This document shows, in pieces, positions 1 to 64,000 of a stretch of 64,000 nt of DNA. The stretch is from Dillenia suffruticosa. Lineage: Eukaryota > Streptophyta > Magnoliopsida > Dilleniales > Dilleniaceae. The stretch covers positions 19,202,001 to 19,266,000 of the forward strand of contig JAVTVX010000031.1 of NCBI GenBank assembly GCA_033439265.1, written 5' to 3'. Position 1 is the stretch's first letter. Each line of letters begins with the position of its first letter. The position numbers were made by a program, and so were the translations under genes. Below the pieces are notes generated by a model that saw nothing but the letters and a program-made list of their open reading frames with translations, did not search any database and was not told where the DNA came from.

Positions 1-130
1 CGCGCTTCCAACGCGTCTACTCCAAATCTTCAACGTCACGCCGCCTATTTACACCAATTCGAAACTCTCTCTTTCTCTCTCTACACCCTTCGAAAAATTA
101 CTGTTTGAACTTCTCCAATTTGATCGGGAA
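1..130 (+). promoter_or_regulatory. 5' flank / 5' UTR of the ILK-type kinase gene (partial)
   Basis: This is the leader or proximal promoter of the kinase gene that starts at 131. It has a CT-rich stretch (about 65-82) typical of plant 5' UTRs. The window edge cuts off the rest of the promoter, and I see no clear TATA box. Confidence 0.4.
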
Positions 131-3100
131 ATGGAGAATCTGGCAACACCAGTTCGATTCAAGCTCGGAAAGCAATCGTCTTTAGCGCCGGATCGGGAAT
201 CTGACTTGGAGGTTAACGGTGATGGTGAAGGCGACGGAGGTGTCGACTTGGAAGCAGTTGACGAGAAGGTGAGGTTGATGTACTTGGCGAATGAAGGAGA
301 TTTGGAAGGAATAAAGGAGGTTTTGGAGTCAGGAATTGATGTGAATGTCAAGGATATTGATGGTCGTACGGCTTTGCATGTTGCGGCTTGTCAAGGGTTT
401 AGTGATGTGGTTGATCTGTTGTTGAGTAAAGGTGCTCATGTTGATCCCAAAGATCGCTGGGGCAGCACGGTATCTCTCTCTCTCGCCCCGGTTAAATTAG
501 GCATTTTCATTATTTGAGCTTCTTTCTTTCCATAATTTATTCGACAAATAAAAGCACAGATTTGGTTATATTTTGACATAAATTCTCATTTACCATCAAA
601 AGCGCTAGGTTTTTCCATAGCTTAGGATATTTGAGATCGTTGAATTGAGGATTGAAAATAGGTGATCCTCTCTCTCTCTCTCTCTCTCGTCACGGATGAG
701 AATTGGGCAATGAGTTAGTGGGTGTGTATGACTTCTTCACACATATGCAGGATAACACCACATATTGTCTCACAGGAGAATTTTTGAGCCCAAGGGAACA
801 GACTTGGGCTTTAGGGCGGCTTGATACCATATTAGGAGAGAATTTTATTTTTACCTTAAAAGGCTGATGCTTTATATAACGCGCCCCAAAGATTAAGTTA
901 GTATATTTGGCACTTGACAAGTTGAATTTTGGATTTTTTCATGACTAATTTTAGCACAAAAAAAAAAAAAATGATTGAATTGGCAAATTTGACATGAAGC
1001 AATTGCATTGGTATTGAAAGCACTTGGCCTTTCTTGGACTTAGTAATCTAGTTATTGACTTTTCCAGTCCTTCATAAGTTAAAAACACATATTTGATGGG
1101 TTGAGAAACAATTTAACTTTGTTATGTCACTGTGTTTATGTCACTTTTTGTCTGGTCTCTGCGTCTATGCTTCATGGACCGCAGTCCCTGAAAAGCAAAT
1201 TTTAATGGTGATGATGAACCGTGAGGGGACAACTCATGGTCAACAATGCAAAATGCTTTTCGAAGATATTACACCCATTGTACAATCAATTTCCAATGCA
1301 ACCCAATGTGTGACAGTGCTACGTGAAGTTTCTTAATCACCAGCACCCGTTTGGTTTCTTGATTGTATTGTTTTGATACAAACCTATTTGTAGCTTGAAC
1401 GGTCATTTATCGTAGGTTTTAAATTGTATCACAATATGTAAATATGCAACTGGTAGAATTAGAGGAAGTCACCCTAGAATAGAACATAGAAAACTTGTCA
1501 GCCTCTTGCAGACCTAATTTTAACTTTAATATTGAACGCCAAATATTCTTTGTTGAGCCCTAATGTTGGTTAAACAGCCTCTTGCAGATGCAATCCACTA
1601 CAAGAACCATGATGTTATCAAACTCTTGGAGAAACATGGAGCAAAGCCTTTGGTAAGCCCTTGATTTGTTTTTGATTTATAAATTTACTCTAGCCATTAA
1701 CACCAGTATGTTACTTTTTGTTTCCTGATAATATGGCACTTGTTTACCTTGTCTTTTGGTATTTGTGGTTATAACTTGATTTGTGTTTCTATGCCATATG
1801 GTTTTTTCAATTTAGATGGCTCCAATGCAAGTGAAAAATAAGAGGGAAGTTCCAGAATATGAAATTGAGCCCAAGGAACTTGACTTTACAAATAGTGTTG
1901 ATATAACAAAGGTAATATTCTTTTCTATACTGTATTTAGTGAGCCATGGTATGACTTTAATTCAGTATATAAATTAGCAGATTATAATATATGCTAAAGT
2001 AAACCGTGGCTCATTAAAGCTGTGTTAGCAGCCTTAGATAGTCCTTAGAGTCACTCTCTATGTATCTGTTATTCCAGATCTCAAGAATATCAATAATTAC
2101 AGGGAACCTTCTGCATGGCCTCATGGCGTGGAATTCAAGTTGCAGTCAAAAGGCTTGAAGAGGAGGTGCTTGTAGATGAGGAGAAAGTGTAAGTCCTTTG
2201 AATTCAGTCTTTTCTTGTCATATTTTTCTCTACCTTTCCTGAACTTGTATGAATTTATATATATTGGATGTTATCTGTTGTATAGGAAGGCCTTTAGAGA
2301 CGAGCTTGCATTGCTTCAGAAGATAAGGCATCCGAATGTTGTCCAGTTTCTAGGTGCTGTAACTCAGAGTAGTCCAATGATGATTGTAACAGAGTATCTA
2401 CCCAAGGTGTTTCCCATCGTTTTGTTTACTTCTTCTGATTTCAGTCTCTCTTGTTTTTCCAGCCATTGTTATTATCTCTTTCTCTGATTTATTTCACTTA
2501 CTAGCATAAAGTGCTTACCGATGGTTTGCATATCATTCATGTGCCCTGGTAGGCTTCCTGCTCCTGTTTATAGAAGTGGTTTTGGTTATGGATGTACATT
2601 TCCTTTCTATAGAAGATGAAAAATCTCATTAGGAAGAGAAAAAGCTAAAAAAATGGACATAGTGGAAGAAGAAACAGAATAAATGGAACTGGGACTAGTA
2701 ACAATAACACATGCACATAAAGGAATAGTGACGAGGGTAGAAATTAAGGTAGTAAGCTTGATGACGTGTTTTTTTAGTCATGTTCATGTGTCTGATAGAT
2801 TTATCTTCTTTCGCCTAGTTAGTTTTTGTTGACTCTCTCTCTCTCTCTCTCTTTCTGTGGTCAATTCAGTATACAGATGAGTAGTCCAACAGTCGGTTTT
2901 TAACGTCAGCTGTTCTTTATTTGCACACAAAGTTAAATAGAGCCACCACAAGCAGTTAAGGAACATGTTAGCAACTCCATGAACCTTACCAACATGGCAA
3001 ATCCCAAGATAAGTTTACCTATCATCTAGTTTTTGCTGCCAGTAGTGAATTAATTAGTAAAGATGAGAGTGGTTCTCCTAGTCTTAAGCTCTTTAAACCA

Positions 3101-6100
3101 ATATAATTCCATAATTCCACACCTTAACTATGCTGGAGAATTGTACCGTTGATATTGAGTAGAGAGGATCAACTTTTTCTTGATCGAACTTCCATCCCAA
3201 CTTATTGTAAGATATACATCTGGTGATCTTATTTCAGCTGCTTATTGGCTTCATTTGGGAAGTGCCTCCTCTTTTCTTCCTCTTCTTTGATGCGAGAATT
3301 TTTGTTATTCCACTTTTAGCATTTTTTCAATTAGGACAACAAATTTTTAGATAGAAATGTAGAATTTTCAAAAAGTCAATTGCAATTTTTATTTATTTAT
3401 TTATTTTTGGGTATTGGACTAAGCAGTATATGGAACTATAGTCCGACTAGTCCGGCCCGATCTGCTGTCGGCCCTTTTTAAGAGGGTGCTCTCCTAACAT
3501 ACTTCTTTTCATTCCCAAAATCCAAACTCGAGTCTTGGTTAAGAGACCTAGCTCCCTACCCATTAGGCCAATTGTCTATTGGTATTTCTTTATAAATGAG
3601 TGTAAAGTGGGCATTATGTCAAAAAATTTTGGCAGTAAATGCAACTTCTACTGCATAAGAGGTTGCATCCAAATGCCGCCAATATTTGATTTGCAGATTA
3701 CTTTAGGAGCCTCAGTGGCAGATTCTTCTGTTCAAGTGATTTGCATTGCTATCATCTCAACTTGTTGACATGGTAACAAGCTGTGATTTGTCATGTGTTT
3801 GCTGATGTCGATATTTTCTGCCATGAGGTGTTCCTATCCTTCTATTATCATGTTTCTCATGCTTCTGGTTATATTTCTGAGCCTGTATTATTACTCTATT
3901 AAAGTTCCATTTTCTCCACAAAGTTGTCACTTGTTTGATACTTGATCTAGTTATCTCTGGTGCAGGGAGATCTTCGAGCATATTTAAAAAGAAGGGGAGC
4001 ACTAAAGCCATCGTTAGCTGTGAGATTTGCAATGGATATTGCAAGGTTTATTAGTAGTCAGTTGCAGTTCTAGTAATTTGCATCCTTCAGAGTTAAAAAT
4101 TTGTGTACTGCAAGCACTTTCAAAGCTGCTGAGGATATCAGTTTGAAAGTGCCTGCTCAATAACTGCACTAAAAGTGTATTGCACATGGATGGCCTTCGT
4201 AATGTCAAGCACAGTGAAATCCCCCCCCCCCCCAAAAAAAAAAAAAGATATCAAGAAATCCTTTTTCCCTGGCAAATAACTTTGATTTCACTCAACTGCA
4301 CCTGCTATCGTGATGTGGCATGTTTATAGCTGTGGATTAGCATGTGCATTTGTACTATTCTAATAGTTCAGTTTTTTGTTATTAGTTAGGTGTATTGAAT
4401 ATGTTTTCTCCTTTGTTTTGCTTACAGGGGTATGAATTATCTGCATGAGAACAAACCTGAGGCAATAATTCACCGTGATCTTGAGCCTTCGTAAGTTTTC
4501 CATTAAACTTGCTACTTAAACTGTTGACATTTTTTTCCCCCATATGATTCTGCTTCCCTCTATCTCTTTCCCTTGCCCACACTTTGTCTCACCTTCTTAT
4601 ACCATGTCAGAAATTTATTGATTCTGATGATTTCAAATTCTTATGTTGTCTGAGTAAGATAACAGAAATATATTGCGGGATGATTCTGGACATCTGAAAG
4701 TTGCTGACTTTGGAGTTAGTAAACTGCTGAATGTTGCCCGGCGAGTCAAAGAAGATAGGCCTCTAGGACCTCATGATGCTTCTTGTGAGTTTGCCAGTTT
4801 AACACCTCAAATTATGCACTGCATTTCATTTCAGAGTTTTTGTTGTTCAGTGTAGTCTTACTACAGATTGTGGAATTGCTTTTAAGGGAATAATTGAAAT
4901 CCTAATTTTGGTAACTTATACTTTGGATGTATATGGCTTAATTGCAAGTCGCAGTTTTTCTGGAAGACCTAAACTAGATGCCTGTAGACCATCAAGCATT
5001 TGTTATCTTTTCTGATGGATGTGTGTATTCTATGAACAGGCCGATATGTTGCTCCCGAGGTTTTTAAAAATGAAGAATATGATACTAAGGTGGATGTGTT
5101 TTCTTTTGCTTTGATTCTGCAAGAGGTAAAGTTCTCTTGGCCACTTAGTATAACAAATGTGCTATGTTGCAACAATTACAAAAGAGTTGCCTCATCACCT
5201 TGTCTTGGTTATGACCCAACTGTTAATTTGTGGCTCAGTGAAATATTTGTTACCTCTTGTACTTCAGATGATTGAAGGAAGCCAACCATTTTCGGAAAAG
5301 GATGAAAAGGATGTTCCTAAAACATATGCTTCCAAAGAGCGCCCACCTTTCAGAGCTCCAACAAAACGATATGCACATGGCCTGAAAGAGTAAGTGTTAG
5401 GTTCTATTCTTCTGGATCTGGGGCCTTTTTCTCAGCCATGATTTGTTTAACAGTTTCCTCATCCCATTTTTTGTCAGACACCATCATCCCTTTGTTTGTC
5501 ATGCCTCAGTCCCTGACCCTCAATGATCCGAATTTTTTTTTTCATTTTCTTTAATACAGCTTTTGGCGCATAAAGACCAAAACCTTAAGCTTTTTAGTTT
5601 TTATTTGTGCATGCTTTGCCCATGTTGCCATAAAGAAAATAACAGAGAAGGCATAGTCCTAGTTGCTATTTTCTTTGAGGTTGCATTTTTCTTGTGGTGA
5701 CTGGAAAACATGGAAACCATTTTTACATTTAGCCTGAGATATTGACAGTTGAGATTTAGAAATTGTCATTTATGCCTACAAGATGACACATGAATTTTTT
5801 AATTTGTGAAATGTCTAAACTGAGAACGTTCTTAGTGTTTTGCATGAGCCAGAGTCCATATTTCTGAACACTTTTGGGATACTGTATCATAATTCCTTGG
5901 TTGACCTGCCATATGGATCTATTTAGGTTTTGAGTCTTAGAGCAGAGTAATTTGAATTTTTCTTCTTTAACCAGGTTGATTGAGGAATGTTGGAATGAGA
6001 ATCCAGCAAAGAGGCCAACATTCAAACAAATTATAGCTAAATTGGATTCCATCTACAGCAAGTTCAATAACAAGAGGCGTTGGAAGGTCTTCCTCTTTCT

Positions 6101-6613
6101 CAGTTTTTTTGGTCATGTTTTCTGTTCTTATTTGTTTGTTTTGCACTTTTCTGGTGGAGTTTTGGTTCTCTTGTGCATTCCTTTTTTTTTTTTTTTTACA
6201 AGACTGATCTTTACATAAGTTTTCATGACCACTCCAGTTTAAATTAAACTAGTGATAATTTATAGTATTAGGCCAATTGTAGAAACATCATTGCCAGAAA
6301 GTTTAGCTAATATGCATGTGGATTAATATTGGTGCTTGTTTATTTGAGCTGTCTAATTCCCATTATTGTTTATTCTAGCAACTTCTGCATATTGAAAACT
6401 GAAAGAGCATGGTCACTTCTAAATTGTCAACATGAGCACATGCTGCTATGATTATTTTTATTTTACGGCTCAATAGTGCTGCCATTTAATGGTGTTTGAT
6501 GCTTGCAGATGAGAACATTGAAATGTTTCCAAAATTTTGAGGCCATGTGGAAGAAAGACAGCTCTAGCATGGGCAGCCGCAGTGGTTCAACTCGCTCTAC
6601 CATGAGCATTTGA
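131..6613 (+). CDS. Integrin-linked kinase-type ankyrin/Raf-like protein kinase (ILK5/ILK4-like)
   Basis: Twelve exons join in frame with GT-AG introns: 131-469, 1578-1652, 1816-1911, 2103-2188, 2286-2406, 3966-4045, 4428-4490, 4666-4784, 5040-5125, 5268-5389, 5975-6086 and 6509-6613, giving 467 residues. Ankyrin repeats lie at about residues 45-137 (GRTALHVAACQG, then PLADAIHYKNHDVIKLL). The kinase domain follows: VAVKRL with Lys186, HRDLEPSN with Asp283, DFGVS with Asp301 and an APE-type VAPEVF. Lys of the usual HRDLKP is Glu285, and the Gly-rich loop is degenerate (KGTFCMASWRG). Both features occur in the plant ILK group of Raf-like MAPKKK kinases (family knowledge). These are cytosolic or membrane-associated kinases in stress, immune or light signalling, some with weak or Mn-dependent activity. 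The length fits Arabidopsis ILK5 (about 460 residues). Its position upstream of an AG gene also matches Arabidopsis. The start is the first ATG of a long open exon. No lesion is seen. Confidence 0.93.
2830..2853. repeat. (CT)n in kinase intron 5
   Basis: A short CT microsatellite in the 1.56-kb intron 2407-3965. The same intron holds a SINE-like copy (3386-3582). Confidence 0.8.
3386..3582 (-). repeat. Dispersed tRNA-derived SINE-like repeat, copy 1
   Basis: Read on the minus strand, the element begins with a tRNA-like head (A-box-like TTGGCCTAATGGGTAGG). A B-box-like ACTCGAGTTTGG follows, then the family core with GGACTAGTCGGAC, and it ends in an A-rich tail. It sits inside kinase intron 5. 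It is one of about 17 related copies in the window. Confidence 0.6.
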
Positions 6614-9600
6614 ATGACAAATAATTCGCTTCTTGTTTACCTTCGGAGGTATTGCTGTCTTTTTCCCCCATGAAGGCCCAAAAAAAGAGGAAGAATTAGA
6701 ATATTCCCTATCATATGGCTTTGTTGTTGGCATGGATTCATGCCTGTGATGAACTTCTTGATTTGTGACCAAACCCATGGCAGTTGGGCTGGGAAAAGGG
6801 CTTCTAATGTTGTCTATCATGTGTAAACAATAAAAATGTCCACAGTTTATAAATCAAATTTGTGCTTGACTGCTTGTTTGAAAAGTCCTTTTCAGCTGCT
6901 TGCGCTGTAGGACGGTATGTGGATTCCCACACTGGGAAGCACAGTATCTGTTCCTTGTAAATCATGTGGATTGCGGGACCCTTTTTTGTATTTTATCTGG
7001 ACATTTAAAAGATTGAAACTTGTCTGGTTATATCAGCTGTTCAGAATTAGGACGACAAATGGACTTAAAATTCACCCCCACCCTCAGAATTATGTGAAGT
7101 CATTGTCAGTTCTTTCAGAGACCACTGTCTATTGCTCTGCTTCACTCTGGTCGGCTGTACACATGCCATCCGTATTGAGAGAGAGAGAGAGAGAGGGAGA
7201 GAGCGCGCGCGCGTTGTATGGTAAGAAGGTTTTCATACATTGTGTATTGTATCATGGTATGTTAGATAAGTTATATAAAATTCTTATTTATAGGTTGATT
7301 TTATAAAAATATAAAAAAATAATAAAATAATATATTTATAAAATTAATAAGAATAAATAAAATATTTTAATATTGAAATTTTGAAAAATTAATATTTTAA
7401 AGATTTTTTCGATTTGAAAACTTTGAATACTTTTTTAACAAGATTTTTTTAATTTAAAAATATTAATATTCTTAATATCATTATTTGAATTAGATTTTGA
7501 TATATTTGAATGATGTTTTGTATTAGATAAATAAATTATATTTTATTATTATTATAATTTTGAACGTGATTTGATAAGTATTTATGATTAAATATATAAA
7601 ATTTTTTATATTATTAATATATTATAATTTAAATTTATTTATCATGATAATGTTATTTATTTTCTTCGTTCGATCCGATTGATTTAACCCGGTGAGTGTC
7701 GTTAATCCCTTAGCGTGACACTCGGGTTCGGACTTTAAAACACCGGAGTAAAGCAGGTTATGTTGGAGAACGAGGAGAACTCTTTTAAAAATTTGGGAAA
7801 CATGAATTTTGGATTGGTAGGACTAGGACTAGGAATATTCAATATAATCACGTACTCTTTATGAATGAATGGCTTCTCGATATAATATTAAATTTTTTAA
7901 TTCAAATTTTTAAAATAAAAAATAGACATCAAATGATCCGTTACTTAAATTGTGTTTAATAGTTAATTAAATTGAATTAGTTAAATTTTTAGATATCAGT
8001 GATTAAATTAAAAAATATATATATATTTTTTAAATTTAAAAAATAAAAAAATAAAAAAATAAACGTCAAAAGAATTATTATTTAAATTGAGTTTTATAAT
8101 TAGTTGGGTTTTTAGATAGGTTCGATAAAGTAAGGAAAAGAAAAAAGAAAAAAAACTTTCTTTCGCTGTTCACAATCACTGCAATCCAAAAATCAATCTA
8201 TTTGAAAAGTCATTCATATGAATAGCCTTCCATAATAAATACATATTATTTATAACATAAGCAAAAAAATATAGAGTAGTTTAGTTCTATTTTGAGGATC
8301 ATTGGTAATTGCACTTTTGTCAAACAGTTCCCAAATGAGGTAACAGGAAACGGCAACCTTGGAATCTGTTTTGCTTGTTTCCTTCTGTTTATAAACTCAT
8401 CTCAAGCCCTAAATCCGAGGCAAACAACAAATACTACCTACTCTAAGAAGGAATTATGAGAAAAACACTTTCCAGCATTTGAGTGCTTCACAGGTTGCAC
8501 GAAAACAAAAAATAAAAACAGTCATACAGAGAAATAACACTTTATTAAAATAAAAAATTTAAAAAATATAATAATTTTATATAAATATTAATTATTTTAT
8601 AAAAATAATAAAATAGTTATATTTTATAATAAAATTTTAAAATTGTCACATGTCATTATTAATCATAAGAAAAATAATATAAAAATAAAAAATATAATAA
8701 TTTTTATATAAATATTAATTAATTAAACATGTTGAGATATTTTGAAAGTGAAAAGATGTTTGTGTTAAAAAATTTCTATACATGAGAGAGTTTGTGTTTG
8801 TTTGGTAGGTTAAAGATTAATTTAATTTTTTATTTAAGACAAATTTTAAATATTTTTAATGAAAATAGTTTGATTTATAATTATTTATGCATTCAGCTTC
8901 ATAATTAGGATTTTTTCTATTCTATCATGATCTTTGTTAGCCTCTAATAATTCCACCTGTCTATTATTTTGTTTAATGACTTGGGTTAACCAATCAAATT
9001 CTAGAGTAGAATGGAAGAAAAATGAAATGTAAAAAAGTAAAAAATAAAATAAAATAAAAAATGAGAATAGAGGGAAAGTTAAAGGAGGTTTGTCATTAAA
9101 ATTTATCTTTTAAGTTTTTTTTAATAAATCATTAAAATTCAATAATCAATTATAACTAATTTGAGTTGAATTAATGTTTAAGAGATAATTTTTTTATATC
9201 TTTTCTTATATATATAATTTAAATTTAAAATTTTATTAAAAGAATTAATATAAATATAAATTTAAAATTTTATTTGGGCGAAATCAATACTACCACCATC
9301 GGCATCGAAGATCTCATCGAGGAATAGCCGTCAGAGAGCCCTTCGTTTACCCATCTCTATCTCTCTCTTTCTCTCTCATCTTATGCAGGACATGCATGAC
9401 GATGAGAGCATATGTATATTCGTTTATGCATGTGTACTCATGTATCATAGCATTCAAAAGAAGAGAACAGCTCTTTCCGTACTGAAACCCAGAATAGAAT
9501 CATCATGACATCAGCCACTCATATTTTTCAATTCATTATTTCGTACTTTCTTACCATACAACGCGCACACTCTCTCTCTCTCTCTCTCTCCCCTCCTCTT

Positions 9601-9815
9601 CGGTCTTCCCCACCTACATTGATGACAGAAAGGGACGTGCGAGAGAGAGAGAGAGAACTGCTCGACCTAAAAAGCAAGCGGGGAAACTAGCAAACTATAC
9701 AATAAAACCCCCCTCCCAAAAAAAAAATAAAAAATAATAATAAAAAAGTAGAAAATACTGACCCATAAATCCAGCTTCTTCTGTCCTCCTTTTCATTCTC
9801 TCTGACTCTCAAACC
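6614..9815. other. Intergenic: kinase 3' UTR, AT-rich spacer, 5' flank of the next gene
   Basis: The kinase 3' UTR probably runs to about 6830, where AATAAAAA occurs (6828-6835). A (GA)n/(GC)n microsatellite is at 7174-7214. From 7260 to 9260 the DNA is very AT-rich, with homopolymers and one degenerate SINE-like copy (about 7868-8010). CT-rich and GA-rich tracts at 9345-9656 probably belong to the promoter or leader of the gene starting at 9816. No convincing coding region was found. Confidence 0.6.
7868..8010 (+). repeat. SINE-like repeat, degenerate copy
   Basis: Weak but ordered matches to the dispersed family: the initial gap-prone head, a line of A-rich spacer, then GAATTAGTTAAATTTTTAGA and TATCAGTGATTAAA, matching the family 3' core (GATTAGTCGGAC...GATATCAGTGAT). 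It lies in AT-rich spacer. Confidence 0.4.
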
Positions 9816-9851
9816 ATGGCTGTTGCCTTAGAAAAATTCTCCATCAGGTTA

Positions 9852-9886
<35 letters not shown>

Positions 9887-12800
9887 GTAAATATCACTTT
9901 CTTTTATATTTGTGTTCTCTCTCTTCATGTCAAAACTTGTGGGGTTTTCTTGTTGTTTATAGAGAGTTCACTTCAAGGATGAGAAGCATCGACGTGGAGA
10001 AATGCTGGCCGTTCGATGAGTCACCACCATCATCGAAGAAGAAGGAAATAAAAAAAGAGGATATGATCAATTTGCTTCCACCCATGTCTTGTCCTCAACA
10101 CAAATGGTGGTTTAATGAGCTAGAAAATATAAAGCAGAAAACGGGTCAAACTGCTTCAAATTTGGACCTACCGGCTCATGATGATGGTCTTGGTCGTGCC
10201 ATGATCAAGAAGGTCATGAAGGGTAAGGTGAAGAAGAGATCAATTGTGGATATATTTGCTTCTTCTTCCCCAATCATCAATCAAAGAAATAAACTAGAGT
10301 TGAATTCTACAAAGGAAAAGAAGACAAATAATAAGAAGAACAAGAAGAAAAATACTGCATTGATAAGCCAGAAGATACATAAGGTTAGTATTTTGATCAA
10401 GTCTTGTTTAAAGTTTTAATTTTGAATAATTTATTTTTAGGGGTTTGTTTGATTTTTACTTAATTATATTGGAGATCATGAACGTTGAATGAAAGGTAAG
10501 TGGATATGTGCTTGTGGGTTAGGTATAATTGTACTTGAGTTCATGTGATAGATAATGAAAAATTTGGTAAGAACAAGACATGGGGTTCCATGCTAATAGG
10601 GACTATAGGCGAGGTTATGGAGCTGAGTGCTGCTGGGTCTATCTTTTCTTTTAGCTGTCTCCTTTGTACGGATTATATGTTAGGCCATCAAGGGGGGGGG
10701 GGGAGAGGGGATTATTTTTGGACATGGAGAGTGATGCTTTTTTCCCATCACTGTTTCTTTCTTCACCGCTTTGATTTGTACTCATTGAAAACCACTTTTG
10801 GATGGACAGTATCCAAGTTTCTAGCTTTTCAGATGTTTGATCGTCTACTAACAAAACCTTGATATACATGAAATCGATTGATGGATGACAAATTTTGCAT
10901 TTGAGGAGGCTTTGCTTTTCTTGTTTCCAGGAAGAAGGTGATATTTCATTGGAAAAAGAAGCCAATAAAAGGGGAAAAAAAGGCTACCATTTTGAACATT
11001 TCTAGTGAAATCCATTACCATATATAATTTTGTTGAGGGCTTTTTTTATATCTTTTTTCTGTGAAGGCCTTTGAATTGAAGACTCTGGTAGTTTGTACTC
11101 TAGGATGGACCCTATGTCAAGAGTACTCATATCATATGGAATTTCTTTTACAATGGGTACAGAGTAACTTGTCTACTTGTCCTCTTAGTCTTCAAAGTGT
11201 ATGTAAAAGTAGGTTTCTGAATCTTTTGTAAACCACTTCTTGACATATCACGTTGTTTTGGTTTCTCCATACATCTCCAAATACTTTGTCTATTCTTTTT
11301 TCGCAATCACATGAACACTTCGCAGGCGATCATCTCGTCATCGTTGGTATTACTTGAAGAGTTTTTTGCATTCCTAGTTCAGATTTTGAGTTGATTTTCT
11401 TGAGTCCTATGTGGGTTTTGTTGGATACTAGAACAAACCCATCTCCTTAGATAAGCTTTCTCCATACCTTCTCTCAAGATTATATTCGTGGACTTAATAT
11501 TGTTATTGGATGCAATTTCTACGATGGGATTTGCTCGATTCACACTTGATTTTCAAGGAGTCGAGGCAATAGTATATCATAAATTCTTTCTGCACAGGTT
11601 CTAGTGAAAAGCAAGCATATGTAATCATTAATCTGTTCATACATACATACATACATAGGGAGTTTTATTCTTGATTTCTTCATGAATGATTGGACATTAG
11701 TTTTCTTTACATACATACATATGCTTAAGGAATATGTCCCTATTAGTATTTCAGAACATTGGTTATGTCTAAGAACAAGCAATGCTGTTTTGTGTCTTTC
11801 ACTTCTCAGGAAAAACCTGATAATAAGAAAAAGCAGCCTTCCGAAGATTCATCTGCAAAGTTTACATCTTCACAACCTATAACTGAGAGAGCTGGAAACG
11901 AAATCTCAGACACCATTTCTATCCATGAACTGAAATCTCTTTTCTTGGAAAGCCAATGTAGAGAGAAGCATAAAACAAGTAGTGGATTGTCCAAGTTGAA
12001 CACCAAGAGCAAAAAACTTGGACAAAGCAATAGTCCTATGTGCCATATTTTCAAGAACCGGGTCAGGGATACTTCAAAGCTGAATTCGTCCAAAGCTTGT
12101 TGCAGACATGTTCAAAGTCTAGAAACTCCTCTTCAACAACGAGTAAGTGAAGCAGATAAGGAAAGAGATGCTTCAAACAAGTTGGCCCAAGCTCAAAATA
12201 CTGGTAAAGTTATGAGTAAAACAATCATAGAAAGCGATGAAACTTCTGATTCTGCAATTGCTTTGGAAGGGAATGAAGAGGATGTTTCTGTTACTGTAAG
12301 CGAAGTTGATTTCGAGGAGCAAAGAGAGAGTAATTCTCAGGACAAATGTGTAGACTTGAATGACTCTTTTGGCAGTTCACATATTAGCCAATGTGACTAT
12401 GCTGAGAGACCTGAGCTGTCTAATTTGTGCTTTGCTTCTGCTGATTCAAACCCAAGTGAAGATTCCAGTGGTCCTTTGGATGCTCAAGCAATCAAGGACA
12501 TTGAATTGATGCCAGATTCTGTCACAACAAAATGGGCTGTTTCTGATCATTCACTGAAACATGATGCAGAAAATTCGTGGCCTTTATTTCTACATGATCC
12601 ATCCGCGAATGATAGGAAAAATGAAAAGGGTCTGTTTCTTCCTTCAAAAGATGGACAGAGAACTAGATGTAGCAGTGTTTTTCAGAAGCATTCATCCCCC
12701 CATTTGTCACAGGCAGATTTCTTGCGAGGCATGTCTTTCATGGCGGAGTTGAAGAAGCAAAGAAGCATTCTCTGTGGAGAAAACAAGGCATTTAATCAAG

Positions 12801-14047
12801 ATTTTCTTGGTTTGCCTCTGAATTCCCGGGGTCGATGGCCAAAATCGAGTTCAAGATCATGTGAATATGAGGTCAACCAATTGAAACAGCGAGAAATAGG
12901 TTCTTCAAAAGCCTCACAGATGGATACTTCTGTTCTTCCAACTAGTCCCAGAAATGCATTTTCTGCAGGAGAAAGGCATTTTGCGGAGAGATCACCTCCA
13001 ACTGTATGGAAGTTGAGTTCTTATCAACCACAAAGCATAGGACGCTCAGGACTACAGCATGATCCACAAACAGGAAGAGAGCATCGGTCCATTTCTGACT
13101 TTAAGTCCATGAACATACTGAAAAAAAGTAAGCAGATTCAAGAGACAGAAAACAATGAGAAGAATGTATTTGGTAACTGTTCAGAACCGATTTCACCAAT
13201 CGCTACAATGAGACTTATGGGTAAGGATCTTATTGTTGGCAGAGAACACAATCCTGTTGCTGGTAGGTCTGGCAAGGCAGAGGGAATTATAGCTCCCCCA
13301 TTTCAAGCTTCGCAAAATCCAAACTATTCAAGCCTTAGTAGGATGAAAGTGGCGGATTCAACAACTCATGCTAATTCATGCCAAAGAAATAGTTCTGATC
13401 TGGTCAAAGAAAATTCGTTCAACAAACAGCATTATTTTGGCCAAGCACCGCCTCAACCACATCAATCGGTTGGAATTGGAATTGGAATTCCACAAATTCG
13501 TCCACGTCCTTGCCTACCTGTTTCCACCTCTACGCATGTTAATGCTTTTCAGCCAGTGCTTCGGTTTTCTGCAGAAATTAGGAATAGCCAGAGTAAATAT
13601 TCCGCAACAAACACAACTTTCAAGTTTCCCTTCTTACAGCAGAATCAGCCCAATCATGTTCAATCGCAACTATTCCCAAGATTTATTCTGATCCCTTCTC
13701 TTCCAAGAATTTCTCCGAACATTTCAACACCTCAATTCTACCGTCCAATTGTTCCAGCACCTCCCGGATTCAAAGTTTCCCCTGCAGCCACTCCAAAATA
13801 TGGGAAGAAACCCATAATATTTCAGCTTGGGAATAATTATAACCATGCTTCGACAGCCAGAAAGAGGACTGCAGAGAAAGTAGTGCAGCATACACCAACA
13901 AAACGATCAAAGAAGTGCAAGCTAAACATGCAAGATTCAAGTTCCGAGTTCTTGACGCTCAACCAAGAGAATGAAGGATCTTCTGCCAAAAAGCCTTTCA
14001 TATTCTCAGGTCCTATTAAACTTGCGGCAGCAGAAAGCACACTCTGA
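9816..14047 (+). CDS. Plant-specific nuclear-type protein of unknown function, HAPLESS 8-like
   Basis: Three exons (9816-9847, 9963-10383, 11810-14047) give 896 residues. The first junction rebuilds one Arg codon; the second is phase 0. Exon 1 encodes MAVALEKFSIR and exon 2 continues REFTSRMRSIDVEKCWPF. A short N-terminal exon ending in this RMRS-DV-KCWPF motif is a hallmark I recall from an uncharacterised plant family annotated after Arabidopsis HAP8 (tentative). Residues 97-107 carry KVKKRSIVDIF, another recalled family motif. The remainder is long, low in predicted structure, Ser/Asn-rich, with acidic patches at about 245-285. A basic cluster near residues 834-855 (ARKRTAEK...TKRSKKCK) looks like a bipartite nuclear localisation signal. 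No enzymatic motif is visible. Intron 2 is 1.4 kb. HAP8 was named for a gametophyte transmission defect; whether this gene shares that role is unknown. Confidence 0.8.
9858..9882. repeat. (CT)n just inside intron 1 of the HAP8-like gene
   Basis: A CT microsatellite begins about ten bases after the intron 1 donor (9848). The intron is only 115 bp, so array length changes would alter a sizeable share of it. Confidence 0.75.
10684..10698. repeat. Poly-G run in intron 2 of the HAP8-like gene
   Basis: A G homopolymer followed by AGAGGGG in the 1.4-kb intron. It is error-prone for sequencing and otherwise unremarkable. Confidence 0.7.
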
Positions 14048-17354
<3,307 letters not shown>

Positions 17355-17359
17355 CCTAC

Positions 17360-18696
17360 TGATAACATACAATTTATTGAATTTATTATTGTTATTATAG
17401 TTTGAATTTGAATTGTTTAATGTACTAATAGTTGGTTTTATTGAATTTTATTTTTAGGAAATTGAAATTGAGGAATTGGAGCAAATTGGGCTTAACAAGG
17501 AAATTTTGGAGCTAATTGGGAGTAAAGTTTATAATGGGAAGATTCCTAATTGATTTGAAAGATTAAAAGGAAGGAAAATGCTACTAAATCTCTCATGTTA
17601 CTAATTCTCTCAAAAAGGTTAGAAGGAAAGAGCACATTCATATATTTTCTTTCCAAAAAGGGGCCGGCTGCCTTGCCTATTTAAATGAAGGGCTGCACTC
17701 AATGAAAAACATAATACTCTCTACACAATACTCCAAGGAGGTGGCTTCATCTTAAGGAGAAAAGAGAGGAACCTCATGACTGTTCATTCAATCTCTCATT
17801 AGGTTTTATTTTGTATTTTTTTCTCTCTTTTTAGGAACATTATTTTTTATTTTCTTGTGTTGATACTTACCACCATGAGTTGCTAGTTTCTTTATTCTGA
17901 TTCAAGGGGAATTTTAATCGATTGTTCTTCATTGTGAGGTTATGTTCTTAATTTAATTTCTTGTCTTTTATTCAAGTATTCGTCGATTCTTGATTTATTT
18001 TTATGAAAGATTGGTATTTGTTAATCTGACAATTTAATTCAATATCAATTTTTCTACTGCATCCAGGATTTCAGTGATCCGTAATTGTCATGAATGAATG
18101 GTACGAGTAGCAAATAAGTTATATATGTTTATGGGTCGTTTGCCGATATTCATTTTAACCTAAGGAATCGATGAAACAAAATCGAATAATTGTACGGCTA
18201 TCCTGGTTATTTGTATTTTGGTTTAACTGTTTTCATAGAACTTAATGCTGTCATTATTTGATATGGAACGCTATCGTACCCAGTCGATTAATGATAAGTT
18301 TTGATTGGATGCTGGGTTTGGTTAATTATTTTAGGAAAACACAAGATTTATTATGGCTATCCTAATAGATCTAAGGTTAAATGCTTGAATTGCAAGAATA
18401 ATATTTTCAACCAATGATCAATAAGACAATCGAATATATGAACTCTTGGATCGAAGTTTGGTGAATTGAATTTCTTCTTTAAATTTTAGTATTTTTGCAT
18501 ATTTGATTTGTTTTTTAATTTTACATATTTAATTTTGATTTAGGAATTTCTTTTATAAACCCCCCATTTTATTTTGACATTACTAAGAAGTTAAGTTAAC
18601 ATAGTTCTCTTGGAATTCGACCTGGTAACCACTATTACTACAGTTTGTTGCATTTGGGGAATCAGTATTAATTTGAGGGTTTCGACAACCCGACCA
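17360..18696. mobile_element. Probable solo LTR of a retrotransposon
   Basis: The segment begins TGATAACATACAA and ends ...CCCGACCA, so it has TG...CA termini. It is flanked by CCTAC (17355-17359) and CCTAT (18697-18701), a 4/5 match to a 5-bp target-site duplication. An LTR-like core promoter with TATTTAAAT is at about 17679. The 3' part (about 18610-18690: TTGGAATTCGACCTGGTAA, then ACTATTACTACA and a stretch ending in TTTCGACAACCCG) resembles the ends of plant Ty3/gypsy LTRs. No primer-binding site, gag/pol or partner LTR follows, hence a solo LTR. The boundaries are inferred. Confidence 0.5.
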
Positions 18697-18842
18697 CCTA
18701 TTCCTCCAATCAAGATTCCATATCCATTGATCACCAATAATCTCCATTTTAACCTAAATTCAATTTTTGCCCACAAACACTATCCTCTAATGAATTGATT
18801 ACCGATATTCAAAAATCCGATTAATTCTATTCGCAGTGCACA

Positions 18843-18845
18843 ATT
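18843..18845. repeat. Target-site duplication ATT, left
   Basis: The three bases directly before the CACTA terminus are ATT. The same ATT follows the other end at 19852-19854. Confidence 0.8.
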
Positions 18846-19851
18846 CACTACTAGAAAAAAGACTTTCAACGATGAAAAAATCCATCGCTGAAAGTTAATT
18901 TTCCGTCGCTGAAAGGTATCAGCGATAGATTTTTTCCGTTACTAAATCCGTCACTGAAAGTCACTTCACTAAATATTAGCGACGGATATATTTCTGTCGC
19001 TAATATCTGTGATGTATTAAAGATAAAAAAAATCTGTCGCTGATTAAAAAAAGAAAAAAATGAAAAAAAAAATAGTGATGGATTAGGATCCGTCGTTGAT
19101 TTTTGATATCTAAAAAAAATATGAATAATGTATAGGAAAGCCCGCTGACCCTCTTTTAATTCATGAGAATTGCGGTGACATTCGAACCCGTGCCCAATAA
19201 TATTAATAAAAGAAACACCCCCGTTGGACCAAGTTAATATTCGAACCATAATCATTTTTTTTTTACTTATTACCTTTATCTCATATTTTTTAATAATAAT
19301 AAAATAATATAAAATTATAATTTATTATAAAATAATAAAATAATTTTATTTTAGCTTAAAATAAAATAAAAAAAATTTTAAAATATAAAATAATATTATT
19401 CTTCTACAAAATAAAATAAAAAAATAAAATTAATTATTAAATAAAATTAAAAATTTTAAAAATTTAAAAAATTAAAAATTAAAAAAAATCCATCGGTAAT
19501 CCGTCGCTAAAAATCCATCATTAATCCGTTGCTGATAGCTATATATTTTTTTTAAAATTTTTTTTCCTTCACTAATATACCGACGAATTAGCAATAAAAT
19601 TTTTTCGTCGTTAAAAATTCTGTCGATAATCCGTTGCTAATAGATTTATAAAATTTTTTTCTTTTCTTTTTTTTTTTTACGGTTGACCACTACAGAGACG
19701 AATTAGCAACGAAAATATTTTCATCGCTAATCCATCGCAAATTGTTAAGTATTCTATCTGACGGTATTCCGTCGTAAATCCGTCGCTATTAGTGACGAAA
19801 GTTTTTCCGTCGATAATTTTTCATTACTGAAAATCTATTTTTCTGGTAGTG
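18846..19851. mobile_element. Non-autonomous CACTA (En/Spm-type) DNA transposon
   Basis: The left end is CACTACTAGAAAAAA and the right end is TTTTTCTGGTAGTG, whose reverse complement is CACTACCAGAAAAA, so the termini are inverted CACTA repeats. A 3-bp ATT duplication flanks the 1006-bp element, as expected for CACTA transposition. The sub-terminal regions carry many direct and inverted copies of a TCCGTCGCT/AGCGACGGA-type motif, typical of transposase-binding sub-terminal repeats. There is no transposase frame, so it would need an autonomous partner. The near-perfect ends suggest a recent insertion. Confidence 0.9.
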
Positions 19852-19854
19852 ATT
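19852..19854. repeat. Target-site duplication ATT, right
   Basis: This copy pairs with 18843-18845 and fixes the CACTA element borders. Confidence 0.8.
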
Positions 19855-20679
19855 TATGGTCTGACTCTCTTGACATCTATTTTTTTATTCTTAAAATTTA
19901 AATTTAAAATTTTGATTAAAAAAATTTAGTATTTTAACAATAAATTCACATATTGTTAGTCCTAAATCAGAATTCTATCACCATTTTTAGTAACCCTAAT
20001 CTCTGCTTTTATAAATAGTTTGATTCAATTATGATTTTAATTTGATTTAAAAAAAAATTGTTGAGTATGCAGCGCACCCATTTAGTTACTAATTTACATG
20101 TCTTAGAAAAAATAACCTACCACCTTATTTGTGACCTCGAGAGAAAACAGTGATCATAACCATAAGCTTGACTCGAAGGCAACATGTACGTGAAGAGGGC
20201 AAATGGGTTTGGCTGGTTTTACCATTTGAGAAAAAGGCTGAGGACTTTTCGGTCATTTTGTTCCCCCAACGTGTCCCATAAAAAGTTCAATATGGAAACT
20301 AGAAGCCCCTAGAAAGCGATTTTCTTTTGTCGTATTACGGTATTTTCAATCCCACAGAAACAGGAAAAAAGTTTGATGCGCACGCGTCTCATGTGAGAAT
20401 GTTAAGATGCCATTCTACATCACCCATGCATGATCATCATCATGTCCTCATGATCCATGACAACATAGCATTGTATCATTCATCGTACCAAAAATCCTTA
20501 AATAATCTCTCTCTCTCAATTTTAATTAATTTTAAATTTGTGGGTCACCCATGAGTTCTTCTCCCCACCGTCATTCTTGGAAATTTTTTCCTTAATAAAT
20601 ATGACACAATATATAAATATATAAATATAAATAAATAAATAAATAATGCGCGTGTGTGTGTGTTTTGTACCAAACTTCT

Positions 20680-20843
20680 ATCGTTGTGGTTGGACGTTAC
20701 ACTCTCTTAACCACATAAATCTTAAGTTCGAACTATAAAAATAGAAAAAAAAAATTTAATAAAATTAATTTCTTGATGGATCCCGTAATATTCATACCGA
20801 ATTAGTTGGACGAAATTCGGATACAGATCGATGGAAAAAGAAA
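20680..20843 (+). repeat. SINE-like repeat copy
   Basis: Carries the B-box-like AAGTTCGAACTATA, then the core GAATTAGTTGGACGAAATTC, GGATACAGATCGATG and an A-rich tail. Plus orientation. Confidence 0.6.
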
Positions 20844-21096
20844 AAAAATTATGTTGTGAGTAGTAGGCCCACTGGCCTAAAGACAAAATATTAAGGGCTT
20901 TGTCATTAAATACTGAACCAGCTGGATTTCGACGGACATTTCTTCACCATGGCCTAGCCCAAAGACAAAAATTTTGAGGGCTGTGATCGGCTTCCCTTTC
21001 GTTGGGCCTTAGCAGGCATTTGAAGCTGCTAGACCATGGGCTCGGGACTTTGAGGTAGGCTGTTGATCGATAATCAACCTATCAAATTTCTTTGTG

Positions 21097-21246
21097 TTGA
21101 GTAATTTGATATTCTATCTTTTTAATTTGAAATCTCGAGTTTAAATTTTGAGAATGATGAAAAAATATTTGGAAGAGACAATCTCTAAAATAGACCTTAT
21201 AGTATTCGAACTAAATTAGTCAGACAAAACCCAAATACCGATTGTA
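21097..21246 (+). repeat. SINE-like repeat copy
   Basis: Contains TCTCGAGTTTAAATTTTGAG, a TATTCGAACTAAATTAGTCA core and CCAAATACCGATTG at the 3' side. Plus orientation, about 250 bp after the preceding copy. Confidence 0.55.
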
Positions 21247-22380
21247 GTTGAGTATATTGGTTATAGTTTTGTACTTAGAAAATAAATTTCTTATAAAAGA
21301 GATTTAAATTATGATTGTAGTTGCCCTATTTTTGGGAGAACCCAAGGGATTTGCAAGATCTGGTTGGTGACTTTGTTAGTTAGGCGGGAATTTGTGCTTA
21401 TGCACAAGAAGAAAATTGGAAAATGAATGACCAATTGACATTGGAATTGAAGATGTCCACAAGAATACAGAGACTTCTTTGAGCCACAATACAATAGAAA
21501 AATTGGAACCACAACTCTCAGAAGTGAGGTTTTTCTTGGGATTGAAAATTAGAGATACCAATTTTTCTATTCATTAATCCTCTCAATTTTAGGTCCTTAT
21601 AGGAACATTTGAATAATAAAAAACTCTTAAACCTTGGTTGACATATATATTTCTATAATTTTTTCGACCTTTACATAGCAAAAAAAAAGAAAAACCTCTC
21701 AATTTTGGTAGAAACCACATTTAGTTTGATTATGTAATAGAAAATTAGAGACAAACTTTGGTTTTGATTTCTTTCTTTTTAGCCTAAATAAACACCGAGA
21801 AAACATAAACCTGATTAAGTAGTGTTTTAAATTTCAATTCAAGCTCTCCAAATGTGGGGTTCTTTTGTGGCAATCCTACTAAATTTGTACTAAGACAAGG
21901 ATGACCAATACACGACAAGGTCTAATGGGGGCAATTTCTCTGCAACATCATTTGAACAATGATCTTTTCTAGTTCTCATACTTTAAATTATGCTGTAAAC
22001 TCAACCTTGCATGGTAGGAAAAGCCTCTAATGTATATTTGATCATTAAATTTTTGGAGTACCCATTATTTAAAAAGAAAAAAGAGAAGATTTTGTGCAAC
22101 GTTTCGCTCCATTTTGAGTAAGTCTGTTTTTCATTTTTTGAAACACAGTGCCCTATTAAGATCTGAGATCTTTTTTAACTGGTACTAGTAAATTTTTTTG
22201 CTTTTCTCAATTTTGAAAAATTTGAAAACTTTAGTATGAGAATTTAATCCATTTTGTCATTTATTCGTCTGGTTTGTATAGCATTTCTCTGATGTTAATT
22301 TTTTAATTGATATCTAATTAGTAATGTTAACCCACTTGACCTTAATATCTGATGCTAATAATAATTATCTATACAATGGA

Positions 22381-22545
22381 TAGTCGAATTAGTAGATAAA
22401 GACGTCAGATGATTTAATCAAATGTTAAATTCGAAATTTAAGAATAGAAAAAAATTATATTATAAGAATTGTTCTCTTAAATGGACCCGACAAGTGGTTG
22501 AATCGAATTAGTTTGAATATGACTCTGAATATACATCGGTAAAAC
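22381..22545 (+). repeat. SINE-like repeat copy
   Basis: Shows the TTCTCTTAAATGGACCCGA spacer motif, then GAATCGAATTAGTTTGAATA and ATACATCGGTAAAA. An A-run follows. Confidence 0.55.
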
Positions 22546-24342
22546 ACCAAAAAAAAAAAATTATCCATACGTATATAGAGGCAATCTAAGAAAAAATTAT
22601 ATATGGTGGGACACGTTTGGTGCTGTGATAATCCAAGAATGATTTAAACCATAATTGCTGTATAATCAACTATTATTGGGGGAGATTATTGGAGGCAAGC
22701 ATGATTAACACGTTGATACAACGGTCCAAATAATTCGGGGTGTGGATTAATTTGAAGACTTTTTACTGTGAAGCCAATATAGATTTTCATGCCATGCAAT
22801 TTTTTTATTATTGAAAAAAAATGAAGAAAAAAAAAAAAAAAACCAAGAAAGCAAGATTTGTGAATGGGCTTGACCTGAAAGCGTGAGAGGAACAGTTGGC
22901 ATGTAGTGCAAACCCTTTTTCTGCGACATTAAATGTTTGCGCCTACCTTGCCATTTTGGGAAAAAGGGTTTGTTGTAGTTTTAGGTCGTGGGCCAGAGTC
23001 GATGATTGAATCCCATAATCATTGATCTATCATTTTTTTTTCACTCTACTAAAAAATCTAATTAATCTGATTCAAATAACTATATATTTAAAAATTAAAT
23101 TTAAAATTTTAATTAAATATAATATTATATCATTAAATCTACGTATCGGTGATCTATCAATTTTCTAGAGGTTGATTTACCTCTTCCATTCGGGTTGCTA
23201 ATTCGATCTTGTTTGTGTTTGGTTAAGCCAAATTACTTTGTAAATTAGTGTATCAATTTAATTCTTCAACCATAAAAATTAGGGAAAGATAATCGAGTTA
23301 TTGGGAAAAATCTTAATTACGTAGATAAAAATGCAAGTAATAACCATTTTGGGGTTATTTTAAAAAATTTTTCCCTTAAGATCGAACTCATGTAAATAGT
23401 TTGAAAGTAACTCTTAACTAAAATAAAAAAATAGTTTGAAAGTAACCCTGGCATAATACTAAGATGGTGTTGAAATGATGAATTGAACTTTCTTTATCAG
23501 AAATAATTATGAAGTTATTATAAAATATGGAATAATTAAGCTTTTCATTGTTGGATTAACATAAGATAATTAAAATATTCCGATGACTATCTGGTTTTCA
23601 TTTGAATTAGAAGGCGGAGGGTTTGAGCCGATGAAAAAAAAAAAAGAGAACTTTGTGTGTTTCTTTCCCTAATTTTGTAGAACTCCTAGTTGATTAACCT
23701 ATATTATTGTTAATTATTCTTAACTATGAGAACTTTAAATGGGTCTCAAGATCCACGGATTAGGGTATTTTAAAATAATTCAAGAGGAGAATGATCTGAG
23801 AAATCCTACAGCTTATTATAAGTTGAACTATGTCAAAGAAGAGAAGAATTTGTGTAAATTTTTCAAATATTATTCTAAGTTATCACATTTAAAAAGATGC
23901 ATCTCATAGTGATGCCTAAAGAAGTAGTGTAGTAGTGTCGATCACTTCTCACTCTAATTCTTAGTAGAAAAAGGGAAAATTGTGAACTTTTGCATTGATA
24001 TTAGAACTCTCTTAGGATTGTAACTAAACAAATTGACAAGGGGGTATTCCACTTTTCTTTCCTAAATTTCCAATTAAGAGGGAAAATATGAGATTTAGCA
24101 GGCTTGCATGAGCAAAACATCCAATAGCCTAAAGTGAACAATAAATCAAGAAGCCACCCACCATATAGTCTCTGGTGATTAATCCTAATTACCTACATTG
24201 GCATAATTACGGGTTCCCATCAACAGTGAATTAAATATAATTTCAATGCAGGAGCCCTAATCTTTTAGAGGGATTCCGTGATACAAAAACTAAAATAAGA
24301 TATCTTACGATAATTGAAAATACACCAATTGATAGTAGTTCT

Positions 24343-24500
24343 AGTGGAATAGAGTGTTATATCTCTTAATTAACTCTTAGGTTTAAAATCTAGAAATGAA
24401 AAAAATTATATCGAGAGAGTTACCTTTAACGGGTTTTTTGTAAATGATCGAATCAGATTAGTTGAATTATGAATCTGGATATTAGTGATATAATAAAAAA
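24343..24500 (+). repeat. SINE-like repeat copy
   Basis: Contains the GAGAGAGTTACC spacer, the core CGAATCAGATTAGTTGAATT and GGATATTAGTGATATAATAA with an A-rich tail. Confidence 0.6.
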
Positions 24501-25539
24501 ATAACAGTTGAAAAAACAGATAAACTTATTAAAATTCATTCTTTCCGCTCTTATATTCAAAATTAAAAAAAATAATAATAAAGAACAGGGAAGATTTAAA
24601 TGTGAGAAGGGTTCGTGAAGTATTTATTGGATTAGGTCTTGTGCATTAAAAGACCTACATATTTCAGCATCATTGAAATGTCCATTACTGCGAATGCATA
24701 AAATTATGTTGCTTTAGTGGTCCCCTTTAGAGAGAGAATATTAGTTCTGAAATTGACGGGGGTGGGGTAGGGCTTTGCTTTTTCCAACCCTTCCATTTTC
24801 ATGTTATTAAAGCAACAAGCTTCACCACATTGTACGATTCTTGAAATTATACCTTTGGTGGTTTTTAAGAATATGTGTACTTTTGCAATTTGCTTACGAT
24901 ATTTGAGGCAGGAGGGAAAATAGATGGAATTGTTATTTCATTGAATTTTTAATCCCTTTTAAATATTTTTAGTAAAATATTTTTCTTCAAACATTTACCC
25001 TTAAGTGAAGTAAAGTATTACTTTAAAGGAGACAGTGAGTCCCTCTTGCTGAAGTGTCTTCTTTGAAATCTTGTGTTCGAACCGTAGGCACATTTATTTT
25101 CGTAGTTTTCGTCACTTTTTTGTGACCGAAAAATAAAAGATGAGTTAGTAAAACTTATAATTTTCTTCTTTTTTGGGGTTGACTCTCTCTTCTCGATTTT
25201 ACGGAAGAGAAAATTGGTGAAAATTATTACCAAAAAATCTTGTCAAATGTGAGAATTTCTTCTAATTGAACCGGAAAGCGAAATAATTTCCATTCCAATA
25301 ATAATTTTTATTTGAGTAAATTTTACTCTCGAAATTGTTACTCTTCTACATATGTCAAAAGGTCCTTTTGCCTTTTCCAAGCGCCCAAGCAACTCTGTTT
25401 CTGTAATGTGGAATCAGATACTTGTTAATGCAATAGAACCAACCAACAAAAACTTAACAAGAAGGGTTAGTGATGACAAATTAGAGCAACACTTTTGAAC
25501 GAAATTGACCTAAAGTTAATTCCACTATCAAGGGACAAT

Positions 25540-25730
25540 GCCAATTTTTTTCTCATAAACTACTGATATCTGGTAATCACTTTAAGGGTGACTAAATCTG
25601 ATTCAACTCAAACTGAACCATTAATAGATAAAACTCTCTTGATATCTAATTTTTTTATTCATAAAATTCAAATCCGAGACGGTTCCGATACCTAGGACCA
25701 ACTAGGCAATAGTTTATAGTATACATAATA
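25540..25730 (-). repeat. SINE-like repeat copy
   Basis: Reverse-oriented: T-rich start, CTGATATCTGGTAATCAC, CTAAATCTGATTCAACTC, and a head ending in CCAACTAGGC. It lies about 20 bp from a plus-oriented copy, so the two form a head-to-head pair. Confidence 0.6.
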
Positions 25731-25751
25731 TTACGGCTAACACCAAACTCC

Positions 25752-25910
25752 TTTGAATTTAGTGGTAGGGTATTCTACCCCATTAACTAGAGATTTTGAG
25801 TTCTAAACTTGGGAATGGTGAAAAAGGATTTAGGAAAGTCATGGGTCTAAGTACTCGAATCAGATTAGTCGGACAAAATTCAGATATCAGTGATGAAAAA
25901 AAAATAAATA
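25752..25910 (+). repeat. SINE-like repeat copy (one of the clearest)
   Basis: The head TTAGTGGTAGGGTATTCTAC is followed by GAGTTCTAAACTTGGGAATG, then TCGAATCAGATTAGTCGGAC, ATTCAGATATCAGTGATG and an A-run. This copy defines the family layout best together with the one at 40186. Confidence 0.65.
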
Positions 25911-27057
25911 ATATTATGGCTAAATCTATATAGCACCTTAAAATTTCACTAATTTTACACACCTACACTATATGTAGACAAAAATTTATCTCTAATTTTT
26001 ACAACGGAACGATTCTATAAATTTTTTCTAATGATTAGCAAAGATGATAAAATGGTGAACTTTCGAGGTTATGTATAGTTCTTTATCCGCAACAAAAATT
26101 TTATTAAGAAAACAACGGAGCTTAGTAGCACCCGCACATAATATCATTAAGGATATAATTCAAAAAAAAAAAAAAAAAACCCAAATTTAACATATACCAG
26201 AGCAAATATAAGATCAGTTTTTTGGCTTATCAAGGGATTCTTGGATCTAGAGTTATATAATGAGAGCTACGCTTCTCATATAATTACCGAATAAACGAAA
26301 ATTATCAAAACTCGAATGTATTGCTTAAAAGAAGTCACATCGCATGCACAACTATTACCCATGTGTCTATTTGTGCCAATGGTGATGTATGATAGCCTCC
26401 CCAACGTTATAGATTTCTACTTTATTAAGTCATTTCAAAACTATGTTTCTAAAAGTAAGTATATGTGTTTTCTTTCTAATTAATAATGTAGAGCTCAACA
26501 AAATGATGTGTGAAACCAAATGAATAGAATTAGATTTGAATGTAGTATTAAAACCAATAAATTTATTTATTTATTTATTATTATTATTTTTGTATAGTAA
26601 AAGTGCAAGAGATTCAAGTTTTGCTTTAATATATTGGCAAAAAGGTTTTGTATGACATATGGGCCTTTGTGTTTTTCTTGTGTCTCACTAGACAGAGATA
26701 TCTAGGGCTTCTTCATATTTTAGACTATTTAATGAAGCAAAGAGTGAATGAGGTAGTACTATGATGCCCATCAAACTGTGGTCCTCACATTAGATTTGAA
26801 GAAGATTTTCTTGTTATGTCAAAAGTGAGTTTTGACCTCTAGGGCACACCCAAATTCACCTTCTCCCCCACCCCCTTTTTCTTGTTCAATTTGTGCTCCT
26901 ATTTAGACCTCAATCCAAGCAGGGAAAAAGCATTGAGAGAGTTTGAGAAAGTCTATCCATTTTCATTACAAATAAAGAAAGAAAATTTGTAGATTCATTT
27001 GTTACTCAATGATGAAACACCCTTCCAAGGTCTAATTTTTGAGATTATGAAAGATCA

Positions 27058-27060
<3 letters not shown>

Positions 27061-27092
<32 letters not shown>
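27061..27092. repeat. (GA)n microsatellite
   Basis: A 32-bp GA array in spacer DNA, with a second short CT array 30 bp further on. Confidence 0.85.
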
Positions 27093-27095
<3 letters not shown>

Positions 27096-29035
27096 TTCTG
27101 GGTATGGAAATTTGTATTGACTCTCTCTCTCAATATCAGAAATGCCAAAGTGATGAAATACCCATAAATTGAATTGATATTTTCTATTAAGTAAACTCAA
27201 AGTTCCTAAAATTTGCCGGTAAACCATTTTCCGTGCAGTGTTTAACAACATAATGACTTGATGACTCATAAGAACTAATGGTAGTCTGGTACCGGGACAC
27301 AAAATGCAGAACCTATCGGAACTGGCTCAAGTTAGTCCTGGCCACTGGGGCTGGTTCGGACCAAAAACAGTTTTAAGTTTAGATTCAACTCTCCAAAAGC
27401 CAACCAGAAGTTGAATTGGTAAAAAAAACAAATGGAATTGTTTTAAGGGTTGGCCTTCACGGATCATGAACCTGAATTGGAACCTTGAAGGAACAGGCAA
27501 GAGGTTCCAACCCTTAAAGATTCCAATAAAAAAAAAAAGGCCAATACCTAGTTTTAGTGAAAATAATGGAAATGTTGTTGAAGCTAGCTGGTAAGCTACT
27601 AGTTTAGGAGGGAATTTATTAAAAAAAAAAAAGATTCAAATTTCTTTAAAGAGAAGGAATCAACCCTAAACTTGATTATCAACTTTGTTGTAAAATATTA
27701 TGTATGAAAATCAAATCAATTATTGATTTATTTTAATATATAACAAATTTTAATAATCGATTTGATTTTAATATATAATATTTTCTAATAATGATCATAA
27801 ACTGCTCTACACTAGAATTATTTTGAATTCTTAACTTAAATCGGAACTTAAATTGCAGGTTCACCAACACTTAAGTGGAATTTTATGAATATTTTACATT
27901 AAGGTTTGCCTTCCTTAAGGCCCTGATCCATTTGTTCCTTAGTCTTGAATCTATGAGTTATGTCTAACTAAAAATGAACCTAGTTTCATTATTCCCAATT
28001 TCTTCTTTAAGATTCGTTCGAGTTAAACCTTCTTGTCATAAATAGGTTAGACCTGTGATTTCTTGAAGATTTTAAGATGAATTCCGAAGCAAGATTGTAA
28101 GTCTAAACATTGCATATTTGATGGAAATTCTCTTTAGCTGTCCAAACAAATTGCCCAATTTATAGCCTTCTCTGTCTTCATAGACAAAGATTACAGAGCA
28201 AATTGCGATCTGAAGGTCAATTTGTGGTACTAATAAAATATATGGGGAGGGAAGTGTACATGCATTGTGATCATTTTGGATCAACTATCAACTCATTCAT
28301 TTTTTTTCCTTATTATTTTTAGCCTTTTCTATTCATTGTATTGTGGGTTAGACAACCTGATGTTCTGCACCCATCCCTTAGAACAAAAGGCATCAGGTTG
28401 AATACAACAAGAGAACAATCGGGTATAAGAGTTGAATTAGGGACGAAAATCACCGATCATTTATCTGAGTGGTGTCATTAGTTTTTGCACTCATCAGTGG
28501 TGGGGGTTCAAAATTTCAAATCTTTCCTTGGTAGTATAAAAGAAAAGGGAAAAAAAGAATTAGGGAATGAAGACTAACGATTTGCGTTGCAAGATTTATC
28601 CTTGACCCAAACAAGCTAAGGCCACAGAGGTCCAAGCGGCCAACAAATGGAAATTACCCTAAAACAAAGCCAAGTGAGGTGAATCAGATCCTAATTTCTT
28701 GGAGAAATGCAAATAGTTTTTACTAGTTGAACTAGCGTAAATAGGACTAAAGTATGTCTTCTTCAATATGATACTTTTAGTTTAAAGACATATTTTATTT
28801 TTGCTACATGTGCCTTGTCAAGGCAAAGGAGGGAATGGAACATGATTACACTTTGATATCCATACATACATATATATATATATAGTCCTACATGATAATA
28901 GAGATTTAATGACGACCAAACTGGGCTAAACTATTCGCACAACTATTGCATTCACGATACAAATGCATCCAACTGCGGCTGTCAAGCCTGTGGATCAAGA
29001 ATGTGCAACCATAGTATATAGAATTTATCGACGGA

Positions 29036-29215
29036 TAGTTAGTTTAGTGGGACGTGATATTAGATTTTTTAATCAAATTTTTGAATAATACTTACGACTT
29101 GAAAATGAAAAAAACTACGTTGAGAGAATAATCTTTTTAAATGGATCACTGTAAGTCTCAAATTAAATTAATTAGATTATAATTTCAGATATCGATCAGA
29201 ATAATAAAAAAATTA
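29036..29215 (+). repeat. SINE-like repeat copy
   Basis: TTAGTTTAGTGGGACGTGAT head, GAGAGAATAATC spacer, AATTAAATTAATTAGATTAT core and TCAGATATCGATCAGAAT end, with an A-rich tail. Confidence 0.5.
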
Positions 29216-30245
29216 ATATATAGAATGGGGGTACGATCATTTGTTTGTGTCAGTAAATCCCAGAAAAGAGTGGGGTACGGAATCATGCATTCAATCAATA
29301 TAAAGAAAATATCAAGCTAGTGGGGGTAAAATATGTAGAATTCAAATAACTAATCATCTGTGGGTCTAACCGTAGCGTAATAAATTTTTTTAATTAAAAT
29401 ATTAAATTTAAGTTTTAAAAATAAAAAAATATATCCATTAATAATATATTAAATTTTTTTAATTAAAATCTTAAATTTAAATTTTAAAAATAATAAAAAA
29501 AAGACGTCAGAATAATCAACTCATAAATCGAGTGATTCCCTTAACCAATTTATTTAATTTATTTTCTGACGGCACTTCTCCATCTTCTAAAAAGGAGTCA
29601 TAGAATTCAATTACGCAGTAATTCTCTCATGTCATAGAGGGTCCCCCCAGAAAAAGGATTGAATTTATGCAAAATTTTTCTATGCAAAAAAATATTGAAA
29701 TTAAAATAAAATTTTGTCATTTTTATAGAAAAATTTGATTTTCACTTAAAAATCTATATTTTTGTAATAAAAATTTTGCTTTAATTAAAAATTTTGCAAA
29801 TAGAATAAAATAAATAGAAGATAGTTGAGATTTCCCAAAATGGTGGAGCCCAAAATCTTATCTTGTCCTTTCCTCCATTTGAAACACAGACAATGGTTCT
29901 TCCTATCATGGAGTTTTAGTTTATTTTTAAGGACCATTTCTTTTCCTACAATACTCTGGCTCCCTTTTATTTTTATTTTTTTGTTTTCAAAGCTGATATC
30001 CAAGTTTTATCTCACTAATCTGAGTACTGTATAATCTATTTTAGGGGTTATCTATTTCAAATCCTTTTTTGTCATTCCAGAACTCGAATTTAAAATCTCT
30101 GATTAAGGGGTAAAATGTTCAAATATTTAATCTAAAAAGTTTAATACTTCCTTTTATATTTATTATCCAAATAGGCCATATACTGGGCCGGGGATTTTCT
30201 GTAGTTTCCTTATCAAAATAGAAGTTACCGACCTAACAAATTATT

Positions 30246-30440
30246 ATTTTTTTTATAAATCATTGATATCTGATAATCATATTGGGTCTAACTAAATCCG
30301 GTTTAAGACAGATTGGACTTTCAAGGGATAAATTTCTCTTGGTTTCTGTTTTTACGATACACAAAACTCAAATTTGAGATTTTACTTAAAAGTTATTACT
30401 ATTTAGTTATTGGACCAGTTAGACATCAATTGTCCAACAA
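30246..30440 (-). repeat. SINE-like repeat copy
   Basis: Reverse copy: T-rich start, CATTGATATCTGATAATCAT, CTAAATCCGGTTTAAGAC and a head with GGACCAGTTAGAC. Confidence 0.55.
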
Positions 30441-31105
30441 ATTATCGACTATTCAACAAGGCAGAATCCTAAGTATAAGATTAAAAACATAAATGATTCT
30501 CATTTTGATACTTTCTGTAAAAATAATTCAAAAGTGATACTTATATGGTATTTACGTGACGATCAAATATTTCTAATGATAAATCACTTGGAAATGAACC
30601 CAAAAATGAGATTATTTATTTTCTATTCTACTAATTTGTTATGGTTTAAATTTCATAACAAATCATATTTGTAAGACTTTTCTACAAACTTGGAGAATTA
30701 TATTTATTTAGAGAAATGGGATTGCGGTCCAGCATATTCCTTGTAACATTTTTCATGAGATTGGTATAAGACAAAACTCCTACTTAGTAAATTTTTTATT
30801 TTTTAAATCATCTCTGATGTCTGAATTGTTCAATGATTTCAAGAGACCAACTCATGAAACATGAGTAATTTTTCATGACAAAGAAAATGGCATTTTCCTT
30901 GTATTATTCAATGAAAATGTGTGAGAACACTGGGGCTAAAGGAGCAACAGTTGACTGAAATGAAAGTTGATGTCTGCGACATGAAAAAAAGGATAAATGA
31001 AGTGTCCTGAGATCATGACCGATGCTTCTTTGCTTACTACCATAAATAAAAATTGAAGAGCTAAGCATATAAATGGCAGAACTTCACATGGCAGCAGTCA
31101 ATGTT

Positions 31106-31108
<3 letters not shown>

Positions 31109-31153
<45 letters not shown>
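31109..31153. repeat. (GA)n array upstream of the AG-type gene
   Basis: Pure GA, 45 bp, about 640 bp upstream of the predicted transcription start. GA repeats are known binding sites for BASIC PENTACYSTEINE (BPC) factors at plant homeotic genes. Confidence 0.9.
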
Positions 31154-31154
<1 letters not shown>

Positions 31155-31406
31155 ATTGTTTATGGGGTACCAAAATAAGGTTCTCATAGTCTCCACTCCA
31201 AGTAATTTGTGTATCAAAGGAATGAAATCTTAGGCATAATTTGATAAATTAAAAAAAAGGATTAAAATCAAAATAAATTAGAAGGGAAGTGTATGGTAAG
31301 TCGAATAATTAGGTTCTTCACCTTACATTGGAGGTTAAGACTTGAGTGCAACCTTAGCGCGTCTTATTCACACCCACCTTAATAATCGCTTTCATAAAAG
31401 TCCTTT

Positions 31407-31410
<4 letters not shown>

Positions 31411-31483
<73 letters not shown>

Positions 31484-31489
31484 CCCCCT
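31411..31489. repeat. (CT)n array with C-run upstream of the AG-type gene
   Basis: A 70-bp CT array followed by a nine-base C run, about 260-330 bp upstream of the predicted start site. With the GA arrays at 31109, 31623 and 31776 it makes the promoter unusually rich in GAGA-type sequence. Confidence 0.9.
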
Positions 31490-31711
31490 CCAATAATTCA
31501 CAAGAAAAAAAGGGTCACTCTAATGGGTTGATGGAGTCTGAATCAAACAAGAGATTTCCCTATTTAGTCTTCTCTCTTTGGTTCTTCTTCAATAAAAACC
31601 ACCTTGCAAAATAAACAAAAATAGAGAGAGAGAGAGAGAGGAAGTGAGGGAGAGAGAGAGAGATTTAGCTTAAGTGGCTTTGGATAGTTGATGAAGGGTC
31701 GTTTTTAACTT

Positions 31712-31719
31712 TATAAATA
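31712..31719 (+). promoter_or_regulatory. TATA box of the AG-type gene
   Basis: TATAAATA lies in a setting with no competing TATA. It would place transcription start near 31743-31750. The resulting leader exon (to 31856) ends at CAACAG followed by GTATAG, which fits the spliced 5' UTR known from AG genes. Confidence 0.65.
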
Positions 31720-31744
31720 CCCTTCCATTTTCTGCATCGTCTTT

Positions 31745-31773
31745 GCCCTTCTCTTCAAGATTTAACACAAAAC

Positions 31774-31816
<43 letters not shown>

Positions 31817-31856
31817 TGTCATCAATTTTTCTTCCTCTTCGTTGTTTACTCAACAG
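31745..31856 (+). other. Leader exon (5' UTR exon 1) of the AG-type gene
   Basis: The exon contains a 35-bp GA array (31776-31810) and no ATG in any frame. The donor CAACAG|GTATAG is at 31857, the intron runs 31857-32160, and the acceptor TTATAG precedes 32161. The frame that leads into the ACG codon at 32170 is open through the whole leader, with no in-frame stop and no ATG. The 5' boundary is estimated from the TATA box. Confidence 0.6.
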
Positions 31857-32169
31857 GTATAGTTTGCAGCTAAATACATTGAAACACAATTCTAAATCAT
31901 TTTCAATGCTTCACTTCTTTTGGGATTTGTAAATAGTTTTTCCCCCGAAATTTCCTTTTTCTTATATATTTCCTCTTCCTTCGATCTTCAAAAAATCCTG
32001 AATTTAGGCACACCAAAAATTTTGGAACAACCTCTTTCTTAAAACAAACTAAATTTTTCCTTATATATATTTCAACATAAAATGATTTATATGCCAAACA
32101 GTATACATATACATATGTACTTTTATTTATTTTTTTTATTTTATTTATTTTTTTTTATAGATTTCAACC

Positions 32170-32172
32170 ACG
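32170..32172 (+). promoter_or_regulatory. AG: Probable non-AUG (ACG) translation start of the AG-type gene
   Basis: Context is ACC-ACG-G, with A at -3 and G at +4, the optimal plant initiation context. From here the frame reads [17 protein letters not shown] and joins the MADS domain at the ATG of 32221. Many AG-lineage proteins begin with a similar short pre-MADS extension starting with Met-Glu-Phe-Pro or the like (recalled), so ACG stands where ATG is expected. Arabidopsis AG is known to start at ACG (Riechmann and co-workers, 1999). Initiation here is inferred from sequence only. Confidence 0.65.
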
Positions 32173-34513
32173 GAGTTTCCAAAGCAACAAAGGGAGATCT
32201 CAACATCTCCCCAGAAAAGAATGGGAAGAGGGAAGATCGAGATCAAAAGGATCGAGAACACCACGAATCGTCAAGTGACATTTTGTAAGAGAAGAAATGG
32301 TTTACTCAAGAAGGCTTATGAATTGTCTGTTCTTTGTGATGCTGAGGTTGCTCTCATCGTCTTCTCAAGCCGCGGTCGCCTTTATGAGTATGCCAACAAC
32401 AGGTATACATACAACCACACACATACCTATCTCCCCCCCCCCCCTCTCTCTCTCTCTCTCCAATTTTTGTTTTTCTTTTCATAAAAACATATGGGTACTA
32501 GTCACATAAATGTTTAGATGTTAATTTTCATTTTCTGTGCTAGTTTCTCTAGATTTGAGCTTTTACAATTGGATTTTTCTTTTTTCTTTCTTTCCTTTTT
32601 TTTTTTTCTTTTATGCAAGTTGATTTTGAGTTCCATAGTAAAAAAGATTTGCTTGCTTGTTTTTGTACAATTTTTCTTCTACCTTTTTTTTTTTTTTGTC
32701 TCGTGTGGGAAAGAGAGTTTTTTCTTTTCGATTTTTTATGATCCAATTTTGGAATTTTGTAGATAGATGGATCTGCTCGTAAGAGAGATAGAAATAGAAA
32801 AGTGTTTATAGTTGAAGTTTCAAATGGCATAGAGCAACAAGTTAGAGATTTTGGTAAAGGTGTTATCAGTCCTGTGAGATACGAGGTCATCCTCTTACCT
32901 CCTCCATTGTTGCTAAAAAAACTTTTCCTCTCTCTCTCTCTCTCTCTCTATCTCTCCATCCTTCTTGACACTTCCTTAGTAGCACGTCAGTTTTTTGAAA
33001 CATAAATACATAAATAAAAACAAAAGAGTGTGTCTCAGAAAGTTATCATGTACTGTCAAGAAAAACCAAGTTTAGGGTTTCGGCATTCAAGATCCAAATT
33101 GGGTTTTCTTTCACTTTTTCTTTTTATTCATTTATTTATTTATTTTTGGGTTGGGATTTTTCCTCTTGAAACAACATATGAAGATACCCTTTACAGCCAA
33201 TCACAATCAAGCCACAACCAAGTTATTGATTCATTTTTTAAATTTTCTTCACTTTTGGTCAACCCCGTATGACCCAAATTAGGGTTTGCTAGCCCACTTA
33301 CATAGACTTGTTAAATTTATTCCCCAACAAAAAAAAGGAAGAATGTGCTTGTGTATGTGTATGTGTGTATATATATGTCTCAAACAAGGAAAAGGGAAAA
33401 GACAAGACTGAAACACCACAAAGGATTTCATAAATTTCAAAATTTTACCAAGTTTAGATCATATATAGTCTATTTAGGATTTGTGAAGATCAAGAGTTAG
33501 TTTTATTTTTACAAAATAAGAATCTTTTGGTCACGTCAGGCAAACACACGGTTCCTCACTTTTTTTCTTCATTTCTTGACTTGGTTTCTGACTTAAGAAT
33601 GCAGTCATGTGATTCCATAATTAGGGTTTGTTTGAACATCAATCTGAACCCCAATGTTTCTCTTCAATGGTGAAACTACCCTTCTTGGCTTTTCTTTTTT
33701 TCTTTTTTTAATTTTTTTGTTGGGTTTGGTTGTGTGTATGTATGGACAAAGATTTTATGGATCTCTTTAGCAGTTTGAACCTTTTGCAAGGCTTCTGAAG
33801 TTGAAACTCTACCTCGGTGCAGAGATATGAGAGAGAGAGAGAGAGAGATCAGCCAATGAGGAAAAAGAAAAAAGCCCATCATCTCACATAGTGTAAGCAA
33901 GGCATTCCTCAAACAAACACCAGTCACGTTATTTGAAGATCTTGTAAAGATATATTTATGCAAGAGAGAGAGAAAGAGAGTCAATGAGCAAAAAAAGAGG
34001 AGAGAGAGATAGACAGGGAGACAGAGAAAGAAACAGTACGGAGACTGAGGAGCCAATGGGAGAGTTGTGAGGATTTGGCTTCTTTCATTTGCATGGGGAG
34101 GGTACAAAAGAACGGCTCTGATGGCTTACTCAGAGTTTTCAGTAGGAAAAGACTTAGTTTTTTATTATTTTATTTAAAAAAATGAACTTTTTGGGTTTTC
34201 GAATTTACTTAGGAGGATATTAGGGTATGTTAAGGATATTGACCCTTATGTAATAGTATGTGTTAGACACGTGTCATTTAGGGGTTGGAGTGGAGTTTCT
34301 AGCCAATCATACCGTAAGAATTCTGCCAGCGGGGCAGAGATAGCCAATCACTGGCTCGATGAAATTAAGGTAGCATTTACTGCTACATCAAGAAATGTGG
34401 TTTCACTGTGAACATTACTATTATTAGTATTTTCCTCTACATATTTTTATTTATTAATTTCTATTTTTGGCTTATTTTATATCCATAGCAAGAGCATGAG
34501 AAAACAATTTTCA

Positions 34514-34551
<38 letters not shown>

Positions 34552-37500
34552 TTAAATAGTCACCATAATTTTCAGCTAGGAAAGACTACATTTTTTATGG
34601 TACTTCTTCAATGTACATTAATATTATATATATTTTTAAAAAATATATTTAATCATTTGTTCTATATATCCAATTTATACATTTAGTAATTTTTTAATTG
34701 TGATAAATTACCTAAAATAGAGTATTTTGGGATGTAGGGTTATTTGTTTTATGCAAACTTTGTTAGATTTAGGATATGAACGATACAAGTGTTCTTGAAT
34801 TATAATTTAACTGATATTATTTTTTTTCTTTAAATATTTTGAATTTGAAACTCTCTTTTGTACAAAAAAAAACCATAAACTCTTTTTAAGAATCGACCCT
34901 TTTATTAATTTATTTATTTTTTATCATTTGGGCCCGCTAAAAATGACTAGCAATAAGTTCAAAAAATTTTACCCTTTTGATGATTTTTTTTATTTTTATT
35001 TTTATAGCCATAGATTTTTATTGTTTTTAAAAGAAAATTCTTCAAGTAATGTGAATAATAAAAATTATGTTGAAAATAGCTGCAAATTAATATTAGGCAA
35101 AAAGAATGGATTTCGTACCAAAATTAACTTGTTGCTTTTCATCCATACCACAAAAGTATCCTATGTTTCTGCATTCATTACATAATAGTAATAACATGGA
35201 TAACATTTCTTTGAAATTTATCATATGCTAGAGATGAAATATATTAGTAGCTTATGGCTTAAATTGTTATTTAAATTTGGCCACACCTAACTTATGTGCT
35301 AATTTAAACCAAATGCATGTCTAAAATTTGATCTTAGGGAGAAGTAAAGAGTTTTATTTGATGATATTAGCTATTTTAGCTGGTAAAAACAAGATCACGC
35401 TTCAAATTCCATTGGTTCAAAATTTCCGAGTCCCGATCTTGTTATGTGAAACATAAAGCTAATAATGGAGAAGAAAAATAGAATAACTTATTAAATGCAA
35501 TAAAAACTATATATATATATGTATGTATATAGTGTGTGTGTTTGTGTTTGTGTTTTGCTTGACAAAAGCTAAAACATATATTGTTAGCAGTGAAGAAAGA
35601 TCCATCATATTCCTTCCAATTAGGAGAAAGGAAAAGAATGCTTTGCTGTCAAGTGTAAAAAGTAATTGTTCTGCGCAATACACACACAGAGACACTCTAT
35701 TTGCCTAAAGTCTCTTGGGTTGTTGCATAAAGACCTAGCTTGAGATAATTTTGCATTAACTGGAGTTGTGGAAATTTATAAACCCTCTGCAACACTGGAC
35801 CCAAAAATGAAAATATCTTGCATGACTACCTTAAAATTTCTCTAAATCTAACTCCAAAAAACTAAATCAAAGCTAGCTTTGGCTACATGTAAGTTGTTGA
35901 CCCCTTTATGGTGGAGTTTGGAAATATTCAGCTGAGCTCAACTTGTCTCAACTAAGTTTTATTCTGTCTTATTTAGTATTTAATATTTTCTACTAAAAAA
36001 ATTCTTAATTTTTGGTGTTTTCAATCTTTTGGCTATTATGAGGTAAGTTTGCAATATTATGTTTGGGAGAAATAAAATATTTTCATTTTGTTGAATAAAA
36101 ATCGAATGTAAATATCATGGTAAAAAAAATGATCTCAGTACAACATATGAAATAAAGTACTTTGAAATTAGATCATTTCTTGTAAAAGCACCTTTCCATT
36201 TCTTGCATGGTTTATTTCATTTCTCATGATTAATTTTATACAAAATCACGGAATGAAATTACTTCAGTTCTTTAGACATTAAAACAGACCCTAAAGTAGC
36301 TTATTTTCTAGTAAAAATTGCAAATCCTTTATCTTCGATTAGATTAGAATGTGTTATTCTTCACCAAAATGACCTTAGAAATCATCAGGGGTGAAGTTTA
36401 CAAGTCCCAACCAGAAGCACATGACCTTTAAATGGCAAATCACCTCAATGTCTCTTTGGCCATTTCCCTTTACCTATAGTTCAAGTTGAAATCCAAAAAG
36501 AATCAAGAAAATCCCATGAAAGACATAAATTCCGACCCTACACTCCAAACCCCCCCCCCCCCAAAAAAAGAATGTTATATTGATTTCCTCGTTTCCTTTA
36601 GTTGCCTTCTAGTTCTTTTCGTTCTCTGCTTCTACTAACCCCTTGAGATCCAACATTCTACATGGGTGAAATGTGTCCTTATAAACACGATTGTTTAATG
36701 TTATGCGATTGTAGTGTTAAAACAACAATAGAGAGGTACAAGAAGGCCTGCTCAGATTCCTCCAACAATGGAACTACTACTGAAGCTGATGCCAAGGTCA
36801 GATACTCTTTATCCTTCCGGCTAAAATTTTAGCCTCCTACATAGATATTTGCTTGCTTCGAAATTACGTTTGTGTAGTCTACATTTTCCAAAATGTAAAG
36901 AAGTTAATGATTGTACCGGCCACTGAACCAACAAGCCGTTGCTGTTATAAAACTTTTATAATTTTATACTACTACTATATTTATATTATAGTATTTTGTG
37001 TTACGTGTTCTTGTAATATAATAAGTTCTAATACAATGACAGTTCTAAGAGGGCCACGGGGTGACATGGCCCCCCAAAATTTTCAAAAGTATTATTTCTG
37101 TCCCCCCTAAATTTTCAATTTTTTTAAATATATTATTTTTTAAAGAAAATTTTAAATTTTGGCCTGACATAAAAATCTGAGACCGCTGACCCAACCTCAG
37201 CATTATGTGTTTTGAAGAGACTTTCTAACATATAAACTCTAAAACAGTTCTACCAGCAAGAGGCTGCAAAACTGCGCAACCAAATCAATAACTTACAGAA
37301 CCAGAACAAGTAAGTATATACTATGCTTCCTTAATGCTTGGCTGATTATTTAGGCCACCTTTCTGTGATTAGAGAAAAAATGGGTGATTTTGAATGTTCT
37401 GTTTGATTTTTCCAGGCATATGGTTGGAGAAAATATTAGTGGTATGAATTCCAAGGAGCTGAAGAACCTTGAGACTCGAGTTGAGAAAGCCATTAGCCGT

Positions 37501-38118
37501 GTCCGATCCAAGAAGGTATCAGTGGTTAAATCAACAGAGATGTATCCTCACTTAACTCCCATATATGGAACCTAACTATTTAATCTTTTTTTCTTTGTCA
37601 GAATGAACTGTTGTTTGCTGAAATCGAGTATATGCAGAAGAGGGTATGTCTTCCTTATTCCAAGCATATTCTGCGTACTCTAATGATGCAGAGAAAATGT
37701 GGTCTTGATTTTAATAATAAAAATTATATAATCATATATATACTAAATAATCAATTTTATGTCAGAGATGGAACAAAATGGTAAATATTTCTACCTTGTA
37801 ATTTAGGAAACCCCACATTTCTGGAGATTTTTCTTATGTGGTGCAGGATAAAGGAGGTTTCGTTGTTGACCAACCTGTTTGATCCACAGAACTTTGTGAG
37901 AGACAAGTACAATTCTGATAGGGGGATGTCTTAACAAACATTACTCTTATAGGAAAAAGAAAAATGCATATTTTGAGATTGCAAAGCATTGGCAAACTTA
38001 AAGAAAATATGTGGCTGTGCAAAAAAGATTGGTTTATAATTTGTATCTCATAGTTAACAATTAAGCTATATATTGCAGGAGATTGACTTGCATAACAGTA
38101 ATTTGTATCTCCGAGCCA

Positions 38119-38165
<47 letters not shown>

Positions 38166-38834
38166 GTGCACCAACAAAATACTTAAGTGCAAACATCATT
38201 TTGGTGGTGTGTGCAGATTGCAGAGAATGAAAGAGCACAGCAGCAAATGAACTTAATGCCAGGGGGTTCTGACTACGAGCTTATTGCATCGCAACCATAT
38301 GACTCTCGAAACTACCTCCAAGTAGATGGTCTGGGAACCTCGTTCTCTCGCCAAGACCAAACTGTGCTTCAATTGGGGTACTTATCCTTATCTGTCTCAA
38401 AGACTACTAAGCTTGCGTCAATACTTCAGCAAACACTACAAAATATATGCGTGCGTCTCGATTTTTGCTTTTTCAAAGAAATATTCTGTTGTTATACACA
38501 TGCAACTCCCCTCAATGGTTGTGTTAATGATGATATCAGAGATCCAAATCTGCAAAGTCAATTTGATCTCCAAGGCTACCTTTAACATCAAAACTTCACC
38601 ATGATCACCATTATATATATTATCCTTCTCGATTTTTGCTTCGTTCAAAGAAATATTATTTTGGTAGTACAATTGTGAGATGAAAAAGTATACAAGGACA
38701 TAAGCAACTACCCTCAAGTTTTATTAACCTTCAAAGCCGCCAGAAATAGAATCTCCTTTTGATCCCCGATGGCTGATTAGATAAAAACCTACAATATGCT
38801 TAGCTATTGATTACTAATATTTTTGTGCAGTTAA
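32170..38834 (+). CDS. AG: AGAMOUS-lineage MIKC MADS-box transcription factor
   Basis: Coding exons: 32161-32402, 36715-36796, 37248-37309, 37416-37515, 37602-37643, 38079-38120, 38217-38377 and 38831-38834, all phase-compatible. From the ATG at 32221 the protein has 224 residues; from ACG at 32170, 241. The MADS domain ([18 protein letters not shown] onward, residues 1-60) is followed by the I region ([13 protein letters not shown]), the K domain (about 87-170, including two 42-nt exons typical of AG genes) and a C-terminus with AG motifs: [22 protein letters not shown] and RQDQTVLQL. The last codon before the stop is split by intron 38378-38830, as in AG homologues, so the protein ends LQLG. 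The C-class factor acts in the nucleus, in complexes with SEPALLATA proteins, to specify stamens and carpels and end the floral meristem (family knowledge). SHP-lineage membership is the alternative; flanking genes favour AG. Confidence 0.92.
32743..32752. promoter_or_regulatory. CArG box in AG intron
   Basis: CCAATTTTGG is a perfect CC(A/T)6GG site, the binding sequence of MADS-domain proteins. It could serve autoregulation or repression by other MADS factors. It lies about 340 bp into the intron; conservation of this site is unknown. Confidence 0.5.
33197..33203 (+). promoter_or_regulatory. CCAATCA box in AG intron (isolated)
   Basis: One CCAATCA copy, about 1.1 kb before the clustered pair. 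A 7-mer can occur by chance, so this one is weaker. Confidence 0.35.
33651..33657 (+). promoter_or_regulatory. LEAFY-type site CCAATGT in AG intron
   Basis: CCAATGT matches the known LEAFY core CCANTG(T/G) used in the Arabidopsis AG intron. It is followed by CCAATG cores at 33853 and 34053. Confidence 0.45.
33853..33858 (+). promoter_or_regulatory. LEAFY-type core CCAATG in AG intron
   Basis: AGCCAATGAG directly follows a GA array. Its core matches CCANTG but the seventh base is A, so affinity may be lower. Confidence 0.35.
34053..34059 (+). promoter_or_regulatory. LEAFY-type site CCAATGG in AG intron
   Basis: AGCCAATGGGAG fits the LEAFY consensus CCANTG(T/G). It lies 250 bp before the CCAATCA/AAGAAT block, matching the order known from AG enhancers. 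Confidence 0.45.
34266..34350 (+). promoter_or_regulatory. Conserved AG-enhancer block: G-box, CCAATCA, AAGAAT, CCAATCA
   Basis: The block contains GACACGTGTC (34266-34275, palindromic G-box), CCAATCA at 34303-34309, AAGAAT at 34316-34321 and CCAATCA at 34344-34350. Paired CCAATCA boxes next to an AAGAAT box are the motif set found by phylogenetic footprinting of Arabidopsis and other AG introns (Hong and co-workers, 2003, recalled). This is the strongest regulatory match in the intron and independent support for AG identity. Confidence 0.7.
34512..34555. repeat. (TA)n in AG intron
   Basis: A run of TA dinucleotides with one TGTA break, roughly 44 bp, shortly downstream of the enhancer block. 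Confidence 0.8.
37035..37190. repeat. Probable transposon fragment in the AG intron after exon 3
   Basis: The stretch has GGGGTGACATGGCCCCCC, then AAATTTTC words and CCCCCCTAAATTTTC, ending before TTTGGCCTGACATAA. Such GGCCCCC-AAATTTT modules are a common dispersed repeat in plant genomes (recollection). It differs in composition from the surrounding intron. No termini were identified. Confidence 0.3.
38121..38165. repeat. (CT)n abutting the donor of AG exon 38079-38120
   Basis: Intron 38121-38216 starts GTCTCTCT..., with the CT array beginning at the splice donor, and the array ends in CTCTCAG|GTG. The array thus resembles a polypyrimidine tract and acceptor. The real acceptor is TGTGTGCAG at 38216, because only that restores the frame to [10 protein letters not shown]. 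Confidence 0.85.
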
Positions 38835-39009
38835 TGAGCTTATGAAGCAACTCTTGAAGCCGTTAGTTCTTAATCTACATGTGGAGAGGCTCTTAATGTC
38901 TTGTTTGATGGGAGTTGTAGGTATGTTCCATAATGTATTTGTGGAGGGTCATGTAATACCCTCTTTTGCAATTTGTGTAATGTGGTCATAAGACTTTGCC
39001 AGTATGTAA
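38835..39009 (+). other. 3' UTR of the AG-type gene
   Basis: Follows the TAA at 38832-38834. T-rich sequence with TGTAAT/TGTGTAATGTGG words fits a plant polyadenylation region near 38960-39000. The exact end is unknown. Confidence 0.45.
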
Positions 39010-39105
39010 GTGGAGAATGATTTCCCCCTTTTTGGTTGTGTTTGTGACAATCTCAATCGACTAGTGTGCGTGATAAGCAATGGATGCATTTGTATTTCTA
39101 TGCCT
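39010..39105. repeat. AG 3'-flank duplication, unit 1
   Basis: Shares GTGTTTGTGACAATCTCAAT, GTGTGCGTGATAA and the following CATTT words with 40090-40170. The duplication places AG-flank sequence twice between AG and the lipase cluster. Confidence 0.75.
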
Positions 39106-39404
39106 AATTGTGCGTTTCACTATCTTTTCTCATCTCTCATGCTTTCCTTGTTTATCAAATATGGAGTGAGCTGCGTCTTTTCTTCCTAGTGTTAGGCCTA
39201 AAATACCCCCACAAAGACAAAAACATTAACTGTTTCGTTCATTTCTCATAATTTTGGATTATCAATTGGAATTTCATTACTAGCAAAAAGTATAACCTTA
39301 GATTTAGTGGGTGGGATTTTTGTTGGACACTATGAAAAAGAAAAGGTACTAAATTCATGAGAAACTCTTCTGAAGTACACTGTCTACATTTGCTGCGATC
39401 CAGT

Positions 39405-39626
39405 ATTGCTGAACCAGGTGAGAAATATCATATGGATGAGCATCAGAGGGAAGCTAAACTCTATAGGCGCGTGACACGACTACTACACAAGCAGCATCAG
39501 TAGGATGATATGGATCCCAAAACGTATGGTTTGTCCTGTTCTTACATGGACATTGGACAGGAAGACAAGGGCCTTGGCCATTGTACTTCCCTGATCCACA
39601 GCATCCTTCGTTCATAACCACAGAAC
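39405..39626 (-). pseudogene. Orphan last exon of a GDSL esterase/lipase
   Basis: On the minus strand, after an acceptor TTTAG at 39627, the frame encodes NEGCCGSGKYNGQGPCLP, PCKNRTNHTFWDPYHPTDAA and VVVSRAYRV. These match the block V region (D-x-x-H) of GDSL lipases and the last exon of the intact gene at 46283. A TAG (39456-39454) then interrupts where the family continues with AQLPSDAYPYDI; LPSDAHPYDI follows the stop. There are no matching exons 1-4 nearby, so this is an orphan exon. It probably came from tandem duplication of the interval AG 3' flank plus last exon (see 40090-41210). Confidence 0.85.
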
Positions 39627-40089
39627 CTAAATAGAGGACCTTGATTTTTTTTTTTTTTTTTTTTTGGAAAAATAGAGGACCATGATTTGCAGAGAATACT
39701 TTTGAATAGGCACGGAGGCAAACTGTTCTGGGGTGTACATGTGATTCGATGGGAAAAACTCTGGCATGAGGAAGTTGTTGATGGGGATGGGCAGCTAGTT
39801 GCTGATAGGGACGGGCATGGGGCTGGTAAACCCGCATTCCCGCAGATACCTACCCGTCAAATCCCCGTGGGGTAGGGAAAGTTCCTCGAGTCTTGGGATT
39901 ACTCTGTCATCCGAGATATCCATTACACCACAAGAAAATTTGAGCGTAGCCATTATAAATCAGAAAATTTTACAAATATCAAATTCCGAGCCCTTTGTTT
40001 CCGAGAAATCCAACAATTTTCCTCTCCTAACTAGTTGGAGAGCTCAACAAAACCCATTTATCTTTTACAAATATCATACCTTGCTTTAA
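39627..40089. other. Spacer inside the AG-lipase duplication
   Basis: Holds an A/T run at 39640-39665 and a G-rich stretch (39775-39880) of GGGATGGG/GGGCATGGGG words with no recognised origin. No gene seen. Confidence 0.4.
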
Positions 40090-40170
40090 AAATGGATTGA
40101 TCCCCTTTTTGTCGTGTTTGTGACAATCTCAATTGACTTGTGTGCGTGATAAACAAATCGATACATTTAT
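40090..40170. repeat. AG 3'-flank duplication, unit 2
   Basis: Matches 39010-39105 with a few substitutions (GTGTTTGTGACAATCTCAAT is identical). A SINE-like copy begins about 15 bp after it. Confidence 0.75.
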
Positions 40171-40185
40171 TTTTTTTTCATTCCT

Positions 40186-40348
40186 TATGGCCAGGCCACC
40201 TCCCGGTATCCGATACTTCGCTCCGATTAATCCGGACCGATCTAACTATCGGGTCTCATTTGAGGGGATGTCTCCCAATATTGTTTTTTTTATGTCGAGA
40301 GGGAGTCGAACTCTCAACTTGATTAACTATCTAACTGGCTCTTTCACT
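40186..40348 (-). repeat. SINE-like repeat copy with clear B box
   Basis: On the minus strand it starts GAGCCAGTTAGATAGTTAAT, contains GAGAGTTCGACTCCCTCTC (a good Pol III B box, GTTCGACTCC) and ends with CGGATTAATCGGAGCGAAGT and ATCGGATACCGGGAGG. It is the best evidence that the family is tRNA-derived. Confidence 0.7.
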
Positions 40349-42049
40349 TTCTCTTTTCTCGACTCCCTTGTATGAACTTGGAAAGAAAAGTAGTTTTTTC
40401 TTTTATCAGCTTTAAGTGTAAATTAATCCAACTATAGTACAGCTCATTTCACCATGATACTAGAATTTTTATACCTTCTTCCACTATATGAATATATTCT
40501 CCTTCTGGCCAATAAATTATAATTTAATTAATACTATCCCCTTCTTTTAGATGTCTTAAGTTCGAATCCCCTTAGAAGTCATAAGTTTGAATCTCTCCTG
40601 TAAACTAATATATATATAATCTCCTCCTCATATTTAGGGTCTTTGGCCACTTATTGAAAAAATTCCAAGGATCTTGCCTTTCCCATAATTTTGGAGTTTA
40701 GGGGTACCCCATATTCTGGTCCGATGTGTGATTTCCTTAGCTTTACATTGATAGAATTATTAGGAAAAGGTTTCTAAAACAAGAAAGAGAAATCAATAGT
40801 AATTTATTACTAAAGAGTAGCAGCACAAATTTATAGGTACTTTATATTCCATCATCCTTCACAGGAACATGTTTATTTCATATGTTATTTTAGTAGGACA
40901 TTTATTTAAAAGAAAGGACCATATTTTTGAGAAGAAACTCTTATGGAATACACCATGTCCATATTTGCTGTGAACTATAACCGCTGAACCAGGTGATGAA
41001 TATCATAAGGATAAGCATCAGAGGGAAGCTGAGCATCATATGACCGTGTCACGACTATTACATTAGTTCTCTCAGTAAGATGATAAGGATCCTAAAACAG
41101 ATAGTCGCTCCTGTTCTGACATGGCATTTGATGTGGAAGACAATTGTTTACACCATTGTAATTCCCCCATCAACAGCATGCGGTTTTATCGAACGTAAAC
41201 CCTGAAATAGAAGACCAAAAGTATCATGATCATGCATCTTTCGGAATTTGATATGAACTTAAAAGCTATATTAAGTACCTTGAAAAGATAAACGAGTCTC
41301 AATTTCAGAAACGTTTACAAAAATAAATTTCGCGTCATTAGATGCATTGTTCAGTTCATTAACGAGCGCTTTGAGCTTGTCATTGAAAAGCATGACCGCA
41401 GCATTGACATTATCCACACATGGAGAGCCTTCGGTGCCACATTTGGCCAACATATGCAGAATGCAGCCTATTCGACCTAGTCCAAGCAAAGCCAACGTTT
41501 CTTGCTCCATGGCCTTATAAAACCTTGGATTAATAATATAAGTTTTAATTTCAAAATTTGAAATTGATTGTTTAAGAAATCAATATAGAATAAATCTAGT
41601 ATTAATAATAAAAAGAAAAATCCAAATCATTTTTAGGCAAATTTTATAAAGCCAAGAAAATGCTTTGAAGTTGAAAACATATATTTATTTGTATAGTATA
41701 TTATTGAATTAGTGCGAAATATATTTATTTTGGAAATTGATCGGTAAAAATATAAAAAAAGGGTAAATATTCTTCTGGCGTATATGTTTGACTTGTTGAA
41801 TAAGCACGTGGTAGTTGTTGATGTTGCCATTCCGACATAGTATAAGCACTTCCCTGGTATTTGTCAGGATCTCCCGGTAGACCAGCGAGAATGGAAATAG
41901 TGATCCGATGATGGTACAATGGCTCACCCATTGTATTAAAAATAGCAGACCATATTAAATAGATATATAAACAAAATTTTGGTTTCACAATAAATATGAA
42001 AAGCAATATAAAATAACATTAAATGTAATATTTCATTACTTCAATAGAT

Positions 42050-42130
42050 TATTACAATAAATTAATTTTATATAAAAAATTTATTATAACAAATATGAAA
42101 ATATAATACAAATATGAAAATATAAAAATA
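42050..42130. repeat. Flank repeat, left of the minisatellite
   Basis: ATTACAATAAATTAATTTTA, then TATAAAAAATTTATTATAAC, matches 42610-42680. The two direct copies bracket the 42285-42500 minisatellite. Confidence 0.55.
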
Positions 42131-42284
42131 AAAAATCAAATATTCTCTTAATTTAATTTTGATACATAAAATAATCTAACTTTCAATCTGAAATTTAACG
42201 TGATATAATGAAAACCATTAGAATTTAAAAAAAAAATCTAGATACAAGATCTAAAATTTTAAGGTGTTTTTGTAACTCTCTAGC

Positions 42285-42500
42285 TCGACTCTAATTCTGG
42301 CTCTGGCTATAGCTCTTGCTCTAGATTTGACCCTAGCTCTGACCTTGGTTTTGGCTCTGACCCTGATTTTGGCTCTAACCCGGGCTCTATCTCTGGCCCT
42401 GGCTCTGGATCTGGCCCTGGCTCTGGCCTTGGTTCTTATTCTGACTCTGGTTCTAGCTCTGACTCTGGCTAGTGGCTCCGGCACTTTCTTTGGCTCTGAC
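42285..42500. repeat. Degenerate hexanucleotide minisatellite (GGCTCT)n
   Basis: About 35 imperfect copies of a 6-bp unit (GGCTCT, GACTCT, GGCCCT, GGTTCT). The array is translatable in one frame per strand, as repeated Arg-Ala/Arg-Val on minus and Leu-Ala/Leu-Thr on plus. It lies in an intron of the lipase pseudogene and is not a gene. Confidence 0.85.
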
Positions 42501-42609
42501 ACTAACTGTGATATCTCATATTATGATAAAAGAAATTTTAACATGACTTTGATTCCATATTAGAAAATAGGAAACAATAATAATATGAGCATTAATACTC
42601 GATTATTTT

Positions 42610-42680
42610 AATTAATTATTATAATAAATTCATTTTATATAAAAAATATATTATTATAAATATTAAAATATAATATTCTC
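42610..42680. repeat. Flank repeat, right of the minisatellite
   Basis: ATTATAATAAATTCATTTTA then TATAAAAAATATATTATTAT, the partner of 42050-42130. Confidence 0.55.
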
Positions 42681-43094
42681 GCACATTGGAATCCAAAAAC
42701 CTTGCAATGAACGACACCTGTATATATACTCTCTATGTTTACGGTACTTAGATATTTTTTTTCCCTAATTTAAGGTAATTGAATGTTTGTATCAGAAGAT
42801 GTGCAGATACCAGGTTCCGTCCCGTTTCGCCTCGAATGCCAGCTCCTCCCGATGCATAGTTTACTCCTTCGAGTAGTTCTCGGTGTAGTATTGGATGGTA
42901 TCCGATATTCCCGTATCCTGAAATATAATGCTCAAAACCTAGAAGTCCACCTGTAGAGTGAAGCAAATTGTTTAGTTTGCAGATTTGTTCTAAAGTAACA
43001 AAAAAAAAATGGACAATTTTGTTGGTACAAATCGTCTCAATGGTTTTCTCCCATTACCCAGGCTAAGCAATTGTTGCACCTGGTATCTTATAGT

Positions 43095-43288
43095 TTTTTT
43101 TTTTTAATAAATTATTGATATTCGATAATTATATTGATTTTAATTAAATTCGATTCAAATTAGGTTAAACTCCTTAAAAAACAAAACTTATCGGTGTGTA
43201 TTTTCTCTATATACAAGAGTCGAAACCAAGAGTTTATTTATAAAAATTTAGTATTTAACTACTAGACCAACTAAGTATTGGTCTCTAT
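43095..43288 (-). repeat. SINE-like repeat copy in pseudogene intron 1
   Basis: Reverse copy: T-run, ATTGATATTCGATAATTATA, AAATTCGATTCAAATTAGGT and a head with ACTAGACCAACTAAGTATTG. Confidence 0.6.
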
Positions 43289-43971
43289 CTTATGGTTGTG
43301 AGTGGGTGCAGTGCAGCCGCCATCCTCTTATTTTTTTTTGAAAAAATTGCATATAATTTTAAAATATATATAATCCAAATATTGTTGGTCCACTTAAAAT
43401 TATAAATCCCAACCCTCCAATATTTTAACGCAAATGCATGTTACATCGCCCTTGGATACACATAGGCACGTTGTTTTTCCTCCTAAGGTTTTGTTCAGAA
43501 AAAGGGAAACACCCCTTGAAAATGGTTATTGTGGGGAGGTTAATGGAACTAGAACAAGAAATAGAAGAAGATCGAGCAAACATAAAGCAAAGCTCACAAC
43601 AAGTAGGAAAAGGTTTGGAATGTATACCAAGGATATCAACTTGATTTTGCCCGTTAGAAAACCTTCCCAAAGGATAGCTGTTAAAGTCGATCCCATAAGG
43701 TAGGAAATTTGCTTTAGCCAATGTCTGAAGGTCATTGTTGTTGCCGGGATCGACCAATTTGGCTCCAGAGATGAAAAAGCAAGGCACATGTGGGTTTCCA
43801 TGAACATGGCATGACAAGCTCAAAATGCATAGTACTGAAGAAAAGAACACCAAGAATTGTCCTGCCATTGATTAACAAAAGATGTTATAGTTTAGATAGC
43901 TAGCTCTACAACATATGGAAGCTTTGCATATTTAGCTTATATGGGTGGATGGAAAAAAAAAATAAAGAGAT

Positions 43972-44159
43972 TGATGGCACGTCTTGCTTATAGTATAATT
44001 AAAATTCCATACGTACCACGTTTGTTATCTTTATATATATTTGTTGCTTCGGAAAACGGATCTTTGCTGGACATAGCATGTTATGATGGCTTTCAAAAGT
44101 CAATGTTTGTGTAAATTGGCGAATTCTTTAAGATTCATGAACCACATTATTGCATGCTC

Positions 44160-44240
<81 letters not shown>

Positions 44241-44312
44241 GAGAGGAGATGTAAACTTGTCGGAATAAGTAGTACATGTTCTGAGGAGTTATTTTTATTC
44301 TTTCGAAATATA
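43972..44312. repeat. Direct duplication of lipase 5' flank, copy 1
   Basis: About 340 bp just upstream (minus-strand sense) of the pseudogene's exon 1 match 45282-45590. Shared words include TATAATTAAAATTCC, GGAAAACGGATCT, GCTGGACATAGCATGTTATG and GCGTAAATTGGCGAAT-like sequence, followed in both by a GA array and TTCTTTCGAAATAT-like sequence. Confidence 0.8.
44165..44246. repeat. (GA)n array
   Basis: About 80 bp of GA inside copy 1 of the duplicated 5' flank. The matching place in copy 2 carries (GC)n(GA)n. Confidence 0.9.
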
Positions 44313-45281
44313 AGTAGGGGATTTGCCGACATATAAGATTTTGATATATATATATGTATGTATGTATGTATGTATGCATGTATATGTATATGCACACATG
44401 AGGTTATTCATCATCATTATCAGCATATCTCTATATATATAAGGTATAATATATGTCAAATATGTTAACATTTTATATGTTTAGAAGAATATCTGATTAG
44501 TTTGATTTTAGATTTTTTTTTTTAAAATTCACATACACAAACTTATATAACCACTTCATTTATTCAATGTATTTAACATACAAAAATACTAGATTTTTCC
44601 TTTTTCTTTTTCTCTCTACACTTATTTTTATATGGCATGCACTTATTTTATATGATACAAGAGGCCTCTTTACAAAAAAGGGTTGCAAAAATACATTTAA
44701 GATTTGATATCATTTGTTAAATCGTCTAATTCTCATTTGATGTATACCAAATGATTTTACTTTTCAAAACAACCCAGAACTCTAGAAAGTCCTCATGTGC
44801 CTTCACGCACTGCGCTAGGAGGTCTTTGCAACACCCATCACGATTCCTGCAACGGCTTGTGTTTTGGGCATCTTTTCCGGTCTCGTGCCATCCTTCCAAT
44901 CATTCGTTGGTCGTTTAGTATACACCAAACTGCACTATTTCACAAAACGAACGTAACGGTGATAACCAAATAGCAAATAGTCTCTCGCGTGTTACCTGAA
45001 AATCGTTGATCTGACCTGTTGAATCCTTTTGTCTAGATTGAATACAATTCAAAACAATGCCAATTTGATCTAACAAAAACAAAATGGTGTTATTTCAAAT
45101 TTCACTAGTTTCTTTCGATCTGTGTCATGTGTTCTTCCCCGATTGATGATAATTATCGGCTCATCATTCACGAGGTGGATAAAGATTGAGATCAATTGAA
45201 CTTAACAGGTTGATGCGTAATTAGTACTTCTCAACTCTTTTTTCCGTAAAATATGCACTTAATACAACTACAAATTGATAT
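44313..45281. other. Unexplained segment between the duplicated lipase flanks
   Basis: It begins with TATATATATATATGTATGTATG microsatellite DNA (44341-44390). From 44780 to 45010 it has a more GC-rich part (CTTCACGCACTGCGCTAGG, then TTTTCCGGTCTCGTGCCATC) that looks unlike its surroundings. No lipase exon, no termini and no long frame were found. Transposon remnant is a guess. Confidence 0.35.
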
Positions 45282-45590
45282 GCATCGGAGGGCGTGTCTT
45301 TTTTAAAGTATAATTAAAATTCCCTACGCTTTACGTTTGTCATCTTCATATATATTTGTTGCTTTGGAAAACGGATCTCTGCTGGACATAGCATGTTATG
45401 GCGGCTTTCCAAACTAAAAGTTTGCGTAAATTGGCGAATGCTTTAAGATTCATGACTCATATTATTGGGAGCGCGCGCGCGCGCAGAGAGAGAGAGAGAG
45501 AGAGAGTGAGAGAACGAGGAGATGCAAAATTGTTGGAATAAGTTGCATGTGTTCACCCCGAGTAATGTTTATTCTTCTGAAATATGCATT
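45282..45590. repeat. Direct duplication of lipase 5' flank, copy 2
   Basis: Partner of 43972-44312. It has no lipase exon 1 next to it, so it is a second lipase promoter without a gene. A (GC)6 run (45471-45484) precedes its GA array. Confidence 0.8.
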
Positions 45591-46282
45591 TTAGAGCACG
45601 AAGGTGAAGCTTCAGGTGTCATTCTGGAAGAAATGAAGTTAAGCCTGTATACATTGTGAGCAGTATGGCTTAGCAGCAAAAGGCTGCATAGGTCCAACAC
45701 TAGCTGATCTCTCAAACGTTGTCCATGTGAAATGTTTTCCCTGGCTTTTGTTTCAACACCATTCAGAGTAGTTGAAAATATGACCATTTTATGGATTAGA
45801 AGAATTGGTAGCTGACTTGTTTTCAACATTTCGGCCCGAATTATAGAGCCTAAACTAGAACATAAGACATGAGCAGCAAACACACCAACACCCATAAAAT
45901 TACTAAAATTTTACACTAATCAAGTATGATATGCTTTACTGTATGTCCAACCGCTGGATATTGTGGTACCCAAAGAATGTTTTAAAATATAGTTCATTTT
46001 TAAAAGTGTTTGTGCAATATAAATTATGATAAAAGATATGTTAAGTGGAAGGGCATAGGAACAAAATTATGGCAAAGAAACATGTTAAATGTAATACAGT
46101 GGAGACCCAAAATCCTAGCATCCAATGCATTTAGAAAACAAAAGGGAAATAAAATTATACCTCACTCAAACGAAGCCTCAAAGTCCCAATAGCTTGAGGG
46201 GACGGTACAGAGAACAATAACAAGAAATATGCTAGCATAGATGGGATAGTCCTGTGATCAATCGCCAATGCCATTTCTATTT

Positions 46283-48882
46283 TCAGATTTGCGCTAAACG
46301 TTGGATATCAATAGGATATGCATCTGAAGGAGATTGAGCACTGTATGACCTTCTTCCGACAATGATATTAGCATCCTCACCCGGATGAAAAGCATCCCAA
46401 TACAGGTACTCCTTCCTGCTTGGGCATGGTGTTTGGAATGGCAGACATGTGATTTGGCCATTGTTCCTCCCAACACCACAACATCCAGCATTAGTGACTG
46501 TAAAGCCTGTTACAAAGAAAAAGAAAACTTTGTCAATGCTAGAGCTAAGAATGGGCCCTCTCCTATGACAAAGGCCAAGCTGGCTTTTGCATTATATTTT
46601 TCAAGCTGGGCCGAGCTTCTAATAAGCAATACCGTTAAATTTTTCGAGCTAGGTAAGCTGGACCACCCAACATGATCTGATCCAGTTAACAAACATATAG
46701 GAAAATGCAGAGGGTTAAGTACCAAAAGCGGCAGGATTGTTGATCAAGTCCTGGAAGATCCCATAAGCATCAATATAGATAAATCTTGCATCGGTGAAAT
46801 TGTTGTTGAACTGATCAACGAGACCTTTGAGCCTGTCATTGAATAACTTGTTTGCAGAGTTGATCCTCTCGATACAAGTCCTTCCATCTGGACTATTTTG
46901 TGCAAGTGCATTTGGGCTGCACCCAATCTGTCCTACTCCAATCAACACCACCTTTCTTGCTCCATCGTTGTACAATGTCTAATGTAATTCGCACGGAAAA
47001 CATCAAACCTTGTTATTTCCAAATTAAGGTACTAAAAAGGAAAAAGGACATAAAAGAGGCACATATTTTGGTACTGACCCTTAATTGTTGAAAGTACTGT
47101 TGGATAAGAACATCTGCATATTGTTCTGGGTTGTATTGGCCACTTGTTGAGTAATACTGAGGCATGAAATAGTTGTTAAGGTAGTCATTGCTGCCCAATC
47201 CAACCGAGAAAATGCACCGGCTAAGATAGTTTGCAGCTTGGCCTTCATCGCCTAGTAGATCTATGACTTGCGAGACGGTGTTTTGATAGTTTCTGAGCTG
47301 CCCATTAAAGCTAATACGACCTCCCTACAAGAACAATGAAGAAGGAATTTATTGAAGGGTATGGTTTGAATTGTTTAAATTAAGAAGAGATTAGGTTTAG
47401 TGTTGATGATTACCAATTGCTGCCCTGTTTCATCCCTGATTCCAGCAGCTGCAGATGCATAATTCACTCCTTTTAGGATGTCTTCACCTCTTGCAGTTGC
47501 ATAGGGTGGTATGTAATCATCAAATCCCAAAAGCTCAGCTGCAATTAAGTGGGCAATAGTAATATTAGTTTCACTAATCGTATAACTAGGCCTAATCTTT
47601 CAGAAAAGCAGGTGCGTGTTTCTAGCACAAGTTTTTATTTTTTATTTTTTTTGCCCGAAAAACTTTCCCGATAACTGATATCCGAAATCATATTGTGACT
47701 AATTTAATTCGAGACTTAATCAGACCCCTTTTCAGGGGAAGCTCTCTCAATTTAATTCTTTATAGTTCCAATATTCAAACTCAAGTTTTAGTTCAAGAAT
47801 TTAACGCCCTTCTCAATTGGTCACAATTGACCAATTATCCGTTATTCTAGCATAAGTATTTGGTGCTACACTCTTGAGACTAATAAGTTTTGCCTCCTTG
47901 GAGGCAGATTTTGGCCCAGTTGCTCCCCTACCATTTCATCTCTCAACGGCGGGTGTCAACTCAAGAAAGTGCTGCAATTAGTGCTTTTCCCAATCTGAAC
48001 CCTTCGGTCATAGTTAAGTCGAGTGACTATGGAGCTCCTACAAGAGGTTAAAACAATATAAACAGTGACCATTGGATGGTAGTCAGAATAAATTCTTGTC
48101 ATATAAAATTTTAATATTAAAAGATCTTTAATAGTTAGAACTTGAAAATTTTTGGAGGGTTAGCTTTTGTCCAAAGTACCATTTCATGAGTACTCATACA
48201 AAAGTCAGTAGAGTAACACGCAAAATAAGGGCATCTTGTTGCCGCTGGAGTAAATTTGGTTGGTTTTGTCAGCAGCTGAGCAATAAAACAGGTTAAGTTA
48301 ATATAGAATCTCTTTTTCACCTGCACAAAAACGTATTACAGGAACTCAGTTCCTCTCAGACGCCCTCTAACCAAAGTAACCCCATATTTATGAGGCACAC
48401 AATTCAATTTATATTTTCCTTGAATCTGTGTTAAAAAAAAAAAAAAACATTATTAACATGTCCCTCTGCCTACTTTTTAACTTTTGCTAGTTAGGTAAAT
48501 TTTAAAATTAATTTTACTGGTGCATCAAGCATATATAGCATTCAATGGGAAAGCAACTTGACGCAACCCAGTTTGCTGCAGAACTCTTCGACCACAGGGA
48601 TGTGGTCTATCCACTTTGGTACTAACTGCGTACAGAAACTACTGTCACAATAACCGTTGGCAAAATTAAGAGCCCCACACTCCTCTCATTTTTTTTTTTT
48701 ATACTAGATCAACAAATATTTAAATTATACTTCGTTAATAAAATCTGACCTGCTATCAGATCCTCTTTAAGAAAACTCTTCCAACATATTTTTATTTCAT
48801 TACTAAAATTCAAATTCAAATTTTGATTAAGAGAGTTAACAACCCTTTTCAACTAGGACAACTTTCCTTTGGTCGCATACTC

Positions 48883-48915
<33 letters not shown>

Positions 48916-49214
48916 GGCATGACAGATAAATACTCGCTAAAATTGAAATATGTCAAGAGAATAGTTTAAATACTCTTGCTAAAATTAAAATTGAAATTTT
49001 GAAATGAAATCATTCTTCTTTCCTGAAATCAATATATTTTGTCAAATTCTCATAAAAAAAATTATTCAATCAAATAAAAATATTGATAATTTAATTAAAA
49101 ATTAGTTTAAATATGTCGTGTTGACTTTAAGCACTATTATGCAATGCAAACTCAAAGAAAACAATTTGCCGCCTGAATTATCAAGTGTATCTGTGTGCTT
49201 GTGTGCGTGTGTGC

Positions 49215-49265
<51 letters not shown>

Positions 49266-49544
49266 GAGAAGAAGAAGAAGAAGAAGAAGAAGAAGAAGCT
49301 CACCTATGACATCAACAGTAGTTTTACCATTGGAGAACCTTCCAGTTGGTCCTGCAGGGAAGTCAATCCCATAAGGCAAGTAATTCGCTCTAGCCAAAGA
49401 AGCAATGCCATTGTTATTCCCATTGTCCACCAAAGAGTCACCAAATATAAAGTAACAAGGAACCTGTGGTTCTGCCAAAACCCCACAATCCCAATTCAAA
49501 ATTAGTACAAACCCCGCCAACCATTTCATCAGCTTACAAGCCAT
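46283..49544 (-). CDS. GDSL esterase/lipase, secreted (SGNH hydrolase)
   Basis: Five exons (minus): 49304-49544, 47414-47538, 47079-47324, 46723-46978 and 46283-46506, giving 363 residues, the usual length. The start is the ATG at 49544; upstream GTG is not needed. Residues 1-24 form a signal peptide ending near VLAEPQVPC. Block I is [14 protein letters not shown] with nucleophile Ser37; block II includes [11 protein letters not shown]; block III is LGSNDYLNN with Asn168; block V is [11 protein letters not shown] with Asp327 and His330. All SGNH residues are present. These enzymes hydrolyse lipid or other ester bonds in the apoplast; the substrate cannot be read from sequence. From memory, Arabidopsis At4g18970 occupies the same place beside AG. 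Intron 1 has GAAGAA and GA microsatellites starting just inside its donor. The gene heads towards the pseudogene and AG. Confidence 0.95.
47637..47845 (-). repeat. SINE-like repeat copy in lipase intron 1
   Basis: Reverse copy: T-run, AACTGATATCCGAAATCATA, TGACTAATTTAATTCGAGAC, and head with TCTCAATTGGTCACAATTGA. Confidence 0.6.
48690..48870 (-). repeat. SINE-like repeat copy in lipase intron 1
   Basis: Reverse copy with a T-run, AATAAAATCTGACCTGCTAT, TCCTCTTTAAGAAAACTCTT and ATTTTGATTAAGAGAGTTAA. More diverged than its neighbour at 47637. Confidence 0.45.
49217..49298. repeat. (GA)n plus (GAA)n in lipase intron 1 next to the donor
   Basis: A GA array (49217-49262) runs into about nine GAA units that end 5 bp from the donor of exon 1 (49303). 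On the transcribed strand the intron starts GTGAGC then (TTC)n(CT)n. Confidence 0.9.
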
Positions 49545-49711
49545 TGACACCCCCACCGCCTAAAAGGTATAAGATGAGAATGTAGATTCCCAAAAGGCAA
49601 TATAACCCTATTGAAGGCGCAAAGGTGCAGGGTATGTGCCCCGGAAAATGCAACGTGGTGCTTGTGAGGAAATTAAAAGCCAAGGAGAGAAATATATATA
49701 AAAGAACCAAC

Positions 49712-49893
49712 GCACGATTGGTCTAGTAAAATGGAATGTTACATCGTTTAACCAAATCTTAAATTTAAAAATTTAGAAATGAAAAAAATTATGATGAGAG
49801 AGCTGTCCTCTTAAATAATGTTTCTGCAGACGTTCGAACTGTATTACTCAATGCATAACTCCGGATAACAATGATAGATTAAAAAAATGAATA
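49712..49893 (+). repeat. SINE-like repeat copy
   Basis: TTGGTCTAGTAAAATGGAAT head, GAGAGAGCTGTCCTCTTAAA spacer, CGTTCGAACTGTATTACTCA core and CTCCGGATAACAATGATAGA end with an A-run. Confidence 0.6.
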
Positions 49894-50399
49894 TCAAGAA
49901 AGATATGGGGGTAATAACTATTACATGCTCCCTGGTCTCTAACAGTTGAGGGTGTTGGTTTGGTGCATTTAATTCACGCGGGTATAATGTGAGACGCCTA
50001 GAAGTGAGGCTTGCAATGACAGTGTCCTCCTGCAGTGTTTCGTGGAAAGCATTCCAATATACATTAATTTTGAACTTTATTAAACCTAATTAAATACTAA
50101 ATTTTATAAACATTTGGGGTTTTATCATGTGGACTGTCGGTGATGAGATGATGGAATATTTATGATCATTAAATTCCCTCTTCTTTTTTTTAACTATTAT
50201 TCAACAAAAAATCTTGATTATAAGGTTATAAATGAAAATAATGTTATTTTAAAATTACTTTAAAATTATTTTTGTTAAAATAGTTTAACTAGTCATATTA
50301 CCATACATAAAGAAAAATTAAAAGAGAAAGAAATTTGACCGAAACAAAATGGTAGCTTGCAGAGAAGGGTGACACCGCCAACTTTTCTTCTTAGGCATG

Positions 50400-50690
50400 A
50401 CAAGAGATTTCCTTTAATTCTGATTTTTGTTCTTTTTATTCATTGTTTCTATTTTTTATTTCATTTAATCAACTAGAATTTCTAGAATTTTTGTATAAGT
50501 GTAGTAGGGTTTTATTGTTAGTTTCCATGTTAGAATTTTTAGACTATATAAACACTTTTTAAGGTTTTGTAGTATTCATTTTTTGGAATATTAATATATT
50601 TTCAGACTTTTCTCTCGATTCTAATTGGGTTTGTTATTTTTTGAGATAGATTCTTATTGAGGCTTTTGGATTTGTATCGGACAAATCTTA
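50400..50690 (+). mobile_element. Possible LTR retrotransposon remnant
   Basis: T-rich sequence with TAGGGTTTTATTGTTAGTTT, a TATA-like ACTATATAAACAC (50542-50554), AGTATTCATTTTTTGGAAT and TTTTCAGACTTTTCTCTCG resembles the promoter and R region of plant copia-type LTRs. No termini, duplication or partner were found. Confidence 0.25.
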
Positions 50691-50727
50691 ACATGTATTT
50701 TTGCTTAGCATGAATAGCTCCACACAT

Positions 50728-50905
50728 CATTTTTTTTTCACTATTGATATTCATGTTTGATCTGATTAATCTAGTTCGAATACTATAAAACTCATTTTAA
50801 AATATAGTTCTCTCAAATCTATTTTCGTCATTTTCAGAATTTAAATTCGAGATTTTTGATTAAAAGATTAGAATATCCGATCACTCAATCAAAAAAAATT
50901 TGATA
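50728..50905 (-). repeat. SINE-like repeat copy
   Basis: Reverse copy: T-run, CTATTGATATTCATGTTTGA, TCTGATTAATCTAGTTCGAA, and TTTAAATTCGAGATTTTTGA in the head. Confidence 0.6.
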
Positions 50906-50967
50906 GCTCAACGGTTCGTGTAAACATGATAAATGTTACCTTTGATCTATTAATACCTAAAATTGGA

Positions 50968-50971
<4 letters not shown>

Positions 50972-51030
<59 letters not shown>
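50972..51030. repeat. (CT)n microsatellite
   Basis: A 59-bp pure CT array in spacer DNA. Confidence 0.9.
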
Positions 51031-51034
<4 letters not shown>

Positions 51035-53329
51035 CTAAATGTAACTCAAACTTCGTTTGGTTCCTAACGTGATGTTTCTTGGGTCAATGCACCTAAAATT
51101 CACCTACACCAGAGGGACCTAAAGTCTTTAAAAACCTTCTTTTCTTGAGACCACTTTAAGCTAAATCTAGCCGTATGTGTTCTTTACCGTAAAATAGATT
51201 CAAAGAAATGGGGGGGGGGGGGGGGGGAGTCAAAGCAAATAATACAATCATTGCTCTATTCAGTTTTTTTTTTATTATTATTATTGGTATCATAGTTAAG
51301 TCACAACCTAGTATTCATGATTTCGTTTTAACTAATTTGGGTTGATCGCTTGCAGAACCCAATTAAGAGACTGCTCTATTCAATTTAGGTTAAAGCAAAT
51401 AAATGTATTTTAAAAATGGCATGTAACAAAACTATTCTTGGTCCATTTTGTAGGCAAAAATATATATCTTAGCATATTTAAAGGTAAATTGTGTCTAGGC
51501 CCTAAATTTTGCATCGAAAGGAAAATTATATGTCTGGTCCTTGAATTTTGCATCGAAATTGGACATATATAATTTATTCTATATTTAAAGCATCACAACT
51601 TATCGTCTTTGGCATTGGTTTCTAGCAATGATTAAAAAATAAAAAACATTGCTTTTATGAATTTTTTCTTTTGACTCAATAAATTCATAAGAGAGTACTT
51701 GTATAGTTGGTGTTACCATAATTGTTGCCAATTAGACAAACCTGCGCTGCAATGTAACAAAATATTAGTGGTTGAACGCTTAATATTAGATTATAATAGT
51801 TTGCAAACTATCATCTTACAAGTATGTATATTTATGGAATGTTATAATTTAATTTTTAAAATATGTTAAAGTTAATTAGGTTTATTTCGAAGTCTACTAC
51901 TAGTAGCATATGTGTAAATATAAGAGGTGAATGATCAAAGTAGTCAATCAACTAAGTTTTGGTTAACAACAAACAGAGAATTTGGGTTCGAGAATTGAGA
52001 ATATAAAAAAATATGTTGACAGAGCTCTTATCGGAAAGAGGCTCAATAGTAGCTTAGAGTGAATTACTTGTGATATGATATTCAGCGGTCACTCAACTAC
52101 CTATCATACTAAGAATTAATAAGATGAAGATTATATATAATTATGTGATACAGTTTGGATCCATCAGATCCTTGTATGGTTAAACAATTGATTTATTTGA
52201 CACGGCCCTATCAATGCATACCATGTGGTCCTTGGCTGTTTTCTTGGCACCACGAGAAAAATCAGGCGACCCGCATCTACTCAGGTGGGATTGGCAGGAT
52301 TGTAGGCCAGCATGTGTCCTCGCGGTTTGTATGGCTACCATGGAGGCCTGGGTCGGACATGTCCTTGGCCTTTTGGGACAACCCTAGAAAAGCAACTTCA
52401 TGACCAAAGCACGGATGCCCAAACTTGTTAACTAATTAGGTCTAGAGATTTCATAACTTCCATCTCTACATAGCTGTGCTCTAATGCCCCCCCGGGGTTC
52501 AAAAAGTTTCTTCCCTCTTTAGTTTGGCAAAATATAAAACATATCATTTAGCAATATATATATTTGTTTTCAACGACTGATGTGTTGGCTTTATCTTATT
52601 AATCAGATTCAAATACTATGAATCCCATATAAGAATTGATTTTTTAAAATTTTATTTAGCAATATATATATTTACATATATCGGAAAGTATTCTTTGATA
52701 TTGGTGTCAAATTTTACTTTGAAACTCTTTTCTAGCCATAAATTTAAATTTCATCTAACATTGATATTAAATAGAGTATTTTTTATATTCGATATCATTT
52801 ATTCTCTCTTGCCTTATTGTTTTCGATCTTACCTCTTTTCTTTTTTTGTTCCTCACGCCTCCACTGTTTCTTTCTCCTCTTCATTTGTCATTTTTATTTA
52901 TTTTTTTCTTTCTCCTCTTTCCATATCACTTTTTTTACATGATAATTCATATTATCTTTAAATTTGAGTGATTTTAAATTACTTAAAATATTTTGAAAAT
53001 TAAAGAATTTTTTTTAAATATGCTAAAATAAAGTAATACAAAATCCTGAATATTATTTTTAATAAAATGTACGAGCATTGCGCTATTTATAGCCCATTCG
53101 TGATAGAAAAGAAGTGGGCAGAGTCCTAGAATGGGCTTCTCCTATACCCAATAACATACGATAAGGACAAGACAAGTTCGGGTGAGCCGAAAAGACCTTG
53201 ATCAGATCGAAGACAATTTCTTGAACTTATGTAGTGTTGGTGTTCGGACTCTTGTTTGAGGTTCGAGGAAGTCAGGCACTTCCTCCTCATTACTTTCCAA
53301 AGAGTAATATCCCAACCTACGTCCTTCTC

Positions 53330-53757
53330 ATGCAATCGATGGAGCGTACTAGTGTCCCGGTCTCACACACTCATGACACGGATCGCTCATCTTCGCGCTT
53401 CGAGAGGCGACGGGCTGGCGCCGACCGGGCTCCGTTGATCGCGCAGAGGATTGAGCAAGGTTTCGGATTGGGGTTTTGGTGTGGTCGAATGATGTCTGTG
53501 GGTCGGGACCTCCACCAACAAGCTACCTGTCAACAAGACCAAGACGATGCAGATGGAGATGATCACAGAAATGGCGCTGGCGTCTGGGGGTGGAGGAGAT
53601 CATGAATTATCTAAGAGTCAATAGGATGGAATCGGAGTGCGAAATAGGTACTTGAATTACCCAAAATTACCAGACAATTTTCGGACTTTCGACTTCCAGG
53701 TCTCTTTGCTCTAAGCTTCTCACTCTCTTTCGTTGTTCGGTAATTAATTTATGTGTC

Positions 53758-53808
<51 letters not shown>

Positions 53809-53935
53809 CATATATATATATATGTTGTGGGGTTTGTGCGCGTGTAGGGAGGGATGAGTGAACTGGTGGAGATGGTGGAGAAGGAGATGGTGGAAGGAGG
53901 GCTGTTATGGGACTGTCTCCAATTGGGAACCATCA
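53330..53935 (+). pseudogene. Damaged copy of an unknown secreted plant protein (plus copy)
   Basis: Segments in two frames match the minus-strand copy at 55044-55793: RWSVLVSRSHTLMTRIAHLR plus ASRGDG in one frame, then ADRAPLIAQRIEQGFGLGFW in the next, so one base is missing near 53420. Further on, 53860-53935 encodes LVEMVEKEMVEGGLLWDCLQ, matching the second exon of the other copy (VETMQREVVEGGLFKDCLEL). The middle part has diverged beyond recognition. The two copies are inverted, 3' ends facing. Function unknown. Confidence 0.65.
53761..53825. repeat. (CT)n followed by (TA)n
   Basis: CT array 53761-53805 and a TA stretch to about 53823, between the two preserved segments of the plus pseudogene copy. 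Confidence 0.85.
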
Positions 53936-54211
53936 CAAGTACTACTGGCAACAACCACCTCTGTTTCAACACTTGAACCACTTGTCTTCTTTCCAATCCC
54001 TCTACGTTTCTTCTTCTTCCTCTTCTTCCACCCAAGCTCAAAATCAGGACTTTTAGCCTCTTAGGACGCTGCTCTTCCCGATGATGTGCATCGAACGTCC
54101 CGTTTTGTTGGTAACATATGGAAACGCATCGGTTTCGTCTTGTAAAGGCTATGGCTATCTTTTTTTTTTTTGGGTGAGTAAATGCTATGGCTATCTGTGT
54201 TAATGACCCAC

Positions 54212-54216
<5 letters not shown>

Positions 54217-54267
<51 letters not shown>
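54217..54267. repeat. (CT)n microsatellite
   Basis: About 50 bp of pure CT in the spacer between the inverted copies. Confidence 0.9.
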
Positions 54268-54270
<3 letters not shown>

Positions 54271-55043
54271 TCTTCCAACTGATACCACAGTTGTAATACG
54301 AGCCTTACCTTGTTAACAACAACAACCTTTTAGAGAAGTTGCTTTCCTTATACTTTCTTGGGCTGTTTTGTTAGCTCTTTTGGTTATTTTAAAAAGAAAA
54401 AACAAAAAATAGGGAGAAACTTGGACACTTATCCATGGCTACTCATATTTAATATCAATGGGCAAATATCATCCGTTATGAGAAAATGTATACTAGAGTT
54501 CAAATTTTTATATATTGTAAAAGCAAGATTTTACCTTTTAAATATTTCATCTTATTCGAATCGAATTTAATTAAATTTAATATTATTTCATAATTTATAT
54601 CAAGAAAACAAAAGACTTATTCTCAAATTACAACGGGTTGTGATTTTTTAACCATGTACTCAACTTTTAGAAACTGTGACAAATCTTTTTTTTTCTTCAA
54701 CAATTCTTTTTCATATGCAGTGTAAATTACGAAAAATCATCATATTAAAACCTTAATTTTTTAAAATTAACTAACTCTCATACACAACCAATGTAATGTT
54801 TGCCAAGAATGTGCAGCCTGCCATAATCACCTTTCCAATTCAGATTCATGAGTAAGAGAGATGTTTGATTAAAAGTTGGTTTGTCTATATCCGCACATAC
54901 TGGATGTGGTACGTAAAAATTCTAAGGTTGTCTCAAAAACTCGAGAAGTACTGTGTCCTAAGAAACTCGAGATATGCCAAGTCCTAAAAGTACAACGCAA
55001 GACCAAGAACCCAAAAGTCCAACACGAAGTATACAATCAACAA

Positions 55044-55793
55044 TCAAAGCTCAGGATTTTCAGCAGCAGCAGCAGAAGAAGAGAATTGCAAACCCAGATC
55101 TCTCAAAATTTGAACCAATCCCTTCAAATCCTTACTCCCCAATTCAAGACAATCCTTAAATAGCCCTCCTTCCACCACCTCTCTCTGCATCGTTTCCACT
55201 GCCTCCCTCATCGGTCCCTGCAAATTCCACAAAGAAAATACCCCAAATTCATTAGAGAGAGAAATAGACAGAGAGAGAGAATAAAATGCAAAAGGCTTGT
55301 CTTTTTACCGTACCGATTGACGAAAAACTTGAAGAAGCTTGGAGAACAGAGACTTGGAAACCCTAAAAACATTCCTGTAATTTCGAATAACCAAACCCCT
55401 CTTTCAGAATCCGATTCCAAGCGAGTCAACTCGAGTAAAGAACTTATGATCTGGTTGGCGTCCTAGACGACGCCGTATGGAAGAGAAGGGTTAATCTCTC
55501 TCCAAGAATAATTTTTCAGATAGTCCCAACTGAAAGACAACATTGATTTCCAAAACCCTAACCCAAAACCCATCTCGAGCTTGTCTGCGATCGACTTGGC
55601 TCGGTTATAGCCATCGATGTCGCCCCGAGAGGATCGTAGATTCGCGACACGTAACATGAGAGCGTGAGAGAGAGAAGAGGGTTCTCCATTGGTGATATGA
55701 TGAGAATGAAAGGGAATTTGATGGGGTTGGTTTCAAGATGAGGAGGAAGAAGAAGAGAAGAGTCGAAGGAAAAGATGATCTTTGGGAAGACAT
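55044..55793 (-). pseudogene. Unknown secreted plant protein, better preserved copy with reading-frame lesions
   Basis: Minus strand, two exons: 55314-55793 and 55044-55217 (donor after CGTCAATCG, acceptor TTTGCAG). It starts with a hydrophobic signal peptide (STLLFFFLLILKPTPSNS) and QWRTLF. The frame then shifts at a TC-rich tract (55666-55680) into SLSHALMLRVANLRSSRGD and ADKLEMGFGLGFW...WDYLKNYSW. A TAG follows (55465-55463). After ELTRLESDSERG it shifts again near 55388-55396 into VIRNYRNVFRVSKSLFSKLL. Exon 2 is clean: GPMREAVETMQREVVEGG, DCLELGSKDLKGLVQILRDL, stop. This resembles a conserved plant family of unknown function that I cannot name. The two frame shifts sit in a dinucleotide tract and a G run, so assembly error is possible; the TAG argues for real decay. 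Confidence 0.65.
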
Positions 55794-58195
55794 TTTATCT
55801 GAGAAAGAGAGAGAGAGAGAGAGACAGGAGAAACTATTTTTTTTTGGGTACCCTTTTTTTGGATTTAGGGTTTTGGGAGGGTGATTGAACTAGGAAACAA
55901 GGATCCAGTATTGGAGTTGTTAAGCCCCAGGTCCATTTCATTCTCCTCCAGATCAGTTTAGTAAGCCCGTTTCGGGTTGGACTTGAAATCCCCGCCCCCC
56001 AAAAAAAATATAATACCCAAGAAACCAAATAAAATAATTACAATAGTATTAAATAAATCAAATTCTACACGAAGGTTCATATCAACATGCATTAATTAAC
56101 ATTGACTCAAATTATTATCAAAGTTGATAAATAAAATACTAAACATCAAGTGAAGCCACTTTCTAAAAAAGTGGTATAGCTCCCCGGCAAAATGATGGAT
56201 TGCTGGGAAGCATTTAAATGCAAATACATTTTTAAGGGTATGTCCATCGTATTCCTAGTATCTTAGCTCATAGCTTCAAGCCACCCAATACACATATCGC
56301 AAGTTCAAACATGATAATAAAATTATAATGAGAAAAAATCTAATAACTTACTAGGAGTATTTAAACCATGCGTAGAGTTAATTGGTTATGCTTTATAGTA
56401 TTTTGCCACTCTTATTAAAGTGAAGTAATTGGGAACACTAAAATACCGATAAATATTCATATTGAAATTATTACGCTTTTCAGATTTAACTTAAAAGTTG
56501 ATCGACTACCCTCTATTTAGACCTAAACTTATTAATCAAATAACTCCACAGAAAAGAGTCTAGCACACTTGTCTATAAGTATCTCTACTAATAGTTTTCA
56601 TTTGAGGAGGCAAAACAAGAATTTCAATTTGTAACAAATATTTTGAATTTCCAATGAGGATAACTTCAAGTCAAGAGCATTCGATTCGTGCTATTGGCTT
56701 AGTCCGTGGACAATTGTTACCCTTTTGTCGCCTAAACTTGTTAAACAAATAACTATACGAGAAAAATATAGAAATCTTTTGAAAAGAGTATTTGTAAACT
56801 GATAAGCCCAAAGGGTAATTGCACTTGAACCACTTTGGCCCTATGTAACTTAGACTCAATCATCAATTTCCAGTTCAATATTCCATGGTAATCTGCAAAG
56901 GAACAAAGAATTTGTTTCCATTGGTTTTCTCATTTATGGATTAAATATTCATATTCAATAATGGACTTGACTTTACAATGATACGAGAAAAGCAGATCAA
57001 AATGGGATAAAAGGGCTATGTGGTCTCCGGTGGAAGAGAGAGGGCATTAAGGTAGAGTGTTAGTTCCTCAAATTATGCTAAATCATGAATATGTGTTTCC
57101 TAGAAATTGAAAGATAATTAGAAAGAAAAAAATAGTTTGACAAGTAGAATTATTTTAAATTTCAAGTAGGATTTAAGGGCAAAAAAACCCTTATTTTCAA
57201 GGTGTAGATCAAGTGAGCAAATCATGGCCTTAGTCCAATGGCAGCCATAGCCAGGGTCTCTCGAGGGATCAGTAGTGTATACAAATTAAAAAACAAAAGA
57301 TATTTTCTAATTTTTTTAAGTAATTCTGTAACACAATACAAAGAAATATACAAAGTAAATTTATAAGTAATTCTTTTTTAAGTAGTTCAACAATACAATA
57401 CGAAGAAAACAAAATTATGAAAGAGTATTTTATGCATTATTCCCACAAATCATATATTTCCAAATTTAAGACAGAATAATTAAATAATAATAACAATAAT
57501 AATAATAAATATTTTTAGAGGATTTCGACTAAATTAAAATAATGTATAGAAAATATAGGGAAGGAAATACTTTATCCACAACCAGAAGGAAAATGAAAAA
57601 GATGCCAGATTTTGATTGCCAAACAAAACCATGAAAAGAAAATTATCTTTTTGATATTATATTATAAATGTGTTATGGTTGAAAAATCTTCTTTCACATT
57701 TAAAATGTATAATACAAAAAAAGAAAGATTTTAGTAGAAAAACATTATATTATGCTAAAATCTCATAAATACATAACAACAAAAACAATGTAAATAGTAG
57801 AAAAAAAACACTGAGTATATGGTAATAAATAACTTTACCAAGACAGATAACTCCTTTTATTCAAATAGTAAGTACCATAATATAGAGTATATGTATATGT
57901 ATTATCTGCCCTTCATATCCCTTCCTGGGTCCACCAATGCCTTGTGCTAGGAACATGTATCCAATTGTTTTGGTCTATATACATGTATCATATGTGCAAG
58001 ATATTTTCAATTGTTCCTTTGATTTCATATTTGATGCAAGCACAGCATAATAAAGTTATTACTAAAGAGGATGATAATCATGAAAAGAGCTTGCTATGAT
58101 ATTCAACTGAGAAAAACTTCATGCACTCTATATCTAAATTTTTACATTTAGATGGATTTTCTATATATAGGTGGAGTTGGTGGTTGTGGCCATTG

Positions 58196-58508
58196 GATAG
58201 ATGTCCGCCAACTGTGTGACATACAAATGCACATTCATGCAACTAAGAGAACAAAAGTGTCTCATCTTTATAAAAGTCATTTCATGATGATGATAAAACT
58301 AACCTTACCACAATTACAGTTTTAGAATGTGATGCAATTCACATAAAAGGAATGAAAATTTTAAGATTAAAAAATATATATATAGATGATGATATGTTCA
58401 TAACTTACAAGCATATTTGGTTTGAGTTTTGAAAAAATCTTTCAAGTGGTTATACTCTAGAAAAAACTATATGTAGCATGAAGGCTTACATTGAAAGTGT
58501 TAATCCTG
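58196..58508. repeat. Local tandem duplication, unit 1
   Basis: Shares ATACAAATGCAC, AGTCATTTCATGATGATGAT, ACATAAAAG-AATGAAAATTT and TTTGAAAAA-TCTTTCAAG with unit 2. Similarity spans the whole ~300 bp with small indels. Confidence 0.8.
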
Positions 58509-58800
58509 ATTTCCATCCACCAACCCTGTGGCATACAAATGCACTTCTATGCTGGCTCATCTTTATACTAGTCATTTCATGATGATGATAGAACTGACCT
58601 TAGTACATTTACAGTATTAGAAATGCACGTCACATAAAAGAAAAATGAAAATTTTAAGGTTAAAAATATATCCAGATTACTACATTTCATGATGGTTTGT
58701 TTACAACTTACAAGCACGCATAGTTAAGTTTTGAAAAATCTTTCAAGTGATTATAGAAAACTATATGTTACATGAATGGGAAAATACATTGAAAGGATTC
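58509..58800. repeat. Local tandem duplication, unit 2
   Basis: Head-to-tail partner of 58196-58508. Divergence of roughly one change per ten bases suggests an old event. Confidence 0.8.
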
Positions 58801-61127
58801 CTAAAAAAGTGGAGTCCCTCAAATTAGTGGTGCCAATCAAATTAAAGCAATTCTATCAACAGGTGTGTTCATTATTTTTCATGGGAGAGCTAAGATTAGC
58901 AAACTGATTTTGGAAAACAAAATTTCATAGCAAGCACTTTTCAATGACATTGATTGCCCTCTGTAATAGGTATAATTTCAGTTAATGCATCAAATATGAA
59001 GTCCGGGGGATGAAAGTTAATTGACAATAGAAAATATCCAATGGATCAGGCTACAAAATATATAGACCAGAACCATAAATACATATTCCTAGCACAAGGA
59101 TCATATTTGCTCACTTGTCAATTGAGAAGCCTAACCTTGAAAATAAGCTCTTTTTCCTCTTCAATCTCACTTGAAATCGGAAACAATTTTACAAATCAAA
59201 CCAAATTTTCATCCTAATTATCTTTAATTTCCAATGGAACACAAAACCAAAATTCAACAAAATTCAAAGAACAGAACTTCTCACCTCGAATGTTCTCTCC
59301 AACCCTTGAGCACATCTTTGACCTTCCGCCCCTTCTAATCTGCTTTCCTTGTATCATAACATGTCCAGTCCACTACTAGATATGGATATCCAAATATAAA
59401 ATGGAAAACCAATAGAAACCAGTTTTTTGTTCAACAATGTGATACCATCAAACCTTGAACCAAAAACTTCAAATGAGTCCAAAGTACTTTAAAGCCAAAG
59501 TTGGATCATATCCAATCACCCTAAGTAGAGCTCATGCATGTAAATTCTCTTTCCAAGTTTTCAAAAGCTTTTCTCATAAAGTTATTTGGTAAACAATGCT
59601 ACATAAAGAGTAACAAATTGTGACTAAGCTAATAGCCCGGAATGATCTTATCCCTATATTATCCTCTGGGAAACACAAAATATTTCAAACAAATTTAGTT
59701 CAGGTTTTGCAACCATAGATGAAGCCTATTTGTGTAGAAATACTCTGAACAAGTGCAAATAATCATGTGGAGTTATTTGACAAACAAGCTTCGGTTTGCA
59801 TGAAAGGTGTCATGTCAACTCCAAAGTTAAACAAGAGGCAATAATCTCAACATTGAACTTTATCAACATTTTAGTATTCAAGTTACATTTACTTAAATAA
59901 GAATGGCAATACTTCAAGCAAAATCAATTGAAGTTTTGACACTCTGCACATAGGCCATCACAACTCCCAATGAGTTATTCCAATTCTCCTCATATAGTAA
60001 CTTTACTATCATGTTTAGACTTACATTAATAGTATTAGGCAACTCAAAAATTATAAACTAGATATCAAGAAGGCAATGGATTTAACCCCAAAATATATCA
60101 ACATTTAAATGCTTCTTAATAGTTGTAATTTTAAAGGGAAAACACCACTTTTAGCGAAGTTGCTTTAAGTTACGTCATGCTAAAAAAAAGGTTTTTGTTC
60201 TACAAACATTAAGATCCTACTTGAGCTATTTGGTTAATAAAATTTAAATTGCATGAAGGATAACAAAAAGTCATACAAATAAATGTTTCCTGTTAGTTTT
60301 AAACTCAAAAGAGAAACCAAACAGTGCAATCAAAGTCGAATGTTGTCAAATTAAATGCTGGCATGTGACTGCAAAATCTCCAAGTAAGAACTTAAACTGT
60401 TCTCATTTATCAAATTTTGGTGATATTATTAGACTCAACTCAAATCACTCAAATCATAAGTATTAGGCGAGTTGCTAGACTATGAGCTAAATGCTAAAGA
60501 GGCAAGTCACTCGAGCCTAAAACCCATTAATGCTCAAGGCCCTATAGTTAATTGCATCTTTCTCAAAGATAGAAAATACTCCTAGCAAAGTTAATTCACA
60601 GTATTGCTAAGTTAAGCTTATTGATTGTGAATATTTCTAGCAACTCTTTAGGATTATTTTGTGTTATTGATTTTACCAGGGAAATAAAGAAGATTTGAAA
60701 CATCATTGAAACTCACCATGATACCAGCCAACCTTAACCTGGATCTGCATGAAGCATTTAGCCACTCACAAGACAAATAATGCCATGATCTTCAACTGCA
60801 AGTCCACATGTCTCTGAATTCAACAGTGTCCCGCATCAGAAGCATATTGTCCCTACATTTCTTGAGCTCTTCCAATCATGTAGCCACCCATTTCTATACG
60901 TATACCCACTGGAGTTGCATGGTTGGAAAATGGCCCCAACTGGCCAAATACAATAATACATCCAACTCAAGTTAAACATTTGCTTAGCTTCTAATACAAG
61001 ACCCTGAAGAATCAGTCAACCATGCAACATCCAATTCACCCCAACTTCAGATGCTAACCGGTTTCAAACACAACAATAGATAGATAAAGATTCCTGTAGA
61101 AATGCTGTCCATCCACACAATAAGAGA

Positions 61128-61132
61128 GAGGG

Positions 61133-61201
<69 letters not shown>

Positions 61202-61204
61202 AGG
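61128..61204. repeat. (GA)n microsatellite
   Basis: About 65 bp of GA, flanked by GGGG and GGGAGGGAGGG. Confidence 0.9.
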
Positions 61205-61834
61205 GAAGTTTACCAAGTTCCAAGAGTTACTGTTGTGAATCAGATCTAACCTCATAAGTTTCAGTGGCTTTGGTAGTTCACATAATCTCCACTTCTCATC
61301 CTTTTCCCAATTTCAAAGCCTTGACATCCACAGAATTTCACCATCTAGGACAGTTCCACCAATTGATTTGCAATAAGCAGCAAAAGAAGGCAAAAACCAT
61401 AACAACAAACACGTCACAGAACGAAAGAACAAAAGCCAGGGCCCATAACAAATCTATGAACAATCCCGTGTGGTGATTCTTCATGAAAGCCAGATAGGCT
61501 ATCCCTTTGCATAAATCTAAAAATCAGAAAATGTTAAGAAACTATGATTTATGAACCTATAAATCACCCAATTCACAGGAGACTATAAGCATCTCTAAAA
61601 TATATCAGAATTTTGATACTTTAAGGAACCACAATGGATAGTGAATCAAAAGAACCAAATGGGAATTATTCATGGGTCTTTTCCTTCATTTGACAAATAC
61701 TTATGACCTGTTCTTGTTGCATAGGACAAATGTTGTTAAACAAAGTTTGAGAAGGGAACATAATACTATGATTTCCCAGCAAAGTAAAATATCAAGGAGA
61801 TCTCAAGACCAATATATTCAACATTAACAATGCC

Positions 61835-62070
61835 CAGAATCCCAAAGAAAGCGAAACTCATCGGGTTCACAGCATTTTGGATTTTTTCCTAACCTGCAAA
61901 ACAATCTCTAAAGCAAAAACAGTAGAGATCAGAAAACTAGGGTTTTAGAATGCATAAAATTAATAAAAATTAAACTAATTCGAATCCTAACCCCATTGAA
62001 GGGACGAATGAATTGCCATTTCAGAATCTTGACCCAAATCATTAAGCCAAATTAGGGCTTTCACGATTAC
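61835..62070. repeat. Telo-box tandem duplication, unit 1
   Basis: Carries CTAGGGTTTT (61937-61946; AAAACCCTAG on minus). It matches unit 2 over about 230 bp: AGAGATCAGAAAACTAGGG, TTTTAGAATGCATAAAAT, and CATTTCAGAATCTTGACCCA. Confidence 0.85.
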
Positions 62071-62310
62071 TATTGAAAAGAAAGAGAAACTCTTATGGTT
62101 CACAGGATTTTGTTTTTTCTTATAACATGCAAAACAATTTTTAAAGCAAACAACATTAGAGATCAGAAAACTAGGGTTTTAGAATGCATAAAATGAATAA
62201 AAAAAATTAAATTAATTTTATTCCTAACCCTAAATTGAAGAGACGAATGACTAGCCATTTCAGAATCTTGACCCAAATCATTAAGCGAAATTGGAGCTTC
62301 CAAGACTTAC
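62071..62310. repeat. Telo-box tandem duplication, unit 2
   Basis: Second unit with CTAGGGTTTT at 62171-62180. Directly followed by a third CTAGGGTTTT at 62355-62364 outside the duplication. Confidence 0.85.
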
Positions 62311-62413
62311 TTTGTTAACTTCGGATCAGAATTTTAACCTAATCTTCGAGCGAGCTAGGGTTTTCTTCTGATCTCAACGATGTACCATGAAGGAAAATGT
62401 TAGATTTGCGTGG

Positions 62414-62460
<47 letters not shown>

Positions 62461-62470
62461 CACCGGCTAA
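62311..62470 (-). promoter_or_regulatory. Possible 5' leader of an unidentified minus-strand transcript
   Basis: On the minus strand the sequence reads from a CT array (62419-62459) into CATCCCACGCAAATC, then AAAACCCTAGCTCGCTCGAA, and reaches AACAAAGTAAGTC (donor-like GTAAGT near 62313). CT-rich leader plus a telo-box and a good donor is typical of plant housekeeping 5' UTR exons. The only ATG here opens a four-codon frame. No downstream coding exon was identified. Confidence 0.35.
62419..62459. repeat. (GA)n microsatellite
   Basis: About 40 bp of GA, CT on the minus strand. Confidence 0.9.
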
Positions 62471-62494
62471 TAGGCAACGGTCAAAAGAAAAATG

Positions 62495-62620
62495 TATACG
62501 GGCCTGGTTTGGGCCATGCCCATGAAATGAGCATGAGTGGTAGGGGTGGCAAGAATAACGTATATGGGCCTAGTTTGGGCCAACCCATGAAATGAGCATG
62601 AGTGGTAGGGGTGGCCCCAA
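62495..62620. repeat. Short tandem duplication
   Basis: GGCCTGGTTTGGGCCATGCC/CATGAAATGAGCATGAGTGG recurs as GGCCTAGTTTGGGCCAACCC/ATGAAATGAGCATGAGTGG about 70 bp later. GTAGGGGTGGC follows each. Confidence 0.8.
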
Positions 62621-62705
62621 GTTTGATCTTTGACTTCCAACGAAAAAAATGAAAGAATAGTTCACTCAAGTTTGATCTTAATATTTGTTTTGTTATCCAC
62701 GTTGA

Positions 62706-62885
62706 CATAGGTGAGGTAGATATTTTTATCCTTTAATTAGTTAGGGAGTTCGATTTCTCCTGTGGACACGAAAAAAATAATGTTGGGAGACTCGTCCCCA
62801 AAATGAACTCTGCAGCGATCGATCCAGATTAATAGAGGCAAAATTTCGGATACTAGGTGGTGACCGATCCGAGATACAAAAAAAT
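62706..62885 (+). repeat. SINE-like repeat copy
   Basis: GGGAGTTCGATTTCTCCTGT (B box), GGGAGACTCGTCCCCAAAAT, CGATCCAGATTAATAGAGGC and TTCGGATACTAGG, then an A-run. Resembles the copy at 40186 most. Confidence 0.6.
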
Positions 62886-63108
62886 ATTTGTTTTGTTATT
62901 TAAATTGATATGAATCAAATCTTAATTTTAGGATTTTTTTTCATGTTTATGGATTAATTGATTTTGATTATTTTTGTAAATGAAAACTTATAATTTCTTT
63001 TATTTCTTTACAAAATTTTACATAATTTTGTTAAAAGTGTAATTGCTTGGTCCGATTTTAAAATATCAAATATCAAAATAATTTTAATACAACTACTTTG
63101 ATAATTAA

Positions 63109-64000
63109 TTTTATATATTTGGATTGACCCACTTTATAAAAACATGGCAAGATGCATGCGATGCAACTCAGGGGGTTCCTACCATCGTGATACCAAATGA
63201 GACATTCTTGTTGCAACCTTTGCAGTTCCTCGGTCCTTGCAAGCCTAAAAATATCCATTTCCAGGTAAAATCAAGCTTGTGAGGGATCTACAAGTCAATC
63301 AAAATTCCATTGACTTCATGATATACTAATAAATAGACGATTAAAATTGGCATCAACTGTGAGGTGCGATTCTTTTTGTAAAGGACAGGTTCTTGGTAAT
63401 ATTGCTGCTCCAGCAACTCCTAAAGTGTGGAATCCCACTTGTTATGACGGAAGCTGGATTAACTTCAAAAAGGTAGATGGTCTCATTCCCGATGGCTCAG
63501 GCAAAATAGATGGCAAAGGTCAAGACTGGTGGAAACAAAAAAGACGTCCTATGGCAAGTGTGAGAATGATTTAACTATTCCACTGTTTCATTTTATACTA
63601 TATGGTTTCGTAGATGGTATTTGTCTATTCACTTGCTGAGCTTTTTGTATGGTGATGTCTGAAAAGAGATTTGATATGGAACTTACAGGTCCCAAGGCAG
63701 TGTACATGGCCACCCACGGTAAGTTTGGTACAACATATATGATCATGTAAATTGAGAATTGCACCCACAATCCTTTTTTCCTAATTTTTTTGAATTATTA
63801 TTATTTTGAGGGGGGGGGGGGGAGGGTAATGGCCAACCCAAATAATTTTATTTTGGAAACTTTCATCCTAAAGCCATCTTCAATTCTTTTATGCTCAGAT
63901 TGATTTTCTCACTGAAATGCATGTATGCACGATCGCAGGCTTTGCGCATACACAGGTGCAACAATCTTCAACTAAGGGATCTACACCATTTGAACAGCCC
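63109..64000 (+). CDS. Polygalacturonase (glycoside hydrolase family 28), partial, 5' end apparently missing
   Basis: Three exons are readable. About 63121-63264 encodes FIKTWQDACDATQGVPTIVI, FLLQPLQFLGPCK and NIHFQ. Exon 63389-63553 encodes VLGNIAAPATPKVW, SWINFKKVDGLIPDGSGKID and GQDWWKQKRRPM. Exon 63939 onward encodes ALRIHRCNNLQLRDLHHLNS and runs off the window. These match the N-terminal third of plant pectin-degrading polygalacturonases, acting in the cell wall. The catalytic motifs (NTD, DD, GHG, RIK) would lie beyond the window. Upstream of 63121 there is no acceptor AG, an in-frame TAA sits at 63106, and the signal peptide and FNV-YGA-G-G-TDD start are absent. So it is either 5'-truncated or rearranged. 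Intron 63554-63938 appears to use a GC donor (ATG|GCAAGT). Gene versus pseudogene is unresolved. Confidence 0.7.

Follow-up and report, generated by a model that had tools for sequence, protein, structure and literature searches.

An AGAMOUS-type gene of Dillenia suffruticosa probably initiates the longer of two protein forms at an ACG codon, and leaky scanning to an in-frame ATG at the boundary of the MADS domain would give the shorter form. The gene lies in the window, that is, the whole stretch of 64,000 nucleotides of nuclear DNA analysed here (G000:C31:19202001-19266000). According to the proposed mechanism, scanning ribosomes would find no AUG in the leader, and some of them would initiate with methionine at the ACG at 32170, which lies in the near-ideal context ACC-ACG-G, thereby producing a protein of 241 residues, the first 17 of which form an N-terminal extension. 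The remaining ribosomes would scan 51 further bases to the AUG at 32221 and synthesize a 224-residue protein starting exactly at the MADS domain. In plants, ACG is used with a small fraction of the efficiency of AUG and, consequently, the 224-residue form may well predominate. That the ACG is decoded as a start is an inference from the sequence, and so are the proportion in which the two forms would be made and any difference in their function. An ACG start followed by an in-frame AUG, as put forward in a preliminary description of this DNA, appears to be well supported by the anatomy of the gene and by two ACG-bearing paralogs.

The window contains a complete AGAMOUS-type MIKC MADS gene, located on the + strand between 31.7 and 38.9 kb. 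The gene model comprises an inferred leader exon and eight coding exons, for a total of nine exons and eight introns, all of the GT-AG type, with an intron of 4.3 kb behind the MADS exon. Specifically, the MADS domain is encoded by exon 2 (32161..32402), which also holds the end of the leader and the N-terminal extension, and this is followed by coding exons at 36715..36796, 37248..37309, 37416..37515 (K-box, also detected by Pfam), 37602..37643, 38079..38120 and 38217..38377. The last exon starts at 38831; its first bases (38831..38837) finish a glycine codon and provide the TAA stop, and the rest would be 3′ UTR. Splicing to 38831 results in the C-terminus QDQTVLQLG, at a position which we take to be typical of the family; an alternative last exon at 38540, giving 255 residues from the ACG, was set aside in favor of this family-typical end. 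In the product, both the MADS domain (PF00319, 93.4 bits) and the K-box (PF01486, 94.3 bits) score above the Pfam cut-offs, and among PDB sequences the closest match is to the K domain of AG from Arabidopsis (8cra_A). PMC4126672 gives eight introns as typical of C-lineage genes and reports large introns for AGAMOUS-subfamily genes; accordingly, the eight introns and the large intron after the MADS exon agree with what is expected of this subfamily. On the basis of these sequence features, the window gene is classified as a C-class (AGAMOUS-lineage) MIKC MADS gene.

The 5′-region of the gene was modelled from sequence signals, with the TATA box and the splice sites defining the transcription start and the ends of the leader exon. 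A candidate TATA box, TATAAATAC, is found at 31712..31720, and matches to it are present 5′ of the C12 and C19 copies too. The inferred leader exon, whose start is approximate (31745..31856), includes a (GA)n run at 31776-31810, ends at the donor CAG/GTATAG and is followed by a leader intron of 304 bases (31857..32160). Exon 2 begins at 32161 behind ...TTTATAG and reads ATT TCA ACC ACG GAG TTT CCA ... AAA AGA ATG GGA AGA, remaining open into the MADS domain, as reported in the preliminary description. Direct inspection of the ACG (32170..32172, the putative start codon of the 241-residue form) and of the ATG (32221..32223, the start of the 224-residue form) recovered the A at -3 and the G at +4 that had been noted for both codons. 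Moreover, the gene model reproduced exactly the expected lengths of 241 residues from the ACG and 224 from the ATG, as well as an extension made of the start codon plus 16 codons (32173..32220), that is, 17 residues if the ACG is the start. The spliced leader had also been described as lacking any ATG before 32221, and no ATG was found from the TATA box at 31712, via the donor at 31856, to 32220; the ATG at 32221 would then be the first AUG of the inferred mRNA. In the inferred leader, therefore, no AUG precedes the extension, the ACG lies in a good context, and the two in-frame starts have no AUG before or between them. Upstream of the ACG, the window copy has an open frame along the whole inferred leader, so that the frame alone cannot single out the ACG, and the decision falls to the paralogs.

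The paralogs were sought in the genome of the same plant, using its own assembly of 596 Mb in 37 contigs. When this genome was searched with exon 2, 4 of the 40 listed matches (40 of 49 candidates were scored) spanned the extension, namely the window gene itself, on contig C31, and copies on contigs C12 (95%), C19 (83%) and C30 (79%). The three additional copies were modelled and the reading frame proved to be intact in each of them, the C12 model stopping a few bases short of the coding end with its frame open to QDQTVLQL. The four genes form two recent pairs, the window gene with C12 (Ks 0.154) and C19 with C30 (Ks 0.208), and the distance between the two pairs is large (Ks 1.47-1.79, with 1.47 for the window gene versus C19). 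At the start region the codons are ATT TCA ACC ACG GAG TTT CCA AAG in the window gene, ATT TCA ACC ACG GAG TTT TCA AAT in C12, CTT TCA ACC ACG GAG TTA CCA AAT in C19 and CTT TCA ACA TCG GAG TTA CTG AAT in C30. That is, the ACG occupies the homologous codon in three of four copies, while the ATG at the MADS boundary and an intact extension frame are found in all four. The preliminary description had envisaged that the non-AUG start could be either shared or of independent origin: the ACG predates the duplication that separated C31 from C12 and occurs as well in the anciently diverged C19, which provides a partial answer. Frame-breaking indels in the extension, which had been proposed as a refuting observation, were not encountered among the same-genome paralogs, where the sole indel measures 3 bases. 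A different leader contributing an in-frame ATG, another of the proposed refutations, was likewise not seen in the genomic sequence.

The leaders of the ACG-bearing copies are alike in a further respect, since no ATG is present between the TATA box and exon 2 in the inferred leaders of C12 and C19. In C12, the leader donor (CAG/GTATGG) is placed exactly as in the window gene. In C19, the frame spliced at the inferred sites reads TAG CAG CTT TCA ACC ACG, with a stop codon five codons upstream of the ACG, and the four codons in between include no one-base neighbour of AUG; consequently, in that spliced model the extension cannot begin before the ACG. As a control, four other MADS genes of the genome (L005-L008), which resemble SEPALLATA genes, were inspected over up to 30 genomic, unspliced upstream codons, and no ACG was found there; one of them has a stop immediately 5′ of its ATG. 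Exon 2 was also sought in a set of genome contigs (78 pattern matches, none confirmed) and in a set of viral contigs (3 pattern matches, none confirmed), as expected for a plant gene.

The sequence surrounding the ACG is conserved to a greater extent than the peptide that it would open. The 16-base start context TTTCAACCACGGAGTT (32162..32177) occurs three times in 596 Mb, in the C31, C12 and C19 genes, against none for the reversed-pattern control, and this occurrence at an AG-type gene every time is more than would be expected by chance. A search for the same 16-mer with up to three mismatches in the window alone is uninformative (1 match versus 0.60 expected). Between the window gene and C12, 2 changes are found in the 51 bases 32170-32220, compared with 37 changes in 300 aligned bases of intron 1 and 15 in 129 aligned bases of the leader. 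In the comparison with C19, the first 17 exon bases match at 16 positions, whereas the remainder of the extension matches at 24 of 40 aligned bases; of the nine bases preceding the ACG, 8 are identical (binomial 0.0016), and the synonymous-site identity is 36%. The extension itself has a Ka of 0.50 between C31 and C19, and the C31-C12 comparison yields 2 replacement and 0 silent changes, with no sign of a silent-over-replacement bias. The extension thus evolves quickly and the start context is conserved more than the peptide; Ka and change counts lend no support to codon-level purifying selection on the extension peptide.

These patterns have to be weighed against a simpler scenario, in which only the AUG at 32221 is used and the 51 bases before it are an open 5′ UTR, the relic of an ancestral extension that started with ATG. 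The AUG, which is in a good context, is present in all four copies and would by itself yield a normal MADS protein; the high Ka of the extension and the missing silent bias between C31 and C12 agree with this scenario, as does the survival of C30 with TCG in place of ACG. A relic, however, would be unlikely to keep an identical 16-base context at a Ks of 1.47 beside a remainder matching at only 24 of 40 bases, nor would drift be expected to leave ACG at the homologous codon of both old branches; moreover, the inferred leaders are free of ATG in all three ACG copies, and the copy devoid of ACG has an ATG at -86. Exclusive use of the AUG is therefore considered unlikely, although it is the most serious competitor of the dual-start reading. 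Far less probable is that the bases 3′ of the acceptor are kept for splicing or for other features of the mRNA, with another upstream non-AUG codon, for example an in-frame TTG or ATT, starting the long form. The conserved bases do adjoin the splice acceptor, and the open frame of the window leader offers several near-cognate codons; yet the conserved block covers the ACG and the GAG and not the acceptor alone, and the TAG directly upstream in C19 rules out an earlier start there. C12 also has an in-frame TAA in its leader, though near-cognate codons remain between this TAA and the ACG.

The transcription start of the model was deduced from the TATA box only, and an alternative first exon or promoter might provide an in-frame ATG. 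This appears highly improbable, as the TATA box and the leader donor are kept in C12, and C19 combines a TATA box with an ATG-free leader. Furthermore, the last three bases of the leader intron, TAG at 32158-32160, are a stop in the extension frame and would close any start located within a retained intron, thus blocking unspliced variants at the acceptor, while the nearest ATG 5′ of the TATA box (31691) opens, as read by eye, an ORF of just 5 codons ending with TAA. Since ACG and ATG are one base apart, an ordinary ATG could also have been turned into this codon by an error of sequencing or assembly, or by mutation in a single allele; three separate loci carrying ACG in an identical context make this explanation hardly credible. 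Conversion of the ACG to AUG by C-to-U RNA editing was rejected, as this kind of editing is known to us from organelles only.

The dual-start reading also has to account for C30, the copy without ACG. Its codon is TCG, two changes away from AUG. In its leader, an ATG at -86 (numbered relative to exon 2) opens, as read by eye, an overlapping frame that ends at a TGA of exon 2 before the MADS ATG. At most 20 bases separate a second ATG, at -162, from the spot matching the TATA box, and this ATG may lie outside the transcript. Of the protein changes separating C30 from C19, 13 were assigned by outgroup to C30 and 5 to C19, with 9 ambiguous. The absence of the ACG would therefore go along with faster evolution and with an ATG-containing leader, in an association based on one case. 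The frame of C30 is intact in spite of the missing ACG, which indicates that some members can do without the long form. The view of C30 as a degenerating gene was rejected, its later exons being present about 44 kb downstream with the frame intact. The C30 locus (L004, L011, L028) extends over G000:C30:10745234 to 10792482, and the intron behind the MADS exon, 4.3 kb long in the window gene, measures 16.6 kb in C19 and about 44 kb in C30.

The closest known system is AG of Arabidopsis, which is not known to have a methionine or AUG at the MADS boundary and whose ACG is reportedly needed to rescue ag mutants; its ACG start is said to have been described by Riechmann, Ito and Meyerowitz in 1999 (Mol Cell Biol 19:8505). 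As judged from its sequence, the window gene shares with AG the C-class MADS identity, an ACG predicted to open the frame and a putative short pre-MADS extension. Unlike AG, the window gene has an AUG at the MADS boundary, so that a second, shorter protein is expected, and its extension begins EFPKQQ... in place of the AYQSEL... of AG. The Arabidopsis precedent cited in the preliminary description is confirmed by PMC2001202, where AG is described as ACG-started. According to PMC4126672, C-lineage proteins carry 13-52 residues N-terminal to the MADS domain, to be compared with the 17 residues predicted here if the ACG is the start. In-frame near-cognate extensions are also documented elsewhere in plants, as in the case of NsRpoT-C, extended from a CUG (PMC2001202), and in the TI-seq surveys summarised in PMC11062462. 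The window gene is similar to these cases in having a near-cognate codon 5′ of the main coding region and in frame with it, and differs from them in that codon and context are common to anciently diverged paralogs of a homeotic gene. In the open-licence literature, represented mostly by titles and the beginnings of abstracts, no report was found of AG or PLE genes, other than Arabidopsis AG, that start at a non-AUG codon, and the N-terminal peptides of relatives had no match in the text of that literature. Non-AUG initiation of a master floral regulator is known from Arabidopsis. What appears to be new here is the second AUG, together with the ACG in an anciently diverged, probably PLENA-type paralog.

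The assignment of the four copies to lineages relies on a small, provisional tree that includes seven approximate reference sequences. In this tree, C19 and C30 are nearest to SHP1 (support 57), within a group of SHP1, TAGL1 and FAR (support 89), whereas C31 and C12 fall outside the group of AG, PTAG1, SHP1, TAGL1 and FAR (support 74). The closest identity of the window gene is with PTAG1 (76%, against a likewise approximate reference); this value and the number of introns would suit a euAG gene, a placement that the tree does not show. C19 and C30 contain the motif NLLEP and end in LQLV, both of which are presumably typical of PLE-lineage proteins. By tree position, motif and ending they resemble the PLENA/SHATTERPROOF lineage (SHP1, TAGL1, PLE), and are probably PLENA-type; the PLE-lineage genes known to us start at ATG, whereas that codon is ACG in C19. 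PMC4126672 classifies FAR as a euAG gene, and the position of FAR on the PLE side indicates that the tree is rough. The same source dates the euAG/PLE split early in core-eudicot history. If the branch assignment is right, the ACG would be present in both the euAG and the PLE branch of one genome, as a result of either retention since the split or parallel change, with gene conversion less likely for so short a tract.

A tentative possibility is that the ACG predates the euAG/PLE split and has been kept in both branches of this lineage since, a weak first start followed by an AUG at the MADS boundary serving to fix the ratio of long to short form. The genes of tomato, petunia, Antirrhinum and poplar start at ATG, which counts against a simple ancestral ACG, and for this reason such an origin is regarded as rather doubtful. 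If the ACG were ancestral, Arabidopsis AG would represent the remnant of an old non-AUG start and not an oddity, and the species with ATG starts would have acquired them later, in place of the ACG. If ATG had instead changed to ACG twice, independently, within one genome, this would amount to parallel selection for weak initiation. The presence of ACG at the homologous codon across an ancient paralog pair (Ks ~1.5) suggests a maintained feature, not a quirk of sequencing or annotation, and gene callers that accept only AUG would shorten such proteins. The four copies offer a natural comparison, three with ACG and an ATG-free inferred leader and one without ACG and with a leader ATG, and this contrast makes the importance of the long form, as well as the tuning of C-class dose by a weak start, testable.

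A hairpin downstream of the ACG was considered as well. A stem of 7 pairs (GGGAGAT/ATCTCCC, -10.3 kcal/mol) is predicted at 32192..32211, beginning at position 23 counting from the A of the ACG; for Arabidopsis AG, a predicted hairpin at position 30 is mentioned in PMC2001202. Out of 300 shuffles, 19 were equally strong for C31, 14 for C12, 10 for C19 and 2 for C30. With 19 shuffles as strong, the hairpin of the window gene is only suggestive and, being statistically strongest in the TCG copy, it does not separate the ACG copies from the latter. In C19 it is placed more 3′, beyond position 30, where the zone used by AUG_hairpin ends, and fold z-scores over the first 90 bases range only from -0.7 to -1.5.

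The surroundings of the gene present some additional features. Long (GA)n or (TC)n runs extend over promoter and leader (31109-31810); the inferred leader exon holds 17.5 GA copies, and C12 is 16 bases shorter there. Two CCAATCA sites 41 bases apart are found in the large intron (34303-34350), a pair that we take to correspond to the one in the AG second-intron enhancer; window-wide, the motif is at chance level (14 versus 13.3 expected). Upstream of the AG gene, an open exon of 766 codons (11747-14047, + strand) has no Pfam match and presumably resembles EMF1, while downstream, GDSL lipase-like exons at 41271-41579 and 49152-49559, both on the - strand, score under the Pfam cut-off. Two of two qPCR primers of Toona sinensis, taken from the larger Table 2 of PMC10607221, had no exact match in the genome, in a comparison that would also overlook primers spanning an exon junction or containing a variant base. 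When the genome was searched with actinidin, identity reached no more than 63% for partial matches and 57% for long matches. Tandem arrays of matches to papain-type proteases are located at G000:C12 35.68-35.92 Mb and at G000:C31 18.08-18.50 Mb, at a distance of about 0.5-1.2 Mb from the AG genes of these two contigs; their position near both genes suggests duplicated chromosome segments in which the arrays have been expanding separately.
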